Part shown: in pieces, positions 1-64,000 of the stretch
Position numbering within the stretch: position 1 is the stretch's first letter
How the letters are laid out: each line of letters starts with the position of its first letter
Assembly (NCBI RefSeq): GCF_040610475.1
Contig: NZ_JBEXMJ010000004.1
Span: forward strand, 248,001-312,000
DNA from: Actinopolymorpha sp. NPDC004070
Lineage (GTDB): Bacteria; Actinomycetota; Actinomycetes; Propionibacteriales; Actinopolymorphaceae
Length of the DNA stretch: 64,000 bases
Direction: 5' to 3'
Notes under the pieces: generated by a model
Told to the model about the DNA's origin: nothing
What the model saw: only the letters and a program-made list of their open reading frames with translations
Databases searched by the model: none
Translations under genes and position numbers: made by a program

Positions 1-29
1 CCTTCGAGCTCACCCTGATCGAGCGCTGA
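1..29 (+). CDS. C-terminal end of an unidentified protein (partial)
   Basis: The first 29 bases can be read as the last eight codons (FELTLIER) of a gene entering from the left, ending in TGA at 27-29. A hairpin at 70-93 follows, as expected after a gene end. The fragment is too short to identify the product, and it could be chance. Confidence 0.3.
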
Positions 30-69
30 CCGCGTACTGGCTCCCCTGGCCCGGGCATGAGCATGCCAC

Positions 70-93
70 ATTTCCCTACGTACGCAGGGAAAT
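70..93. terminator. Hairpin between convergent genes
   Basis: ATTTCCCT (70-77) and AGGGAAAT (86-93) form an 8-bp perfect stem around an 8-nt loop. It lies between the incoming plus-strand gene end and the stop of the minus-strand ROK kinase, so it could end transcription from both sides. There is no long T-tract. Confidence 0.45.
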
Positions 94-109
94 CCCGAGG
101 CACGGCGTC

Positions 110-1150
110 CTAGATGTCGGCCAACCGGTCGACGCGTTCGCGCAGTCGTTCACTTGCCGGACGACGGCGGCGACGGCGTCGGCGGAACAACCGGATGTTC
201 TCCCGGGCCAGGTCGGCGGCCCCGACCAGCCCGGCCTCGTTGCCGAGTGCCGCGCGCTGGATCTGCGCCTCCGGGCGGAAACCGCGCCCGGTCAGCGACC
301 GCTTGAACGTGTCCCGAGCCGGTGCCAGGAAGAGGTCGCCGGCCTCGGACACCCCTCCGCCCACCACGAACGTGCCGGGGTCGAACGCCGCGGCGAGGTT
401 GGCCAGCCCCACGCCGAGCCAGCGGCCGACCTCCTCCAGCAGCTCGACCGCCACCGGGTCGCCGTCCTTGGCCGCCTCGGTCACCGACGGGCCGGTGATC
501 CGCAGCGGGTCGCCGCCCACCCGGTCCAGAAGGTTCTGGGCAACCGGGGAACCCGAGGCCGCGAGCTCGCGGGCCTCGCGCACCAGGGAGTTGCCGCTGG
601 CGTACTGCTCCCAGCAGCCACGGTTACCGCACTCGCACCGGTGGCCGCCGGGGACGATCGTCATGTGGCCGAACTCCCCCGCCACGCCATACTTCCCGCG
701 CAGCATCACGCCGTCGGTCACCACCGCGCCGCCGATGCCGGTGCCCAGGGTCACGCAGACCAGATGACTCTCCCCCTGGCCCGCTCCGAAGCGCCACTCC
801 GCCCAGGCGGCGGCGTTCGCGTCGTTCTCGATTATGACCGGCAGCCGGACCCGCCGGCGCACGGCGTCCCGCAACGGCTCGTGCCGCCACGCCAGGTGCG
901 GCGAGAAGAGCACCGAGGCGCCGGTCACGTCGATCCAGCCGGCGGCGCCGATGCCGACGGCGGTCACTTCGTACCGGCTGCGCAGCTCCGTCACCACGTC
1001 GGCGATGGTGTCCTCGGTGGCCTGCGGGCTGGTCGACGGCGTGTCCCGCCGGACGCGTTCGAGGATGTTGCCCTCCGGGTCGACCACACCGGCGGCGACC
1101 TTCGTGCCGCCGATGTCGACCCCGACGGTCAGCGCCTGGATGAACGCCAT
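110..1150 (-). CDS. ROK family sugar kinase (glucokinase-like), copy 1
   Basis: ATP-dependent sugar kinase of the ROK family, probably phosphorylating glucose or a related hexose in the cytoplasm. Seen: N-terminal phosphate loop VGVDIGGTK, substrate/catalytic segment ENDANAAAWAE, and the ROK zinc site GHxxIVPGGHRCECGNRGCWEQ. Length is about 346 aa, normal for the family. The start overlaps the stop of the upstream kinase (GTGATG, with GTG at 1153 or ATG at 1150), so the two kinases are translationally coupled. Oddity: the C-terminus carries a run of eight arginines and a basic tail (LFRRRRRRRRPASERLRERV) that copy 2 lacks. The exact sugar is not shown by sequence. Confidence 0.9.
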   Translation of the reverse strand: MAFIQALTVGVDIGGTKVAAGVVDPEGNILERVRRDTPSTSPQATEDTIADVVTELRSRYEVTAVGIGAAGWIDVTGASVLFSPHLAWRHEPLRDAVRRRVRLPVIIENDANAAAWAEWRFGAGQGESHLVCVTLGTGIGGAVVTDGVMLRGKYGVAGEFGHMTIVPGGHRCECGNRGCWEQYASGNSLVREARELAASGSPVAQNLLDRVGGDPLRITGPSVTEAAKDGDPVAVELLEEVGRWLGVGLANLAAAFDPGTFVVGGGVSEAGDLFLAPARDTFKRSLTGRGFRPEAQIQRAALGNEAGLVGAADLARENIRLFRRRRRRRRPASERLRERVDRLADI

Positions 1151-2202
1151 CACCGCCGCCGGGCGAGGTCGGCCGCGCCGATGATGCCGGCCTCGTTGCC
1201 GAGCACCGCGGGGCGGATCTCCAGGGTCGGCCGGTGGCCGCGGGCGGTGAGCTGCCGCCAGAAGGCGTTACGGGCGGGCTCGAGCAGCAGGTCGGCCGCC
1301 TCGGAGACGCCGCCGCCGATGACCACGACGGCCGGGTCGAGGATGGCGGCGAGGGTGGCGATGCCCTCACCGAGCCAGCGGCCGAGGTCCTGGACGAGTT
1401 CGGTCGCCGCGGTGTCGCCTGCCGCCGCGGCCTTGGTCACCATCGGGCCCTCGATGCGGTCGGCCGTGCCGCCGGCGAGGGCGAGCAGCGCGTCGGCCTG
1501 GGACGGGCTGGACCGGGCGAAGTCGCGGGCCTCCCGCACGAGAGCGCGGCCACTGGCGTACTGCTCCCAGCAGCCGCGGTTGCCACAGCCGCACAGGTGG
1601 CCGTTGGGAACGACCCGGAAATGGCCGACCTCGCCGCCCACGCCGAACGCGCCGCGGTAGAGCTCGCCGTTGAGGACCAGGCCGCCGCCGAGCCCGGTGC
1701 CGATGGTGAGCAGGATCATGTCGTCGTCGACGTCGCGTCCGCCGCCGAACTGGAACTCCGCCCAGGCGGCAGCGTTGGCGTCGTTCTCCACCACGGTGGG
1801 CAGCGAGGTGCCGGCCTGCACGGCCTCCCTCAGCGGCTCCTTGCGCCACGCGAGGTTGGGAGCGAACAGCACCTCCGAGCGGGTGGCGTCGACGAAGCCC
1901 GCAGCCCCGACCCCGATCGCCTCGACCTCGCGGCCCTCCGCCCGGCTCCGGAGCTCCTTCACGACCGCGACGATGGCCGCGACGATCTCGGGCGGGCTGG
2001 TGGCGGGGGTCTCCCGGCGGCCTTCGGCGAGGATCTTCCCGGCGCTGTCGACCAGCCCGGCGGCGATCTTGGTGCCGCCGACGTCCACGCCGATGGTCAG
2101 CCCGCGAGTCAGCACGGACGAGCCTTCGACGCCGGCAGCCGTCCTCGCGGCCGTCGGCGTACTCGCCGGACTGTCCTGACCGGCCTCGCGCACGTCACTC
2201 AC
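1150..2202 (-). CDS. ROK family sugar kinase (glucokinase-like), copy 2
   Basis: Second ROK kinase, 350 aa, clearly paralogous to the downstream gene. Motifs: IGVDVGGTKIAAG near residue 38, ENDANAAAWAEFQFGGG, and the zinc-binding GHFRVVPNGHLCGCGNRGCWEQ. It has an extra N-terminal stretch of about 35 residues rich in Ala/Ser/Thr. GTG start at 2202. It is first in a two-gene operon with copy 1 (stop and start overlap at 1150-1153). Two consecutive glucokinase-type genes suggest a local duplication. Either may be the housekeeping glucokinase involved in carbon control in actinobacteria (family knowledge). Confidence 0.9.
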   Translation of the reverse strand: MSDVREAGQDSPASTPTAARTAAGVEGSSVLTRGLTIGVDVGGTKIAAGLVDSAGKILAEGRRETPATSPPEIVAAIVAVVKELRSRAEGREVEAIGVGAAGFVDATRSEVLFAPNLAWRKEPLREAVQAGTSLPTVVENDANAAAWAEFQFGGGRDVDDDMILLTIGTGLGGGLVLNGELYRGAFGVGGEVGHFRVVPNGHLCGCGNRGCWEQYASGRALVREARDFARSSPSQADALLALAGGTADRIEGPMVTKAAAAGDTAATELVQDLGRWLGEGIATLAAILDPAVVVIGGGVSEAADLLLEPARNAFWRQLTARGHRPTLEIRPAVLGNEAGIIGAADLARRR

Positions 2203-2405
2203 GCCAGTGTGCCCCTCTCACCGTCTGTTGCTGATGCCGAAGCGATGCTCCCGGGCAGGTCGGTCGGTGGCCGGGGCACCAGGAGCGGACCCGAGCTTCC
2301 GGCAGAGGTTATCGGGTCACGCACGCACCGAAACCTTCGCTGTCACCGGTCGGCCCACCAGTCGGCCCAGCTCGAGCCGGGCGACCGGAACGGCCAGTGC
2401 TTCGC

Positions 2406-2858
2406 TCAGGCCGGGCCCTGACCCTGCTCGACCTTCTTCTTCAGCTCCTTCAGCGCGGTGTCGATGATGACCTTCTCCGCCTTGCGCTTGATCAGGCCGA
2501 TCATCGGGAACGTCACGTCGACTGCCAGCCGGTAGGTCACCTCGGTGTTGCCGCGGCCCTTGTCGCGCAGGGTGTAAGCGCCGTCCATCGCCTTGACGAC
2601 CTTGCCCTCCACCAGGTTCCAGCGCACCTCGCGGTCGGCGTCCCAGCTGTAGCCGAGGGTGTACTCGTCCTTGATCGCACCGGCGTTCAGGACGAAGCGG
2701 ACCCGCTCCGGCCGGCCGCTCCCCTCGTCGACGGAGAGCACCTCCGCCTCCTTCACCGCCGCCGCCCAGCTCGGATAGGACTCGAAGTCGGCGATGACGG
2801 ACATGATCTGCGCCGGCTCCGCCGCGATGGTGACGCTCGAGCTCGTCTGCTCTGCCAC
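2406..2858 (-). CDS. SRPBCC family protein (polyketide cyclase/dehydrase-like)
   Basis: A 150-aa START/SRPBCC-fold protein. Visible features: an N-terminal beta strand followed by the typical helix-grip opening IMSVIADFESYPSW, a run of alternating beta strands, and a long C-terminal amphipathic helix rich in lysine (KAEKVIIDTALKELKKKV). Such proteins bind hydrophobic small molecules or lipids; the ligand is unknown. GTG start at 2858 with GGAGGG about 8 nt upstream. It lies on the same strand as the ROK pair, 203 nt ahead, so co-transcription is possible but not required. Confidence 0.75.
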   Translation of the reverse strand: MAEQTSSSVTIAAEPAQIMSVIADFESYPSWAAAVKEAEVLSVDEGSGRPERVRFVLNAGAIKDEYTLGYSWDADREVRWNLVEGKVVKAMDGAYTLRDKGRGNTEVTYRLAVDVTFPMIGLIKRKAEKVIIDTALKELKKKVEQGQGPA

Positions 2859-3065
2859 TGTGCCCTCCGCCTGAACGCTTGGTGTCCCCGCCTTGGCAGG
2901 TTACCGAAAAGCAGGTGCCGGGTCCCGGCACCCGGCCGGGCAGGGCCCAACCGGCCACGCGCGCCGGGTTCGGTCAGTGGTCCCGGACCGGTTCGGGCAC
3001 CTAGGCGACGATGCTGTCGCCGGCACCGGGAGCTCGGCCGGCTCGGCTCTGCCGGCGGCGCCGGC

Positions 3066-4052
3066 TCAGCGGTGCTGCTGGGCGTAGTGCGCGGCCAGCA
3101 GGTCCTCGCCCCAGTCGTTGCGCAGGTCGCGCCACACGGTGTGGATGTGGTTGGCGTCGTTCTGGGTGTTGTCGTACTCCAGCACGAACGTCGGGCCGGC
3201 CACGGCGTAGTAGTGCCGCTCGCCCACGCCCGGACGCAGTGAACCCGCCCAGCTGAAGGTGACCCGCTCCAGACCGGCCTTCTCCACGTCGTGCCAGGAC
3301 GCCTCGGCCACTTCCGCGGTGGACCGGCCGAGGTAGTGCCGGACCAACGTCTCGAGGTGGCCGCGCTGAGGGTCGGTCATGTCGGCGTACGCCAGACCAC
3401 GGGGAAGGCGGCCGGCGTCGGCCACCGGGTCGCGGCGGGTGAGGATGTCGTCGGGCGCCTCGGCGTCGACCACGGCCCGCGCCCGCCGGTCGGGGTCGAG
3501 CGAGGCAAGAAGCGCACGGCCGAGGTCCTCCGACTCCGGAAGGGTGCGGAGCCCGGCGTGTGGACCGGACAGCACCTTGGCCGGGTTGGCACCGAAGAAC
3601 TGCGGAGTCGAGGCCACCTCGTCACCGACCACGGCGAAGTGGACGGCCAGGTGGTGGCCGTTGACCCGCCACGCCCACGGCTGGGAGCCGGCCGGGTCGC
3701 CGAGGACGCGGACCCAGAAGTACCCGGCGTCGCGCTGCTTCCACATGTCCGAACCGGCCTCGCGTTCGAGGCCGCGCAGAATGCCGTCCAGCGTCATGAT
3801 CGCCCGCGCCCGGCCGCTGCCCTCGTCGCTCAGCCCCGTCGCCAGCAGTGCGGCCGCGAGGCCCCGCTGCTCCTCGGACATGTCCGCCAGGGCGAGCCCG
3901 GGCCGCGGGCCGGGCAGGTAGGTCCAGACCCGGTGGTCGTCGGTGTCGAACGGAGCGGTGGCCGCCGTCCGCTGGTCCGGTGTCAACGCGGACAGGAACG
4001 CCGTCGCCGCCGCGACCATCCGAGCTGTCGTGGCTGCCTGGGATGCGGGCAT
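3066..4052 (-). CDS. DUF3500 domain-containing protein
   Basis: 328-aa protein matching the DUF3500 family pattern: FFGANPA, WAWRVNGHHLAVHF, and a C-terminal HYYAVAGPTFVLEYDNTQNDANHIHTVWRD-like segment. No signal peptide or membrane segment is seen. The many conserved His/Asp/Asn residues near the C-terminus suggest a metal or small-molecule site, but the biochemical role is not known to me. Start at 4052 was chosen because GGAGG sits 5 nt upstream; the open frame continues 56 codons further without such a site. It is divergent from udgX. Confidence 0.75.
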   Translation of the reverse strand: MPASQAATTARMVAAATAFLSALTPDQRTAATAPFDTDDHRVWTYLPGPRPGLALADMSEEQRGLAAALLATGLSDEGSGRARAIMTLDGILRGLEREAGSDMWKQRDAGYFWVRVLGDPAGSQPWAWRVNGHHLAVHFAVVGDEVASTPQFFGANPAKVLSGPHAGLRTLPESEDLGRALLASLDPDRRARAVVDAEAPDDILTRRDPVADAGRLPRGLAYADMTDPQRGHLETLVRHYLGRSTAEVAEASWHDVEKAGLERVTFSWAGSLRPGVGERHYYAVAGPTFVLEYDNTQNDANHIHTVWRDLRNDWGEDLLAAHYAQQHR

Positions 4053-4291
4053 CGGTCCTCCAGTTTCGCCGGCCATGATCCGCAGGACAGACCCTAACCG
4101 GGGACGCCGACAGAGCCCGGCCCGCTCGGCCACGCTGTCCCGCATCGGCCGGGCCCGCAGGCGTTCGGCCTGGTGAGCGGACCAGTGGAAGGACGGTGGA
4201 CCGGGTGATGCACGGCCCATGGACTGACTGGTGGACGGGGCCGTGGTGGATCGGCACGCTTGACCGGCACCGGGACGGGTAGTCCGTCTGG

Positions 4292-4981
4292 ATGGCCCGG
4301 CGTACCACCCACACCGCCGCCGACCACGTTCCCGACTCCACCGACGTGACCAAGCTGCGCGCCGCCGCGAGGACCTGCCGGGGCTGTGACCTCTACCGGG
4401 ACGCCACCCAGACGGTGTTCGGCGCGGGCGACCCGCATGCCAGGGTGATGCTGGTCGGCGAGCAGCCGGGTGACGTCGAGGACCGGCGCGGTGAGCCGTT
4501 CGTCGGTCCCGCGGGCGGCGTGCTCGAACGCGCGCTCGCCGACGCGGACATCGACCGGCGGCACGCGTACGTCACGAACGCGGTGAAGCACTTCAAGTTC
4601 ACCCCCGCCGAGCGGGGCAAGCGGAGGTTGCACAAGACGCCGGGGCGCACCGAGATCGTCGCCTGCCGGCCGTGGCTGGTCGCCGAGCTCGCCGCCGTAC
4701 GCCCGCTGGTGCTGGTCTGCCTCGGCGCGACGGCCGCGAAGGCGGTGTTCGGCCCGGACTTCCGGGTGAGCCGGCAACGCGGTCAGGTGCTGCCGCCGCC
4801 CGAAGACCTCGCGGGCACCGCCGCGGGCGAGGGTTCCGCGGACGGCTCCTCAGCGAGCGCTGCCGGGCCGGCCGTCGTCGCGACGATCCACCCGTCGGCG
4901 GTCCTGCGCTCCCGCGACCGAGACGACATGTACGCCGGGCTGGTCGACGACCTGCGGGTCGTCGCCCGAGAGCTTGCCTGA
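4292..4981 (+). CDS. udgX: UdgX-type uracil-DNA glycosylase
   Basis: 229-aa uracil-DNA glycosylase superfamily member that excises uracil in DNA repair. The loop KRRLHKTPGR (His114) matches the UdgX-specific KRRIH loop, whose histidine forms a covalent bond with the DNA after uracil release (family knowledge). Other motifs: GEQPGDVED (residues 56-64), the GEPFVGPAG segment, IHPSAVLR near the C-terminus, and four cysteines (29, 32, 125, 143) placed to hold a 4Fe-4S cluster. A low-complexity Gly/Ser/Ala insert precedes the HPS motif. ATG at 4292; TAGTCC lies 6 nt upstream, a weak leaderless -10. Its 3' end overlaps the gene on the other strand by 132 bp. Confidence 0.88.
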   Translation: MARRTTHTAADHVPDSTDVTKLRAAARTCRGCDLYRDATQTVFGAGDPHARVMLVGEQPGDVEDRRGEPFVGPAGGVLERALADADIDRRHAYVTNAVKHFKFTPAERGKRRLHKTPGRTEIVACRPWLVAELAAVRPLVLVCLGATAAKAVFGPDFRVSRQRGQVLPPPEDLAGTAAGEGSADGSSASAAGPAVVATIHPSAVLRSRDRDDMYAGLVDDLRVVARELA

Positions 4982-5545
4982 CCGGCCCTGCTCTGTCGTC
5001 GACGCGGGCTCGGATCCGGCGGCCGGCTCGAAATCGGCGGCGGGCTCGATATCCGTGTCCGCCCGGGGTTCGGAGATGTCGGCCTGCTCGAGTTCGGTGG
5101 CAGCCCGCGGTTCAGCGGCCGGCGCCGGTTCGGTGGCCGGCCCGGAGCCGGCCGACGGTCCGGGCAGCGGCTGCCGGCCGACGCCCACCGTCCGGTCCGC
5201 CTCCACCTCGTCCTTGACCGCGAACATCGCCGCCTTCACCGCCACGGCGAAGTCCCGCCGCACTCGTCCCAGCCGACGGCCGGCCACCGGTCCGGCCGCC
5301 GGATCGGCTCGCAGGAACACGTGCACCACTGTGCCGTCCCGGTACGGCTCCAGCCAGAGCTCCGCGGTGCCGGTGAACTCGCCCCGGACGTACCACCGCA
5401 TGCCCTCCACGCCTCGGTCGTGGTACGGCTCGAGCCGGACCGCCGGCCAGCAGGCGGACCAGAACTCCGGCGCGGTCAGCCGCCGCGCCAGCCGGTCCGG
5501 TTCGGCCACGACGAAGGTGTCGTCGGCGAGGTCCACCTGGGGCAT
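4850..5545 (-). CDS. SRPBCC/polyketide cyclase-like protein with acidic C-terminal tail
   Basis: 231 aa. Residues 1 to about 115 look like a compact conserved domain (VVAEPDRLARRLTAPEFW, WYVRGEFTGTAELWLEPYRDGTVVHVFLRAD, RRDFAVAVKAAMFAVKDEVEAD) of the kind found next to pimB in actinobacteria. The remainder is low complexity with repeated Glu-Pro-Ala-Ala/Thr units and is probably disordered. ATG at 5545 overlaps the pimB stop (TGATG), so the two are coupled. The last 44 codons run antisense through the 3' end of udgX. There is no earlier in-frame stop, so either the overlap is real or the tail is read-through of no function. Confidence 0.7.
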   Translation of the reverse strand: MPQVDLADDTFVVAEPDRLARRLTAPEFWSACWPAVRLEPYHDRGVEGMRWYVRGEFTGTAELWLEPYRDGTVVHVFLRADPAAGPVAGRRLGRVRRDFAVAVKAAMFAVKDEVEADRTVGVGRQPLPGPSAGSGPATEPAPAAEPRAATELEQADISEPRADTDIEPAADFEPAAGSEPASTTEQGRSGKLSGDDPQVVDQPGVHVVSVAGAQDRRRVDRRDDGRPGSAR

Positions 5546-6690
5546 CAGGCATCCTCGCCGGGGTATCCCAGCAGCCCCCGCAGTCGTGCCACCGACGCGT
5601 CCCAGGTCCAGCTCTCCCGGACCCACGCGCGGCCGCGCTCACCCATCGCCCGCGCGGCGGCCGGATCCCGGAGCAGCGTGACGACCTTCGACGCCACCGC
5701 CACCGGGTTGTACGGGTCCACGACGTAGCCGGTCTCCCCGTGCCGTACGGCGTCCGGCGCGCCGCCGGAGTCGCCGACCACGACCGGCAGCCCACTGGCC
5801 TGCGCCTCCAGGAACACGATCCCGAGTCCCTCCGGCTCAAGGCCGGCCAGGCGGGTGCGGCACGGCATCGCGAAGACGTCACCGGCGTCGAAGTACGGCG
5901 GGATGTCGGTCCACGGCACCGCGCCCGCGAACACGACGTTCTCGCGAACGCCGGTCTCGTCGGCCAGCCGCTCCAGGTCGGCGCGGTAGGGACCGTCGCC
6001 GACGACGAGCAGGGTCGCCCCCGGCACCTCCCGCAGCACGTGCGGCCAGGCGGTGATCAGCGTGTCCTGGCCCTTGCGTTCGGTCAACCGCGCCACGCAC
6101 ACCACGACCGGCCGGTCGGAGGGAAGGCCGAGCTGCTTGCGGACCACCTCCCCGCCGGTGCCCGGCCGGAACGTCTCCGTGTCCACGCCGGGAGTGAGGC
6201 GGGTCATCCGGGCCGCGTCCTCCGGAGCGAGCCCACGGGCCAGCACCGCGCGGGTGTACTCCCCCAGGTAGGTGAGCGAGTCCGTGGAACGCCCGATCCG
6301 GCGGAACAACCCGCGCGGGCCCGGCACGCGTGCCCACCACGTCTCGTGGCCGTGGGTCAGCCCCACGATCCGCTTGGCTCCGGCCCGGCGCAGCGTGGGC
6401 GCGAGCAGGCCGAGCGGCGCGGCGGCGCCGAACAGCACCCGGTCGCAGCCTTCCGAGCGCAGCACCCGGGTGGTACGCCGGGCCAGTCCCGGCGTGGGCA
6501 GCAGCGTCGACGTGCGGTCGCGGATCACCGGGAACGGCAGGGTGGCGTCGTACTCACGGCCACCGGCCATCGACGCGGTGTAGACCACCACCTCCGCCGG
6601 CGGCATCCGCTGGCACAGGGCGAGCACGAACGCCTCGATGCCTCCCTGCCGGGTCGGGAAGTCGTTCGTCACCACCAGAGTGCGGGCCAC
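5545..6690 (-). CDS. pimB: PimB'-like GDP-mannose-dependent mannosyltransferase (GT4)
   Basis: 381-aa GT-B glycosyltransferase. N-terminal acceptor loop TNDFPTRQGGIEAF, VCVARLTERKGQDTLI at the start of the donor domain, VVGDGPYR, and the EX7E motif EPEGLGIVFLE are all visible. These match PimB', which adds the second mannose to phosphatidylinositol monomannoside at the inner face of the membrane (family knowledge). GTG start at 6690; TAGGGT ends 8 nt upstream, fitting a leaderless transcript. Coupled to the downstream SRPBCC gene by a TGATG overlap. Another GT4 substrate cannot be excluded, but the N-terminal loop and the context favour PimB'. Confidence 0.85.
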   Translation of the reverse strand: MARTLVVTNDFPTRQGGIEAFVLALCQRMPPAEVVVYTASMAGGREYDATLPFPVIRDRTSTLLPTPGLARRTTRVLRSEGCDRVLFGAAAPLGLLAPTLRRAGAKRIVGLTHGHETWWARVPGPRGLFRRIGRSTDSLTYLGEYTRAVLARGLAPEDAARMTRLTPGVDTETFRPGTGGEVVRKQLGLPSDRPVVVCVARLTERKGQDTLITAWPHVLREVPGATLLVVGDGPYRADLERLADETGVRENVVFAGAVPWTDIPPYFDAGDVFAMPCRTRLAGLEPEGLGIVFLEAQASGLPVVVGDSGGAPDAVRHGETGYVVDPYNPVAVASKVVTLLRDPAAARAMGERGRAWVRESWTWDASVARLRGLLGYPGEDA

Positions 6691-6773
6691 GACGACCGAC
6701 CCTATCCGGCACCGGGGCGGCGGCCGGTACTCGCTCGGTTCGGCGCCCGTCGGCGTCGGATGTCATCGCGCGG

Positions 6774-8261
6774 TCACTCCGTCGTGGCCATCGCCGGGAC
6801 GGCCGGCAGGCCCTGACGCCGCGACCAGGACCGGATCAGCGCGATCCGCTCCGGTGCGGTGGGGTGCGTGGCGTAGAAGACGTACAGCACCGGCGCGGGG
6901 GTCAGGTCGCTGCGGTTGGACACCGCGAGCCAGCGCTGCACCTCGGCGTACCCCTGCGGGTCCCTGGTGAGGTCGAGGGCGTGCACGTCCGCGCTGGCCT
7001 CGATCCGCCTGGAGATCGCGTTCTGCAGCGGCAGGCTGGCCTGCATGCCGATCGCGCTGAGGGCGATGACGAGCGCCACCACCCGCGGGTCGGCGGCCGA
7101 CCCGACACCTGCCCGCCGGCGCAACCTGGCCGAGTCCAGCAACAGCGCGAGCGCGACCATCCCGGCCGCCACCCCGACCGCGCCCACCACGGTCCCGCGC
7201 AGCACGTCGTTGTGCTTGGCGTGGCCGAGTTCGTGCGCGACGATCAGCCGCACCTGGTCCGGCGTGGCGTCGGCCAGCAGGGTGTCGTAGACGACGATCC
7301 GGCGAGTGGAGCCGAACCCCGACACGTAGGCGTTCAGCCGGGTGGTGCGCCGGGACTCGTCGGCGACGAGGACGTCCTTGACGGGTACGTGGTCGCGGGC
7401 GGCCAGGTCGAGCAGGTCCGTGCGCAGCTGCCCGGCCGGCATCGGGGTGAAGTGGTTGTAGAGGGGCTCGACCAGGACGGGATACGCGAACGATCCGGCC
7501 ACCACCATCCCGGCGCCGATCGCCGACCCCAGCGCCCACCACCAGCGCGGGAACCTCCGGACCAGGGCCAGCATGCCGACCAGCAGCGCGGCGGTGACCG
7601 CGAACGTCACCGCGAAGGCGATCGCGGTGTCCCCCGCCCAACCGGCGAAGCTCTGCGTGGACACCCCGCTGTCCCTGCGGACGAACTCCAGCCACAGGTC
7701 GAACGGCAGCACCAGGATCCGTACCGCCAGCGTCACCGCGAAGGTCCCCAGCACGACCCGAAGCCACCACCTTCGTACGCGGGGCAGCAGGCGGCCGGCG
7801 ATCCGAGCGCCGGTCCTGGTCAGGCCGAGCCACGCCGAGACCACCAGCCCGGCCAGGCCGGTGAGGTACGCGGGAGCGCGCACCAACTGCTGGAACGCCA
7901 CGCTGCTGGCGATCTCGGTCCGGTCGAAGTCCTCGGTCAGCGGCGCGGTCGACGTCGGCAGCAGCACACTCGTGCGAGCCCACGGACTCCACGGAGTGGT
8001 GAGAAGGATCAGCACGACGAGCCCGGTCAGCAGTGCCGCCAATGCGAGTATCGCCGCGCCTCTGTCAATTCCCGGTTGACACGCTGACCCACAGCCCGGT
8101 TGACATCCCGGCCGGCACCCCGCGGCTTCGGGTTGGTACTCCGGCCGATGACGGCTCGTCCGGTGACGCACGGCCACCCGGCCGTGCACGATCTCTTGTG
8201 GGCCTGAGGAATCCGGCCGAGGCGCGGACTCTCGCAGGCGCACGTTCCCCCGTCGACGCAC
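6774..8261 (-). CDS. Membrane-bound M48 family (Ste24/CAAX-type) metallopeptidase
   Basis: Integral-membrane zinc protease of 495 aa at the longest start. About five hydrophobic segments precede the HELGHAKHND zinc motif, and further segments follow. The third zinc-ligand region is EASADVHALDLT, and an RIALIRSW-like C-terminus is typical of Ste24 homologues. In eukaryotes Ste24 processes prenylated proteins; bacterial homologues probably clear membrane or exported peptides. The N-terminus is uncertain: GTG at 8261 (GGGGGGA upstream) and GTG at 8243 are both possible. The first 60 residues are unusual and Cys/Pro-rich (CRPGCQPGCGSACQPG). Confidence 0.8.
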   Translation of the reverse strand: MRRRGNVRLRESAPRPDSSGPQEIVHGRVAVRHRTSRHRPEYQPEAAGCRPGCQPGCGSACQPGIDRGAAILALAALLTGLVVLILLTTPWSPWARTSVLLPTSTAPLTEDFDRTEIASSVAFQQLVRAPAYLTGLAGLVVSAWLGLTRTGARIAGRLLPRVRRWWLRVVLGTFAVTLAVRILVLPFDLWLEFVRRDSGVSTQSFAGWAGDTAIAFAVTFAVTAALLVGMLALVRRFPRWWWALGSAIGAGMVVAGSFAYPVLVEPLYNHFTPMPAGQLRTDLLDLAARDHVPVKDVLVADESRRTTRLNAYVSGFGSTRRIVVYDTLLADATPDQVRLIVAHELGHAKHNDVLRGTVVGAVGVAAGMVALALLLDSARLRRRAGVGSAADPRVVALVIALSAIGMQASLPLQNAISRRIEASADVHALDLTRDPQGYAEVQRWLAVSNRSDLTPAPVLYVFYATHPTAPERIALIRSWSRRQGLPAVPAMATTE

Positions 8262-8444
8262 GTTCCCCCCAACGCACGCTCCGAGCCCGGCCGGCTAGGT
8301 TCCCCCGGCCCGCGGTCTCGCCATAATCCTCACCCCGTCGTCAGCCCGCCGTCGTCGGTTCAGGTAGTTGGGTGGTTGTCAACCAGTCCTTGGCAGCCAG
8401 TTGCCGGCCGGAGGCAGCCGACCTCTGGCCGGCCACGTCAGCCA

Positions 8445-8479
8445 GGCCGGCCAGGCCAGCCACGTCAGCCTGGCCGGCC
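8445..8479. terminator. 12-bp GC-rich hairpin
   Basis: GGCCGGCCAGGC (8445-8456) pairs perfectly with GCCTGGCCGGCC (8468-8479) across an 11-nt loop. It lies just past the stop of the peptidase-MA-like gene on the minus strand and before the M48 gene. No T-run, as is common for actinobacterial terminators. Confidence 0.5.
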
Positions 8480-8498
8480 GGTCGTCGTCGGCCGTGCT

Positions 8499-9902
8499 TC
8501 AGTCGTCGTCGCTGTGGTCTCGTACGTAGGCACGCCATCCCTGCACGAACCGGTCGGAGGACGTGCCGAGCACGCGCCGATAGACGCGCTCCTGGTCGGC
8601 CTTCGTCCGGGCACCGTCCATCGCGACGTAGAAGCGCAGGAGCGTGGCCTGGTCCCAGCGGTGCACGATGTAGCGGCAGGCCGTCCACGCCGCCTCGTAC
8701 GCCTCGTCCAGCGCCTTGGCTCGTGGGTCGAACTCCGCACCGCCCGGCAACCCTCCCGGCGGGCCGCGTCGGTTCACGTCGCGCAGGAACTCGTGCGCGA
8801 TCACCGCGGACGGCAACCCGGACCGGTGGAAGCCGACGTAGTCGGCGAAACCCTCTGACAGCCACACCGGCACGCCGCTCACGGTGGCGTGGGCCGCGAC
8901 GTGGGTCGCCTCGTGGGTGAGGACGACGAGCCGGCCGAGACTGCCGATCCGGCCGAACGTGTGCGGGTTGACCACGATGTGCGAGGCGAGAGCCGGATCG
9001 GGTCGCCCGACCGAGGTCGTCACCGCCGCCACCGCGGTCTGGGTGTGTGAACCGACCCCGATCAGGCGTTCCATCTGCTGCTGGCTGGGCGGGACCAGAA
9101 CGACGACGTACCGGTCCCAGCTTCTCCCCCACACCCCCGACACCCGCTGGACCGAGAGGTCGGCGGTGTGGGCGAAGCGTCGAAGCTCGTCCCGAGGGGC
9201 GGCTCCGGCCACCATGCTGTGCTCGCCGTGCACGACGTCGATCCGTTCGGTCAGCCACAGCGGCAGCGAGGAACCGGCATCCGGCCCTTCCCGGTCACCG
9301 GCGACGTAGCTCACTCCGTCGCGGTCCACGAACGCCATCCGCAGTGTGGTCCTCCACGGCTGGGTGTCGCCGCCCGCGAGCCGGAAGGAGAGTTCGGCCG
9401 AGGCGACCCAGGCGGACGGCCCGAGCGCGGCCCGCCGGGCCGGAGCGAACGCGTGCGAGTGGACGACCGGGGTGCCGAACCGCACCTGGCGCACCCGCAT
9501 CCGCTGCAGGTTGTCGAAGGTACGGGCGGCTGTCGCGGCGAACGAACGGGCCCGCGGGTCGACCGTGGCGAGGTAGGCACGCCGGTCGTCCCGGCTGATC
9601 GCGGCGGCCTGCCGGCCGAGAACTTCCTGCGCGACCGCGACACGCTGAGCGGTGAGCTGTGCGCTCCTGGCGGCCGGCGTGGGCCGGACCGTCGGGGCGG
9701 CGGCCCATTCACGCGTGGGGCCGCGGGCGTCCAGTGAGCCGACCGCGGACGGAACGGCCGCTCCGGTCACCACCGCCACGGTGGACGCGAACACCCCGGA
9801 CACCAGCAGGAAGCCGGCGACCAAGGCGGAGAGGGTCCGTGCAACGAACCGTCGGCGTGGAGCGACCCGACGGCGAACCCGCTGCGCAGAGTCGCCGATC
9901 AC
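8499..9902 (-). CDS. Peptidase MA-like gluzincin, membrane-anchored
   Basis: 467 aa. Basic N-terminus followed by one hydrophobic segment (residues 22-50), then an extracellular region. The zinc motif HEATHVAAH is followed about 20 residues later by SEGFADYVGF, the HExxH...E arrangement of the peptidase MA (gluzincin) clan. The domain between anchor and protease resembles a ligand-binding module of unknown role. GTG start at 9902; TACGAT ends 6 nt before it, suggesting a leaderless transcript. Likely an outward-facing membrane protease; the substrate is unknown. Confidence 0.78.
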   Translation of the reverse strand: MIGDSAQRVRRRVAPRRRFVARTLSALVAGFLLVSGVFASTVAVVTGAAVPSAVGSLDARGPTREWAAAPTVRPTPAARSAQLTAQRVAVAQEVLGRQAAAISRDDRRAYLATVDPRARSFAATAARTFDNLQRMRVRQVRFGTPVVHSHAFAPARRAALGPSAWVASAELSFRLAGGDTQPWRTTLRMAFVDRDGVSYVAGDREGPDAGSSLPLWLTERIDVVHGEHSMVAGAAPRDELRRFAHTADLSVQRVSGVWGRSWDRYVVVLVPPSQQQMERLIGVGSHTQTAVAAVTTSVGRPDPALASHIVVNPHTFGRIGSLGRLVVLTHEATHVAAHATVSGVPVWLSEGFADYVGFHRSGLPSAVIAHEFLRDVNRRGPPGGLPGGAEFDPRAKALDEAYEAAWTACRYIVHRWDQATLLRFYVAMDGARTKADQERVYRRVLGTSSDRFVQGWRAYVRDHSDDD

Positions 9903-9923
9903 ACCCGCATCGTACGGAAAGAG

Positions 9924-9961
9924 CTCGCCGCCTCTCCCGCTGAAAGAGGAGAGGCGGCGAG
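9924..9961. terminator. Strong hairpin after the NlpC/P60 gene
   Basis: CTCGCCGCCTCTCC (9924-9937) and GGAGAGGCGGCGAG (9948-9961) form a 14-bp perfect stem around a 10-nt loop. It lies 38 bases past the NlpC/P60 stop on the minus strand and before the next minus-strand promoter. Good intrinsic-terminator candidate. Confidence 0.65.
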
Positions 9962-9998
9962 TGGACAGCTTTGTGCCGTACGAGGATTCCGCGGGACC

Positions 9999-11018
9999 CT
10001 ATCCGGGTCGCACCGCTCCGGCGTACGGCATGTATCGCATCTGGATGTACTCGACGCTCTTGCCCGGGCGGGGCGCGTGCAGAACCATGCCGTTTCCGGC
10101 GTACAGGCCGATGTGGTGCCTGTCGGAGTAGAAGAGCACGAGGTCACCGGGCCGCAACTGCGAACGGGACACCTTGGCCGACATGGCGTACTGCGACCTG
10201 GAGGAGTGCGGAAGGGACACCCCCGCCTGCCGCCAGGCCATCATCGTCAGACCGGAGCAATCCCAGGTGCTCGGACCGGAGGCGCCGAAGACGTAGGGCT
10301 CACCCAACTGGGCACGGGCGAACGCCAGGGCGGTGGCACCCCGGCCGCTGCCGGACGGAAGCGGGATGCGCTCCTGCCCTCGCGAGGACCGGACCGCCGC
10401 CTGCTCGCGGGCCTGCACCCGGCGCCGTTCGGCGGCGGTGAGGCGGCTGAGCACGGACTTGGCCTTGGCGGCGTTGGCGTCGGCCTGCTTCTTCCGGGCC
10501 TTCGCGGCGTCACGGGCGTCGCGGAGGCGGTTCAGCTCCGCCTGCCTGGCCGCCTTCTGCTCGGACAGACGCTTCTGCTCGGACTGGAGCTGGCGGAGGA
10601 GGTCACCCTGCTGGCCCGCGAACGCCTCCGCGGTGCTCATCTGCGCGATGTACTCCTTGGGGTCCTTCGCGACCAGAAGCTGCACCGTGCTGTCGACGGC
10701 ACCCGCGCGGTATTCTGCGGCGGCGTACTGGCCGATCTGGCCACGCAGTGCGTCCAGGCCCTTCTGCCGCCGGGCCACGTCGACGTCGAGCTTGCCGAGG
10801 CGGCGGCCGATGTCCCTGGTCTGGTCGTTCAGCTCGTTGGCCTGCTCGGCGGCCTTCTCCGCCTGCGCGTACAGGTCGTCGACCTGCTTGCGAACCTGGC
10901 CGATGTCGCGGCGGGGCTCGGCGTAACTGGCCCCGGGAACCGCGGCGACGAGCGCGACGGCGGCGGTGCCGACGGCGAGCAGCGCGCGCCCGGGTGGGCA
11001 GGTGCGGCGATTGGACAT
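9999..11018 (-). CDS. NlpC/P60 peptidoglycan endopeptidase with coiled coil
   Basis: 339-aa secreted cell-wall hydrolase. Residues 1-33 form a signal peptide (ends near SYA-EP). Residues 35-210 are a long coiled coil rich in Lys/Glu/Gln/Ala. The C-terminal NlpC/P60 domain has the catalytic Cys in STWDCSGLT and His in the DRHHIGLYAGNGMVLHAPR segment. Such enzymes cut the D-Glu to diamino-acid bond in the stem peptide (family knowledge), like Mycobacterium RipA. A cyclic-di-AMP riboswitch precedes it at about 11036-11200, so its expression is probably tied to this second messenger. Confidence 0.92.
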   Translation of the reverse strand: MSNRRTCPPGRALLAVGTAAVALVAAVPGASYAEPRRDIGQVRKQVDDLYAQAEKAAEQANELNDQTRDIGRRLGKLDVDVARRQKGLDALRGQIGQYAAAEYRAGAVDSTVQLLVAKDPKEYIAQMSTAEAFAGQQGDLLRQLQSEQKRLSEQKAARQAELNRLRDARDAAKARKKQADANAAKAKSVLSRLTAAERRRVQAREQAAVRSSRGQERIPLPSGSGRGATALAFARAQLGEPYVFGASGPSTWDCSGLTMMAWRQAGVSLPHSSRSQYAMSAKVSRSQLRPGDLVLFYSDRHHIGLYAGNGMVLHAPRPGKSVEYIQMRYMPYAGAVRPG

Positions 11019-11035
11019 CGGGCGGTGAGCCCCTT

Positions 11036-11200
11036 CTCCTCGGACGCCTACCGGGTCAGCTGACGGGTTCGGGCCGGGAAGTCGCCCTACGGTGGCCCGC
11101 CGGTCAACGTGGACCGCCAGGGCCGCCGATTCACCCCGGAAACCTGGGTCCCCGGCTCTCCTCCGGGTGGCCGGTGGAGACTAAGCGGGTGCCCGCGCCG
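11036..11200 (-). ncRNA. Cyclic-di-AMP riboswitch (ydaO/yuaA type)
   Basis: Read on the minus strand, the leader contains the conserved ydaO blocks in order: CGCTTAGTC, GGGGACCCAGGTTTCCGGGG followed by TGAATC, then TAGGGCGACTTCCCGGCCC, GAACCCGTCAGCTGACC and GGTAGGCGTC, ending in GAGGAGAAGG ahead of the NlpC/P60 start. ydaO RNAs bind cyclic-di-AMP and usually turn genes off when it is bound; in actinobacteria they typically precede cell-wall hydrolases (family knowledge). The outer limits are approximate because I could not fold the RNA. Confidence 0.88.
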
Positions 11201-11241
11201 GCTGGGTAGCCGACTTACGCAGAACGGACACTTCGGGCGGC

Positions 11242-11271
11242 ACTGTAGTGACCGCGCCCGAGACTTTTCAA
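11242..11271 (-). promoter_or_regulatory. Promoter of the riboswitch-controlled NlpC/P60 gene
   Basis: On the minus strand TTGAAA (11271-11266) and TACAGT (11247-11242) are separated by 18 nt, a good housekeeping-type -35/-10 pair. The predicted start is near 11235, about 35 nt upstream of the riboswitch core. Confidence 0.55.
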
Positions 11272-11399
11272 ATCCGACCGACGTCGTGCGCGCACATATC
11301 ACCGAAACAGGTGCCGCTGTCCCGGGTCACGCCGACACGCGGCCGTCGCCGATCGTGGCGACTTCCACACTCCCCGCTCCCGGTGGTGTCCCGGACCGG

Positions 11400-11741
11400 T
11401 CACCGGGCGGCCGACATGCCGTTCCGGTGCGGCGTCTCCGGCTCCGCGAGCCACGGCGGGTGGTCGGGTGACCAGAGGCCGGATTCGGCCAGCACCCGCA
11501 ATGCCTTCCGGTCCGCGTCGTCGAGCTCGAACCCCACTTCGCCGAACTCCGGCGGGGTCACTCCCGACGCCTCCAGCCACGCCGCGTCGACCGCGACCGG
11601 CTCCACCTGCGCCGGCGCGGGCCCGACGGGCTCGACGCCCACCGGCTCGATCGACGCGGGTGGCGCACCGAGAACGACCGCGACCACGCAGTCCTCACAG
11701 TGACGCTCCCGCACCGCGCAGCGATCGCACTGGATCCGCAT
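11400..11741 (-). CDS. Small conserved zinc-ribbon-like protein
   Basis: 113-aa protein opening with MRIQCDRCAVRERHCEDCVV. The four cysteines are arranged as two CxxC pairs, a likely zinc-binding site. A Pro/Val-rich linker follows, then an acidic helical end (FELDDADRKALRVLAESGLW). ATG at 11741 with GGAGGG upstream. Proteins with this N-terminus sit next to the NlpC/P60 gene in other actinobacteria as I recall; the function is unknown. It reads toward the riboswitch gene on the same strand, and its end is 129 nt from the NlpC promoter. Confidence 0.7.
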   Translation of the reverse strand: MRIQCDRCAVRERHCEDCVVAVVLGAPPASIEPVGVEPVGPAPAQVEPVAVDAAWLEASGVTPPEFGEVGFELDDADRKALRVLAESGLWSPDHPPWLAEPETPHRNGMSAAR

Positions 11742-11927
11742 GCTGCCCTCCGTCCGTCTCCTCGGCGGCCGTTCGCCCGGCACCTGGTGGCGCCTGTCTC
11801 GCGTCCGGCATCGCCGTTGCCGAAAACGTTAGACATGACCACCGACAGTGCCCTCGGACCAGAGTGGGGACGGTTCGCGCGGGACAGCTCGGATCGGCCC
11901 GGGGTGAGCCTCGAAACGATGCCGCGG

Positions 11928-13250
11928 TCAGCGCGCCAGCAGACGCACCAGCGCGTCGGAGGCGATCGGCCGGGCGCCGGAGCGGCGTACCCCGTCCGCG
12001 ATCTCACGGTCGCTGGAGACGACCACCACCGGACGGCCCTCGGGCTCGGCCGCGACCAGCTGGCGGATCACGTCGTCGGCGCTGATCCCGGCCGGGCTGA
12101 ACCGGACACGCACACCTCTCGGTGTGTTCAGCGGCGGCGGCACGGCGAGCTTCGCCCCGTCGAAGACGCAGGTCACCTCGGCGCCGGTCCGAGCGGCCAC
12201 GCCGCCCAGCGCGGTCACCAGGCGGGTGCGCTGAGTCTCCAGCGGAAGGGTCGGCCAGGCCGTCTTGGTCACGTTGTAGCCGTCCACGACCAGGTGGACC
12301 TGCGGCACGGTGAGCAGCGTCTCCAGCGGTATGACGCCCTCCGGACCGGACGGCAGCCCACCGACGGCAGCTTCCCTCGCCGGCACCGAGTCGGCCGGCC
12401 GTGACTGGGTGGGCGGCAGTGCGAGCTCGCGCCGCAGCCCCTGGGCGGCGTCCACCAGCGTGTCCAGCAGCAGCCGCAACCGGACGCTCGCCAGGTCCCG
12501 GCCCTCCCTCGCGGAGCGGCGGTTCACCTCGATGGCGGCTTCCGCGTCCGCGATGCGCGTTCGCAGCCGGCGCAGCTCGGCGTCCGCACGGGCGGTGTCG
12601 GCCGCCGCCTCCTCCCTGGCCCGGGCGGCCAGCTCCGCCTGCCGGGCCGCCTCCTCCTCCGCCGCCCGTGCCCGCTCCCGGGCCTGGCGCAGCGTCCGCC
12701 GCAGGGTGGCGTTCTCCTCCTTCAGCGCGGCGAGCTCGTGCCGGCGGCGATCGCGTTCCTGGCGTACTCCGGCGCGCGCCTCGGCCACCTGCTCCCGCAA
12801 CCGGGTGAGCGACTCCGACTCGCGCTCACCGGCCAGCGTGGCGGTCTCGCGTTCGAGCTGGTCGAGCACCTCGCCGACGACGACCTCCCAGCCCAGTGGC
12901 CGCAGGACGTACGCCGTGGCGGCGACGTCCATCGGATCGACCGCGGACGGCCGGCGCCCCTCGGCGACCGCCGCGGCGAGATCGGGCACGAGGTTCCGGA
13001 TGCGGTCGGCCACGCGGGCACGGAAGTCCGCGTCGGCGTCGACGGCGGCCGCGATGGGGATGGCCGCCAGCCGGGCGCGCCGGCCCGGAGCGAACCGGGC
13101 GAACGGCCGCAGCGCGGACGGCACCTCGTCGGCGGCCAGCTCGCCGAGGGTGTCCGAGGCCATCCCGACGACGCGCTGGCGCACCGGTTCGGGCAGCGGC
13201 CGGCCGAGGTCGTCGGGCGGGTCCTGCGGCGCCGCTGCTCCGTTGCTCAC
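11928..13250 (-). CDS. NYN-domain (PIN-like) RNA-binding/nuclease protein with coiled coil
   Basis: 440 aa. Residues 1-120 are an Ala/Arg-rich helical domain. Residues 125-270 are a long charged coiled coil. Residues 305-440 are a YacP-like NYN domain: HLVVDGYNVTK, VTCVFDGAK, ISADDVIRQLV and VVSSDREIADGVRR carry the acidic residues expected of this PIN-like fold. Likely an RNA nuclease or RNA-binding factor. The GTG at 13250 was chosen because TACGCT (13263-13258 on the minus strand) ends exactly 7 nt before it, the same leaderless spacing seen at other genes here; the longer frame has no such support. Confidence 0.82.
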   Translation of the reverse strand: MSNGAAAPQDPPDDLGRPLPEPVRQRVVGMASDTLGELAADEVPSALRPFARFAPGRRARLAAIPIAAAVDADADFRARVADRIRNLVPDLAAAVAEGRRPSAVDPMDVAATAYVLRPLGWEVVVGEVLDQLERETATLAGERESESLTRLREQVAEARAGVRQERDRRRHELAALKEENATLRRTLRQARERARAAEEEAARQAELAARAREEAAADTARADAELRRLRTRIADAEAAIEVNRRSAREGRDLASVRLRLLLDTLVDAAQGLRRELALPPTQSRPADSVPAREAAVGGLPSGPEGVIPLETLLTVPQVHLVVDGYNVTKTAWPTLPLETQRTRLVTALGGVAARTGAEVTCVFDGAKLAVPPPLNTPRGVRVRFSPAGISADDVIRQLVAAEPEGRPVVVVSSDREIADGVRRSGARPIASDALVRLLAR

Positions 13251-13338
13251 GGCTGCGAGCGTATCGGCGCACCGGCTCGCTCGGGCGCAACTCCCGCCGC
13301 GGCCCCCGGCCGGAACACGTCGGTGGAGAATGCCCGGC

Positions 13339-13489
13339 ATGCGACGTCTGCCACACGGTTACACCAACCGCACCGTCGGCGACGGTGCGGTGGTGGTCAA
13401 GGGCGTTCAGCACCCGATGGGAACCCGGCGGCGAAGGAGCGCGGCAGTGGGCCCGGCGCGCGGCCGCGACCGTGGCCTGGTCCGAATGA
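13339..13489 (+). pseudogene. Probable remnant of a phosphotransferase (APH-family) gene
   Basis: From ATG 13339 the frame reads MRRLPHGYTNRTVGDGAVVVK, which resembles the N-terminus of actinobacterial aminoglycoside-phosphotransferase-fold proteins. It then loses sense. In the next frame over, STRWEPGGEGARQWARRAAATV-AWSE ends at 13489 and resembles the C-terminal helix of the same family. This suggests a gene whose middle was deleted, leaving about 150 bp of joined ends with a frame change. I infer this from the look of the two ends and could not align it. Confidence 0.4.
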
Positions 13490-13612
13490 GAGCGCAGCGT
13501 GACGCCCGGAGGGCGACAGACGCTGGATGAGACGCTGAGCCGGACGCCCGGGCAGGCGCACACGGCGAGGTGGCGCCGAACGCCCGACCGAAGCGTGGTT
13601 AACTTCGCCAGC

Positions 13613-14374
13613 GTGACGACGAAGGACCGCGAGAACCTCCTCTACCAGCTGCGATACGCCCTGCGAAACCCGGCGAAAGTACCGCCTTACGCCCGGCGGC
13701 TCGCCCGGGACACGGTGCTGCGTCTTCGCAACCGCGACCACGTGGACTACTACCGGGCGGTGATGAAGTCCGACGCGTCCCGCAGCGCCGAGGCCGCGGT
13801 GGGCAGCAAGTCGCACGCACGCTGGCTGGCCCTGGGCCGGATGCAGTTCGACTACCTCGTCGAGCACGGTCTGAAGCCCGGCCACCGGATGCTCGAGATC
13901 GGCTGCGGAAACCTCCGCGCCGGACGGTTGTTCATCGATCACCTCGACGCCGGCAACTACTACGGGATCGACATCTCTCCCGACATCCTGATCGCCGCCC
14001 AGCTGACGCTGGTCGAGGACGGCCTGCAGGCCAAGCTCCCGCACCTCACACCGGTGCGCGACCTGAGGTTCGAGTTCCTTCCGGACGCGTACTTCGACGT
14101 GGTGCACGCGCACAGCGTCTTCTCCCACTCCCCGCTCCCGGTGATCGAGGAGTGTTTCGCCCACGTCGGGCGCGTCCTCGCCCCCAGCGGGTTCTTCGAC
14201 TTCACCTTCGACCGCACCGAGGGACGAGAGCACCAGGTGCTGCGCGAGGACTTCTACTACCGCACCGAGACCCTCTTGCAGCTCGCCCAGCGGCACGGCC
14301 TGCGCGGAGAGTTCATGGCCGACTGGGAGAAGCGGCCGCACGGCCAGTCGAAGATCCGCCTGCGGCGCGCCTGA
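13613..14374 (+). CDS. Class I SAM-dependent methyltransferase
   Basis: 253 aa. The Rossmann motif I is HRMLEIGCGNLRAGR, followed by YYGIDISPDI and DVVHAHSVFSHSP, normal for class I methyltransferases. An N-terminal arginine-rich helical region precedes the fold. The start at GTG 13613 is preceded by TAACTT (13600-13605) with a 7-nt gap, fitting a leaderless transcript; the frame upstream of it is open but low quality. The C-terminus WEKRPHGQSKIRLRR is basic. The substrate is unknown; no biosynthetic partner is adjacent. Confidence 0.82.
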   Translation: MTTKDRENLLYQLRYALRNPAKVPPYARRLARDTVLRLRNRDHVDYYRAVMKSDASRSAEAAVGSKSHARWLALGRMQFDYLVEHGLKPGHRMLEIGCGNLRAGRLFIDHLDAGNYYGIDISPDILIAAQLTLVEDGLQAKLPHLTPVRDLRFEFLPDAYFDVVHAHSVFSHSPLPVIEECFAHVGRVLAPSGFFDFTFDRTEGREHQVLREDFYYRTETLLQLAQRHGLRGEFMADWEKRPHGQSKIRLRRA

Positions 14375-14469
14375 CCGCCTGACCCGCGTTCGGTCCGCCA
14401 CGGGCGAGGACCGGACCCCAGGCGCGCCGTTTCGGCCGGTTGTCGGTGGCCGCCCGTAGCGTCTGGCCC

Positions 14470-16239
14470 ATGACCGTCGCGGAACCCTCCCTGCCCGTCC
14501 AGGCGAGCTTCGACGAGCTCGGCACCCCTTTGCGGGACGTGACCTTCTGTGTGGTCGACCTGGAGACCACCGGGAGTTCGCCGCAGCAGGCCGGGATCAC
14601 CGAGATCGGTGCGGTGAAGGTCCGGGCGGGCGAGGTGCTCGGCGAGTTCCAGACGCTGGTCAACCCGGGCTCGGCGATCCCGCCGTTCATCGCCGTGCTC
14701 ACCGGCATCACCGACTCGATGGTGGCCTCCGCCCCACCTCTCGGTGCCGCGCTGCCGGCGTTCCTGGAGTTCGCGCACGGCTGCGTGCTCGTGGCGCACA
14801 ACGCGCCCTTCGACGTGGGATTCCTCCGGGCCGCCGCGCAGGAGCACGGCCGGCCCTGGCCGTCGTTCGAGGTCCTGGACACCGCCCGGCTGGCCCGTCG
14901 GGTCCTCACCCGCGACGACGCACCCAACTGCAAGCTCGCCACCCTTGCACGCTTCTTCCGTTCCGGCACCGTTCCCCAGCACCGTGCCCTCGGCGACGCC
15001 CGGGCGACCGTCGACGTCCTGCACGGGCTGTTCGAGCGTCTCGGCCCGCTGGGCGTGCACTCACTGGAGGAGCTGGCCGCGTTCAGCTCGCGGGTCTCCC
15101 CCGCCCAGCGCCGCAAACGCCACCTCGCCGACCAGCTGCCACACGCGCCCGGGGTCTACGTCTTCACCGACGACCGCGGCCGGGTGCTCTACGTCGGCAA
15201 GTCCAAGGACCTCCGCACCCGGGTGCGCACCTACTTCACGGCGTCGGAGACCCGTTCGCGGATGGGCGAGATGGTGAGCCTCGCGGCGAAGGTGACCGGC
15301 ATCGAGTGCGCCACCCCGCTGGAGGCGGAGGTACGCGAGCTGCGCCTCATCGCCGCGCACAAGCCGCGGTACAACCGCCGGTCCAGATTCCCCGAGCGCG
15401 CGACCTGGCTCAAGATCACGGTGGAGCCGTTCCCGCGGCTGTCGCTGGTCCGCGAGGTGAAGGCCGACGCGGCGACCTATCTCGGTCCGTTCGGCTCGCG
15501 GCGGGTGGCAGAGCGGGCCGTCGCCGCGATCCACGAGGCGTTCCCCATCCGGCAGTGCACCCAGCGGCTCTCCCGCACCCCGCGCGCCGGCTCCGCGTGC
15601 GTGCTGGCCGAGATGGACCGGTGCGTGGCACCCTGCGTCGGCGCGGTCGACGTGCAGACGTACGCCACCCACGTCGACGCGATCCGGCATGCCGTCGCCG
15701 CCGACCCCACCCCGGTGATCGCGGCGGCCACCCGCCGGATCGGCCGGCTGGCGGCAGAGTCGAGGTTCGAGGAGGCGAGCGTCCACCGCGACCGGATGGC
15801 CGCGTTCGTCCGCGCCGCGGCACGCTTCCAGCGGATGAGCGCCCTGGCCCGCTGTCCCGAGCTGGTCGCCGCGAAACGCACCGACCAAGGCGGCTGGGAG
15901 GCACACGTCGTGCGGTACGGCCGGCTGGCCGCCGCCGGCGTCGTTCCCCGCGGCATGCCCGCACGCGCCGGGGTGGACGAGATCGTTGCCACCGCGGAGA
16001 CGGTCGAGCCGCCACCGCCGCCCACGCCGGCCGCCACCGCCGAGGAGACCGAGCGGATCCTCGCCTGGCTGGAGCAACCGGGCGTACGCCTGGTCGAGCT
16101 GGCCGGTGAGTGGAGCTGCCCGGTCGGCGGCGCCCAGGCGCACACCGAGTGGCTGGACACCGCGTACGCCGCCCGTGACGACGTCGTACCCTGCCAGGAC
16201 CGCAGGCGCCTGCGGCCGACCCACCGGCCGGCCCGATGA
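14470..16239 (+). CDS. DEDDh exonuclease fused to UvrC-like GIY-YIG endonuclease
   Basis: 589 aa. Residues 20-190 form a DnaQ-like 3'-5' exonuclease: CVVDLETTGSS, TGITDSMV, AHNAPFDVGFL and HRALGDARATVDVL supply the DEDDh acidic residues and His. Residues 205-330 form a UvrC/Cho-like GIY-YIG domain (GVYVFTDDRGRVLYVGKSKDLRTRV, with LEAEVRELRLIAAHKPRYNRR). A UvrC-like C-terminal region with CxxxxCxxxC follows. This fusion is a known actinobacterial DNA-repair protein with no confirmed pathway. ATG at 14470, with TAGCGT ending 7 nt before it (leaderless). Confidence 0.9.
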   Translation: MTVAEPSLPVQASFDELGTPLRDVTFCVVDLETTGSSPQQAGITEIGAVKVRAGEVLGEFQTLVNPGSAIPPFIAVLTGITDSMVASAPPLGAALPAFLEFAHGCVLVAHNAPFDVGFLRAAAQEHGRPWPSFEVLDTARLARRVLTRDDAPNCKLATLARFFRSGTVPQHRALGDARATVDVLHGLFERLGPLGVHSLEELAAFSSRVSPAQRRKRHLADQLPHAPGVYVFTDDRGRVLYVGKSKDLRTRVRTYFTASETRSRMGEMVSLAAKVTGIECATPLEAEVRELRLIAAHKPRYNRRSRFPERATWLKITVEPFPRLSLVREVKADAATYLGPFGSRRVAERAVAAIHEAFPIRQCTQRLSRTPRAGSACVLAEMDRCVAPCVGAVDVQTYATHVDAIRHAVAADPTPVIAAATRRIGRLAAESRFEEASVHRDRMAAFVRAAARFQRMSALARCPELVAAKRTDQGGWEAHVVRYGRLAAAGVVPRGMPARAGVDEIVATAETVEPPPPPTPAATAEETERILAWLEQPGVRLVELAGEWSCPVGGAQAHTEWLDTAYAARDDVVPCQDRRRLRPTHRPAR

Positions 16240-16279
16240 GGTGCCCGACCCCCATCACCCCAGGCGCCGAGGAGGCACC

Positions 16280-16561
16280 TTGATCACCGCCATCGTGTTC
16301 GTCCAGGCAGATGTCGCGCGCATCCCGGAGGTGGCCCAGGAGATCGCCCAGCTCGACGGCGTGAGCGAGGTCTACTCCGTCACCGGTGACATCGACCTGA
16401 TCGCGCTGGTCCGCGTCCGCGAGCACGACCAGGTGGCCGACGTCGTGGCCGACCGGCTCAACAAGGTGCCGGGCGTGCTGTCCACCGAGACCCACATCGC
16501 GTTCCGGGCCTACTCCCAGCACGACCTGGAGGCCGCGTTCAGCCTGGGGATCCCCGAGTAG
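16280..16561 (+). CDS. Stand-alone Lrp/AsnC ligand-binding (RAM) domain protein
   Basis: 93 aa, opening (M)ITAIVFVQADVARIPEV and containing the GVSEVYSVTGDIDLIALVRV core of the Lrp/AsnC C-terminal domain. It has no DNA-binding helix-turn-helix. Such proteins form oligomers that bind amino acids. The TTG start at 16280 is supported by GGAGG at 16271-16275; no ATG is suitable. It lies 40 nt after the nuclease gene, so it is probably co-transcribed. Confidence 0.85.
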   Translation: MITAIVFVQADVARIPEVAQEIAQLDGVSEVYSVTGDIDLIALVRVREHDQVADVVADRLNKVPGVLSTETHIAFRAYSQHDLEAAFSLGIPE

Positions 16562-16596
16562 GACCCAGCGGCCGGGGGCCGTCCAACCCGACCCGA

Positions 16597-16620
16597 ACGG
16601 CCGGCCGAGTGGCCGGCCGT
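16597..16620. terminator. Hairpin between convergent Lrp-domain gene and trpD
   Basis: ACGGCCGGCC (16597-16606) pairs with GGCCGGCCGT (16611-16620) around the loop GAGT. It sits midway between two convergent stops, so it can serve both directions. Confidence 0.6.
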
Positions 16621-16632
16621 CCAGGACATGCC

Positions 16633-17676
16633 CTAACTGCGGGCCGCGGCCACCCAGCGCTTGAGGGTCGCCTCGGCCCGGCCCTCGTCCACCGAGTCGA
16701 CGGCGCGCGCGTAGCCCGCGCGAATCCGGTCCAGCAGCGGCTCGGGTGACGGCTCGTGCACGGCGAGCGCGGCGGCGGCGTTCAGCAGCACCGCGTCCCG
16801 CACCGGCCCGCGTTCGCCCGCGAGCACCCGCCGGCAGACGTCTGTGTTGAACGTCACGTCACCGCCGCGCAGGGCATCCGCCGGCGCCGGGTCGATACCG
16901 AGCTCGGCAGGGTCCAGCTTCTCCTCGCTCACCACGCCGTCCCCCACGACCCACACCGACGAGGTGGTCGTGGTTGTGAGCTCGTCCAGCCCGTCGTCGC
17001 CGCGGAAGACGAAGGCGTCGACGCCGCGCGCGGCGAACACGCCGGCGACGATCCGCGCCATCCGTGGATCGGCCACCCCCACCGCCTGGGCGCCCGGCCG
17101 GGCGGGGTTGGACAGCGGCCCGAGGATGTTGAACGTCGTGGGTACACCGAGCTCGCGCCGGGTCTGCGCGGCGTGGCGCATGGCGGCGTGGAAGTGCGGG
17201 GCGAAGCAGAACGTGATGCCCACCTCCGCGGCTATCTCCGCGACCCGGGCGGGCGGCAGGTCCAGCGGGATGCCGAGGGACTCCAGCAGGTCGGCCGCAC
17301 CGCACAGGGACGAGGCGCTGCGGCTGCCGTGCTTGGCCACCCGGGCGCCTGCGCCGGCGGCGACCAGTGCGGCCATGGTGGAGATGTTGACCGTGTGCGC
17401 GCCGTCCCCGCCGGTACCCACCACGTCGACCGCGCGGCCGGGCACGTCGATCGTGCGGGCGTGGGCGTACATCGCACCGACCATGCCGTCCACCTCGTCG
17501 ACGGTCTCCCCCTTCAGGCGCAGTGCCACGGCGAAACCCGCCACCTGCACCGGGGTGATCTGGCCGTCGAGGATCTCGCCCATCGCCCAGGACGCCTGCT
17601 CGCTGGTGAGGTCCTCTCCGCGCAGGAGCAGGCCGAGAAGTCGCGGCCAGGTCAGGGCCGGCTGCTGCTGCGCCAT
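16633..17676 (-). CDS. trpD: Anthranilate phosphoribosyltransferase
   Basis: 347-aa enzyme joining PRPP to anthranilate in tryptophan synthesis. Diagnostic segments: the PRPP loop [47 protein letters not shown] and [13 protein letters not shown]. Length is normal. ATG at 17676, 10 nt after the stop of the pseudo-receiver gene, so the two are probably one transcript. No other trp gene is nearby, as is usual for this trpD location next to the cytochrome genes. Confidence 0.95.
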
Positions 17677-17686
17677 GACGGGCGGC

Positions 17687-18142
17687 TCATCGCCCGGAGG
17701 TGGCGGCCAGGCGCTGCCGGGCGAGGGCCACCGTGGCCCGGCACAGGGCGATCGGGTCGATGGGGTACGGCACCGCCGCCTCGGCTCGCGACCAGGTGGC
17801 CAGCCATGCGTCCTGGACCCGGCCGGTGAGCACCAGGATCGGTGGGCAGTTGAAGATCTCGTCCTTGAGCTGGCGGGCGATGCCCATGCCGCCGGCGGGG
17901 ACCGCCTCCCCGTCGAGGATCACCACGTCGATGCCGCCGGCGTCGAGCGCCTTGAGGACGGCGTACTGCGTGGCGCACTCGACGAACTCCACCGGGGGGA
18001 GATCGCGCTCGGGCCGCTTGCCGATGCCGAACCTCACCTTGTCGCGGGTGGTCCGGTCGTCGGAGTAGACGAGGATCCGGAGGGAACCCGGGGGCGAGCC
18101 GGCGTTCGAACCGGACTGGGACGCGGTGGCTTCAGCGCTCAT
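17687..18142 (-). CDS. Response-regulator receiver-like protein lacking the conserved lysine
   Basis: 151 aa. After a Ser/Gly-rich N-terminus comes a receiver (CheY-like) fold: [14 protein letters not shown] (acidic pair), [10 protein letters not shown] (phosphoacceptor Asp), LVLTGR (Thr), then [12 protein letters not shown] where the conserved Lys-Pro normally sits. The lysine is missing, so it is probably a pseudo-receiver with altered switching. It has no output domain and no kinase neighbour. ATG at 18142 with GAGGA upstream. Divergent from ctaE. Confidence 0.75.
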
Positions 18143-18289
18143 CGGGGTGTCCTCGGCGAGAGTTCGTCACTGGCGGGGGCGTCGGTGAAGACGCCTGTCG
18201 GCGTACGGCGGTGATGTTACCCGGCTCGCCGTCACGCGCCCGACCCGCGGGCGCCCGGGGGTCGCCCGAAGGCGGCGGGGATCGACCGA

Positions 18290-18302
18290 CATAATGGCGC
18301 AC
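18290..18302 (+). promoter_or_regulatory. -10 element of a leaderless ctaE transcript
   Basis: CATAAT at 18290-18295 is followed by exactly 7 nt and then GTG at 18303. This spacing puts the transcript start at or beside the GTG. It argues against the ATG at 18294, which lies inside the -10 itself. Confidence 0.5.
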
Positions 18303-18941
18303 GTGGCGACAGCAACCATAGAACCCACCGCGCGCTTCCACGGCCACCCGAACCGCCCCTCGATGGTCAGTGTCGGGACGATCGTGTGGCTGGCGAGCGA
18401 GCTGATGTTCTTCGCCGCGCTCTTCGCGGCATATTTCACGATTCGGGCAGTTTCGCCGGACCTGTGGGCGCAGGAGACGGCGAAGCTCAACGTCCCCTTC
18501 GCCTTCGTCAACACGACGGTGCTGGTGCTGTCGTCGGTGACCTGCCAGATGGGCGTCTTCGCTGCCGAACGCGGCCAGGTGGGGCGCGCCAGCGGCATCC
18601 TGAACCCCGCGAAGTGGGGCCTGCGGGAGTGGTTCGTCCTTACCTATCTCATGGGTGCGTTCTTCATCGGCGGCCAGACCTACGAGTACGCCGAGCTGAT
18701 CCACGAGGGCGTCTCGATCTCCTCCACCGCCTACGGCTCGGTGTTCTACCTCACCACCGGCTTCCACGGACTCCACGTGACAGGCGGCCTGATCGCCTTC
18801 CTCCTGGTCCTCGGTCGCACGTTCATGACGAAGCGGTTCACGCACGAGCAGGCGGTGAGCGCCATCGTGGTGTCGTACTACTGGCACTTCGTCGACGTCG
18901 TGTGGATCGGACTGTTCGCGACCATCTATCTCATCAAGTAG
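18303..18941 (+). CDS. ctaE: Cytochrome c oxidase subunit III
   Basis: Membrane subunit of the aa3-type oxidase, about 212 aa with five hydrophobic segments. Recognisable stretches: [36 protein letters not shown] and [22 protein letters not shown]. First gene of the ctaE-qcrC-qcrA-qcrB operon, which encodes parts of the bcc-aa3 supercomplex. Start set at GTG 18303 because of the leaderless -10 at 18290; ATG at 18294 would add three residues. ctaC, ctaD and ctaF lie 7 kb away on the opposite strand. Confidence 0.95.
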
Positions 18942-18957
18942 GACGGAGCTGGAAGAC

Positions 18958-19848
18958 GTGCCTTTCGGCGTCCGGGGTCGCCCCCGGTTCCAGACGGTCG
19001 GGTTCCGGACTCGTCCCCGGCTGAGCACCATCCTGAGCGCGCGACGGCGCAACCGGTTCGCCGGCCTGGTCGTCGTCGCCCTGGCGTTGACGGTCTTCGG
19101 CGGTGTCTACGCCGTCGCATCCCCTTCGTCGAAGGCGTCCGCCGACGCCGCCCAGTCGACGCAGGTCGAGCAGGGCCGCAAGCTGTTCGCGGTGAGCTGC
19201 TCCTCCTGCCACGGTACGAACGCGGCGGGTACCAACGCGGGTCCCCCGCTGATCGGGGTCGGCGCCGCGGCGGTCGACTTCCAGGTCGCCACCGGGCGGA
19301 TGCCGGCACAGCAGCCGGGTGCCCAGATCCCCAAGAAGCCCGTCGCCTTCAGCGACGAGGAGACCGCCGCGCTGGCGGCCTACGTCGCCTCGCTCGGCCC
19401 CGGCCCGTCGGTGCCCTCCAAGCAGGATCTCGACACCTCCGACCTCAGCGACGCCGAGATCGCCCAGGGCGGTGAGCTGTTCCGCACCAACTGCGCCTCC
19501 TGCCACAACGTGGCCGGCAAGGGCGGGGCGCTCACCCACGGCAAGTACGCGCCCAACCTCGACGGCACCTCGGACCGGCACATCTACGAGGCGATGTTGA
19601 CCGGCCCGCAGAACATGCCCGTGTTCTCCGACCAGGTGATCACCCCGAAGAACAAGCGGCAGATCATCGCCTACCTCGACGAACTGAAGCACCAGCCGAC
19701 CCAGGGAGGGTTCGGCCTCGGCGGGCTGGGCCCGGTGAGCGAGGGCGTCGCCGCCTGGCTCGTCGGTCTCGCCGCCTGCGTCGTTCTCGCGGTGTGGATC
19801 GCGGCGAAGACCGCACGGACCAACGGAAAGGGAGCACAGGGCAAATGA
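18958..19848 (+). CDS. qcrC: Menaquinol-cytochrome c reductase dihaem cytochrome c subunit
   Basis: 296 aa. One N-terminal membrane anchor (around residues 35-55), two haem-binding motifs CSSCH and CASCH each in a cytochrome c domain, and a C-terminal membrane helix. The dihaem form (cytochrome cc) is typical of actinobacteria, where it passes electrons directly to the oxidase. GTG start at 18958, 16 nt after ctaE. The stop overlaps the qcrA start (ATGA at 19845). Confidence 0.95.
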   Translation: MPFGVRGRPRFQTVGFRTRPRLSTILSARRRNRFAGLVVVALALTVFGGVYAVASPSSKASADAAQSTQVEQGRKLFAVSCSSCHGTNAAGTNAGPPLIGVGAAAVDFQVATGRMPAQQPGAQIPKKPVAFSDEETAALAAYVASLGPGPSVPSKQDLDTSDLSDAEIAQGGELFRTNCASCHNVAGKGGALTHGKYAPNLDGTSDRHIYEAMLTGPQNMPVFSDQVITPKNKRQIIAYLDELKHQPTQGGFGLGGLGPVSEGVAAWLVGLAACVVLAVWIAAKTARTNGKGAQGK

Positions 19849-20879
19849 GCGACGAGACCTCTCGTGGCGAGGTTCCCGTCCCGGCCGGCCCCACCGGCAC
19901 CGGGCACGAGGACCCGGTGCCCAACCCCGGTCTGCCGACGCACGAGCCGCGTCCCACCGACGTCGACGAGCGCGCCGCCAAGCGGGCCGAGCGCCAGGTC
20001 GCCACGATGTTCGGGCTGGCCACGCTGCTGACGCTCGGTTTCGTGGTCGCCTACTTCGCCATCCCCACCGACGCGAGCTTCCTCGGCTTCGGTGCGTCCA
20101 ACTTCATCATGGGCTGCGCGCTCGGTCTCGCTCTGCTGCTGATCGGGATCGGTGCGGTCCAGTGGGCCCGCAAGCTGATGTCCGACACCGAGATGGTCGA
20201 GGAACGCCACCCGGCCAGGTCGACCGACGAGGAACGCGCCGAGGCCATCGCGACCGTCCGGCAGGGCGCCGAAGAAAGCGGGATCGGCCGTCGCAAGCTG
20301 ATCCGCAACTCCCTCATCGGCGCGCTGGCAGCCCTCGGCCTGCCGGTGATCGTGCTGTTGCGTGACCTCGGGCCGCTGCCCGGCAACTCCTCCGCGCACA
20401 CGATCTGGCGTCGCGGCACCCGGCTCGCCAACGACGTGACGTTCGAGCCGATCAAGGCCGAGGACCTCGAGCTCGGTCAGTTGGTCAACGGTGTGCCGAT
20501 CACGCTGGAGGACGTGCCCGAGGGCGCCGAACGCCAGGACGCCCGGGCGAAGTCGTCGATCATCATCGTCCGGATGAAGGAGAACGACATCCACGCGCTG
20601 CCGAACCGCCGCAACTGGGGCGTTTCCGGCATCCTGTGCTACTCCAAGGTGTGCACCCACGTCGGCTGCCCGGTTAACCTGTGGGAACAGCAGACACACC
20701 ACGTCCTCTGCCCCTGCCACCAGTCGACGTTCAACCTCGCCGACAATGGAAGGGTCGTCTTCGGGCCGGCTGCGCGGTCGCTGCCACAGTTGCCGATCAT
20801 GGTCGACTCCGAGGGATACCTGGTCGCCCAGAGCGACTTTCATGAGCCCGTCGGACCGAGTTACTGGGAGCGCGGATGA
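19845..20879 (+). CDS. qcrA: Rieske iron-sulfur subunit of the bc complex
   Basis: 344 aa. Disordered Pro/Gly-rich N-terminus, three predicted membrane helices (near residues 55-75, 85-105 and 160-180), then the Rieske domain with CTHVGCP and CPCHQS binding the 2Fe-2S cluster. The three-helix form is characteristic of actinobacteria. Overlaps qcrC and qcrB by 4 bp at each end (ATGA), so it is translationally coupled. Confidence 0.95.
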   Translation: MSDETSRGEVPVPAGPTGTGHEDPVPNPGLPTHEPRPTDVDERAAKRAERQVATMFGLATLLTLGFVVAYFAIPTDASFLGFGASNFIMGCALGLALLLIGIGAVQWARKLMSDTEMVEERHPARSTDEERAEAIATVRQGAEESGIGRRKLIRNSLIGALAALGLPVIVLLRDLGPLPGNSSAHTIWRRGTRLANDVTFEPIKAEDLELGQLVNGVPITLEDVPEGAERQDARAKSSIIIVRMKENDIHALPNRRNWGVSGILCYSKVCTHVGCPVNLWEQQTHHVLCPCHQSTFNLADNGRVVFGPAARSLPQLPIMVDSEGYLVAQSDFHEPVGPSYWERG

Positions 20880-22591
20880 GCAGCGCGACACCACACCCCC
20901 TCGGCAAGCCCCTGGAGTTCCTCGACGATCGCATCGGCCTGGCCAAGCTCGTCAAGAAGAACATCCGCAAGGTCTTCCCCGACCACTGGTCGTTCCTGCT
21001 CGGTGAGATCGCGCTCTACAGCTTCATCATCCTGCTGCTGTCGGGCACCTTCCTGACGTTGTGGTTCAAGCCGAGCATGCAGGAGGTCGTCTACAGCGGC
21101 CCCTACCTGCCGCTGCGCGGCGTCCACATGTCCGAGGCGTTCTCCTCCACGCTGCACATCTCGTTCGGCGTCCGCGGTGGTCTGCTGATGCGGCAGATCC
21201 ACCACTGGTCGGCGATGCTGTTCATCGGCGCGATGACGCTGCACATGCTCCGGACCTTCTTCACCGGCGCGTTCCGCAAGCCGCGCGAGCTCAACTGGCT
21301 GCTCGGGACCATCCTGCTGCAGCTGGGTCTGGTCGAGGGCTTCACCGGCTACTCCCTCCCCGACGACCTGCTCTCCGGCACCGGTCTGCGGTTCATCGAG
21401 GGTCTGCTGCGGGCGTTCCCGGTGGTCGGCACCTACCTGTCGTACTTCGTGTTCGGCGGTGCGTTCCCGGGTGACGTGGTGATTCCACGCCTGTATCCGG
21501 TGCACATCCTGCTGCTGCCGGGAGTCATCCTGGCGCTGATCACCGCACACCTGGCGCTGGTCGTCTACCACAAGCACACGCAGTTCCCGGGCCCGGGACG
21601 GACCAACCAGAACGTCGTCGGCTACCCGCTGCTGCCGGTGTACATGGCCAAGGCCGGCGGCTTCTTCTTCATCGTCTTCGGCGTCACCGCCCTGATGGGC
21701 GCGCTGTTCCAGCTGAACCCGGTCTGGGTGTACGGCCCGTACAACCCGTCCCAGGTCGGTGCCGGTACCCAGCCCGACTGGTACATGGGGTGGGTCGAGG
21801 GCGGACTGCGCATCATGCCCAACTGGGAAACCCACATCGCGGGCTTCACCATCAGCTGGAACATCTTCATCCCGGGCTTCGGCCTGCTCGGGCTGATGGC
21901 CGTCGTCCTCGCGCTCTACCCGTTCATCGAGTCCTGGGTGACCGGTGACCGGCGCGAGCACCACCTGCTGGACCGGCCCCGCAACCAGCCGGTGCGGACC
22001 GCGTTCGGTGTGGCCGGGATGACGTTCTACGGCCTGCTGTGGATCGGCGGAGGCAACGACATCCTCGCCACCACGTTCCACCTGTCGATCAACGCCATCA
22101 CCTGGTTCCTCCGCTTCGCAATCTTCATCGGCCCGGTGATCGCGTTCCTGATCACCAAGCGGATCTGCATCGGCCTGCAGCGCGCGGACCGGGACCGGCT
22201 GCTCCACGGCCGGGAAACCGGCATCGTCATGCGGGCCCCCAACGGCGAGGTCAGCGAGATCCACGCTCCCCTCGACCCGGAGGAGGCCTGGGCGATCGCC
22301 AGCCACGACCGCCAGGAGCCCCTGGAGGTCGGTTCGGGAGTGGACGCCCACGGTGTGGCAGACCCCCACTTCCGGCGGCGGAAGCTGCGGGCACGTGCGT
22401 CCCGCTTCTACTTCAGCGACCAACTGCAGGTGCCGACGAAGGCCGAGCTGGAGGCCGCTCACGGCAACGGCCACGGCCACGAACTCGCCAACGGCAACGG
22501 CCATGCCCGCGAGCTGGCCGAGGGCAACGGCCACGGCGAGGGCACGAAGCAGGTCGGCGCCGGCGGCGGGAGCACCCGCTCCGAGCACTGA
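20876..22591 (+). CDS. qcrB: Cytochrome b subunit of the bc complex
   Basis: 571 aa, multi-spanning cytochrome b. The haem-ligating histidines are in SFGVRGGLLMRQIHHWSAMLF and in the later LYPVHILLLPGVILALITAHLALV helix. Oxidises menaquinol. The C-terminus extends beyond the membrane core and ends with repeated Gly-Asn-Gly-His units (residues about 530-562) that are low complexity and may bind metal or be disordered. Last gene of the operon, followed by a hairpin. Confidence 0.95.
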   Translation: MSSATPHPLGKPLEFLDDRIGLAKLVKKNIRKVFPDHWSFLLGEIALYSFIILLLSGTFLTLWFKPSMQEVVYSGPYLPLRGVHMSEAFSSTLHISFGVRGGLLMRQIHHWSAMLFIGAMTLHMLRTFFTGAFRKPRELNWLLGTILLQLGLVEGFTGYSLPDDLLSGTGLRFIEGLLRAFPVVGTYLSYFVFGGAFPGDVVIPRLYPVHILLLPGVILALITAHLALVVYHKHTQFPGPGRTNQNVVGYPLLPVYMAKAGGFFFIVFGVTALMGALFQLNPVWVYGPYNPSQVGAGTQPDWYMGWVEGGLRIMPNWETHIAGFTISWNIFIPGFGLLGLMAVVLALYPFIESWVTGDRREHHLLDRPRNQPVRTAFGVAGMTFYGLLWIGGGNDILATTFHLSINAITWFLRFAIFIGPVIAFLITKRICIGLQRADRDRLLHGRETGIVMRAPNGEVSEIHAPLDPEEAWAIASHDRQEPLEVGSGVDAHGVADPHFRRRKLRARASRFYFSDQLQVPTKAELEAAHGNGHGHELANGNGHARELAEGNGHGEGTKQVGAGGGSTRSEH

Positions 22592-22616
22592 GACGGGAAC
22601 CCCGCCCAACCCGCAT

Positions 22617-22653
22617 CTGTGCCGCGGTCCACCACTTGATGGCCGCGGCACAG
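22617..22653. terminator. Hairpin after the qcr operon
   Basis: CTGTGCCGCGG (22617-22627) pairs with CCGCGGCACAG (22643-22653) over a 15-nt loop. Placed between the convergent stops of qcrB and the tetR gene. Confidence 0.6.
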
Positions 22654-22671
22654 TGCTGTCCGGGACAGACC

Positions 22672-23268
22672 TCAGGAAGTTCGTACGGCGTCGGCGAGGA
22701 CACCTGCCACGAACTTCCGTACGGCTTCCGTGGTCGGCGCGCCTGCCTCGCGGTCCGCGAACAGCAGGTGCCCTCCCCCGACCACCGACAGACCGAGGGA
22801 GTCGATGTCGGCGTCGGCCACGATGCGGCCCCGCGCGCGCTCCTCGGCCAGGTAGGCGGCGACGGCATTCGTGACCTGCGCAAGGATCCCGACTCCCCCA
22901 CCGGGCCTGGCCTCCCGCAGCCGGGCGCGCAGCCCGTCCCGGAAGGTGATCAACGGAATGATCGCCATCGGCACCGGCCCGAACAGGCCGATCAGGGCAC
23001 CGGTGAGATTGTCGGTCACGGCTCCGCTGCCCGCGGACTCCAGCAGGGCGTTCGCCTGCCTCTCCAACTGCGCGGCCCGGTCCAGCACCAGCTCGGCGAG
23101 GAAGGCGTCCAGGTCGCTGAAGTGCCGGTGCAGGACCCCCTTGGCGCAACCAGCTTCGTCGGTAACCGCCCGGGTGGTCAGCCCGCTGGGCCCGTCCCGC
23201 AGCAGCACGCGTTCGGCGGCGTCGAACAGCTGCTGCCGTGCGTCACGAAGATGCACCCCGGTCGGCAC
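22672..23268 (-). CDS. TetR family transcriptional regulator
   Basis: 198 aa. N-terminal helix-turn-helix RDARQQLFDAAERVLLRDGPSGLTTRAVTDEAGCAKGVLHRHFSD, then an alpha-helical ligand domain with a hydrophobic pocket. GTG start at 23268 with GGAGGGG upstream. Divergent from the methyltransferase gene, with two palindromes at 23321-23340 and 23343-23358 between them. It therefore probably represses itself and the methyltransferase. The ligand is unknown. Confidence 0.88.
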   Translation of the reverse strand: MPTGVHLRDARQQLFDAAERVLLRDGPSGLTTRAVTDEAGCAKGVLHRHFSDLDAFLAELVLDRAAQLERQANALLESAGSGAVTDNLTGALIGLFGPVPMAIIPLITFRDGLRARLREARPGGGVGILAQVTNAVAAYLAEERARGRIVADADIDSLGLSVVGGGHLLFADREAGAPTTEAVRKFVAGVLADAVRTS

Positions 23269-23320
23269 TCGTCGTCCCCCCTCCCTGCAACTCGCCCCGC
23301 AACCGCCGACTCCGTTGCCG

Positions 23321-23340
23321 TAGTGGGCGCTTGCCCACTA
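23321..23340. promoter_or_regulatory. TetR operator candidate 1
   Basis: TAGTGGGC and GCCCACTA form a perfect 8-bp inverted repeat around GCTT. It lies in the divergent promoter region of the tetR and methyltransferase genes. Confidence 0.6.
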
Positions 23341-23342
23341 CG

Positions 23343-23358
23343 GTGGGCGTGTGCCCAC
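23343..23358. promoter_or_regulatory. TetR operator candidate 2
   Basis: GTGGGC and GCCCAC around GTGT repeat the core of operator 1 with a centre-to-centre distance of 20 bp, about two helical turns. The paired sites suggest cooperative binding by two TetR dimers. This site covers the upstream GTG (23351) of the methyltransferase frame, arguing for the later start. Confidence 0.55.
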
Positions 23359-23413
23359 TTTACCCTGGGAGTCGGCTGAGCCCTCCCTCCCCAGGTTGCA
23401 CGGCGCCCGCCGG

Positions 23414-24226
23414 ATGGCCGAGTCGTTCGGTTCGGACGCCCACCGCTACGACCAGGCCCGGCCCGGCTACCCCGACGCGCTGGTGGCGCGGATCGTCGCG
23501 GGGAGCCCCGGGCCGGACGTACTCGACGTCGGCTGCGGTACCGGCATCGCGGCCCGTCAGTTCGAGGCAGCCAGCTGCAGCGTCCTGGGCGTCGAGCCTG
23601 ATGCGCGGATGGCCGAGTTCGCCCGGACCCGCGGGCTGCGGGTCGAGGTGGCGACGTTCGAGGTCTGGCAGTCGGCCGGCCGGATGTTCGACGCGGTGGT
23701 CGCCGCCCAGGCGTGGCACTGGGTGGACCAGGCGGTCGGCGCGGTGAAGGCCGCGCAGGTCCTGCGCCCGGGAGGCCGGCTGGCAATCTTCGGGCACGTG
23801 TACGAGCCGCCCAGCGAGGTGGCCGAGCCGTTCGCCGCCGCGTTCCGCCGGGCCGCGCCCGACTCCCCGTTCAGTTCCCAACCGGCCCGGCGGCCGCTGA
23901 GCGTGTACCAGGAGGGCTACGCGAGGTTCGCCGACCAGGTCCACGCCACCGGGCTGTTCGAGCTCCCCGAGCAGTGGAGGTTCGACTGGGAGCTGACCTA
24001 CACCCGCGACCAGTGGCTGGACCTGCTGCCCACCACCGGCGGCCTCACCCAGCTGCCGTCGGACCGGACAGCCGACATCCTCCAAGCCGTCGGCGAGGCC
24101 ATCGACCGGCTGGGCGGGCACTTCACGATGCAGTACACCACGTTGGCGACGACCGCCCTGCGCGCAGCCAACGACACCAGATCGGAGTTCGCACCGGGAA
24201 CAAGCAACGGGTCCCACGCCTGGTAG
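23414..24226 (+). CDS. Class I SAM-dependent methyltransferase (TetR-controlled)
   Basis: 270 aa from ATG 23414 (MAESFGSDAHRYDQARPGYP). Motif I is DVLDVGCGTGIAARQF, followed by VLGVEPDARM, FDAVVAAQAWHWVD and LRPGGRLAIFG, as in small-molecule or ubiquinone-type methyltransferases. A frame extension begins at GTG 23351 inside the operator and is less likely. The stop codon TAG at 24224-24226 lies inside the first unit of a hairpin repeat array, so the last dozen residues (FAPGTSNGSHAW) are encoded by the repeat. Divergent partner of tetR. Confidence 0.85.
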   Translation: MAESFGSDAHRYDQARPGYPDALVARIVAGSPGPDVLDVGCGTGIAARQFEAASCSVLGVEPDARMAEFARTRGLRVEVATFEVWQSAGRMFDAVVAAQAWHWVDQAVGAVKAAQVLRPGGRLAIFGHVYEPPSEVAEPFAAAFRRAAPDSPFSSQPARRPLSVYQEGYARFADQVHATGLFELPEQWRFDWELTYTRDQWLDLLPTTGGLTQLPSDRTADILQAVGEAIDRLGGHFTMQYTTLATTALRAANDTRSEFAPGTSNGSHAW

Positions 24227-24382
24227 GCGTGGGACCGCACCGGGAACAAGCAAACGGGTCCCACGCCTGGTAGACGTGGGACCGCACCGGGAACAAGCAA
24301 ACGGGTCCCACGCCTGGTAGACGTGGGACCGCACCGGGAACAAGCAGCGGGTCCCACGCCTGGTAGGCGTGGGACCCGCTGC
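24191..24382. repeat. Four tandem 46-47 bp units, each a hairpin
   Basis: Units begin at 24191, 24237, 24284 and 24331 with GCACCGGGAACAAGCA and contain GGTCCCACGCC-TGGTA-GGCGTGGGACC. Units 1 and 4 have perfect 11-bp stems; units 2 and 3 share one G-to-A change (GACG for GGCG). Unit 4 has an extended 17-bp perfect stem, GCAGCGGGTCCCACGCC (24344-24360) with 24366-24382. The array lies between two convergent genes and looks like a multiplied bidirectional terminator. Confidence 0.9.
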
Positions 24383-24395
24383 GTCGCATTGCGCC

Positions 24396-25613
24396 CTACA
24401 GCGCGCTTCCGGCCTTCCAGTCGCTCCAGGAGACGTTCCAGTCGCCGTACCCGTTGCCTGTGGTCTGCATCGGGGCGCCGTACTTGCTGGCGACCTCCAC
24501 CGGGTCACCGACGTGCGACACGTGCCACAGCCAGTCGGAGTCACGGGTGTTCATGCCGACGCAGCCGTGACTGACGTTGGCGCGCCCCTGGGAGCCGGTC
24601 GACCAGGCGGCGGTGTGCAGGAACTCACCGCTCCAGGTCAGCCGCAGGGCCCACCTTCCGGTCAGCCGGTAGTGCTCCTTCTCGCCGATGGCCTCGTTCT
24701 TGAAGAGGACGTTCTCCCGCTTCTCCAGGATCACCTTCGTGCCGTTGCGGGTGCGCCAGCCCTTCTTTCCACCGGTCACGTCGATCGTGCGGGCCAGCTT
24801 GCCGTCGACGTAGACCTTCGCGGTGTGGGTGCGGTCGAGGTCGACCTTGGTGACCACCGAGTTGGTGATGCTGAACGTGCGGACCTTGTCCTTGATCCCC
24901 CACGCGCCGTTGCCGGCGTCGAAGTCCTTCGTGTTGACCTTCAGCGTCACGTTGGTGTGCGCGGGCCAGTAGGTCCTCGGGCGGTAGTGCACCTCGGAGT
25001 CACTGAACCAGTGCCAGGCCCCTTCGACCGGCTTGGAGGTCTCCAGCACCAACCGCTTCTGCGCTGCGGCACGGTCCTTGACCGGCTCGGTGAACTTCAC
25101 GATGATCGGCATCCCCACGCCGACGTTGTAGCCGTTCAGCGGGGTGATGTCGGTGCCCAGCACCTTCGCCGGCGGGGCCGTGGTGAAGCTCTGGGTGAGG
25201 TTCGTCGTCCGGCCGGCGGCGTTCTTGGCGCTCGCAACGACCTTGTAGGTCCTGTCGGGCAGAAGTGCGTTTGCCTTCGCTGTCCAGACCGTCCTGGCGG
25301 CGTTCAGCGTGCCCTGGAGGTCGTCGACGCCCTCACTGGTGACCGTCACCTTGTCGAGCTTTCCGCCGCCGGCGGAGACCTTCACCGGGTCGGTGAGTGC
25401 CCCCTTCGACGACTTCTTCACCGACAGCTCGACCTTCGCCGGTGGTGCCGTCTTCTTGGGAGTCTCCTTCGAGCCGTTGCCCGGATTGGCGTTCGCCTCG
25501 ATCGGATCACTTGTGGACTTCGACTGACATCCGACCACCAGCACCATCGCCAGCAACGCTGCCAGCGCCCCTGCCCTACGCACCGTTGACCGCATGCGCC
25601 CCCGATTCCCCAT
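24396..25613 (-). CDS. Lipoprotein L,D-transpeptidase with Ig-like domains
   Basis: 405 aa. Signal peptide with lipobox (LLAMVLVVGCQS). A Lys/Pro-rich linker leads to two Ig-like beta domains (about residues 50-130 and 135-235) and a YkuD catalytic domain with HTAAWSTGSQGRANVSHGCVGM, where His and the Cys of SHGC are catalytic. It forms 3-3 cross-links in peptidoglycan, as the Mycobacterium LdtB-type enzymes do. ATG 25613 was chosen because GGGACGGGAG lies upstream; ATG 25595 is an alternative. Confidence 0.92.
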   Translation of the reverse strand: MGNRGRMRSTVRRAGALAALLAMVLVVGCQSKSTSDPIEANANPGNGSKETPKKTAPPAKVELSVKKSSKGALTDPVKVSAGGGKLDKVTVTSEGVDDLQGTLNAARTVWTAKANALLPDRTYKVVASAKNAAGRTTNLTQSFTTAPPAKVLGTDITPLNGYNVGVGMPIIVKFTEPVKDRAAAQKRLVLETSKPVEGAWHWFSDSEVHYRPRTYWPAHTNVTLKVNTKDFDAGNGAWGIKDKVRTFSITNSVVTKVDLDRTHTAKVYVDGKLARTIDVTGGKKGWRTRNGTKVILEKRENVLFKNEAIGEKEHYRLTGRWALRLTWSGEFLHTAAWSTGSQGRANVSHGCVGMNTRDSDWLWHVSHVGDPVEVASKYGAPMQTTGNGYGDWNVSWSDWKAGSAL

Positions 25614-25759
25614 GAATGCTCCCGTCCCGGCGGTGCTACTCAAGCTGGTCGATCCCCCCTGCAGGGACCCCCGGGTTGAAGACGTCTCGATCTCCCGGGA
25701 AGTTGCACATGAGTAGATGTGTCCTTGTAAAGAATACTGAACCGGATCAACCGAACACA

Positions 25760-25799
25760 GAACGAGGGGGGCTGTCCGTACGGACAGCCCCCCTCGTTC
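25760..25799. terminator. 40-nt perfect palindrome after ctaF
   Basis: GAACGAGGGGGGCTGTCCGT and its exact complement make a 40-bp palindrome (25760-25799) with no unpaired loop in DNA; in RNA a GUAC or larger loop remains. It lies 13 nt past the ctaF stop on the minus strand and is a strong terminator candidate for the ctaC-ctaD-ctaF operon. Confidence 0.7.
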
Positions 25800-25811
25800 A
25801 GCGAGCGTCGA

Positions 25812-26203
25812 TCAGTGCGCGTGCTCCCCGCGGTAGTACTCGAAAACCATGCCGAGCACGGACGCCGCGCCGACAGCGGCGCCGATGATGAAGAGCCACC
25901 AGCCGAAGACGATGCCGAGGACGACCACCGAGAGGGAGCCCGCGCAGGCCAGCGGCCACCAGCTGTGCGGACTGAAGAAGCCCAGCTCGCCGGCTCCCTC
26001 CGCGATCTCGGCGTCCTTGCGGTCCTCCGGTCGCGGCCCCACCCTGCGGGCCGTGAGAAGCACGTAGAACGCCACCAGGGCGGCGAGCAGCGTGGTCATC
26101 ACCAGTGCGCTGGTCCCGGTCGGGTCGTGCGAGAGGAACCAGTAGATGGGCGTGACGATCACGAAGAATCCGGTCAGGATCGCGAAGATGTATCCCTCGG
26201 CCT

Positions 26204-26207
<4 letters not shown>
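25812..26207 (-). CDS. ctaF: Cytochrome c oxidase subunit IV (actinobacterial type)
   Basis: 131 aa with four hydrophobic segments. It begins (M)[22 protein letters not shown] and ends [10 protein letters not shown], matching the actinobacterial subunit IV. GTG start at 26207 overlaps the ctaD stop (GTGA), so the two are coupled. A structural subunit of the aa3 oxidase. Confidence 0.93.
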
Positions 26208-27978
<1,771 letters not shown>

Positions 27979-27982
<4 letters not shown>

Positions 27983-28839
27983 TTGGTTCCCTCCACCTGC
28001 GTGCCCTGCTGGGTGTGCGCGGCCGCACCACCGGTGTTCAGGCCCGTCTGGCCCTTCGCCTTGAGCTGACGCAGATGCGCGTCGTACTCCTCCTGGCTCA
28101 CCACGTGCACGGTGAACAGCATCCGGGAGTGGTAGACACCGCAGAGCTCGGCACACTTGCCGGCGAACTCACCCTCCTTGGTGGGGGTCAGCTCGAAGTA
28201 GTTGGTCTTGCCCGGGAAGACGTCCATCTTGAACAGGAACGCCGGGATGAAGAAGGAGTGGACCACATCGGGCGAGTTGAGCTTGAAACCGACCTTCTTG
28301 CCCACGGGCAGGTAGAGCGTCGGAAGGTGCTCGGGGGTCCCGCTCTCCCACACCGTGCCGGTGCCGGGCGCGTCGACGTAGTTGAAGGTCCAGCTCCACT
28401 GCTGGCCGACGACGTTGACGACGGTGGCGGGCGGGTCGTTCTTGTCGACCTTGAGGATGGCGTTCTGGTCGCGCACGGTGAAGAAGAACAACACCGCGAT
28501 GATGACGAACGGGACCGCGGAGTAGAGGATCTCGATCGGCAGGTGGTAACGGACCTGTGGCGGAACGGAGTCGTCACGCCGGCGGTAGGCGATCACCGCC
28601 CAGATGATCAGTCCCCACACGAGTACGCCGACCGCGAGCGCGGCGATCCAGGCGCCCTGCCACAGGCTCAGGGTGTGGGTGGCTCGGTCACTCGCCGGCG
28701 GGGGCATGCCGCCCCGCTTCCAGGTGTCGAGCTGCTCGGTGGAGCATCCGCTCACCACCAGCAGGGCGATGCCTACGAGCGCCACGGACGCCCTGCGCAG
28801 AATCGGGCGCGGAGCGCGTTCGCCAGCGTTCGACCTCAC
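27979..28839 (-). CDS. ctaC: Cytochrome c oxidase subunit II
   Basis: 286 aa. Lipoprotein-type signal ([12 protein letters not shown]), two membrane helices, and a periplasmic cupredoxin domain with the CuA site [15 protein letters not shown] start at 28839, with AGAAAGG 8 nt upstream. TAGGGT on the minus strand (28933-28928) is a possible -10 well upstream. First gene of the ctaC-ctaD-ctaF operon. Confidence 0.95.
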
Positions 28840-28987
28840 GGGATGCCTTTCTCCCTCAGACCCTCCGCACCGGCGACTACACAGACCCACCGGGTGCACA
28901 GCGGCGCAACCTCGTATCAGCGACAGAACCCTACTCGCAGCACTTGGACTCGCAGACCCGCACCCTCCCGGCGGGCAGGCGGTCTGC

Positions 28988-29989
28988 TCAGGGCTGGGTG
29001 ATCTTCTGCTGGACCCGGGTCAGCATGGGCTCCACGTCGGCCGCGGCGTCGTCGCCGTACGCCTCGGCGAGCCGGCCGAGGAAGGTCTCCCGGGTGAGGT
29101 GGTACTCCTGCGGGCCGAGGGTCTCGATCACGTGCGCGGCGAGCAGGCAGCCGACCTGGGCGGCCCGCTCGAGGTCGAGCCCCCAGCCGACCGAGGCCAG
29201 GAAACCGGCGCGGAAGCCGTCGCCGACGCCGGTCGGGTCGACCAGGCCCTGCACAGGTGCGACGCCCACGTGGATCGGCGCCTCGCCCTTGCGCTGGACG
29301 CGGACGCCTTCCGAGCCGAGCGTGGTGACGACCGTGCCGACCCGGGTCAGGATCTCCTCGGTGTTCCAGCCCGTCTTCTGCTCGGTCAGCGCGGATTCGT
29401 ACTCGTTGGAGAGGAAGTAGGTGGCGCCGTCGATCAGCTCACGGATCAGCTCGCCGTCGGACCAGGCGAGCTGCTGGGAGGGGTCGGCGGCGAACGCGAA
29501 GCCGCGGTCGCGGCACTCGTCGGTGTGCCGGCGCATCGCCTCGGGGTCGTTGGCGCCGACCACCACGAGGTCGAGCCCGCCGACGCGTTCGGCCACCGGG
29601 GCGAGCTCGATCTTGCGGGCCTCGCTCATCGCGCCGGGGTAGAAGGTGGCGATCTGGGCGTGCGCGGAGTCGGTCGTGCACACGAACCTTGCCGTGTGGT
29701 GTCCGTCACTGGTGCGCACCGAGCCGCAGTCGACGCCGTGGCGCTCCAGCCACGAACGGTAGTCGGCGAAGTCGTGGCCGACCGCGCCGACGAGGACCGG
29801 GTCCAGGCCGAGGCAGGCCATGCCGAACGCGATGTTGGCGGCGACGCCGCCCCTGCGCACCTCGAGGTCGTCGGCGAGAAAGGACACCGAGATCTTGTCC
29901 AGCTGGTCGACCACGAGCGAGTCGCGGAACTTGCCGCCGAACGTCATGAGGTGGTCGGTGGCGATCGACCCGGTAACCGCGATTGGCAC
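28988..29989 (-). CDS. PfkB family carbohydrate/nucleoside kinase (adenosine-kinase-like)
   Basis: 333 aa. Substrate-binding RRGGVAANIAFGMACLG, and the C-terminal PfkB motif DPTGVGDGFRAGFL with the catalytic Asp. The opening TGSIATDHLMTF resembles the actinobacterial kinase next to ctaC; in Mycobacterium tuberculosis the gene in this position is an adenosine kinase (established knowledge). The substrate here is therefore probably adenosine, though ribokinase-like sugars are possible. GTG start at 29989 with GAGGGGAA upstream. Confidence 0.88.
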   Translation of the reverse strand: MPIAVTGSIATDHLMTFGGKFRDSLVVDQLDKISVSFLADDLEVRRGGVAANIAFGMACLGLDPVLVGAVGHDFADYRSWLERHGVDCGSVRTSDGHHTARFVCTTDSAHAQIATFYPGAMSEARKIELAPVAERVGGLDLVVVGANDPEAMRRHTDECRDRGFAFAADPSQQLAWSDGELIRELIDGATYFLSNEYESALTEQKTGWNTEEILTRVGTVVTTLGSEGVRVQRKGEAPIHVGVAPVQGLVDPTGVGDGFRAGFLASVGWGLDLERAAQVGCLLAAHVIETLGPQEYHLTRETFLGRLAEAYGDDAAADVEPMLTRVQQKITQP

Positions 29990-30281
29990 GAAGAGTTCCC
30001 CTCAGGAATGGTCGGACGGCGAACCGGCAGCTCACCATACCCAGGCCGGGCCGGTCGGCGTCGCGCTCGGCCCGGCGAGTCCGGTCGGGCCGCCCGTCTC
30101 CCCGCACGCCTCCCCTCGTACTCCGGGAGTGCGCCGCGTCCGGAACCGGCGGCGGCGGGAGCGCGTCCATGTGGCGGGCAGGTGTTCGCCCCGGTCGCGG
30201 GTCCGCCGTGGTCGTCCGGCACCACCGGTCCTCGCCGGTACGCCGGCGAAGCCAGGCACCTCGACGTCCCCGGGGGAACAG

Positions 30282-30914
30282 ATGAGGTCACCGTCCGCGG
30301 TTCCCTTCGGCACCGCCGGCAGAGCCGGAACAGCCGACGGAGCAGGCAGAGCCCACAGAGCCCGCACCTCGGCCCCACCGGCCGTGCTGATCGCACTGGC
30401 CGCGCTGGCAGTCCTCACCGCGCTCGTCCTCACCTCGTGCGGGGCGGGTACGACCGCCGAGTCCGGCGACCAGCAGGCCTCACCCACGCCGTCGCCCACC
30501 GCCTCGGTCACGAAGTCGGCCGGGCCGACGCCGACCCCGTCCTCCCCCAGCCCGACCCGGACACGGGGCGGCAAGGGCCCGGGCAACCCCGGCATGCCGC
30601 CGGCGAAGCCGCCCGGTGACAACTGGCAGCCACTGATCCGGGTCGACGCAGCCGACGGCACGCCCGCCGCGCGAACGCTCAAGGTGCACTACACCCTTCC
30701 GACGCCGTGCGCGCCGGGTCTGAGGCGCGCCGAGGTCACCGAACGCGCCGACGCGGTGGTGGTCAGGCTGCACCGTGAACCGCCGGGCAAGAGCGACGTG
30801 ATCTGCGCCCAGGTGATCAAGGAGCATGCCGTCGACATCCACCTGGACGCGCCGGTCGGTGACCGGCCGCTCGTCGACGGGTCCTCCGGCCGGGTGGTCA
30901 AGCTGCGCGGCTGA
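30282..30914 (+). CDS. Putative lipoprotein of unknown function
   Basis: 210 aa. Signal with lipobox LVLTSCGAG near residue 50, then a Ser/Thr/Pro-rich spacer and a Pro/Gly-rich linker. A compact C-terminal domain of about 80 residues follows (VHYTLPTPCAPGLRRAEV, VVVRLHREP, VICAQVIKEHAVDIHLDAP) with two cysteines that may pair. The domain looks beta-rich and small-ligand-binding-like, but I do not recognise the family. ATG at 30282 with GGGGGA upstream; the open frame before it is not convincing. Convergent with the fuconate dehydratase gene. Confidence 0.65.
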   Translation: MRSPSAVPFGTAGRAGTADGAGRAHRARTSAPPAVLIALAALAVLTALVLTSCGAGTTAESGDQQASPTPSPTASVTKSAGPTPTPSSPSPTRTRGGKGPGNPGMPPAKPPGDNWQPLIRVDAADGTPAARTLKVHYTLPTPCAPGLRRAEVTERADAVVVRLHREPPGKSDVICAQVIKEHAVDIHLDAPVGDRPLVDGSSGRVVKLRG

Positions 30915-30972
30915 GGCCCGCGGTTCGGAAGAGCCCGCGGCGGCCCTCGACGGCCGTTCCGCGTCCGGCCGC

Positions 30973-32349
30973 TCAGCCGCCGACCGCGACGCCGGACGGC
31001 CAGGACCCGCTGCCGCCCTCGTCCCCTACGACTCCCCCGGTACCCGCAGGCGCCGGCGAGCCCGCCCACACCGGGCCGTCCGGGTAGCGGTAGTCGGCGA
31101 GCGTCTCCGGGAGCAGCTCCGCCGACATCCCGGGCGCGGTCGGCGCGGCGTAGGCGCCCGCCACGATCCGCACCGGGTCGACGAAGTGCTCGTGCAGGTG
31201 GTCGACGTACTCCACCACCCGGTCCGGCCGGTGCCCCGCGACGGCCACCTCGTCGAACATCGCCAGGTGCTGCACGAGCTCGCACAGGCCGACGCCCCCG
31301 GCGTGCGGGCACACGGGTACGCCGAACTTCGCGGCCAGCAGCAGGATCGCGACGTTCTCGTTCACCCCGCCGACCCGGGCCGCGTCCGGCTGCAGGACGT
31401 CGATCGCGCCCGCCTGCAACAGCTGCTTGACGATGACGCGGTTCTGGGCGTGCTCACCGGTCGCCACCCGGATCGGCGCTATCCCGCGCCGGATGGCGGC
31501 GTGGCCGAGCACGTCGTCGGGTGAGGTCGGCTCCTCCACCCACCACAGGTCGAAATCGCGCAACCGGTCGACCCAGCGCACGGACTCCGCGACGTCCCAG
31601 CACTGGTTGGCGTCCACGGCGATCCGTACGTCCGGACCGACCGCCCGGCGGGCCACGCCGAGCCGGCGCCGGTCGTCCTCGACGTCGCGCCCCACCTTCA
31701 GCTTGATCTGCCCGAACCCGTCCGCGACGGCCTGCCGGGACAGCCGGTCGACGGTCTCGTCGTCGTAGCCGAGCCACCCCGGCGTGGTGGTGTACGCCGC
31801 GAGTCCGTGCGTACGCAGGCGTTCCTCGCGGGCGGCACGGCCGGGTTCGGCCTCCTTGAGCAGGTCGAGCGCCTCCTCCGGGGTGAGCGCGTCGCGAAGG
31901 TAGCGCCAGTCGACCAGGCCGACGATCTGCTCCGGCGTCAGGTCCGCCAGCAGCTTCCACACCGGCAGCCCCGCCCGGCGGCCGGCGAGGTCCCAGACGG
32001 CGTTGACGACCGCACCGATCGCCATGTGCATCAGGCCCTTCTCGGGGCCGAGCCAGCGAAACTGCGAGTCGTCCACGAGGTCGAAGTAGACCCGGCCGAG
32101 GTCGGCGCAGATCTCCTCCACGTCCCTCCCGACCAGGGCGGGGGCGAGCGCCCGGATCGCCGCGCACTGCACCTCGTTGCCCCGGCCGATGGTGAACGCG
32201 AAGCCGTGGCCGTCGGGCCCGTCGCTGGTGCGCAGCACGACGTACGCCGCGGAGTAGTCGGGGTCGGGGTTCATGGCGTCGGAGCCGTGCAGCTCACGGG
32301 ACGTCGGGAACCGCACGTCGTGTACGTCGACCGCGACCAGTTTCGCCAC
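30973..32349 (-). CDS. L-fuconate dehydratase-like enolase superfamily enzyme
   Basis: 458 aa of the mandelate-racemase/enolase superfamily. Diagnostic residues: the base-containing GQIKLKVG (KxK motif), metal-ligand segments [20 protein letters not shown] and [10 protein letters not shown], and the His of [11 protein letters not shown]. Length and opening ([27 protein letters not shown]) fit L-fuconate dehydratase, which removes water from L-fuconate to give 2-keto-3-deoxy-L-fuconate. GTG at 32349 with AGGAG upstream. A Gly/Ser/Ala tail of about 25 residues is extra. Divergent from the aldose dehydrogenase gene, which fits one catabolic unit. Confidence 0.88.
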
Positions 32350-32435
32350 CGGGTCTCCTCGTTCGAAGGGGCTTGGTGATCCGCGGAGCCGGGTTCGCGG
32401 CTACCGGAGACGGCCGTCCGCGTGACCACCCAATA

Positions 32436-32444
32436 CGTCAGACG
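32436..32444. promoter_or_regulatory. GntR/FadR-type operator candidate
   Basis: CGTCAGACG is an odd-centred perfect inverted repeat resembling GTCnGAC-type sites of FCD-domain GntR regulators, which often control sugar-acid operons. It lies in the divergent promoter region of the fuconate dehydratase and aldose dehydrogenase genes. The regulator itself is not in this window. Confidence 0.4.
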
Positions 32445-32570
32445 ACCACTAGGATCCGGAATCAGCTTGCCACGTGGCCGGGCGGGGCCGGTCGACCGAT
32501 CGCGGCGAGCGGCCGTCGGACCGTACGCCACGCCCCTGCCGTGTGCGAAGCAACGCGAAACGAGGCAAGC

Positions 32571-33563
32571 ATGGGCAAGCGGGCCACGCAGCGGCACCGG
32601 CTCGGCACGAGCGACGTCGAGGTCACCACGCTGGGGCTGGGAACCGCCCCGCTGGGCGGGCTGTTCACCTCCGTCGCGGACGAAACCGCGGCCGCGGTGG
32701 TGAAGGCCGCGCTGGACGCCGGCCTCAACTACCTCGACACCGCTCCGCTGTACGGCCACGGGACCGCCGAGCGCCGGGTGGGCGCCGCGCTGTCCGGGAT
32801 CGGCCGTTCCGAGTACGTCCTGTCCACGAAGGTCGGCCGCCTGATCGTGCCTGTCGAGGGCGCGGACGGCGCCGGGGGGCCGAACGCGAACGGGTACGCC
32901 GACGCTCCGCCGTCGGAGGCGACGTTCGACTACACCCGGGACGGCATCCAGCGCTCGGTGACCGAGAGCCTGGAGCGCCTCGGCCTGGACCGGGTGGACA
33001 TCCTCTACATCCACGACCCGGACGACCACGAGGAGGAGGCCCTCACGGTCGCCTACCCCGCGGTCCGCGAGCTGCGCGACCAGGGCATCGTGCGGGCGAT
33101 CGGCGTGGGCATGAACCAGTCCCGCATCCCTACCCGGTTCGTCCGCGAGACCGACGTCGACGCGGTTCTGCTGGCCGGGCGCTACACGCTGCTGGAGCAG
33201 CCCGGGGCCGAGGACCTGCTGCCGGCCTGCCTGGAGCGGGACACCTCGATCGTGATCGGCGGCGTCTACAACTCCGGTCTGCTGGCCGACCCCCGGCCGG
33301 GTGCGACGTACAACTACGCCGAGGCGCCGGAGCACCTGATCGCCCGGGCACAGGAGCTGGCCGGGATCTGCGAGCGGCACGGCGTACCCCTCAAGGCGGC
33401 GGCGATCCAGTTCCCGCTGTGGCACCCGGCGGTGGCCACCGTCCTCACCGGCGCGCGGAGCGTGGCCGAACTGGAGGAGAACCTCCAGATGATGGAGTAC
33501 GACATCCCGGAGGCGTTGTGGGACGACCTCGCCGACGCGGGGGTGAAGCGGCATGGCGCCTGA
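32571..33563 (+). CDS. Aldo/keto reductase, L-fucose (D-threo-aldose) 1-dehydrogenase-like
   Basis: 330-aa TIM-barrel oxidoreductase. The catalytic tetrad is visible as Asp and Tyr in NYLDTAPLYG, Lys in LSTKVGRL and His in ILYIHDPDD. The insert VPVEGADGAGGPNANGY-type loop and GGVYNSGLLADP are typical of D-threo-aldose/L-fucose dehydrogenases, which oxidise the sugar to its lactone with NAD(P). ATG at 32571. Its stop overlaps the next gene by 11 bp. Confidence 0.87.
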   Translation: MGKRATQRHRLGTSDVEVTTLGLGTAPLGGLFTSVADETAAAVVKAALDAGLNYLDTAPLYGHGTAERRVGAALSGIGRSEYVLSTKVGRLIVPVEGADGAGGPNANGYADAPPSEATFDYTRDGIQRSVTESLERLGLDRVDILYIHDPDDHEEEALTVAYPAVRELRDQGIVRAIGVGMNQSRIPTRFVRETDVDAVLLAGRYTLLEQPGAEDLLPACLERDTSIVIGGVYNSGLLADPRPGATYNYAEAPEHLIARAQELAGICERHGVPLKAAAIQFPLWHPAVATVLTGARSVAELEENLQMMEYDIPEALWDDLADAGVKRHGA

Positions 33564-34470
33564 CGCCGGCGCCGGCCCGGGCGACGCGGCAGATCCCACT
33601 GCGGTTCCGGGCGCGGCGGCCGGCCCCGGCGGCGTGGACGCCCACCACCACGTGTGGGACCTGTCCGTACGACCGGAGCCGTGGATCGAGGGGCCGGAGA
33701 TGGCCCCGATCGACAAGACGTTCCACCTGTTCGACCTCGCGCCGCACGCGAAGGCGGCCGGGGTGGCCCGGACCGTGCTGGTGCAGACGGTGCCCGACGT
33801 CGACGAGACGCGGGACTTCCTCGCCCTCGCCGACGGCAGCGACCTGGTGGGTGCGGTGACCGGTTGGGTGGACCTCACCGCGGACTCGGTGGCCGACGAC
33901 CTCGCCGAGCTGGCCGCCGCGCCCGGCGGGCAGTACCTTCGCGCCATCCGGCACGGGGTGCAGGGCGAGGAGGACCCGGCCTGGCTCTGCCGGCCCGACG
34001 TGCGGCGCGGCCTGGCCGCGGTGGCCGACGCCGGGCTGCGCTACGAGCTGCTGACGATCCCGGTGCAGCTGCCGGCAGCCGTGGACACGGTGGAGGCGCT
34101 GCCGGAGGCGGCGTTCGTCCTCGACCACTGCTCGAAGCCGGAGATCGCCAAGGGCGAGACCGAGCCGTGGGCCGGGCTGGTCCGCCGGCTCGCCGCGTAC
34201 CCCAACGTCACCTGCAAGCTCTCCGGGCTGGTGACCGAGGCCGACTGGGCGTCCTGGGACGTCGCCGCCCTGCGGCCCTACGTCGACGTGGTGCTGGAGG
34301 CGTTCGGCCCGGACCGGGTGATGTTCGGCTCGGACTGGCCGGTGTGCCTGCTGGCCTCGTCGTACGCCGACTGGGTGGCGGCGGCCCGGGAGCTCACCGC
34401 ACACCTGGACCCGGCCGAACGCGCCGACGTGTTCGGCGGCACCGCCCGCCGGGTGTACGCGCTGGACTGA
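33553..34470 (+). CDS. Amidohydrolase-family L-fuconolactonase-like protein
   Basis: 305 aa. Metal motif VDAHHHVWDL (HxH type), LRAIRHGVQGEEDPAWL, FVLDHCSKPEI and the terminal Asp in RVMFGSDWPVC are the amidohydrolase_2 signature of sugar lactonases. It should open L-fucono-1,5-lactone to L-fuconate, the step between the dehydrogenase and the dehydratase encoded beside it. Overlaps the upstream gene by 11 bp, so it is co-translated. Confidence 0.87.
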   Translation: MAPDAGAGPGDAADPTAVPGAAAGPGGVDAHHHVWDLSVRPEPWIEGPEMAPIDKTFHLFDLAPHAKAAGVARTVLVQTVPDVDETRDFLALADGSDLVGAVTGWVDLTADSVADDLAELAAAPGGQYLRAIRHGVQGEEDPAWLCRPDVRRGLAAVADAGLRYELLTIPVQLPAAVDTVEALPEAAFVLDHCSKPEIAKGETEPWAGLVRRLAAYPNVTCKLSGLVTEADWASWDVAALRPYVDVVLEAFGPDRVMFGSDWPVCLLASSYADWVAAARELTAHLDPAERADVFGGTARRVYALD

Positions 34471-34549
34471 CCCCGAACCGAACCCATCCCCGACCGACCG
34501 CCGTACTCCCGGGCGCGACCCGTCCCCGCCCTGGTGTAGAACCTCCGAC

Positions 34550-36016
34550 ATGACCTACCGCATCGCCATCGCCGGCATGTCCACCGAGTCGAGCACGTTC
34601 ACCACCCACCGCACCGCCCTGGACGACTTCCGCGTCGGCCGGGGCACGGAGCTCGCCGACCGCTACCCGTTCCTGGTCGACTGGCGGCTGCCGGAGCAGC
34701 CCGAGGTGGAGTTCGTCCCGCTGCTGCAGGCGTCCGCGCTGCCGGGCGGTCAGGTGCTGCCGGAGGTGTACGACACCATCGAGGCGGAGATCCTGGACCG
34801 GCTGCGGGCCGCGCTGGACGAGGGCGAGCTGCACGGCTTCTACTTCGACATCCACGGCGCGATGGCAGTCGAGGGGCGCCGTGACGCGGAGGCCGCGCTG
34901 GCGCACCGGATTCGGTCGCTGGTCGGTTCGGACTGCGTGATCTCGGCGTCGATGGACCTGCACGGGCAGGTGTCGGAGGACCTCGCCGAGACCGTCGACC
35001 TGCTCACCGCCTACCGCACGGCTCCGCACCTGGACTACGTGGAGACGCGCGAGCGGGCGGTACGCAACCTCGTCCGGTGCCTGGTCGAGGGAATCCGCCC
35101 GGTGCGGGCGTGGGTGCGGGTCCCTGTGCTGCTGCCGGGAGAGAAGACCAGCACCCGGGTGGAGCCGGCGAAGTCGGTCTACGCCTCGGTGGAAGAGGCC
35201 GAACGCCTGGACGGCGTCATGGACGCCTCGTTGTGGGTGGGCTACGCCTGGGCGGACGAGCCGCGTTCGGCGGCGACGGTCGTCGTGTACGGCACCGACC
35301 ACGACGTGGTGAGCACCCAGGCCGAGCGGATCGCCCGGGCCTGGTGGGACGCGCGGCACGACTTCGAGTTCTGCGCACCGGCCGGACCGGCCGAGTGGTG
35401 CGTGGCGCAGGCGTTCGAGTCCGGTCAGCGGCCCTTCTTCGTCAGCGACTCCGGCGACAACCCCACCGCGGGCGGGTCCAACGACGTCGCCTGGCTGCTC
35501 GGCCACCTGCTGGCGACCCCGGCGCTCGCCTCCGGCGAACGCACCGCGATCTGGGCGAGTTGCGTCGCCCCCGAGGCCGTTCGCGCCTGTGTGGACGCGG
35601 GCGTCGGCGGCCGGGTCGACGTCGAGGTCGGTGGGGTCTTCGGTGGCGGCGAGCCGGTGGCGATGAGCGGCGAGGTCACCCACGTCACTCGCGAGGACCA
35701 GGTGGGTGGCGACATCGCGGTGGTGCGTTCCGGCGGGGTGTCCGCGGTGCTCACCAGCAGGCGCAAGCCGTTCCACTACGTCGCCCACCTGCAGGCGCTC
35801 GGACTGGAGCCGGCCGACCACGACCTGACCGCGGTGAAGATCGGTTACCTCCAGCCCGACCTGTACCAGGCCGCCAAGGGCTGGGTGCTGGCGCTGACCC
35901 CCGGCGGCGTCGACCAGGACCTGCTCCGGCTGGACCACCAGCACGTCGTACGTCCGATCCACCCGCTGGACGCCGACTTCGACGACCCCGACCTGACTCC
36001 GGTGATCTTCGGGTAG
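34550..36016 (+). CDS. M81 family metallopeptidase (MlrC/microcystinase C-like)
   Basis: 488 aa. N-terminal IAIAGMSTESSTFTTHRTALDDF, then FDIHGAMAVEGRRDAE, ISASMDLHGQVSED, TAYRTAPHLDYVETRERA, and VSDSGDNPTAGGSNDV carry the His/Asp residues of the DUF1485/M81 zinc site. A C-terminal MlrC domain follows. The natural substrate is not known, although Sphingomonas MlrC cleaves linearised microcystin products. TAGAAC ends 7 nt before ATG 34550, suggesting its own leaderless transcript rather than part of the fucose set. Confidence 0.85.
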   Translation: MTYRIAIAGMSTESSTFTTHRTALDDFRVGRGTELADRYPFLVDWRLPEQPEVEFVPLLQASALPGGQVLPEVYDTIEAEILDRLRAALDEGELHGFYFDIHGAMAVEGRRDAEAALAHRIRSLVGSDCVISASMDLHGQVSEDLAETVDLLTAYRTAPHLDYVETRERAVRNLVRCLVEGIRPVRAWVRVPVLLPGEKTSTRVEPAKSVYASVEEAERLDGVMDASLWVGYAWADEPRSAATVVVYGTDHDVVSTQAERIARAWWDARHDFEFCAPAGPAEWCVAQAFESGQRPFFVSDSGDNPTAGGSNDVAWLLGHLLATPALASGERTAIWASCVAPEAVRACVDAGVGGRVDVEVGGVFGGGEPVAMSGEVTHVTREDQVGGDIAVVRSGGVSAVLTSRRKPFHYVAHLQALGLEPADHDLTAVKIGYLQPDLYQAAKGWVLALTPGGVDQDLLRLDHQHVVRPIHPLDADFDDPDLTPVIFG

Positions 36017-36031
36017 AGGCCTGAGCGTGAT

Positions 36032-36080
36032 CACCTAAGGTGGTCTACCTGTCTGTCGGGTGGGCTACCTGTCGGGGCGT
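36032..36080 (+). promoter_or_regulatory. Putative operator/promoter region of the ABC/STAND operon
   Basis: CACCTAAGGTG (36032-36042) is an odd palindrome overlapping TAAGGT, a -10-like hexamer. It is followed by two imperfect 20-bp direct repeats, TGGTCTACCTGTCTGTCGGG (36041-36060) and TGGGCTACCTGTCGGGGCG (36061-36079), on one helix face. This looks like a regulated promoter. No nearby DNA-binding regulator is encoded. Confidence 0.35.
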
Positions 36081-36096
36081 CGGTACGGGGAGCGGC

Positions 36097-36948
36097 ATGG
36101 CCGGATTGCGACTGGACGACCTCAGCGTCGAGGACGTGTGCACGTCCTGGTCGCTGAACGTGCCCGTCGGCACCGTCCGCGCCGCCGTCGTACGCGACCA
36201 GGAGTCGGTGCGCGACCTGCTCGAGGTGGTCCTCGGGCTGGTCGCGCCGGACGACGGCCGGGTGCTCGTCGACGACGTGAACGTCCTCGAGCAACCCGAC
36301 GACCACCACCGGCGCCGCCGGCACCGGGCCGGCAACGGCGACCAGTGCCGGGTGCGGTACGTCCCGCCCTCGGGCGGACTCGAACCCGGCCTGACCCTCC
36401 AGCAGAACCTCACCCGCGCGAGCTGTCCCACCGTGCGGGTGTCCCGGCGAAGGGCGGCGGCGCAGGCCCGGGAGACCGCGAGCCGGCTCGGGCTGCGCCG
36501 CCTGCTGGGCCGCTACCCCGAGCAGCTCACCGTGGGCCAGCGCCAGCTCGGCGGGTTCGCGATGGCGTTGTGCTGGCGGCCGTGCGCGTTGGTGGTGGAG
36601 GACTCCCCCGACCTCCCCACGTGGGACGCCGCACTGGAGTTCGAACGCCTGCGGCTGGACCCGGCGGGTGTGCCGGGGCCGAGGGGGCTGTTCGGCGAGG
36701 TGGCCGGGCTGGTGCTCACCACCGACCCGGCCCGCACCAGACTGCTCGACCCCGACCCGGTCGACGTACACCCCGCGAGTGCTCCGGCAGGCGACTCGCC
36801 GGCACGGTCGGCGGAACGTCGACCGACCGAGACAGCCGAGCCGGCCGAGCCGGACGAGACGGACGAGACGGACGAGCCGGACGAGCCGGCCGAGCGGGTC
36901 GGTGGCGGCGCGTCCCGGGACCCCGACCGCGGCAGCCGCCATGCCTGA
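36097..36948 (+). CDS. Degenerate ABC-transporter ATPase homologue (motifs lost)
   Basis: 283 aa. The overall fold signature of a sugar ABC ATPase is clear: VPVGTVRAAVV at the start of the P-loop strand, LLEVVLGLVAPDDGRVLVDD after it, GLEPGLTLQQNL, and RYPEQLTVGQRQLGG. Every catalytic motif has changed: the Walker A stretch is RDQESVRD (33-40), the Q-loop glutamine is proline, LSGGQ is LTVGQ, Walker B ends VVEDSP, and the H-loop reads VLTTD. It cannot be an ordinary ATPase. An acidic Asp/Glu/Pro tail built from short repeats ends the protein. ATG 36097 has GGGGAG upstream. Stop overlaps the next start by 8 bp. Confidence 0.8.
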   Translation: MAGLRLDDLSVEDVCTSWSLNVPVGTVRAAVVRDQESVRDLLEVVLGLVAPDDGRVLVDDVNVLEQPDDHHRRRRHRAGNGDQCRVRYVPPSGGLEPGLTLQQNLTRASCPTVRVSRRRAAAQARETASRLGLRRLLGRYPEQLTVGQRQLGGFAMALCWRPCALVVEDSPDLPTWDAALEFERLRLDPAGVPGPRGLFGEVAGLVLTTDPARTRLLDPDPVDVHPASAPAGDSPARSAERRPTETAEPAEPDETDETDEPDEPAERVGGGASRDPDRGSRHA

Positions 36949-38422
36949 GCCGCCCGCGCCGACGCGGCGAGCCCTGCTGCGCGCGGCCGCCCTGACCCCG
37001 CTGGCCGGTGCCGCGACCGGCTGCGGCGCGTCCACCGTCCTCGGCGAGCGTCCCACCGTGCGGGTCGCGGTGAGCTGGAGCGCGGGTGAGCTGGCGGCGT
37101 TCCGCAGCGTGCTCGCCGGGCTGGACCACCTGCCCGGCTTCGGGCCGATGACCTACGACGTGACGCCGGTGCCGTTCGGGGACGACATCGGGACCGCGCC
37201 GGCGGCGCGCGGCGCGGGGCGGCTGGACCTCGTGATGCTGCCGCTGCCGGGTGAGCTGCGCCGCCACCTCGACACGCTGGCACCGATCCCCACCGACCTG
37301 TGGCCGGACGCCTCCGCCGGGACGTCCGGGGCTGCCGACTCCTCCCGGTCCGCCGGGCGGGCCGCTCGCTACGCGCCGGTGTGGCGTTCGCTGCTGTTCG
37401 CCGCCGACCACGCCGGCACGCTCCGGCCGTACGGCCTGCCGTTCAAGATGTCGAACAAGTCGGCGGTCTGGTACGACCGCGACCTGTTCCGCCGCCTCCG
37501 CCTGCGACCGCCGGGCACCTGGGCCCAGTGGCTGCGGCTCAACCGGACGCTGCGGTCCGCCGGCGTGCACCCCCTGGCCCTGGGCGTGGCCGACGGGTGG
37601 TCGCTCACCGACTTCTTCGAGAACGTCCTGGTGGGCACCTCGCCGGCGACGTACGAACGCCTGGCCGGCGATCCCGCGCTCCGGCCCGCCCTGTGGGGCA
37701 GCGCCCCCGTGCGCGCGTGCCTGCGCCGGCTGGCCGAGCTGTGGGGTCCGGCCGGGACGCTGACAGGCGGGGTGACCGGGTCGCTGGTCCGGCAGTTCCC
37801 CGAGTCGGTGCTGGAGGTGTTCGCCTACCGCCGGGCGGCGATGGTGGTCGTGGCCGACTACGCCGAGCCGTACGTACGCCGGTTCACCGCCGGTGACCGG
37901 GCGAGCGTCGGGGTGTTCCGCTTCCCGCACATGTCGCCCGACCTGCCCGCTCCGCTGGTCGCCGGTGGCGACGTGATGGTGCTCACCCGGCCGGCCGCCC
38001 CGGAGGCGGTGGACCTGCTCCGCCGGCTCGCGAACCCGCTCGCCCCGCGTCCGTGGATCGCGCGGACGGGCGGCTTCATCGCCGCCGACCACGACACGCC
38101 CGCCACGTCCTACTCCCCGCAGGCCGCCGCGCTCGCGAAGGAGCTGCGCACCGGCAGGTTTCACTTCGATCTGTCCGACCAGCTCGGCGCGGTGGGGTCC
38201 CGGGAAGGCATGTGGCGGGCACTGAAGGACTTCCTCGCCGACGTGGCACCCAGGAAGGACGGTGGCGCGGGCCGGACCGTGGACGAGGCGATCGCGCGGT
38301 TCGTCGCCCGGATGCGGCTGGCCGAGGAGCGGGAACGAGCGGCCGGCGCGGGCGGCACCAACGCCTCCGAGGGCGCCGAGGGCACCTCCCGCGACATCGG
38401 CGTCGGAACCGGCGGCGGCTGA
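36941..38422 (+). CDS. Extracellular solute-binding lipoprotein (family 1, sugar-type)
   Basis: 493 aa. Signal peptide with a twin-arginine-like TRRALLRAAA and lipobox ATGCG, so it is anchored outside the membrane. The body is a family-1 binding protein: PFKMSNKSAVWYDRDLFRRLRLRPPGTWAQW, AYRRAAMVVVADY, and C-terminal RTGGFIAADHD. Ligand probably a sugar or glycoside. Starts inside the degenerate ATPase gene (8-bp overlap) and ends overlapping the permease start (TGATG), so it is made together with both. Confidence 0.85.
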   Translation: MPEPPAPTRRALLRAAALTPLAGAATGCGASTVLGERPTVRVAVSWSAGELAAFRSVLAGLDHLPGFGPMTYDVTPVPFGDDIGTAPAARGAGRLDLVMLPLPGELRRHLDTLAPIPTDLWPDASAGTSGAADSSRSAGRAARYAPVWRSLLFAADHAGTLRPYGLPFKMSNKSAVWYDRDLFRRLRLRPPGTWAQWLRLNRTLRSAGVHPLALGVADGWSLTDFFENVLVGTSPATYERLAGDPALRPALWGSAPVRACLRRLAELWGPAGTLTGGVTGSLVRQFPESVLEVFAYRRAAMVVVADYAEPYVRRFTAGDRASVGVFRFPHMSPDLPAPLVAGGDVMVLTRPAAPEAVDLLRRLANPLAPRPWIARTGGFIAADHDTPATSYSPQAAALAKELRTGRFHFDLSDQLGAVGSREGMWRALKDFLADVAPRKDGGAGRTVDEAIARFVARMRLAEERERAAGAGGTNASEGAEGTSRDIGVGTGGG

Positions 38423-40212
38423 TGGTGATCCGAAGCCACCGCGGCCTGCGACTGGAGGTCACCAGCCGCCCGATGTCCGGCCCGCTCGTTCCGGGCGGCC
38501 GCGGGTTCGCCGGGTTGTACGCGGCCCTGCTCGTGGCCGCCGGCGCCCTCCTGGTCGCGCTGCTGGTGGTCCCGACGGTCCTCACCGCCGGCTCCGCGCT
38601 CGGGTCGCCGCGCTGGCTGCACCTCGGGCACCTCGCCCGGGTGTTCACCGACCAGGACTCCCGGCGGGCGTTCCTCAACACCATCGGCTGGCTGGTGGTG
38701 GCGCTGGTCCTGGTGCTGGTCGGCTTCTGGATCGCGCTGCTCAGCCGGCGGCTGGGCCGCTGGTCGGTGGTCTTCGTCAACGTGCTGATGTTGCCGTTCG
38801 GCCTGTCCGCGCTGGCCTCGGGTGCGGCGTTCCGGATCATCTTCGACCCCGCACCCGAACGCGGCACCGCCACCGCCCTGCTGACGTACCTCTTCGGCGG
38901 CAGTCCGGTCTGGCTCGGCCCGTGGTGGGTCTGGTGGGTGCTGGTGTCGGCGTTCGCCTGGACCTGGCTCGGCTTCGTGGTCTCGTTGTTCCGGGCCGGG
39001 CTGGAGGCGATCCCTCCCGAGCTCATCCGCCGGGCCCGGCTGCAGGGACCGACCGGCTGGCTGGACGGCGTGTGGCGGCTGCAGTGGCGGATGCTCCGCC
39101 CGGTCACCGCGGTGGTCGTCCTCACCCTCCTCGTCGCCGCCGCCCGGATCTTCGACCTGGTGCTGATCGTGGTGCCGGTGCCGATGCAGGACGAGGTGGA
39201 CGTGGTGTCGGTGCGCTGGTGGCGGCTCACCACGTCGGCCACCGAGCAGGGCGAACCCGCCGCGATCGCGCTGGTCCTGCTCGCGGTGGTGGCCGCTGCC
39301 GCGCTGGCCGCCCGCAAGGGGATGCGCATCCCGCACGGCGTGCCGCAGCCACCTCCGCCGTGGTGGCGGCGCCAGTTGCTGGCCGGCTGGCGACGCCGCG
39401 TTCCGTGGCTGAGCGGCACGGTCGGAATCGCGGTCGGCCTGCTGTGGGCGTTCCCGTTGTTCGTGCTCGTCGCGACTGCGGTTCGCGAACCGGGCGACGC
39501 CGGCCTGCTCGGCTGGTGGCAGCCGGCGAGCCACCTGCTCAGCCTCGCCTCGCTGGCCGAGGTGTGGAACGCCGGACTGCCCGGCGCGCTGCTCGGCACG
39601 CTCGGCGTGGCCACCGGCTCCGCGCTGCTCGTGGTCAGCATCGCGGTGGTGCCCGCGCACGCGCTGGCCGCCGGTGTCGTCCGCGGCCGAGCGCTCACCG
39701 TCGTCCTGGCCGTCCTCAGCGTCCTCGCGGTGCTGCCGGTGCAGATGTACGTCGGACCGCTGCGCCAGGCGTTCACCGCGGTCGGCCTGAGCGGGTCCCG
39801 GCTGCCGCTGGTCATGATGCACGCCGCGGCCGGACTGCCGTTCGCGATCCTGCTGCTGCGGGCGGCGCTGTCGGCGGGCAACGAGGGCCGCTACGCCGAC
39901 GCGCTCGGCGGGCTGACCGGCTACCGCACCGGTGCGACCCGCGTCTGGCGTACCACCGGACCGGCGCTGGTGGCGGTGGCGGTGGTGGAGTTCGTGCTGG
40001 TGTGGGACGACTTCATCGTGAGCTTCCTGGTCAGCGGCCCGGGCGCCAGCCCGCTCACCCTGGTGCTGTGGGGCGAGGCTCGGCAGTTCGCCACCTCGAC
40101 CGGTCCGGTCGCCGCGGCGGCGGTCGTCTCCGCCGCCGTGCCGTCGATCCTGCTGCTGCTGACCTGGCGGCGCTGGGTGGTGCCCGGCCTCACCGGCGGG
40201 GTGTTGCGATGA
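38422..40212 (+). CDS. Fused two-domain sugar ABC permease
   Basis: 596 aa, about twice the usual permease length. Two six-helix halves follow one another: helices near residues 25-55, 88-115, 120-150, 170-200, 225-250 and 275-300, then a cytoplasmic link (HGVPQPPPPWWRR) and a second set. An EAA-loop is clear in half 1 (EAIPPELIRRARLQGPTGWLDGVWRLQWRMLRP) and weaker in half 2 (ALGGLTGYRTGATRVWRTTGP). The fusion replaces the usual MalF/MalG-type pair. ATG 38422 overlaps the binding-protein stop and TGA 40212 overlaps the next ATG. Confidence 0.85.
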   Translation: MVIRSHRGLRLEVTSRPMSGPLVPGGRGFAGLYAALLVAAGALLVALLVVPTVLTAGSALGSPRWLHLGHLARVFTDQDSRRAFLNTIGWLVVALVLVLVGFWIALLSRRLGRWSVVFVNVLMLPFGLSALASGAAFRIIFDPAPERGTATALLTYLFGGSPVWLGPWWVWWVLVSAFAWTWLGFVVSLFRAGLEAIPPELIRRARLQGPTGWLDGVWRLQWRMLRPVTAVVVLTLLVAAARIFDLVLIVVPVPMQDEVDVVSVRWWRLTTSATEQGEPAAIALVLLAVVAAAALAARKGMRIPHGVPQPPPPWWRRQLLAGWRRRVPWLSGTVGIAVGLLWAFPLFVLVATAVREPGDAGLLGWWQPASHLLSLASLAEVWNAGLPGALLGTLGVATGSALLVVSIAVVPAHALAAGVVRGRALTVVLAVLSVLAVLPVQMYVGPLRQAFTAVGLSGSRLPLVMMHAAAGLPFAILLLRAALSAGNEGRYADALGGLTGYRTGATRVWRTTGPALVAVAVVEFVLVWDDFIVSFLVSGPGASPLTLVLWGEARQFATSTGPVAAAAVVSAAVPSILLLLTWRRWVVPGLTGGVLR

Positions 40213-43115
40213 GTACGCCACCGGTGGACGACAGCCGGCCTCCGAGCGCTTCTCCGGCGGTCGTCCCCGGCAACGTCCCCGGTTCCGGCGCCGGGGACGG
40301 CGGGCCGGGCCAGCGCCCGGGCAGTGCACCGTCGGGTCCCGGCTACCGACCGGGCCCGGCGCGCCAGCCCGAGCGCGTCTCCCCCGCCGACGTCACCGAC
40401 CTCGGCGGCCCGGAGCCGTGGGTACTGCGCCGACCGCGCTCGGGTCCGCTCCACCTCCTCCTGCGCAGCACCAGCGCGATCGCCCTGGCACTGCTCAGCG
40501 GCGTGGCGGTCAACGTCCTCACCGACGTGTGGAACACCAGCCCACTCGGCGCCGACCTCAACGGCGCGGTGCGGGTGGGGCTGGTGGTCGTGCTCGTCGG
40601 CGTGGTGCTGGGCACCGTGGTCCTGCGGGTGCTGGAGCGGCGGCGCGTCCAGGCCGCCGGCCGGGGAAGGGAACTGGCGCTGGTCGCCCCGGGTACGCCG
40701 ATCCGGCCGGTCTGGCACCGGCCCAGGCCGGTGCTGGACGACCGGGACGCCGCCGTCGCGCGCGGTGCCCACCTGCTGCGTGAACACGGGGTCGCCGCCA
40801 TCCTCGGCGAACCCGGAACCGGCACCTCGGCGGTGGCCGCCGGCGTCGTCCACACGCTCCTCGAGCTGGGCACGATCCGGGCCGGCCAGGTCGCACCGTT
40901 CGACCTGCGGGGATGGGCGTGGGAGCCGGACAGTCCGCTGACCCTGGCGAGCCACCTGCTGCCGGCGTTCGGGCTGACCGCGCCGACGTCGGACGCCGAC
41001 CTGCCCGAGGCCGCCCGCCGGCTGCACGGCGTACTCGCCGACCGCCGGGTGCTGCTGGTGCTGGACAACCTCACCGCGACCGGCCAGCTGGAGTGGCTGG
41101 CGCCGGTACTGTCCGCCCGGCCGGGCGAACCCCGGCTGCTCGTGGTCGGGCGGCCTGGTCTGGCCGGGCTGTTCGAGCCGATCGAGCCCGGTCGGCCGGA
41201 CCAACCCGACGACCAACCCGGCGAGCTCGGCCAGCCCGACCAGCTCGCCGAGCGCACCGACCCCGACCGCGACGGTTCGGTCGGGCGGCCGTACGAGGTG
41301 GTGACGCTGCCGCCGGTCGGAACCGAGACCCTCCGCGCGGTCTGGGTGAACGCGGGCGGCCCGAGCGATCCGCCCGGGGACTGGCTGGACGGCGTACTCC
41401 CCCACTGCGGCGGCCTGCCCAAGGCGGCGCACGACCTCGCCCGCGAATACGTCCGCCCGGGCGGGCCGTGGACGCCGGACGAACTGCTCCGTGCGTTCGA
41501 CGGCACGGTGGGCCGGCCCGGGATGGAGCTCGTCTGGACCGTGATCCTCAAACGCACCGGGGGCAGCCTGTCCCGGCGGGCCAGGCTGCTGCTGGGCGCG
41601 CTGGCCGAGCTCTCGGTCACCGAGCTCACCGTGGAGGCCATCGAGGCGGTACGCGGCAGCCTGGACGACCTGATCGAGATCCTCGAACGCGGCGAGGACC
41701 CGCTGCCCGGCGGGCAGGTCGAGCCGAGCCCCGATCCGGTCGCCGAGCTGCGGGACCGCCGGCTCGTCCGGGAGACCGAGGCTGGGAGGTACCGCCTGCC
41801 GGACGAGATCCGGGCGGTGATCCGCGCGCCGGGGAGTACGCCCGAGGGCGCGGCGGGTGCGGCGGTGGCCCGGCAGGCACTCGTACGCCACTACGCCACC
41901 CTGGCCCGCACCTGGATGCGGGCACTCGACTCCACCGCCGGCGCCGCGGCGGCGGCGCGCTGGTTCCAGACGACCGAGCCGCTGCTGAACGCCCTGCTGG
42001 CCGGCGGCCCCCACGACGAGGGTGCCGAGCCCGTCGCGGGCCCCTCGTCGGGATCCGGCCCGGCATTTGGGCGTGGGCTCGGTGCCGGGTTGGGTGCCGG
42101 GTTGGGTGCCGGGCTGGTCGACGACCTGTGCACCCTCGCCGACGCGCTGGACCGCTGGCGCGCCCGGACCGGACGGCCCGGCGACCCGGCTGGACAGCCA
42201 CCCGAGTTCGTCCGCGTACTGCGACAGGCCCGCCGGCCCGACCTCGCCCAGCTCGCGCGGATCCGGCACGCCGCCACCGTCCGCCAGGCGGGACGGCTGG
42301 CCGAGGCCGAGGCGGAGCTCGCGCGGGCCGCGGACACCCGGCTGCCGGTCCGCCACCGCAGGTACGCCTCCGCTCTGCAGGCCCGCCGCCACCACGAGGC
42401 CGCCCTGCACCAGCTGGCCCTGGCTGCCGCTGCGGAGGATCCGACTGCCGCGGGCGTACGCCTGCGCGACGCGGAACAGGAGCTCTACCTGTGCTGGGCC
42501 GCCCTGCCGGTCCGCGACGTGTCCGGCGAGGTGACGACGCTGCTGACGATGGCGGAGGTGCATCTGCGACAGGGGCTGCCCGGCCGCGCGCTGGACCGGC
42601 TGGACCTGGCCGAGGCCCGGGCGGCCGACAGCGCCGACCCGAGCGGCCTGGCGTACACGCACGAACTCCGCGGTGTCGCCGCCTGGATGCAGGGCCGCTC
42701 ACCGGCGGCGGTCGTGCGCTGGCAGCGTGCGCTCACCGGGTTCCGTCAGATCGCCGACACCGCCGGCCAGGCCAGGTGTCTGCAGCATCTGGGCTCGGCG
42801 GTGCTCGTGGCCCCCGAGCTGACCGGGCTGTTGCTGGAGGAACGCCGCCGTCCGCACGACGAGGTGGCCGCGGCCCGGCAGGCGCAGGCCTGGCTGGAAC
42901 GCAGCCGGCGCCTGCGCAGCGGGCCGCCGACCGCGGTGGCCGAGCAGTACCTCACGCTGGCCCGCCGGCACGCCCGCCGGGCCGGCGCCGCACCGCCGAC
43001 CGGGCCGGAGGAACTCCCCGCCGACGCGCAGCCGGCCCGGCCGGACTCCGGGCCGGCCACCCGGATCGGCCGGTTCCTCGCCGGCTTCGGCCGCCGTCCC
43101 ACGTCCTCGGCCTGA
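40209..43115 (+). CDS. Membrane-anchored STAND/NB-ARC-like protein with TPR-like repeats and altered P-loop
   Basis: 968 aa. N-terminal Pro/Gly-rich 75 residues, two membrane helices (about 82-104 and 121-141), then an NB-ARC-like module: GEPGTGTSA (200-208) where the P-loop Lys is Thr, Walker B VLLVLDNL (281-288), RLLVVGRPG, and GGLPKAAHDLA (GLPL-type motif, 401-411). A winged-helix-like region follows, then alpha-helical repeats typical of TPRs (about 690-910). A Gly-Ala-Gly-Leu run encoded by a 12-nt repeat lies near residue 625. ATG overlaps the permease stop (ATGA). STAND proteins are signal-gated switches; here the partner appears to be the transporter. Confidence 0.8.
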   Translation: MSTPPVDDSRPPSASPAVVPGNVPGSGAGDGGPGQRPGSAPSGPGYRPGPARQPERVSPADVTDLGGPEPWVLRRPRSGPLHLLLRSTSAIALALLSGVAVNVLTDVWNTSPLGADLNGAVRVGLVVVLVGVVLGTVVLRVLERRRVQAAGRGRELALVAPGTPIRPVWHRPRPVLDDRDAAVARGAHLLREHGVAAILGEPGTGTSAVAAGVVHTLLELGTIRAGQVAPFDLRGWAWEPDSPLTLASHLLPAFGLTAPTSDADLPEAARRLHGVLADRRVLLVLDNLTATGQLEWLAPVLSARPGEPRLLVVGRPGLAGLFEPIEPGRPDQPDDQPGELGQPDQLAERTDPDRDGSVGRPYEVVTLPPVGTETLRAVWVNAGGPSDPPGDWLDGVLPHCGGLPKAAHDLAREYVRPGGPWTPDELLRAFDGTVGRPGMELVWTVILKRTGGSLSRRARLLLGALAELSVTELTVEAIEAVRGSLDDLIEILERGEDPLPGGQVEPSPDPVAELRDRRLVRETEAGRYRLPDEIRAVIRAPGSTPEGAAGAAVARQALVRHYATLARTWMRALDSTAGAAAAARWFQTTEPLLNALLAGGPHDEGAEPVAGPSSGSGPAFGRGLGAGLGAGLGAGLVDDLCTLADALDRWRARTGRPGDPAGQPPEFVRVLRQARRPDLAQLARIRHAATVRQAGRLAEAEAELARAADTRLPVRHRRYASALQARRHHEAALHQLALAAAAEDPTAAGVRLRDAEQELYLCWAALPVRDVSGEVTTLLTMAEVHLRQGLPGRALDRLDLAEARAADSADPSGLAYTHELRGVAAWMQGRSPAAVVRWQRALTGFRQIADTAGQARCLQHLGSAVLVAPELTGLLLEERRRPHDEVAAARQAQAWLERSRRLRSGPPTAVAEQYLTLARRHARRAGAAPPTGPEELPADAQPARPDSGPATRIGRFLAGFGRRPTSSA
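42081..42116 (+). repeat. Three in-frame copies of a 12-nt unit
   Basis: GGTGCCGGGTTG at 42081-42092 and 42093-42104, then GGTGCCGGGCTG at 42105-42116, encode Gly-Ala-Gly-Leu three times in a linker of the STAND protein. Slippage could change the linker length in steps of four residues without shifting the frame. Confidence 0.85.
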
Positions 43116-43157
43116 ACGTCGGCCTGAACGTCGGCTGAACGTCGGACTGAACGCCGG
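43112..43157 (+). repeat. Four 11-12 nt direct repeats at the operon end
   Basis: CTGAACGTCGG occurs at 43112, 43124, 43135 and, with one change (CTGAACGCCGG), at 43147. The first copy contains the stop codon of the STAND gene. It may be slippage-derived; no function is evident. Confidence 0.85.
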
Positions 43158-43216
43158 CCCGCGGCCGGTCCCGGCACCGCCTCCGCGACCGCGGCTGCCC
43201 GGCCATACTCGGTGCC

Positions 43217-44776
43217 GTGACGCTCTCCCCGGAAACCCCGGACACCCCGCCCGCCGTGCCCGACCCCGCGAACACCCGGCGGGACGACTTCCTCACCCAG
43301 GTCCTCTCGGGCCGGCTGGAGCCCGGTACGCCGGACTGGGTCTACCTGCCCGTCGACGTACCGCCCGGCGTGACCGAGCTCGCCGTCCGCTACGACTACG
43401 ACCGTCCCGCCGCACCGCCCGGGGTGCCCGGCAACGCACTCGACATCGGCATCTTCGACCCGCGCGGGCACCGCGTCGAGGACCGGGCCGGGTTCCGCGG
43501 CTGGTCCGGCGGCGCGCGCGACGAGTTCGTCCTCTCCGCCTCCGGCGCGACCCCGGGCTACCTGCCCGGACCGATCCAGCCCGGCACGTGGCACATCGCG
43601 CTCGGCCCTTACACCGTCGCGCCGCAGGGTCTCGCCTACCGGGTCGAGGTCACCGCTCGTACCGGCGACCCCGGGCCGCCGTTCGTCCCGAGCCCCGCCC
43701 CGCTCCGGGCCGCGGGCCGCGGGCCGGCGTGGTACCGCGGCGACCTGCACACGCACACCGTCCACTCCGACGGCGTACGCGAACCGGCCGAACTCCTCGC
43801 CTCCGCGCGGGCCGCCGGGCTGGACTTCGTCGTCTCCACCGAGCACAACACGACCTCCGCCCACGGCATCTGGGGCCACCACGTGCCGGACGACCTGCTG
43901 GTGGTGAACGGCGAGGAGGTCACCACCCGCAACGGTCACCTGGTGGTGGCCGGCCTGCCCGCGGGCACCTGGGTCGACTGGCGGTTCCGGGCCGTGGACG
44001 GCGTGCTCCCCCGCGTGGTCGAGATGCTGCACGGGTTCGGCGGGCTGGCGATCGCGGCCCATCCCTTCTGCCCGTACGTCGGCTGTGCCTGGAAGTTCGG
44101 CTTCGCCGAGGTGGACGTGGTGGAGGTGTGGAACGGCCCGTGGACCCCCGACGACGAGGTGTCGCTGCGGCAGTGGGACGCGGCGCTGGTCGCGGACGCC
44201 GAAGGCCGCTGGCTGCCGGCCGTCGGCAGCAGCGACACCCACGCCCACGACGACGCGGTCGGGCTGGGCCAGACGGTGGTGTGGGCCGAGGACCTGACGC
44301 GGGACGCGATCCTCGCCGGCGTGCGCGCGGGCCGCAGTTACGTCGCGGAGTCGGCCGCGGTGGAGGTGACGTTCGGCGCCAGTGCCGACGGGCGGGCCGT
44401 CGGCATCGGTGAGCGGCTGCCAGTGGCGTCCGACACTCCGGTCGAGCTCGCGGTGACGGTCCGAGGTGTCCGGAACGGGTTCGTCCGGTTCGTCTCCGAC
44501 GAGGGGATTCTTGCCCAACTGCCGCTGCCGGCGCTCGCCCCGCCGGAATCGGGCGCGGGATCGGACCCGGCCGACGACCCTCGATCCGGGGTCGAGGCTC
44601 AAGCTGAGGTCGACGTGGAGCCTTGGCGGGTCACCTGGACCACCACTGCCGCGGTCTCGAAGTACGTCCGGGTGGAGGTACGCCACACCTCCCCCCAGCC
44701 GGCCGTGTTCGAGGGCATGGCGGCGTTCACCAACCCGATCTTCCTGGACGCCGACGACCCGGCAGGGCAAAGCTGA
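43217..44776 (+). CDS. CehA/McbA-type PHP-domain metallohydrolase
   Basis: 519 aa. Residues 30-150 are a beta-sandwich module (WVYLPVDVPPGVTELAVRYDYD). Residues 172-390 are a PHP metal-hydrolase domain: RGDLHTHTVHSDG, STEHNTTSAHG, AIAAHPF and GSSDTHAHDD supply the metal-binding His/Asp residues. A second beta domain ends the protein. CehA/McbA relatives hydrolyse carbamates and phosphodiesters; the substrate here is unknown. GTG 43217 is preceded by CATACT with a 7-nt gap (leaderless), so it has its own promoter despite following the STAND operon by 101 nt. No signal peptide is seen. Confidence 0.85.
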   Translation: MTLSPETPDTPPAVPDPANTRRDDFLTQVLSGRLEPGTPDWVYLPVDVPPGVTELAVRYDYDRPAAPPGVPGNALDIGIFDPRGHRVEDRAGFRGWSGGARDEFVLSASGATPGYLPGPIQPGTWHIALGPYTVAPQGLAYRVEVTARTGDPGPPFVPSPAPLRAAGRGPAWYRGDLHTHTVHSDGVREPAELLASARAAGLDFVVSTEHNTTSAHGIWGHHVPDDLLVVNGEEVTTRNGHLVVAGLPAGTWVDWRFRAVDGVLPRVVEMLHGFGGLAIAAHPFCPYVGCAWKFGFAEVDVVEVWNGPWTPDDEVSLRQWDAALVADAEGRWLPAVGSSDTHAHDDAVGLGQTVVWAEDLTRDAILAGVRAGRSYVAESAAVEVTFGASADGRAVGIGERLPVASDTPVELAVTVRGVRNGFVRFVSDEGILAQLPLPALAPPESGAGSDPADDPRSGVEAQAEVDVEPWRVTWTTTAAVSKYVRVEVRHTSPQPAVFEGMAAFTNPIFLDADDPAGQS

Positions 44777-44807
44777 GCCCCCCGAGAACCCGCCCCCGGA
44801 CATACGA

Positions 44808-44854
44808 GACGGCCCCTTCGGCGCGGACACAGAGTCCGCGCCGAAGGGGCCGTC
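44808..44854. terminator. 21-bp perfect hairpin
   Basis: GACGGCCCCTTCGGCGCGGAC (44808-44828) and its exact complement (44834-44854) surround the loop ACAGA. It lies between the convergent PHP and HesB-type genes and is the strongest simple terminator candidate in the window. Confidence 0.75.
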
Positions 44855-44927
44855 CGATGCTCCGACAGCCGTCAGCTACGCCCCACCCACCCGGCTCAGG
44901 TGTCCGGGCAGGGCGTGGCGGGTCGAC

Positions 44928-45293
44928 TCAGTGGAACGAGTCGCCGCAGGCGCAGGAGCTGGTGGCGCTGGGGTTGTCGATGGTGAAGCCCTGCTTCTCG
45001 ATGGTGTCGACGAAATCGATCACCGCACCCTGCAGGTAGGGAACGCTCATCCGGTCGACGACCACACCGACGCCCCCGAACTCACGAACCGTGTCGCCGT
45101 CCAGGTCGCGCTCGTCGAAGAAGAGCTGGTAGCGCAGGCCCGAACAGCCACCGGGCTGCACGGCGAGTCGCAGTCGAAGATCGTCCCGACCCTCCTGCTC
45201 GAGGAGGCTCTTGACCTTGGACGCGGCCGCGTCGGTGAGCACCACGCCGTCGGCCTGCTGGTCCTGCTGGGTCACGTCGCCCTGAATGGTCAT
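44928..45293 (-). CDS. HesB/IscA-type iron-sulfur cluster assembly accessory protein
   Basis: 121 aa. Conserved LRLAVQPGGCSGLRYQLFFDE and C-terminal SATSSCACGDSF supply the three cysteines that carry a 2Fe-2S or 4Fe-4S cluster. Also ISCA-type VDRMSVPYLQGAVIDFVD. An A-type carrier passing clusters to apo-proteins (ErpA-like). ATG 45293. In actinobacteria this gene usually lies near the cta/kinase cluster. Confidence 0.92.
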   Translation of the reverse strand: MTIQGDVTQQDQQADGVVLTDAAASKVKSLLEQEGRDDLRLRLAVQPGGCSGLRYQLFFDERDLDGDTVREFGGVGVVVDRMSVPYLQGAVIDFVDTIEKQGFTIDNPSATSSCACGDSFH

Positions 45294-45429
45294 CCTTCGG
45301 ACTCCCGTGGTTGTCCCGGAGATAGATGTCGTGAGGCTCAACGCCTGCGGGTGCACCGTACATTCCGATGCACCCGACCATGGTCGCATAGTTCGAAGCG
45401 GACGACGCTCTTCGGGACCTCGTCCGGCC

Positions 45430-46536
45430 TCAGCGGGACCAGGTTCGAGCCACCCGCCGGGCCAGCTCGACCAGGCTGTCGCGCGGCGCGCCGAGCGCCC
45501 GCTCCCGGCCAACCAGGTCGACCAGGGAGTATCCGGACTCGACACCCATCGTCCGCATTTCCCGGACTCCGACCAGCACCTGACCGGCCAGTACGACACA
45601 CGGCCGGATCGCCTCACCGGCCACCGCCGCCACGCCGGAGACCACCTTGCCGCTGGCGGACTGGAAGTCGAACGACCCCTCCCCGGTGAGCACGAGGTCG
45701 GCCGCCCGCGCCCGGTCCGGCAGCCCCACCGCGGCCGAGATCGTCTCGATGCCGGGCACCCGGGTGCCACCGAGCAGCAACAGTGCGTAGCCGAGCCCGC
45801 CGGCCGCGCCCGCGCCCTTGGCATCGGCCAGCGACCGGTCGGCCAGGTCGGCGAAGTGCTCCAGGGCCGCGTCCAGCGGGATCCGGCGTTCCTCCGTGAC
45901 ACCCTTCTGCGGGCCGAACACGTTGGTCGCGCCCCGCAGCCCCAGCAGGGGGTTGTCGACGTCACTGGCGGCGAGGACCTCGACGCCGGCGAGCCGCGCC
46001 CGGGCGGGCGCCAGGTCGAGCGCCGTCACCTGAGCCAGGGCCGCTCCGCCGGAGGTCAGGGCACCGGCCGGCTCCGAGGTCGCGCCGAGGGCGGCGAGCA
46101 GGCCCGCACCCGCGTCGTTGGTACCGCTCCCGCCGAGGCCGAGCACCAGCCGGCGAGCACCCGCCTCCAGCGCGGCCGCGACCAGCTCGCCCACGCCGTA
46201 GGTCGTGGCGCGCTCGGGGTCCCGGAGCGCCGGCGGCACCAGGTCCAGTCCGCACGCCTGCGACGTCTCGATGTAGGCGGTGCCCTCGTCCAGCAGGACG
46301 GTCGCCGGGGTCGGCTCACCGAGTGGGCCGGTGACCGTCTCCGCGAGCAGCTCACCGCCCAGTGCGGCGGACAGGACGTCCACGAAGCCCGGGCCGCCGT
46401 CCGACATCGGTACGGTCATCACCTCGTCGTCCGGCGCCTGGTCGAGCCAACCGGCGGCCATCGCCTGCGCGGCCTCGACGGCAGTGAGAGTTCCGGCGAA
46501 CTTGTCGGGAGCGATCAACACGCGCACGGGCGCCAT
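45430..46536 (-). CDS. Glycerate kinase (type I)
   Basis: 368 aa. Opening RVLIAPDKFAGTLTAVEAAQAM, PMSDGGPGFVD, LGLGGSGTNDAGAGLLAALGA, and LTGEGSFDFQSASGKVV are diagnostic of the GlxK/GarK family that phosphorylates D-glycerate. ATG 46536. Product 2-phosphoglycerate enters glycolysis. Divergent from the GNAT gene. It is not obviously linked to the fucose pathway, whose end products are pyruvate and L-lactaldehyde or lactate. Confidence 0.92.
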   Translation of the reverse strand: MAPVRVLIAPDKFAGTLTAVEAAQAMAAGWLDQAPDDEVMTVPMSDGGPGFVDVLSAALGGELLAETVTGPLGEPTPATVLLDEGTAYIETSQACGLDLVPPALRDPERATTYGVGELVAAALEAGARRLVLGLGGSGTNDAGAGLLAALGATSEPAGALTSGGAALAQVTALDLAPARARLAGVEVLAASDVDNPLLGLRGATNVFGPQKGVTEERRIPLDAALEHFADLADRSLADAKGAGAAGGLGYALLLLGGTRVPGIETISAAVGLPDRARAADLVLTGEGSFDFQSASGKVVSGVAAVAGEAIRPCVVLAGQVLVGVREMRTMGVESGYSLVDLVGRERALGAPRDSLVELARRVARTWSR

Positions 46537-46647
46537 CCTTGCGGGTCGGCGCGGCGCACCCGGCTCCGGGGTGCGCCTGATCCGGTCCGAACGCCCCAGG
46601 TCCTCACGTGATGCCGCCGTGTAATGCGCCGTACTAGGGTCGAGCCC

Positions 46648-47550
46648 GTGTTGATCAGGCCGATGCGTGACGACGACATCGGGGCAGCGCGTGCGCTCAC
46701 CCACGAGGCGCTGCAGCGGAGCCGCGCGGCCACCCGTCCGGCCGCGCTGCCGGCTCCCCCGTCCGGCCCGCCGACACCTGACTGGAGCGGGCGCTGGGAA
46801 CGCCGCGCCAAGCACCTGCTGCGGCACGACGCCGACGGGTGCTGGGTCGCCGAAGCCGACGGCGGAAGCAGGGGCGGCAGCAACGTGGTCGGGGTGGCGA
46901 TGTCGCTGCGCCGGGAGAAGCTGTGGGGCCTGTCGGCCTACTTCGTCCACCCGCAGGCGCAGAGCGCGGGGGTCGGAGCGGCACTGCTGGACGCCGCCCT
47001 CGGCTACAGCCAGGGCTGCCTGCGCGGCATCATCATCTCCACCGCCGACCCCCGAGCCGCCCGCCGCTACCGGCTCGCCGGCTTCACGCTGCACCCGACC
47101 ATCCGGATCGCCGGTTCGGTCGATCGTTCGGCACTGCCGGTGGTGGACGGTGTACGTACGGGCGGGCCCGGCGACCAGGACCTGTGCGACTCGGTGGACC
47201 GGCGGGTACGCGGAGCCGCGCACGGCGTCGACCACGAGTTCCTGTGCGCGGAGTACGGCCTGCTGGTGTCGGACACCCTCACCGGGAGCGGCTACTGCTT
47301 CGTCGACCCGTCCGGGTCACCGGTGATGCTGGCCGCCACCAGCCGAAAGATCGCCCAGCGGCTGCTGTGGGGAGCGCTGGCGGTGTCGCCGCAGGGCGCG
47401 GACGTCCACATCGACTACCTCACCGCCGACCAGGAGTGGGCCGTCGACGTGGCCCTGGCGGCCGGGCTGTCCCTGCGTACCGAGGGCTACCTGTGCCTGC
47501 GGCACATGCGCCCGCCCGCGACGTACCTGCCGTCCGGCGCGTTCCTCTGA
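46648..47550 (+). CDS. GNAT-family N-acetyltransferase, two-domain
   Basis: 300 aa. Starts (M)LIRPMRDDDIGAARALTHEAL. N-terminal GNAT domain with acetyl-CoA loop VHPQAQSAGVGAALLDAAL and ARRYRLAGFTLHP, followed by a second domain that resembles a degraded GNAT (GYCFVDPSGSPVMLAATS). The substrate is unknown. GTG 46648 is preceded by TAGGGT (46635-46640) with a 7-nt gap, so it is a leaderless transcript. Confidence 0.82.
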   Translation: MLIRPMRDDDIGAARALTHEALQRSRAATRPAALPAPPSGPPTPDWSGRWERRAKHLLRHDADGCWVAEADGGSRGGSNVVGVAMSLRREKLWGLSAYFVHPQAQSAGVGAALLDAALGYSQGCLRGIIISTADPRAARRYRLAGFTLHPTIRIAGSVDRSALPVVDGVRTGGPGDQDLCDSVDRRVRGAAHGVDHEFLCAEYGLLVSDTLTGSGYCFVDPSGSPVMLAATSRKIAQRLLWGALAVSPQGADVHIDYLTADQEWAVDVALAAGLSLRTEGYLCLRHMRPPATYLPSGAFL

Positions 47551-47590
47551 CCAGCTCGCAAGCGGACCCGCAGGCGCGGCGCACCGCCGC

Positions 47591-48160
47591 TCACAGGCCG
47601 GGCGCACCCCACACCGGGAACCAGCGGGACAGGTCCTGCTCGATCTTCAGGTCGTTGGCCACCATGCCCCGGGTCTGCAGCTCCAGCGCGTTGTCCCGGC
47701 GCTCGCCCGACAGCGGGGCGAAGGGGTAGAACGCGCCGCGCTTGTAGAGGTAGACCAGCGCCAGCCGGCGGCCGTCGCCGTTGACGAAGGTGACCAGCGA
47801 GCACAGCAGGAACGGCCCGAACCCGGCCGCCTCCAGCGAGGAGTTGACCGCGTGCAGGTCGGTGACCAGGCCGGAGGAGTCCTCCGGGTCGTGACGTATG
47901 ACCAGCCAGGTGAAGCCGTAGTCGTCGCTGACCCGCTCGACCTTCGGACCCTCGTCGGCGTCCAGCAGCTCCTGGATGTCGGCCTGGGTGGTCGCGAACG
48001 CCCCGCCCTCGGCGGCGCGGTAGCAGACCGAGCCCACGCCGGTGGGCCGGAAGTCGGCGGCCGCCTGCAGCGTCAGCGCGGCCTGCGGAAGCCCGAACAG
48101 CTGGTCGAGGTCGGGCCGCTTCGGCTGGCTACGTCCGAGGATCGCGTCGAGGAACTTCAT
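47591..48160 (-). CDS. pspAB: PspA-associated protein PspAB
   Basis: 189 aa. MKFLDAILGRSQPKRPDLDQLFGLPQAALTL followed by TGVGSVCYRAAEGGAF and a C-terminus FVNGDGRRLALVYLYKRGAFYPFAP match the conserved actinobacterial family found with PspA and HtpX. Cytoplasmic, no membrane segment. Fourth gene of the Psp operon. ATG 48160. Function is not established; it is associated with envelope-stress control. Confidence 0.85.
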   Translation of the reverse strand: MKFLDAILGRSQPKRPDLDQLFGLPQAALTLQAAADFRPTGVGSVCYRAAEGGAFATTQADIQELLDADEGPKVERVSDDYGFTWLVIRHDPEDSSGLVTDLHAVNSSLEAAGFGPFLLCSLVTFVNGDGRRLALVYLYKRGAFYPFAPLSGERRDNALELQTRGMVANDLKIEQDLSRWFPVWGAPGL

Positions 48161-48210
48161 GCCGGCAGCCTTTCGGGTCCACGGGGACGGAGGCCTGGAG
48201 GTGAACGACC

Positions 48211-48239
48211 GTGGGCGCCCACTCGGTGTGAGCGCCCAC
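48211..48239. terminator. 8-bp hairpin between htpX and pspAB
   Basis: GTGGGCGC (48211-48218) pairs with GCGCCCAC (48232-48239) across 13 nt, in the gap between two genes of the same strand. It may be a partial terminator or an RNA-processing site. Confidence 0.35.
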
Positions 48240-48253
48240 ATGGTGGGACTTCC

Positions 48254-49156
48254 TTACAGCATCGGCTTGCCGAGCTCGGCGCTGACCTGCGCCAGCCGGG
48301 CCAGGCGCTGCTCGGTCGATGGGTGGGTGGACAGCAGGTTGCCCAGCGACTTGCCGACCGCCGCGGGGGCGAAGAAGAACGCCTGGGCCGGCTGGGACCT
48401 GCGCAGGTCCCGGGTCGGGATCCGGGCGATGTCACCGGAGATCTTGGTGAGCGCGGACGCCAGCTCGGAGGGGTTGCCGGTGAGGTAGGCACCGGCCCGG
48501 TCGGCGGCGAACTCGCGGTAGCGGGACAGCGCCCGGGTGAGCAGGAAGCTGATCACGTAGACCGCGATGCTGGCCAGCCAGACCACGGCGAACACCATCG
48601 CGGCGTTGTTGTCCCGGCTGCCGCGGCCCATGCCGGAGTACATCCCGAACCGCGCGACCAGGCCGGCGAGCACACCGAGGAACGACGCGATGGTCATCAC
48701 CGCGACGTCGCGGTGGGCGACGTGGGACAGCTCGTGGGCGAGCACGCCTTCCAACTCGGTCCGGGTCAGCCGGCGCATGAGGCCGGTGGTGACGCACACC
48801 ACGGCCTTTTTCGGGCTGCGCCCGGTGGCGAAGGCGTTCGGCATGTCGGTGTCGGCGACCGCCACCCGCGGCTTGGGCATGTCGGCGAGGGCGCACAGCC
48901 GGTCGATCACCGCGTGCAGCTCCGGCGCCTCGTCGGGCGTGACCTCGCGGGCGCCCATCGCTGCCAGCGCGATCTTGTCGGAGAAGAACCACTGCGCCAG
49001 CAGGAACCCGCCGGCGATGATGATCACCCAGGCCCAGCTGAGCCCGGCGGCGATGAGTCCGCCGACGGCCGCGACGTACAGCAGGCCGAGCAGGAACATG
49101 ACCAGGACCATCCGCGAGGTGAGGCCCCGGTCGGGTTGGAATCGTGTGCGAGCCAT
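48254..49156 (-). CDS. htpX: HtpX membrane metalloprotease
   Basis: 300 aa. Two N-terminal membrane helices, zinc motif LEGVLAHELSHVAHRDV, two more helices, and the third ligand in YREFAADRAGAYLTG. Degrades damaged membrane proteins. ATG 49156. Third gene of the pspA-pspAA-htpX-pspAB operon. A long imperfect hairpin (49183-49242) precedes it. Confidence 0.92.
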   Translation of the reverse strand: MARTRFQPDRGLTSRMVLVMFLLGLLYVAAVGGLIAAGLSWAWVIIIAGGFLLAQWFFSDKIALAAMGAREVTPDEAPELHAVIDRLCALADMPKPRVAVADTDMPNAFATGRSPKKAVVCVTTGLMRRLTRTELEGVLAHELSHVAHRDVAVMTIASFLGVLAGLVARFGMYSGMGRGSRDNNAAMVFAVVWLASIAVYVISFLLTRALSRYREFAADRAGAYLTGNPSELASALTKISGDIARIPTRDLRRSQPAQAFFFAPAAVGKSLGNLLSTHPSTEQRLARLAQVSAELGKPML

Positions 49157-49182
49157 GTGTTTCACCGCTCCTTGAAGAGTCA

Positions 49183-49242
49183 CTCATACGACGACGCGCG
49201 AGCACCGGAATGTTCCCGGCGCTCGCGCGTGTGGCGTATGAG
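49183..49242. promoter_or_regulatory. Long imperfect hairpin upstream of htpX
   Basis: CTCATACG (49183-49190) pairs with CGTATGAG (49235-49242) and CGCGCGAGC (49195-49203) with GCTCGCGCG (49221-49229), giving 17 bp with one internal bulge. The two flanks also share GTCACTCA. It lies in the pspAA-htpX gap and could attenuate or stabilise the mRNA. Confidence 0.5.
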
Positions 49243-49286
49243 GTCACTCACCTGCTGTGTCGGGTCGGTTGCGGGGACCGTCCGAT

Positions 49287-49565
49287 CTATCCGGGGATGA
49301 GGCCTTCCTCCCCGAGAAGCTCCTTCACCTCGTCGACCGTGGCGTCCTCCGGCGGGAGGAAGAGGTCGGACTCCTCCAGCGAGTCGTCCGGCAGCTTCGT
49401 GCCCACCGCGCGTACCTGGTCGAGGAGGCCGGTCAGCGCTCCCCGGAAACCCTCCTCGTCCCCGGCGTTGACCGCGACCTCCAGCCTCGCGTCGAGCTCG
49501 TTCAGTGCGTCGAGGTGCTCGTTGGGAACCCGAAGCTGCCCCTCGCCGAGGATGCGAACGATCAC
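49287..49565 (-). CDS. pspAA: PspA-associated protein PspAA
   Basis: 92 aa, starting (M)IVRILGEGQLRVPNEHLDALNELDARLEVAVNAGDEEGF, with an acidic end (SDLFLPPEDATVDEVKELLGEEGLIPG). Matches the small conserved partner of PspA in actinobacteria and archaea. GTG 49565 overlaps the pspA stop (GTGA), so the two are translationally coupled. Confidence 0.88.
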   Translation of the reverse strand: MIVRILGEGQLRVPNEHLDALNELDARLEVAVNAGDEEGFRGALTGLLDQVRAVGTKLPDDSLEESDLFLPPEDATVDEVKELLGEEGLIPG

Positions 49566-50386
49566 GATCCCTCACCCTGCCTTTGTGGCCGGTCCGGTGC
49601 GGGCTGGGCGGACTGCTGCGTCGCGGACGGCGATGCCTCCTCGCCGGGGGTGGCCTGTCCTTCGATCTCCCTGGCCGGTGCCGAGCCCCCACCGAGCTGG
49701 GCCTTCATCGCGGCCAGCTCGCTCTCGACGTCGTTGCCCGACGCCATGCGCTCCAGCTCCAGGGAGATGTCGTCCTTGCTGGTGCCGGTGACGTCGTCCA
49801 GCGCACCGGAGGCCAGCAGTTCGTCGATCGCACCGGAACGGGCCTGCAGCTCGGCCGTCTTGTCCTCGGCCCGCTGCACGGCGAGGTTGACGTCGCCCAT
49901 CTCCTCGGAGATACCGGTGAACGCCTCGCCCACCCGGGTCTGCGCCTCGGCCGCGGTGTAGGTGGCCTTGATGGTCTCCTTCTTGGTGCGGAACGCCTCG
50001 ACCTTGGTCTGCAGGCGCTGCGCCGCGAGGGTGAGCTTCTCCTCCTCGCCCTGGAGCGTGGCGTGCTGCGTGCTGAGGTCGCCGATCTGCTGCTCCACGC
50101 CGGACCGGCGGGTGAGCGCCTCGCGAGCGAGATCCTCCCGCCCCATCGACAGCGCCTTCTGCGCCTGGTCCTTGAGCTTGTTCGACTGCTGGTTGAGCTG
50201 GTTCATCTGCAGCTCGAGCCGCTTGCGGCTGGTCGCGACGTCAGCCACACCACGCCGGACCTTCTGGAGCATTTCCAGCTGCTTCGTGTAGGAGTAGTCG
50301 AGCGTCTCGCGCGGGTCTTCGGCGCGGTCCATCGCCTTGTTGGCCTTCGCGCGGAAGATCATCGCGAAGCGGTTGAGAATACCCAT
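49562..50386 (-). CDS. pspA: Phage-shock protein A homologue
   Basis: 274 aa. MGILNRFAMIFRAKANKAMDRAEDPRETLDY followed by a long continuous coiled coil to about residue 215, then a disordered Pro/Gln/Ser tail. PspA/IM30 proteins bind stressed membranes in large assemblies. ATG 50386 with AAGGGGG upstream; the longer frame lacks this. Likely controlled by an ECF sigma factor (see 50526-50551). Confidence 0.92.
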   Translation of the reverse strand: MGILNRFAMIFRAKANKAMDRAEDPRETLDYSYTKQLEMLQKVRRGVADVATSRKRLELQMNQLNQQSNKLKDQAQKALSMGREDLAREALTRRSGVEQQIGDLSTQHATLQGEEEKLTLAAQRLQTKVEAFRTKKETIKATYTAAEAQTRVGEAFTGISEEMGDVNLAVQRAEDKTAELQARSGAIDELLASGALDDVTGTSKDDISLELERMASGNDVESELAAMKAQLGGGSAPAREIEGQATPGEEASPSATQQSAQPAPDRPQRQGEGS

Positions 50387-50525
50387 CGAGGTCGGCCGCC
50401 CCCTTCGTCTCCAGGCCGGTCGTGCCTCCCTGCCGCAGGATGGCACGGGACGGCGTCGTGTGTGGGTTCACCCTATGCCGACGAACGTACAAGGGCGACC
50501 CCACCTGTCCCGGACATTTCCCCTA

Positions 50526-50551
50526 GACGAGCCGCGATCCCGCGGAGTTCC
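50526..50551 (-). promoter_or_regulatory. Possible SigE-type (ECF sigma) promoter for pspA
   Basis: On the minus strand GGAACT (50551-50546) and CGTC (50529-50526) are separated by 16 nt, the spacing of envelope-stress ECF sigma promoters (GGAAC-N15/16-CGTT). The Psp genes of Mycobacterium are known to be under such control. Predicted start about 130 nt before pspA. The rest of the 366-bp gap to DUF3043 shows no other clear feature. Confidence 0.4.
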
Positions 50552-50752
50552 CGGCGGACTCCCCCACGCGGTTTCCCCCGGTGTTCCGACGGTGATTCCG
50601 GGCGTTTCGCGGCGCCGCGACGCCGGGTGGAGGTCCGGGCGGAGCCCGGGCAGATCCCGGGGCTAATCCGGGGCGGATCCCGTCGTGGACCGCGCCGGCG
50701 ACGTCCCCGGGCGGGCTGGGGCGCTGATTTGCCGGACCGTTACTCTGTGGGC

Positions 50753-51355
50753 GTGTTCCGACGCCGTACGACAACCGAGGCCCCCGCCGAGACGGCCACC
50801 GAGCCGACGCCGTCCACCAAGGTCGCCGGCGCCGGCGGCAAGGGACGCCCCACGCCCAAGCGCCGCGAGGCCGAGCAGGCCCGCAAGACGCGGGTCAGCG
50901 CGCCGCGCGACCGCAAGGAGGCGGTCCGCCAGCAGCGGGAGAAGTCACGCTCGGAGCGGGCCAGGATGCAGCAGGCGATGGCCACCGGCGACGAGCGCTA
51001 CCTCCCGGCGCGGGACAAGGGCCCGGTCCGGAGGTTCGTCCGCGACTACGTCGACTCCCGGCGCACCCCGGCGGAGTACCTCCTGCCGTACTTCCTGGTC
51101 ATCTTCATCTTCATGACCCTGCCGATGCCGCAGGTGCGGGTGGTGGCGACCTACCTCTGGCTGGTGGCGATCATCATCGTGCCGCTGGACCTGCTCCTGC
51201 TGGGGCGGCGGCTGAAGAAGCGGCTGCGCGAGGAGTTCCCCAACGACAGCCACCGCGGCGCGCTGTCGTACGGCATCATGCGGTCGACGCAGATCCGCCG
51301 GCTGCGGATGCCCAAGCCGCAGGTCAAGCCCGGCGGGGAGAAGATCTCCGCCTAG
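50753..51355 (+). CDS. DUF3043 membrane protein
   Basis: 200 aa. N-terminal 110 residues are very basic and Lys/Arg/Glu-rich (GRPTPKRREAEQARKTRV), followed by a YLPARDKGPVRRFVRDYVDSRR motif, two membrane helices (about 117-135 and 137-158), and a basic C-terminus. Matches the actinobacterial DUF3043 family of unknown function. GTG 50753 is preceded by TACTCT with a 6-nt gap (leaderless). Confidence 0.85.
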   Translation: MFRRRTTTEAPAETATEPTPSTKVAGAGGKGRPTPKRREAEQARKTRVSAPRDRKEAVRQQREKSRSERARMQQAMATGDERYLPARDKGPVRRFVRDYVDSRRTPAEYLLPYFLVIFIFMTLPMPQVRVVATYLWLVAIIIVPLDLLLLGRRLKKRLREEFPNDSHRGALSYGIMRSTQIRRLRMPKPQVKPGGEKISA

Positions 51356-51407
51356 CGGTACGACCTTCCCCGCCCGGCGTCCGGCTTCGGGTTCCCGGGC
51401 CGGTCTC

Positions 51408-51617
51408 TCAGTCGGCCGGGTGCAGGCTCATCGGGCCGTAGACCTCGCGCCCGGCTTCGAGCAGTGTCACCTGGTCGACACCGCTTCCGGCGAGTTCGCG
51501 CCAGGTTTCGCCGATCCAGCTCTCGGCGTCGCTCTGCGACGGGAACTCGCTGTGGGCGAGCTCGCCGGCGTCCACGGGGTTGCCCTCGGAATCTTCGAGT
51601 CGCCACGTCCAGGTCAT
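51408..51617 (-). CDS. Small conserved protein of unknown function
   Basis: 69 aa: MTWTWRLEDSEGNPVD, HSEFPSQSDAESWIGETWREL and a C-terminus VYGPMSLHP. Looks like a short alpha/beta protein conserved in actinobacteria as I recall. ATG 51617 is preceded by TAAGCT with an 8-nt gap. No motif gives a function. Confidence 0.7.
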   Translation of the reverse strand: MTWTWRLEDSEGNPVDAGELAHSEFPSQSDAESWIGETWRELAGSGVDQVTLLEAGREVYGPMSLHPAD

Positions 51618-51776
51618 GAAAGCCGAGCTTAGAGGTTTCCCGGGGGTCGTCGTGGTCAGCTCGGTCGGGCACGGCCGGTGCCGGTCGCGCGGGACCGCAC
51701 CCGACCCGAACAGGCCCCGCAGAGGTCCCGGCACAGTTCCCTCCCACCGGAGCGCCTCACCGGGTTCCGGACATCT

Positions 51777-51805
51777 TTGACTTCCCGGGTCGGCCGTGAG
51801 AGCGT
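51777..51805 (+). promoter_or_regulatory. Promoter of the cobalamin-regulated operon
   Basis: TTGACT (51777-51782), a 17-nt spacer and GAGCGT (51800-51805) fit a housekeeping promoter with a degenerate -10. Transcription would start near 51812, just before the riboswitch P1 stem. Confidence 0.5.
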
Positions 51806-51818
51806 CCGTCCTGCACGA

Positions 51819-52000
51819 CGTCGTCGGGCGAGACCCACCCAGGTCTCGCACGCAGGGGAAGCCGGTCCGAATCCGGCGCTGACCCGCAACCGTAGGCCGC
51901 GTGCCCGCACGTCCGTACGACCTGACTCGACCCGCCGTCGAGCCGGATCGCCGCGAACTCACCGGGTGCCCGCGGCGAGCCGGAGCACCTGCCGACGACG
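51819..52000 (+). ncRNA. Cobalamin (B12) riboswitch
   Basis: The B12-box core GGGGAAGCCGGTCCGAATCCGGCGCTGACCCGCAACCGT is present in order from 51857, with the 3' block GAGCCGGAGCACCTGCC at 51977-51993. P1 is closed by CGTCGTCGG (51819-51827) with CCGACGACG (51992-52000). It lies 5' of an ECF transporter operon, so import is expected to fall when cobalamin is abundant. The expression platform between 52001 and the 52162 start was not resolved. Confidence 0.9.
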
Positions 52001-52161
52001 ACCGGCTCCACGACACCCGTCGAGGTCTGCGGGCGGAGCGCGGGTCACGCACCCGAGCCCTGCCCTCGTCTGCCGGCGTTCCACGCCGCGCGGCCGGGGG
52101 CGTTCTCATGTGTGGTCCCGGTTCCCTTGGCCGTGACCGCACCATGAGAAGAGGACACCGA

Positions 52162-52944
52162 ATGAGGCTCGTTACGAAGGCCGCCAGGCGCTCTGCCGCG
52201 GCCTTCCTGTTGACCACCCTGGCGACCGTGCTGGCCGCCGGCCTGCTCGCCACGACCGTCGGCGCGGGGGTCGCGCAGGCGTCCGCGTACCGCTACTGGG
52301 GGTTCTTCCAGTGGAAGGACAACACCTGGAAGATGGCCTCGGTCGGACCCGGCTCGGTCACCCCCAAGGACGGCGCCGTCGACGGCTGGCGGTTCGCGGT
52401 GTCCGGTGAGAAGTCGCCGCCCCGGCTGCCGCGGGCGGCCGCCGACTTCGGCGCGCTGTGCGGTGACGCCAAGGCGCAGGCCGGCAAGAAGCGGGTGGGG
52501 GTCGTCCTCGACTACGGCCTGGCCGACGAGGCGCCCGGCGGGCAACAGCCCGCGAAACCACGGGGCGCGTGCGCGGTCGTGGACTCCAAGGCGACCTCCG
52601 CGCAGGTCCTCGCCGCCGTCGCCGACGTCCGCGACCAGAAGAGCATGATCTGCGGGATCGACGGCTTCCCGTCCACCGGCTGCGGCGATCCGGTGAAGAA
52701 GGAGCCGGCGGTCGCCTCGCCGGAGCCCACCGTGGCGCTGGCCCTGCCCGCGAGTCACACCGACGCCAAGGCGTCCGGGAAGAAGGCCGGCGCCGGCGAA
52801 CCCCGCCAAGGTGCCGGCGACCGCGCCGTCGACGCGGGCTCGGGCGGGCTGCCCGTCCTTCCCGTGGTGGCGGTCGTCGTCGTCCTGCTGGGCGGCGGGC
52901 TGCTGCTCCTGCGCCGACGGCGGAACGCAGACCAGGGCGCCTGA
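52162..52944 (+). CDS. Secreted, C-terminally anchored protein of a B12-regulated operon
   Basis: 260 aa. Signal peptide (residues 1-42, ending AQASA-YR), an extracellular domain opening YRYWGFFQWKDNTWKMASVGPGSVTPKDGAVDGWRF with four cysteines that may form disulfides, a low-complexity linker, and a C-terminal membrane helix with basic stop-transfer (LRRRRN). It resembles the actinobacterial family annotated as SCO2322. First gene after the riboswitch, so it is possibly a cobalamin-binding accessory or scaffold for the transporter. ATG 52162 has GAGGA upstream; ATG 52144 is an alternative. Confidence 0.75.
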   Translation: MRLVTKAARRSAAAFLLTTLATVLAAGLLATTVGAGVAQASAYRYWGFFQWKDNTWKMASVGPGSVTPKDGAVDGWRFAVSGEKSPPRLPRAAADFGALCGDAKAQAGKKRVGVVLDYGLADEAPGGQQPAKPRGACAVVDSKATSAQVLAAVADVRDQKSMICGIDGFPSTGCGDPVKKEPAVASPEPTVALALPASHTDAKASGKKAGAGEPRQGAGDRAVDAGSGGLPVLPVVAVVVVLLGGGLLLLRRRRNADQGA

Positions 52945-52948
52945 GCCG

Positions 52949-54121
52949 ATGCGCGCCGTCCACCGTCCCACGCTGCCGCGCACCCTGCACCCGGGTGCGT
53001 GGTGGCTGTGGGCGCTCGGCCTGGCGACGGCGGCCAGCCGCACCACCAACCCGCTGCTGCTGGTGCTGGTGCTCGCCGTCGCGGGCTACGTGGTGGCGGC
53101 CCGTCGTACGTCCGCGCCGTGGGCACGTTCGTACGCCGCGTTCCTGCGGCTCGGCCTCGTGGTGATCGCGATCCGGGTGGTCTTCCAGTCGCTGTTCGGC
53201 GCGGCGGTGACCGGGCGGACGGTGCTGTTCACGCTGCCGCAGGTGCCGCTGCCGGGCTGGCTGGAGGGGATCCGGATCGGTGGCGCGGTGACGGCCGAGG
53301 CGCTGGCGTCCGCGGCGTACGACGGACTGCGGCTGGCCGCCGTCCTCGCCTGCATCGGCGCCGCGAACGCGCTGGCCAACCCCAAGCGGCTGCTGGCCGC
53401 GATGCCGGGCGCGCTGTACGAGCTCGGCGTGGCCGTGGTGGTGGCGATGACGTTCGCTCCCCAACTGGTCGGGGACGCCGCGCGGGCCCGGTCGGCACGC
53501 AGGCTGCGCGGCCGGGCCGACCGGGGGCTGCGCTCGCTGCGGGCCACCGCCGTACCCCTCCTGGAGGGCGCGCTGGAACGCTCCCTGGCGCTGGCGGCGG
53601 CGATGGACTCGCGCGGGTACGGCCGGGTGGGCCAGGTGCCGCGGGCCACCCGGGCGACGACCGCGGTGCTCGTCCTCGGCGGGCTTGTCGGCCTCTGCGC
53701 GGGTGCCTACGGCCTGCTCGCCGCCGACGGCGGGCCGTTGTTCGGCGTGCCGATGCTGGTGGCCGGTGGCGCCGCCGCGGTGGCCGGGCTGGCGCTGGCC
53801 GGGCGGCGGGCCGTGCGCACGCGGTACCGCCCCGACCCGTGGGCACTGCCGGAGTGGCTGGTCGCCGCCAGCGGGGTGGCCGTGGCGGCGGCCTTCACCT
53901 GGGCCGCGTCCACCGGCCTACCCGACGTCGTGGTGTCCGCCTCTCCCCTGACCCTGCCCGGCCTGCCGGTGCTGCCCACGATCGGCGCCCTGCTCGGGCT
54001 GCTGCCCGCCTGGTGCTCACCGCCGCCGCAACCGGCGACCGGCCCGCCCGGCTCGTCAGCCTCGACAGGCACCTCAGTCCCGGCAGACTCGTCCGACTCT
54101 TCTTCGGAGGTGCTCGCATGA
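52949..54121 (+). CDS. ECF transporter T component (EcfT/CbiQ-like)
   Basis: 390 aa membrane protein. Six to eight hydrophobic segments surround a cytoplasmic arm with Ala-Arg motifs (ARSARRLRG, and MDSRGYGR) that contact the ATPases in ECF transporters. TNPLLLVLVLAVAGYVV is the usual first helix pair. Four nt after the preceding gene; stop overlaps the ATPase start (ATGA). Confidence 0.88.
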   Translation: MRAVHRPTLPRTLHPGAWWLWALGLATAASRTTNPLLLVLVLAVAGYVVAARRTSAPWARSYAAFLRLGLVVIAIRVVFQSLFGAAVTGRTVLFTLPQVPLPGWLEGIRIGGAVTAEALASAAYDGLRLAAVLACIGAANALANPKRLLAAMPGALYELGVAVVVAMTFAPQLVGDAARARSARRLRGRADRGLRSLRATAVPLLEGALERSLALAAAMDSRGYGRVGQVPRATRATTAVLVLGGLVGLCAGAYGLLAADGGPLFGVPMLVAGGAAAVAGLALAGRRAVRTRYRPDPWALPEWLVAASGVAVAAAFTWAASTGLPDVVVSASPLTLPGLPVLPTIGALLGLLPAWCSPPPQPATGPPGSSASTGTSVPADSSDSSSEVLA

Positions 54122-55827
54122 TCAGGTTCGAGGCGGTGTCCGTGCGCTATCCGGGTGCCGCGTCGCCGGTCCTGCAGGACGTGACGTTCGAGGTCGCCGA
54201 AGGCGAGCTGTGCCTGGTCGTCGGGCAGACCGGTGCCGGCAAGAGCACGCTGCTGCGGGCGGTCAACGGGCTGGTGCCGCACTTCACCGGCGGGACGATG
54301 GCCGGGCACGTGCTCGTCGACGGCCGGGACACCCGCACGCACCGGCCGCGGGACCTCGCCGACGTGGTGGGTGTCGTCGGCCAGGACCCCCTCGCCGGGT
54401 TCGTCACCGACACGGTGGAGGACGAGCTCGCGTACGGCATGGAGTCGCTCGGGCTGCCGCCGGACGTGATGCGTACCCGCGTGGAGGAGACCCTCGACCT
54501 CCTCGGCCTGGCCGGCGTACGCGGGCGGCCGATCGCCTCGCTGTCCGGCGGGCAGCAACAGCGCGTCGCCATCGGCGCGGTCCTCACCACCCATCCCCGG
54601 ATCCTGGTGCTGGACGAGCCGACGTCGGCGCTGGACCCGCAGGCCGCCGAGGAGGTGCTCGCCGCCCTCCAGCGGTTGGTGCACGACCTCGGGGTGACGG
54701 TGCTGCTGGCCGAGCACCGGCTCGAACGCGTCGTGCAGTACGCCGACCGGGTGGTGCTGGTCCACGGCACCGGCCACGCGCTGGAGGTCGGCCCGCCCGC
54801 GCAGATGATGGCCCGCTCCTCGGTGGCGCCGCCGGTGGTCGCACTCGGCCGGCTGGCCGGGTGGGACCCGCTCCCCCTCAGCGTCCGGGACGCCCGGCGG
54901 ATGGCCGGTCCGCTGCGCGAACGCCTCGCGCCGCTGCACCCGCCGGTGCGGGCCGACGTACCCCGCAAGCCGCCGGCCAACGGCCGCCCCTCGGCAGGCA
55001 CGGCCGGGCCGGACGACAAGAACGGCACGGTCGGCACCGCGGACACGGTGGCGACGGTGCGCGGACTGACCGTGCGGTACGGCGGCCGCCGGTCGGCGCA
55101 GCCGCCCGCGGTACGCGACCTCGACCTGGTCGTCGCCGCGGGCGAGGTGGTCGCTCTGATGGGCCGCAACGGTGCCGGCAAGTCCACGTTGCTCGGCTCG
55201 CTGGTGGGGCTGGTCCGACCGGTGGCCGGCACCGTCCGGGTCGGCGGGGTGGAGCCGGTGGACCCGGCGACCGCGAAACCGCGGGCGATCGCCCGGGCGG
55301 TGGGGCTGGTGCCGCAGGACCCGGGCAGTCTGCTGTACGCGGAGACGGTGGCGCAGGAGTGCGGCCAGGCCGACCGGGACTTCGACGCACCGGCCGGCAG
55401 CTGTGCCCGGCTGCTGGAGCGGCTGGCTCCCGGCGTACCCCCCGGCCGGCATCCCCGGGACCTGTCCGAGGGCCAGCGGCTGTGCCTGGCGCTGGCCGTC
55501 GTGCTCACCGGGCAGCCGCCGCTGCTGTTGCTGGACGAGCCCACTCGTGGACTCGACTACACCGCCAAGGCGCGGTTGACGCGGATCGTCCGGGACCTCG
55601 CCGCCGCCGGGCACGGCGTGGTGTTCGCCACCCACGACGTCGAGCTCGTCGCCGAGGTGGCCACCCGGGTCGTCGTGCTCGCCGACGGGGAGGTGGTCGC
55701 CGACGGGCCGGTGGGTTCGGTGGTGTCGGCGTCGCCGACGTTCGCCCCGCAGGTGGCGAAGATCCTGCGGCCGCAGGCCTGGCTCACCGTCGCCGACGTC
55801 GCGGCCGCGCTGGAACCCGCGTCGTGA
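54118..55827 (+). CDS. Fused double ATPase of an ECF transporter (EcfA1-EcfA2)
   Basis: 569 aa with two complete ABC ATPase domains. Domain 1: VGQTGAGKST, LSGGQQQRVAIG, ILVLDEPTSALD, LLAEHR. Domain 2: MGRNGAGKST, LSEGQRLCLAL, LLLLDEPTRGLD, FATHD. All motifs are intact, in contrast to the operon at 36 kb. A 60-residue linker joins the domains. GTG of the next gene overlaps the stop (GTGA). Confidence 0.92.
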   Translation: MIRFEAVSVRYPGAASPVLQDVTFEVAEGELCLVVGQTGAGKSTLLRAVNGLVPHFTGGTMAGHVLVDGRDTRTHRPRDLADVVGVVGQDPLAGFVTDTVEDELAYGMESLGLPPDVMRTRVEETLDLLGLAGVRGRPIASLSGGQQQRVAIGAVLTTHPRILVLDEPTSALDPQAAEEVLAALQRLVHDLGVTVLLAEHRLERVVQYADRVVLVHGTGHALEVGPPAQMMARSSVAPPVVALGRLAGWDPLPLSVRDARRMAGPLRERLAPLHPPVRADVPRKPPANGRPSAGTAGPDDKNGTVGTADTVATVRGLTVRYGGRRSAQPPAVRDLDLVVAAGEVVALMGRNGAGKSTLLGSLVGLVRPVAGTVRVGGVEPVDPATAKPRAIARAVGLVPQDPGSLLYAETVAQECGQADRDFDAPAGSCARLLERLAPGVPPGRHPRDLSEGQRLCLALAVVLTGQPPLLLLDEPTRGLDYTAKARLTRIVRDLAAAGHGVVFATHDVELVAEVATRVVVLADGEVVADGPVGSVVSASPTFAPQVAKILRPQAWLTVADVAAALEPAS

Positions 55828-56768
55828 CCGAGCGGTCCAGCCCCCCGACCAACGTCGTCCGGCTGCGACCCCGGTCGGTCGCCGCGCTCGCTGTGGCCGG
55901 CCTGGCCGGCGTCCTCGGGTTCGGCTGGCCGTTCCTGACCGGAGCCGGTGACGCGGCCGCGGCGGCCCGGGGCGCCGGCCCGAACGCGCCGTACCTCTTC
56001 CTCGTCCTGCTTCCCCTCGTCGTCGCGGTCGTGCTGGCCGAGCTGACCGAGGGCGGCATGGACGCCAAGGCCGTCGCCATGCTCGGGGTGCTCGCCGCAG
56101 CCGGGACCGCGCTGCGGGCGCTCAGCCCCGGCACCGGCGGATTCGAACCGACCCTCTTCCTGGTGATCCTGGCCGCCCGGGTGTTCGGCGCAGGGTTCGG
56201 GTTCGCGCTGGGGTCGGTGACGATCCTGGCCAGCGGGCTGGCGACCGGCGGGGTGGGGCCGTGGCTGCCGTTCCAGATGGTCGGCCTGGCCTGGGTCGGG
56301 CTGGTCGCGGGGCTGCTTCCGCGCGCGTCCGGGCGGCCCGAGCGGATGCTGCTCGCGGTGTACGCGGGGGTGGCGGGGTTCGCCTACGGCGCGCTGCTGA
56401 ACCTGTCCTTCTGGCCGTTCTCCACCTCGCTCCCAGCCGGGATGAGCTACGCCGCGGGCGAGCCGGTGCTCACCAACCTCCGCCACTACGCGGCGTTCTA
56501 CGTCACCACGTCGTTCGGCTGGGACTGCGTACGCGCAGTGGTGAACGCCGTCCTGATCCTGCTCGCCGGCCGGGTCGTGCTCGGCACGCTTCGCCGGGCG
56601 GCCAGGCGGGCGGCGTTCGAGGCGCCGGTGGACTTCGGCGCGCCGGCGGAGTCCGCGGAATCGCGGGAGTCCGCCGCGGTCGAGCAGTCGGCCGAGGTCG
56701 GGCAGCTCGGACAACCCCCGGGTCAGCGAACGGACCGGCCGGCGGCCACCCGCTGGGCGAGCCCGTAG
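55824..56768 (+). CDS. ECF transporter substrate-binding (S) component
   Basis: 314 aa. About six membrane helices; the conserved FLVILAARVFGAGFGFALGSVTILASGL and PWLPFQMVGLAWVGLVAG fit an S component of the cobalamin/precursor type (ECF S, CbrT-like). A hydrophilic Ala/Glu tail follows. Specificity for cobalamin or a precursor is inferred from the riboswitch only. The last 46 bp overlap the convergent ClpP-like gene. Confidence 0.8.
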   Translation: MTERSSPPTNVVRLRPRSVAALAVAGLAGVLGFGWPFLTGAGDAAAAARGAGPNAPYLFLVLLPLVVAVVLAELTEGGMDAKAVAMLGVLAAAGTALRALSPGTGGFEPTLFLVILAARVFGAGFGFALGSVTILASGLATGGVGPWLPFQMVGLAWVGLVAGLLPRASGRPERMLLAVYAGVAGFAYGALLNLSFWPFSTSLPAGMSYAAGEPVLTNLRHYAAFYVTTSFGWDCVRAVVNAVLILLAGRVVLGTLRRAARRAAFEAPVDFGAPAESAESRESAAVEQSAEVGQLGQPPGQRTDRPAATRWASP

Positions 56769-57286
56769 CCGACGGCCTCCTCGGCAGTGAGGAACCGGCC
56801 GGTGCGCAGGTCGGCGGCGACCGACTCGGCCTGCCGTCCGGTCGCCTCCGCCAGCAGGCCCACCAGGTCGTCGCGCTGACGGAGGTACTCCTGGGCGTAG
56901 GTGTCCACTTCGGAGGCGGTGCCGCTGTGCTCGGCCGTCTTCGGCTCGGCCAGCCGGAACCGTGCGTGGGGGTAGGCGATCCGCACCGGCGCCGCCGCGA
57001 ACGCCGCGACCGCGGGGCCGCTCACCTCACCGACCGCGACCGCGGTGAGCTCGGCGTGCAGGACGCGCACCGTGTCGGCCAGGCTGAGCGCGGCGCCCGG
57101 CGTGCCGTCCGGGCAGGACAGGTGCAGCTGGATCGGGTCGGGGGCCAGTGCCTCCAGCGTGAGCAGCTGGGCGGCCGTACGGGTCGCGCGCTCCTCGTCC
57201 AGGAAGCCCTGGGCCAGTACGACCCGGCGCTGGAAAAGCTGCTCGGCGACATAGGAGTCGAAGGTCATCCCCCGGTCGTCCCTCAT
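56723..57286 (-). CDS. Catalytically dead ClpP/crotonase-fold protein
   Basis: 187 aa. Alignable with ClpP over VAVGEVSGPAVAAFAAAPVRIAYPHARFRLAEP, where the YPHAR segment is kept. The catalytic Ser of GQAASMG is absent (VSGPA) and the His of MIHQP is alanine (RLAEP), so it cannot be a serine protease. It may be a structural or regulatory ClpP-like subunit. ATG 57286 has GGAGGAG upstream. Second gene after the XRE regulator. Confidence 0.75.
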   Translation of the reverse strand: MRDDRGMTFDSYVAEQLFQRRVVLAQGFLDEERATRTAAQLLTLEALAPDPIQLHLSCPDGTPGAALSLADTVRVLHAELTAVAVGEVSGPAVAAFAAAPVRIAYPHARFRLAEPKTAEHSGTASEVDTYAQEYLRQRDDLVGLLAEATGRQAESVAADLRTGRFLTAEEAVGYGLAQRVAAGRSVR

Positions 57287-57325
57287 CTCAAGGCTCCTCC
57301 GGTGTGGTCGGCCTCTACGGGCTGG

Positions 57326-57634
57326 TCAGGCTTCGGGTCGAGCGTCGGATCGGGTCGAGCCGCCGAGCCGGACGTCGAGCCGGTGGCCGACGGCGGCGGC
57401 GTAGCGCTCCAGTGTGGACAGGCGTACGTCGGCCTCACCGGCCTCCAGCCGGGCGACCGCCGACTGGGACGTACCCATCCGCGCGGCCACCTGGGTCTGG
57501 GAGAGCCCGGACCGCCGGCGCAGGTCGACCAGCGACTCCGCCAGCGCCCGGCGCCGCAGCGCCATCTCCCGGAATCCGGGCATCACCGGCAGGTCGTCGT
57601 CGGCCCGGGACGACGGGGAGGACTCGTTCGCCAT
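57326..57634 (-). CDS. XRE family HTH regulator
   Basis: 102 aa. Helix-turn-helix LRRRSGLSQTQVAARMGTSQSAVARLEAGEADVRLSTLERYAAAVG. ATG 57634 is preceded by TAGCGT with a 7-nt gap (leaderless), and the inverted repeat CTATCTCG/CGAGATAG (57645-57664) overlaps that -10. It is likely autoregulated and co-transcribed with the ClpP-like gene 39 bp downstream. Confidence 0.85.
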   Translation of the reverse strand: MANESSPSSRADDDLPVMPGFREMALRRRALAESLVDLRRRSGLSQTQVAARMGTSQSAVARLEAGEADVRLSTLERYAAAVGHRLDVRLGGSTRSDARPEA

Positions 57635-57644
57635 ACCGGGAACG

Positions 57645-57664
57645 CTATCTCGCAAACGAGATAG
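57645..57664. promoter_or_regulatory. Operator of the XRE/ClpP-like operon
   Basis: CTATCTCG-CAAA-CGAGATAG is a perfect 8-bp inverted repeat with a 4-nt centre. It overlaps the -10 of the XRE gene, so a bound repressor would block its own promoter. Confidence 0.65.
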
Positions 57665-57703
57665 CCGCCAGCCCACCGAAGCCTGGTCCGGGCGCGGTGC
57701 CGG

Positions 57704-58798
57704 TCAGCCAGTCGGAGAGGCCTCGACGAAGGGCGGGCGGCGGACCGCGAACGCCTCCCGCCGGCCGCGTACGTCGACCGCGACCTCCGACCCCTCGCTC
57801 ACCGATGCGTCCAGCAGGGCCAGTCCGATCCCCACCCGCCGGGTCGGGGAGAACGTCCCGCTGGTCACCACGCCCACCGGCGAGCCGTCGGCGTCGACCA
57901 CGGACATGCCCGGCCGCGGAATACCCCGGCCGATCGCCTCCAGGCCGAGCAGCCGCCGGGCGGGCCCGGCCGCATGCTCGGCCGACAGCACCGACCGGCC
58001 CCAGAACGCGGGCTTCTTCCAGCCGACGGCCCAGCCGAGGCGGGCCTGCACCGGGGTGATGTCGAGGGAGATGTCCTGCCCGTGCAGGGGATAGCCCATC
58101 TCGGTGCGCAGCGTGTCGCGGGCGCCGAGTCCGCAGGCCGCGATGTCGTACGCCGCACCGGCGGCGAGGATCGCGTCCCACAGCGCCGTCCCGGCGTGCG
58201 CCGGCGCCACGAGTTCGTACCCGCGTTCACCGGTGTAGCCGGTACGGCAGACGGTGACCGGCGCCGACTGCCAGTCGGCCTGCACGAACGACATGTACCC
58301 GTGCCCGGTCGGCAACCCGGCGGCAGCAAGAACGTCGTCGCTGCGCGGGCCCTGGACGGCGAGCACCACGAAGTCGTCGTGCAGGTCGGCCACCTCCACC
58401 CCGGCCGGCGCCCGGGCGGCCAGCCGGCGGACGACCTCGGCACAGTTGGCGGCGTTCGGCACGAGGAACACCTCGTCCGGTCCGCGCAGGTAGGCGATCA
58501 GGTCGTCCACGACTCCGCCGGTGGCGTCGTCGCAGCACAGGGTGTACTGCGCCTTGCCCGGCTCGATCCTGGCCAGGGAGTTAGTCAGGGTGGAGTCGAT
58601 GTAGTCCGCCGCCCCGGGCCCGCTGACCCGCGCCTTGCCCAGGTGGCTCACGTCGAACACGCCGGCGCCGGACCGCACGGCCGCGTGCTCGCGCAGCACG
58701 CCTCCCCCGGCGTACTCCAGCGGCATCTCCCAGCCGCCGAACTCCGCGAACTTCGCGCCGAGCCCCTGGTGCCGGTCGTGCAGCGGCGAACGTTTCAT
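57704..58798 (-). CDS. gcvT: Glycine cleavage system T protein (aminomethyltransferase)
   Basis: 364 aa. [50 protein letters not shown] and [20 protein letters not shown] are the folate-binding fold signatures; it moves the one-carbon unit from glycine to tetrahydrofolate. ATG 58798 is preceded by TAGGTT with a 7-nt gap (leaderless). Other gcv genes are not in the window. Confidence 0.93.
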
Positions 58799-58944
58799 GT
58801 CCGCGAACCTACCGAACCGGCCGGTTGGGGGGACCCACGGCGTAGCATCCGCCGGACAGGCGTTTCGAAGTTCTCAGCTCCGTTCACCCGCCCTGTTCAC
58901 CCACACGGCACCGTCAACGAGCCGGCAACGAGGAGAGATCAAGC

Positions 58945-60456
58945 GTGAGTGCGAAAAGTCCGAGCATCTCCGTCCGCAAGGCGTCCGCCCCTTCGGTGAA
59001 GGTGGACGCGCTGATCGTCGGCGTGTCGCCCGGTGACCAGGAAGTGACGCTCGACTCCGGGGCCCGCGAGGTCGACAAGGCGTTCGGCGGCCGGCTCGCC
59101 GCGACCCTCACCGCGCTGGGGGCCAAGGGCAAGGCCGAGGAGGTGACGCTGCTCCCCTCTCCCGACGGCGTGGACGCCACCGTGGTCGCGGCGGTCGGGC
59201 TGGGAGGTGACGAGCCGGGAGTCGAGGCGCTGCGCCGGGCCGCCGGTGCCGTCGTACGCCGGCTGGCGGGCAAGGCCGACACCGTGGCGTTCGCGGTGGG
59301 CGACGGAGCCGCCGAGAGCGTCGGCGCCCTCGCCGAGGGTGCGCTGCTCGGGTCGTACACCTTCGACCGTTACCGCACCGACGCCGACAAGCGGCCGGCG
59401 CCGATCTCCGCGGTCACCGTGCTGACCGGCAAGGCGCGCGACAAGGCCGTCAAGACCGCCTTGACGCGGGCGGAGACGGTGGCGGCGGCGGTGAACCTCA
59501 CCCGCGACTGGGTCAACACCGCGCCCTCCGACCTGTATCCCGAGGTGTTCGCCGAGGAGGCCAGGGTGGCCGGCAAGCGGGCCGGCCTCACCGTCGAGGT
59601 GCTGGACCGTAAGGCGATGGTGGCCAAGGGGTACGGCGGGACGCTCGGCGTCGGGCAGGGTTCCGAACGCGAGCCGCGGGTCGTCCGGCTGAGCTACAAG
59701 CCGGCCCGGGCCAAGAAGCACCTGGTCTTCGTCGGTAAGGGGATCACGTTCGACACCGGCGGTATCTCCCTCAAGCCCAACGAGGGCATGCTGACCATGA
59801 AGAGCGACATGGCCGGCGCGGCGGCGGTGCTCGCCGCGGTCACCGCGGTCGCCGACCTGCAGCTCCCGGTTGCGGTGACGGCCTGGGCGCCGATGGCGGA
59901 GAACATGCCGTCCGGGTCCGCTCAGCGGCCCTCCGACGTGCTGACCATCTACGGCGGCAAGACCGTCGAGGTGCTCAACACCGACGCCGAGGGCCGGCTG
60001 GTCCTGGCCGACGCCATCGCCCGGGCCAGCGAGGACAAGCCCGACGTCATCGTCGACGTCGCCACCCTCACCGGGGCCTGCATGGTCGCGCTCGGCGGCC
60101 GGACGTTCGGGATCATGGGCAACGACGAGGACTTCAACTCGTTCGTACGCCGGACCGCCTCCCGCGCCGGCGAGGACGGCTGGCCGCTGCCGATCCCCGA
60201 GGGCACCCGGGAGAGCCTGGACTCCAAGGTCGCCGACCTCGCCAACGTCGCCCGCGGGCGGCTGGGTGGCGCCCTGGTGGCCGCGAGCTTCCTGAACGAG
60301 TTCGTCGGCGAGGGGATCCGGTGGGCGCACCTGGACATCGCCGGACCTTCGTACAACGACAGCTCTGCCTGGGGCTACACGCCGGTCGGCGGTACGGGCA
60401 GCAGCGTGCGCACGCTGGTCGGCCTGGCCGAGGCCGCGGCGGCGGGTGAGCTGTAG
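58945..60456 (+). CDS. pepA: Leucyl aminopeptidase (M17)
   Basis: 503 aa, cytosol aminopeptidase. FVGKGITFDTGGISLKPNEGM and the M17 signature NTDAEGRLVLADA supply the two-metal site; the KSDMAGAAAVL segment is present. GTG 58945 with GAGGAGAG upstream. Releases N-terminal residues from peptides. Confidence 0.95.
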   Translation: MSAKSPSISVRKASAPSVKVDALIVGVSPGDQEVTLDSGAREVDKAFGGRLAATLTALGAKGKAEEVTLLPSPDGVDATVVAAVGLGGDEPGVEALRRAAGAVVRRLAGKADTVAFAVGDGAAESVGALAEGALLGSYTFDRYRTDADKRPAPISAVTVLTGKARDKAVKTALTRAETVAAAVNLTRDWVNTAPSDLYPEVFAEEARVAGKRAGLTVEVLDRKAMVAKGYGGTLGVGQGSEREPRVVRLSYKPARAKKHLVFVGKGITFDTGGISLKPNEGMLTMKSDMAGAAAVLAAVTAVADLQLPVAVTAWAPMAENMPSGSAQRPSDVLTIYGGKTVEVLNTDAEGRLVLADAIARASEDKPDVIVDVATLTGACMVALGGRTFGIMGNDEDFNSFVRRTASRAGEDGWPLPIPEGTRESLDSKVADLANVARGRLGGALVAASFLNEFVGEGIRWAHLDIAGPSYNDSSAWGYTPVGGTGSSVRTLVGLAEAAAAGEL

Positions 60457-60523
60457 CCTGACCGACCGCACGGAAACGCCGGTCGAGCGGCCGAACCCGA
60501 CGAACCGCGTCCGGCGGGGTGGG

Positions 60524-60892
60524 TCAGCCCACCTCGCCGGGAGCGGTCGGCCCCAGCGACTTCGCCTGCTTCTCCGCGGCGGCACGCCGGCTGTTCCAGG
60601 CCCGCATGCGCTGGGGGTAGCCGACGACCTGCGCGTCGTAGCTGGGGATGCCCAGCCGGTTGGCGAACTCGTGTGCCCTCGCGGCGTCGGGCACCCGCCG
60701 CCGGGTCCACTCCCCGTCGTCGGCGACGAGCAGCAGGGTGGTCTCCGTCACGGTCGTCCGCGGCTCCACGAACCCCTCCACACCGCGGCGGGTGCGGGCG
60801 AACTCCGTCAGGTGGGCGAGGGCCTCGCCCGAGTCCGCTCCCCGGCCGCGGGCAGGGGCCGAGCCGGCACGCCGCCGGAACCATCGCGGCAT
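60524..60892 (-). CDS. Small conserved protein of unknown function
   Basis: 122 aa. Basic N-terminus (MPRWFRRRAGSAPARGRG), then an alpha/beta domain with ETTLLLVADDGEWTRRRVPD and IPSYDAQVVGYPQRMRAW. A near-perfect AAGGAGGT precedes ATG 60892. Conserved near pepA in other actinobacteria as I recall; no function known. The 351-bp gap to lpdA (60893-61243) contains no further clear feature beyond ribosome sites. Confidence 0.7.
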   Translation of the reverse strand: MPRWFRRRAGSAPARGRGADSGEALAHLTEFARTRRGVEGFVEPRTTVTETTLLLVADDGEWTRRRVPDAARAHEFANRLGIPSYDAQVVGYPQRMRAWNSRRAAAEKQAKSLGPTAPGEVG

Positions 60893-61243
60893 CGCGACCT
60901 CCTTCGCACCGGAGCTGACTTGTCGATCGAACGCACGAAGTGTGCCGCAGGTTCCGTCCGTCCGGAAGGCCCGGACTCCACCCTGCCGACGGGCGACCCG
61001 TACCCCGGCACAGACCTTCCCAAGCTCGTACGAACCACCACGATTCGCCGGTCGGGATACCACGCCGACACGGCCGGGACGGACCCTTTGGGCACTTGGG
61101 CATCGAGGGTGGAAAGATGACGGTGGCGTGACGACCTCGTGCCGGTCCACACCGGGAGGAAGCCGCCGACCCACGTTCAGCGGGGTACACGCAGGACACG
61201 CAGTACAGGCAGGCAGGATCAGACCAGCGGCACGGAGGACCCC

Positions 61244-62635
61244 GTGGCGGACAACGACGCCGGCACCTCGTTCGACCTTGTGATCCTTGGCGGAGGCAGC
61301 GGCGGATACGCGTGCGCACTGCGCGCGGCCGAACTCGACCTGCGGGTCGCGCTCGTGGAGAAGGACAAGCTCGGCGGCACCTGCCTGCACCGCGGCTGCA
61401 TCCCGACCAAGGCGCTGCTGCACGCCGCCGAGATCGCCGACAACGCCCGCGACGGCGCCGACTTCGGCATCCGCTCGACGTTCGAGGGCGTCGACATGGC
61501 GGGGGTCAACAAGTACAAGGACGGTGTCGTCAACCGCGCGTTCCGCGGCGTCGGCGGACTGCTCAAGGCCCGTGGCGTCACGGTCGTCGAGGGCGAGGGC
61601 CGGCTGGTCGCGCCGAACGCCGTCCAGGTCAACGGCACGAGGTACGAAGCCCCCCACGTCGTCCTGTCCACCGGGTCGTACTCCCGCACCCTGCCCGGCC
61701 TCGAGGTCGACGGCGAGCGGGTCATCAGCAGCGAGCACGCCCTGCAGCTCACCGATGTGCCGTCCTCGGTCATCGTGCTCGGCGGCGGCGTGATCGGGGT
61801 CGAGTTCGCCAGCGTGTGGCGTTCCTTCGGCGCCGACGTCACGATCATCGAGGCACTCCCCCGCCTGCTGGCCGCCGAGGACGAGGCCTGCTCCAAGGCC
61901 GTCGAACGCGGCTTTCGCAAGCGCGGCATCACCTACAAGACCAACACGCCGTACAAGAGCGTCGAACGCACCGACCAGGGTGTACGCCTGACCGTCGAGT
62001 CCGGCGACACCTACGACGCGGAGCTGCTCCTGGTCGCGGTGGGACGCGGGCCGTCCACCGCCGGTCTCGGCTACGAGGACGTCGGGGTGGAGCTGGAGCG
62101 CGGGTTCGTCCGCGTCGACGAACGGCTGCGCACCAGCGTCCCCGGCGTACGCGCGGCCGGTGACATCGTGTTCGGCCTGCAGTTGGCCCACCGCGGCTTC
62201 CAGCAGGGCATCTTCATCGCCGAGGACATCGCGGGGCTCGACCCGCCGGTGATCGACGAGACCGGGATCCCGCGGGTGACCTACTGCGACCCCGAGGTGG
62301 CCTCGATGGGCCTCACCGAGGCCGCGGCGAAGGAGCAGCACGGAGCGGACGGCATCGAGACGTTCACCTACGACCTGGCCGGCAACCCCAAGAGCCAGAT
62401 CCTGAAGACGCAGGGCTTCGTGAAGGTGGTCCGGGCCAAGAACGGCCCGGTCGTCGGCATCCACATGGTGGGTGCCCGGGTCGGCGAACTCGTCGGCGAG
62501 GCCCAACTGATCTACAACTGGGAGGCGTTCCCCGAGGAGGTCGCCCAGCTGGTCCACATGCACCCGACCCAGAGCGAAGCGATCGGCGAGGCTCACCTGG
62601 CCCTCGCCGGCAAGCCGCTGCACGTGCACGGCTGA
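61244..62635 (+). CDS. lpdA: Dihydrolipoamide dehydrogenase
   Basis: 463 aa flavoprotein. FAD fold [19 protein letters not shown], redox-active [19 protein letters not shown] site [17 protein letters not shown], and the C-terminal [13 protein letters not shown] active-site His. Re-oxidises lipoyl groups of the 2-oxoacid dehydrogenases. GTG 61244 with GGAGGA upstream. Next to sucB, its likely partner. Confidence 0.96.
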
Positions 62636-62682
62636 GGCGCCTCACCCCCAAGGCCCAGGAAAAACCACGACAAGGAGCAAGC

Positions 62683-64000
62683 ATGCCGGTCTCCGTCACC
62701 CTTCCCGCCCTAGGGGAGAGCGTCACCGAGGGAACTGTCACGCGGTGGCTGAAGCAGGTGGGCGAAACCGTCCAGGCTGACGAGCCGCTGCTCGAGGTCT
62801 CCACGGACAAGGTCGACACCGAGATTCCCGCGCCGAGCGCCGGCGTTCTGCTGCAGATCACCGTCGGTGAGGACGAGACCGTCGAGGTCGGCGCCGAACT
62901 CGCCGTCATCGGTTCGGAGGGCGAGCAGGCCGAGGACGGCGGCGCGGACGACTCGGCCCAGGCCGAGCAGGAGCCCGAAGCGGCCCAGGAGCAGGAGGAG
63001 CCGGCCGAGGCCGAGCCGGAGCCCGCCCCGGAGCAGGAGGAGCCGGCGCCCGCGTCGGCGAACGGTTCGAGCGGCGGGTCGGACGAGGGCACCTCGGTCA
63101 CCCTGCCCGCGCTCGGTGAGAGCGTCACCGAAGGCACCGTCACCCGCTGGCTGAAGCAGGTCGGCGACAAGGTCGAGGTCGACGAGCCGCTGCTGGAGGT
63201 CTCCACCGACAAGGTGGACACCGAGATCCCGGCCCCGAGCGCCGGCACCCTGGTCCAGATCACGGTCGGCGAGGACGAGACCGTCGAGGTCGGCGCCGAG
63301 CTTGGTGTGATCTCCAGCGGCGCCGCCGCGGCGCCCCGGCACGCCGCGCCGAAGTCCGGCGAGCCGGAGAAGGCCGAGCAGAAGCCGGCCCCGAAGGCGG
63401 AGCCGAAGCCGGAGCAGAAGGCCGAGCCGAAGCCCGAGCCGAGGCGTGAGCCCGAGCAGCCGGCGGCCCGCCAGGAGCCGGCGAAGCCCGCGGCCCAGAA
63501 GCCGGCGGCCGCCACCTCCTCGGAGGAGGGTTCGGCACAGTACGTCACTCCGCTGGTCCGCAAGCTCGCCGCCGAGCACCAGGTCGACCTGTCCTCGGTG
63601 ACCGGCAGCGGCGTCGGCGGGCGCATTCGCAAGCAGGACGTGCTGGACGCGGCGAAAGCCCGGCAGGAGGCCGAGCAGGCCGCCAGCCAGCAGGCCGAGT
63701 CCGCCGAGGGTCTGCCCGGTGCCGCACCGGCCGTGCGGTCCGCACCCACGCAGCCCAGCCCGCTGCGGGGCACGACCGAGAAGCTCAGCCGCCCGCGCAA
63801 GGTGATTGCGCAGCGGGTGCACGAGTCGCTGCAGAACACCGCCCAGCTCACCACCGTGGTCGAGGTCGACGTGACGGCCATCGCCCGCATCCGCGACCGG
63901 GCCAAGCGCGCGTTCCAGCAGCGGGAGGGCATCAAGCTGTCGTTCCTGCCCTTCTTCGCCAAGGCGGCGCTGGAGGCGCTCAAGGAGCACCCGAAGCTCA
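62683..64000 (+). CDS. sucB: 2-Oxoglutarate dehydrogenase E2 (dihydrolipoyl succinyltransferase), N-terminal part
   Basis: First 439 residues are visible; the gene runs off the window. Two lipoyl domains each have the [13 protein letters not shown] lipoylation site (Lys in [10 protein letters not shown]). They are nearly identical and separated by acidic Glu/Pro/Ala linkers. The E1/E3-binding domain [35 protein letters not shown] follows, then the start of the catalytic domain. ATG 62683 with AAGGAG upstream. Two lipoyl domains are usual in actinobacteria. Confidence 0.93.

Follow-up and report, generated by a model that had tools for sequence, protein, structure and literature searches.

The four overlapping genes A to D in the window (the whole stretch of 64,000 nucleotides from Actinopolymorpha sp. 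NPDC004070 that was analysed; Table 1) encode the parts of a CUT1 importer together with a STAND/TPR protein, and we give roughly even credence to the interpretation that this set, stripped of nucleotide chemistry, has been kept as a transmembrane ligand-sensing relay. No publication describing this gene set was found in a search of the open-access literature. The gene limits were checked in the window, and the overlaps of 8 bp (A/B), 1 bp (B/C) and 4 bp (C/D) given in an earlier note on this DNA were confirmed. The check proposed there, a search of actinobacterial genomes for the four-gene order, had a positive outcome as well: all 20 fetched loci from Actinopolymorphaceae and Kribbella (20 of the 31 other genomes with a match in the genome search) show the order A-B-C-D, and because of this identical order the cassette is considered to be more than a chance arrangement. 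With start codons picked by proximity, A and B overlap in the fetched loci by 4–14 bp and B and C by 1–11 bp, and C and D overlap by 4 bp in 17 loci and are separated by gaps of 13–31 bp in the other three.

Table 1. Features of the cassette and its upstream neighbour (positions in the window)
Feature	Position	Strand	Remark
Upstream neighbour, M81/MlrC-like metallopeptidase, not part of the core	34550..36016	+	upstream in Actinopolymorphaceae loci only
Gene A (283 aa), pseudo-NBD: fold of a MalK-type ABC ATPase lacking the nucleotide motifs	36097..36948	+	
A residues 30-39, P-loop position, reads AVVRDQESVR, poorly conserved in family	36184..36213	+	alignment; mean entropy 1.54 bits
A residues 86-105, Q-loop/permease-contact segment, Gln itself lost	36352..36411	+	alignment; mean entropy 0.41 bits
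Gene B (493 aa): solute-binding protein, CUT1-like and probably a Tat lipoprotein	36941..38422	+	
Gene C (596 aa): permease fused from a SugA/MalF-like N-half and a SugB-like C-half	38422..40212	+	
Coupling loop of the N-half (C residues 197-213): RRA..QG in place of EAA..DG, Arg at Glu position	39010..39060	+	
Coupling loop of the C-half (C residues 485-505): ADALGG, with loss of EAA...G	39874..39936	+	
Gene D (968 aa): degenerate STAND/TPR protein with a membrane anchor	40209..43115	+	
Putative membrane hairpin of two long helices (D residues 80-157), alignable in compared D proteins	40446..40679	+	
STAND NTPase domain (D residues 180-321), missing in examined Kribbella, L061 and Nocardia D	40746..41171	+	
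P-loop of D, GEPGTGTSA, with Thr in place of the Walker-A Lys	40806..40832	+	
Winged-helix-like region (D residues ~439-540), with a match in Nocardia D and lacking in Kribbella D	41523..41828	+	
TPR superhelix (D residues ~545-924) including a conserved RCLQH segment, retained in compared D proteins	41841..42980	+	

Protein A has the fold of an ABC nucleotide-binding domain (NBD); its predicted structure is MalK-like (pLDDT 80.7; Foldseek E 2.5e-12), and it matches ABC_tran of Pfam with 26 bits at a cut-off of 25. This was its sole Pfam match up to E = 1, and an OB/TOBE C-terminal regulatory domain was not seen. A P-loop of the type GxxGxGK[ST] is absent, and in the alignment the Q-loop Gln, the LSGGQ motif and the H-loop His have changed as well, as has the DE order of Walker B. 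Among the matches listed, none of the 120 A homologues possesses GK[ST], all 120 carry a swapped ED pair at the Walker B position, and 117 carry PTW. The statement that this subunit has lost every nucleotide-binding motif was therefore correct for the P-loop, the Q-loop Gln, LSGGQ and the H-loop His and went too far for the acidic pair, which survives as ED. When eight segments were compared, the permease-contact segment was the most conserved one (0.41 bits) and the P-loop position the least (1.54 bits), with 0.59 bits for the signature. The length of A varies from 182 to 303 aa across 20 relatives, residues ~227–283 forming a variable tail, and its dN/dS was 0.02–0.33 in 11 pairs, where the values of five Actinopolymorpha pairs were computed on residues 1–226 only. 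Motif loss in A is a conserved state; the homologues listed and the purifying selection indicated by dN/dS give a positive answer to the question, raised in the earlier note, whether relatives share the losses. Pseudoenzymes are well known among kinases; we know of no described pseudoenzyme family among the ATPases of ABC importers.

Protein B matches SBP_bac_1 (Pfam), and R9, R10 and C28 are invariant in 21 aligned sequences. Since the arginine pair and the lipobox Cys, which we take as the signature of a Tat lipoprotein, are invariant, B is probably exported and anchored in this manner. Its description as a binding protein with normal family features stands. The same description had been given for the permease and has to be withdrawn. 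Protein C possesses the SugA/MalF-like and SugB-like transmembrane bodies of a CUT1 permease, but the canonical EAA-x3-G coupling pattern occurred in none of the 31 C sequences of the family and in none of the 120 permeases among the matches listed (two partly shared sets), whereas a six-frame scan detected it in all seven control permease loci of the same genome (those 7 of the 15 other permease matches that were assigned loci). The relaxed pattern [EDQ][AS]A...G was present in eight of the 31 C sequences, and the six matches shown fall outside the aligned coupling loops; EA[AS]...G was found in two of the 120 permeases among the matches listed. Of 21 sequences, at least 90% retain G209.

The best structural match of protein D is a STAND protein with a TPR sensor (6mfv), followed by CED-4 and Apaf-1, and the D of the window combines a NOD fold with a TPR sensor. 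The AfsR model gave 27 bits against D, which is far below the cut-off of the model, and Pfam revealed no DNA-binding domain. The Walker-A Lys is replaced by T or S in six of six sequences, including that of the window, so that the previously described STAND module with a changed P-loop is confirmed; T is likewise found in the broken D copy of G006. The NTPase domain is missing in D of L061, of all nine examined Nocardia and of all 14 Kribbella, the Kribbella protein consisting of anchor and TPR only.

At nine Nocardia loci, B, C and D are present but A is not: neither tblastn nor a profile search found an A gene there. A profile match in Nocardia L105 was rejected, as it agrees with a normal ABC ATPase gene that runs antiparallel to the cassette. 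The constant core is thus the binding protein, the fused permease and the membrane-anchored TPR protein, and, going by the sequences compared, the NTPase module of D is optional. Because A is absent in Nocardia, it cannot be essential to the proposed relay in general, which counts against this explanation. The idea of a pair of degenerate NTPases acting as a regulatory device is partly supported by the conserved gene order and motif loss, but neither A nor the NTPase domain of D belongs to this core (Nocardia, Kribbella). In the tree, from which the L101 and L105 rows were excluded, seven Nocardia rows form one clade; the junction of this clade to the rest was flagged as a long-branch risk, which limits what the tree says about the order of the losses.

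The nearest comparison is E. coli MalEFGK2-MalT, which likewise combines a CUT1 binding protein and a MalF/MalG-type permease with a subunit of MalK fold and a STAND protein whose sensor is superhelical; idle MalFGK2 is described to hold MalT through MalK (PMC10427625). In contrast, the MalK-fold subunit of the cassette lacks the nucleotide motifs and a visible OB/TOBE domain, the permease is fused, and the STAND partner, whose gene belongs to this operon too, is anchored in the membrane, carries a changed P-loop and has no Pfam DNA-binding domain. PH0952 and AfsR-type STAND-TPR proteins share the fold of D; unlike these, D has a membrane hairpin and lost the Walker-A Lys, and its NTPase domain is absent in most examined relatives. 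In Actinobacteria, a substrate-binding protein has been suggested to pass its signal via a membrane protein to the TPR-bearing PknG (PMC6069109). This GlnH-GlnX-PknG route resembles the cassette in its transporter-type binding lipoprotein and the proposed transmembrane signal to a TPR protein, but differs by its kinase output and by comprising neither an ABC permease nor an NBD-fold subunit.

For the relay, it is tentatively proposed, with slightly less than even credence, that an ABC importer became an ATP-independent receptor, in which the loaded binding protein switches a transport-dead fused permease, the pseudo-NBD reads this switch and the tethered STAND-derived TPR protein signals. An extracellular solute, probably a carbohydrate, would be bound by lipoprotein B, which would dock on C and alter its shape. 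The altered cytoplasmic loops would be read by A as a passive adaptor or, where A is absent, by another partner, and membrane-tethered D would receive the change and expose or hide its TPR surface toward a downstream protein. In this receptor, a MalFGK-MalT-like pair may have shed its nucleotide chemistry stepwise, as different lineages lack A, the NTPase domain or the winged helix. That exactly the ATP-handling parts are absent in various lineages while B, C and the anchor-TPR unit persist counts for the relay; that neither an effector domain nor a regulated gene was identified counts against it.

A less probable, though serious, explanation is a working sugar importer for which a shared MsiK-type ATPase supplies the energy in trans, with A and D as throttling regulatory or assembly subunits. 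The same genome encodes an orphan MalK-type ATPase with OB and TOBE domains, and no ABC permease and no extracellular binding protein were found among its seven scanned neighbours; the B-C-D cassette at the nine Nocardia loci contains no NBD gene either. B and C are strongly constrained; dN/dS of C was 0.04–0.14 in 11 pairs and the lowest among the four genes in ten of them. This constraint counts against the relay, because an active transporter would be expected to show the same. MsiK-dependent CUT1 importers (e.g. DasABC, CebEFG) and UspABC resemble the cassette in having a binding protein and permease without a working ATPase of their own. In these systems the permeases are separate, and neither a pseudo-NBD nor a STAND/TPR gene is known to accompany them. 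As described for UspABC of M. tuberculosis (PMC8603345) and DasABC-MsiK (PMC6167110), importers can function without an own NBD; the Usp coupling loops, however, are reported to retain an (E/N/R/K)AA motif, the first EAA residue varying naturally in mycobacterial sugar importers (PMC8603345). Besides this variation and the orphan ATPase, remnants in the N-half loop of Kribbella, which retains IP, Gly and mostly LP, were also counted against the relay. Against an importer powered in trans stand the missing coupling pattern in all 31 C sequences, compared with its presence in all control loci, and the N-half loops of Nocardia, which are changed further and carry a long insertion in L081. Because the coupling loops of the permease diverged, the weight moves from the MsiK-powered transporter with regulators, which the earlier note had considered, to its second suggestion, a transport-derived sensor.

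It is very improbable that C is a facilitator or channel that passes the solute down its gradient, with A as structural plug and D as an unrelated co-expressed membrane TPR scaffold: the permease body is indeed conserved while ATP chemistry was lost, but D lies directly behind C in Actinopolymorphaceae, Kribbella and, without A, Nocardia, and to our knowledge no ABC permease works in this way. A decaying relic of a transporter operon, to which the motif losses, the frame breaks in D of G006 and in A of L061 (a MAG) and the absence of a match at 1e-40 in six of 31 Kribbella-family genomes (at most 13 candidates scored per genome) might point, was rejected as the least credible explanation, because dN/dS was at most 0.42 for each of the four genes across the 11 pairs and many residues of A, B, C and D are invariant across two families, and frames are unbroken in 19 of the 20 fetched loci.

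The surroundings of the cassette differ between lineages. The M81 gene lies upstream in all six other Actinopolymorphaceae loci, while in Kribbella a methyltransferase gene precedes the cassette in 14 of 14 loci and radA follows in 13; neither pattern was seen by eye in five listed Nocardia surroundings. Neighbours were therefore rejected as a general clue to function. G305 looked like a distant cousin but was rejected, because the two permeases of its operon are separate and no match to A or D was found in it. An anti-phage defence system was rejected too, since PADLOC models matched none of five proteins at E 0.01.

As a caution, an annotation as ABC ATPase or sugar permease in this family may not mean transport. 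If the relay exists, the cassette would be a natural dissection of the communication between an importer and a STAND regulator, in which the whole energy side was lost and the ligand side and the STAND/TPR partner stayed under selection, and Actinobacteria would possess an additional type of receptor beside GlnH-GlnX-PknG.

At E <= 1e-40 the fused permease C had matches in 32 of the 97 genomes of the relatives search, the own genome (G000) included: in seven of eight Actinopolymorphaceae, in 25 of 31 members of the Kribbella family and in none of the 58 other genomes of the order. Loci were fetched from 20 of the 31 other matched genomes, and all 20 showed the order A-B-C-D; G002, G003 and G005 belong to the same genus as G000. 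The overlaps amounted to 4–14 bp for A/B and 1–11 bp for B/C in all 20 relatives and to 4 bp for C/D in 17, including L043 (the locus of G006), and gaps of 13–31 bp separated C and D in L038, L039 and L040 with the chosen starts; the gene starts of the relatives are predictions only, taken nearest to the preceding stop.

Genes of the cassette and a MalK-type ATPase of the own genome
Feature	Coordinates	Strand	Remarks
Gene A	36097-36948	+	8 bp overlap with B
Gene B	36941-38422	+	1 bp overlap with C
Gene C	38422-40212	+	4 bp overlap with D
Gene D	40209-43115	+	last of four overlapping genes
MalK-type protein, 394 aa	L116:8604-9788		ABC, OB and TOBE domains; one of five OB_MalK places

A class-wide draw gave matches at 1e-30 in three of 246 genomes, namely the own genome, one Nocardia and G305, of which the last was rejected as an ordinary-looking sugar operon. 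When the Nocardia C served as query, matches came from 8 of 201 genomes in the Nocardia family and from 2 of 296 in a phylum draw (own included), and the protein search with it yielded three weaker clusters besides (P0238–P0240). As far as the draws and the contig scan show, the family is narrow and comprises Actinopolymorphaceae, Kribbella, part of Nocardia and one MAG (L061), in which A is divided between frames.

The profile of A, the pseudo-NBD, matched solved structures of MalK- and ModC-type ATPases, and its AlphaFold2 model (pLDDT 80.7) was placed by Foldseek among ABC NBDs, several of the MalK type. The 120 homologues among the matches listed were used for motif counts, and a relative with an intact A may lie among 179 weaker matches beyond them: neither GK[ST] nor a hydrophobic-DE Walker B occurred in any of the 120, an LSG-like signature was present in two, PTW in 117 and an order-swapped ED in all. 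The mean column entropy, calculated from 45 rows of mostly Kribbella-type sequences, was 1.54 bits at the P-loop position, against 0.59 for the signature and 0.41 for the Q-loop/permease-contact segment. Judging from these counts and entropies, what A retains is the surface rather than the pocket of an NBD. The conserved segments are presumably permease contacts, as in MalK. The dN/dS ratios of A ranged from 0.02 to 0.33 (11 pairs; residues 1–226 only in the five Actinopolymorpha pairs, the variable tail being excluded). Acidic repeats are abundant in the C-terminal tail (window:36775-36945), which varies in length and content between species with C proteins 95–96% identical.

The first half of C aligns with SugA/MalF and the second half with SugB. 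In importer permeases the EAA-x3-G loop is described as the ATPase contact (PMC3150292). The canonical coupling pattern was found by six-frame scan at 7 of 7 control loci of the own genome (those with assigned loci among 15 other permease matches), where either the matched permease or its partner may be the source. The pattern occurred in none of 31 C sequences (window, 20 relatives, L061 and nine Nocardia) and in none of the 120 permeases among the matches listed for the Nocardia C, a few of which come from the same Nocardia genomes; the simpler pattern EA[AS]...G was met in 0/31 and 2/120, respectively. In the N-half loop Arg replaces Glu in all 21 aligned sequences, and the 14 Kribbella rows retain the Gly and mostly carry LP; in the C-half loop the EAA motif is lost. 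Because the first EAA residue of SugA/B in M. tuberculosis is reported as K or R (PMC8603345), the Arg alone proves nothing, and a stronger sign is that the AA after it and the D are gone.

In the AlphaFold2 model of D (pLDDT 71.4, pTM 0.64) the N-terminus has low confidence, and two long helices, themselves of low to moderate confidence, span a hydrophobic stretch. These are followed by an alpha/beta NTPase, by helical and winged-helix-like regions and by a long TPR superhelix. The top Foldseek match of the model was 6mfv, a STAND protein with a TPR sensor, followed by CED-4 and Apaf-1. The P-loop reads GEPGTGTSA, GPPGTGSSA or GPPGSGSSA in six of six sequences (window included), and the broken copy of G006 has GAPRMGTS at this position. 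In that copy (L043:10415-13352) a frame change within the NTPase region breaks the gene, whether through genuine loss or through an error in sequencing; the split falls inside an already degenerate domain.

The pattern of module loss in D across the family is telling. The Actinopolymorphaceae proteins possess anchor, NTPase, winged helix and TPR; those of 14 Kribbella loci (423–441 aa) and L061 possess anchor and TPR. In the nine Nocardia proteins (547–672 aa) neither a match to the NTPase part nor a P-loop-like pattern was found, and their alignments begin at residue 402–482 of an Actinopolymorphaceae D, ahead of or within the winged-helix-like region. In three of three Actinopolymorpha pairs the NTPase evolves faster than anchor and TPR (dN/dS 0.28–0.36 vs 0.15–0.29). 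A long Arg/Trp-rich repeated insertion lies within the TPR region of one Nocardia D (G366, L099:9386-11404) and was not seen in the 18 D proteins aligned with it.

The nine Nocardia loci (L081 from the contig scan and eight genomes from the Nocardia-family search with the Nocardia C) contain B-C-D, where C and D overlap by 4 bp at every one of the nine under the chosen starts, and no A was detected in them by tblastn at 1e-3. The sole match to the A profile was dismissed, as it fits an ordinary ABC ATPase gene encoded on the other strand (L105:5921-6712, G454), convergent to B-C-D and less than 300 bp from the cassette end. Therefore, the cassette can persist without A and without the NTPase of D, and the remaining set is a binding protein, a fused permease and an anchored TPR. 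The Nocardia branch is long, and the tree does not fix the deep order of losses.

The surroundings of the cassette differ between the groups. In the Kribbella loci (L044–L057) a methyltransferase gene lies upstream in 14/14, and radA follows directly in 13/14, the remaining locus being near a contig end, with disA beyond radA. In six loci radA starts no more than 20 bp from the stop of D, which suggests co-transcription with DNA-repair genes. In the window, an enolase-superfamily dehydratase (minus strand), an aldo/keto reductase, an amidohydrolase and an M81 peptidase precede A (window:30973-36016), which we take to resemble a non-phosphorylating L-fucose-type catabolic cluster; M81 precedes A by 83–593 bp in six other loci of the Actinopolymorphaceae. 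The gene just 3' of D (window:43217-44776, 519 aa) had no Pfam match at 0.001, and an ORF downstream of D in L042 (4619-6070, minus strand) has a similar start and a weak PHP_C match only.

PF17912 (OB_MalK) matched five places in G000, four above the cut-off. One such gene adjoins two permeases and a binding protein, and two adjoin two permease-like genes. The ATPase at the own-genome locus L116 has the surroundings expected of an MsiK: none of its seven Pfam-scanned neighbours was an ABC permease or an extracellular binding protein, and they comprised a LacI-type regulator, a DUF4032 protein, integrative-element genes, an acyl-CoA dehydrogenase and a tRNA synthetase. At L116:8604-11216 the regulator and an integrase/RepSA element are followed by the ATPase and the DUF4032 gene. 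Since the own genome thus holds an orphan MalK-type ATPase, it is possible that the cassette is an importer powered by a shared ATPase.

The anatomy, conservation, selection and modular loss described above are shown here; what we infer as the most likely mode of action is a ligand-sensing relay. The STAND activator MalT is described as held by the idle maltose transporter through MalK and released once transport begins (PMC10427625). STAND-TPR proteins reportedly form autoinhibitory contacts, which may aid the binding of inhibitory partners (PMC6468293), and for Actinobacteria signalling from a transporter-type binding lipoprotein through a membrane protein to the TPR-bearing PknG was proposed (PMC6069109). 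In kind, the parts of the cassette match those of the maltose system, here joined in a single operon; however, both protein families have lost nucleotide handling, and the coupling loops are redrawn. Searches of an open-access library revealed no description of the A-B-C-D gene set. In the relay, a ligand signal would pass from B through C and A to D, and the output would be the TPR at the membrane.
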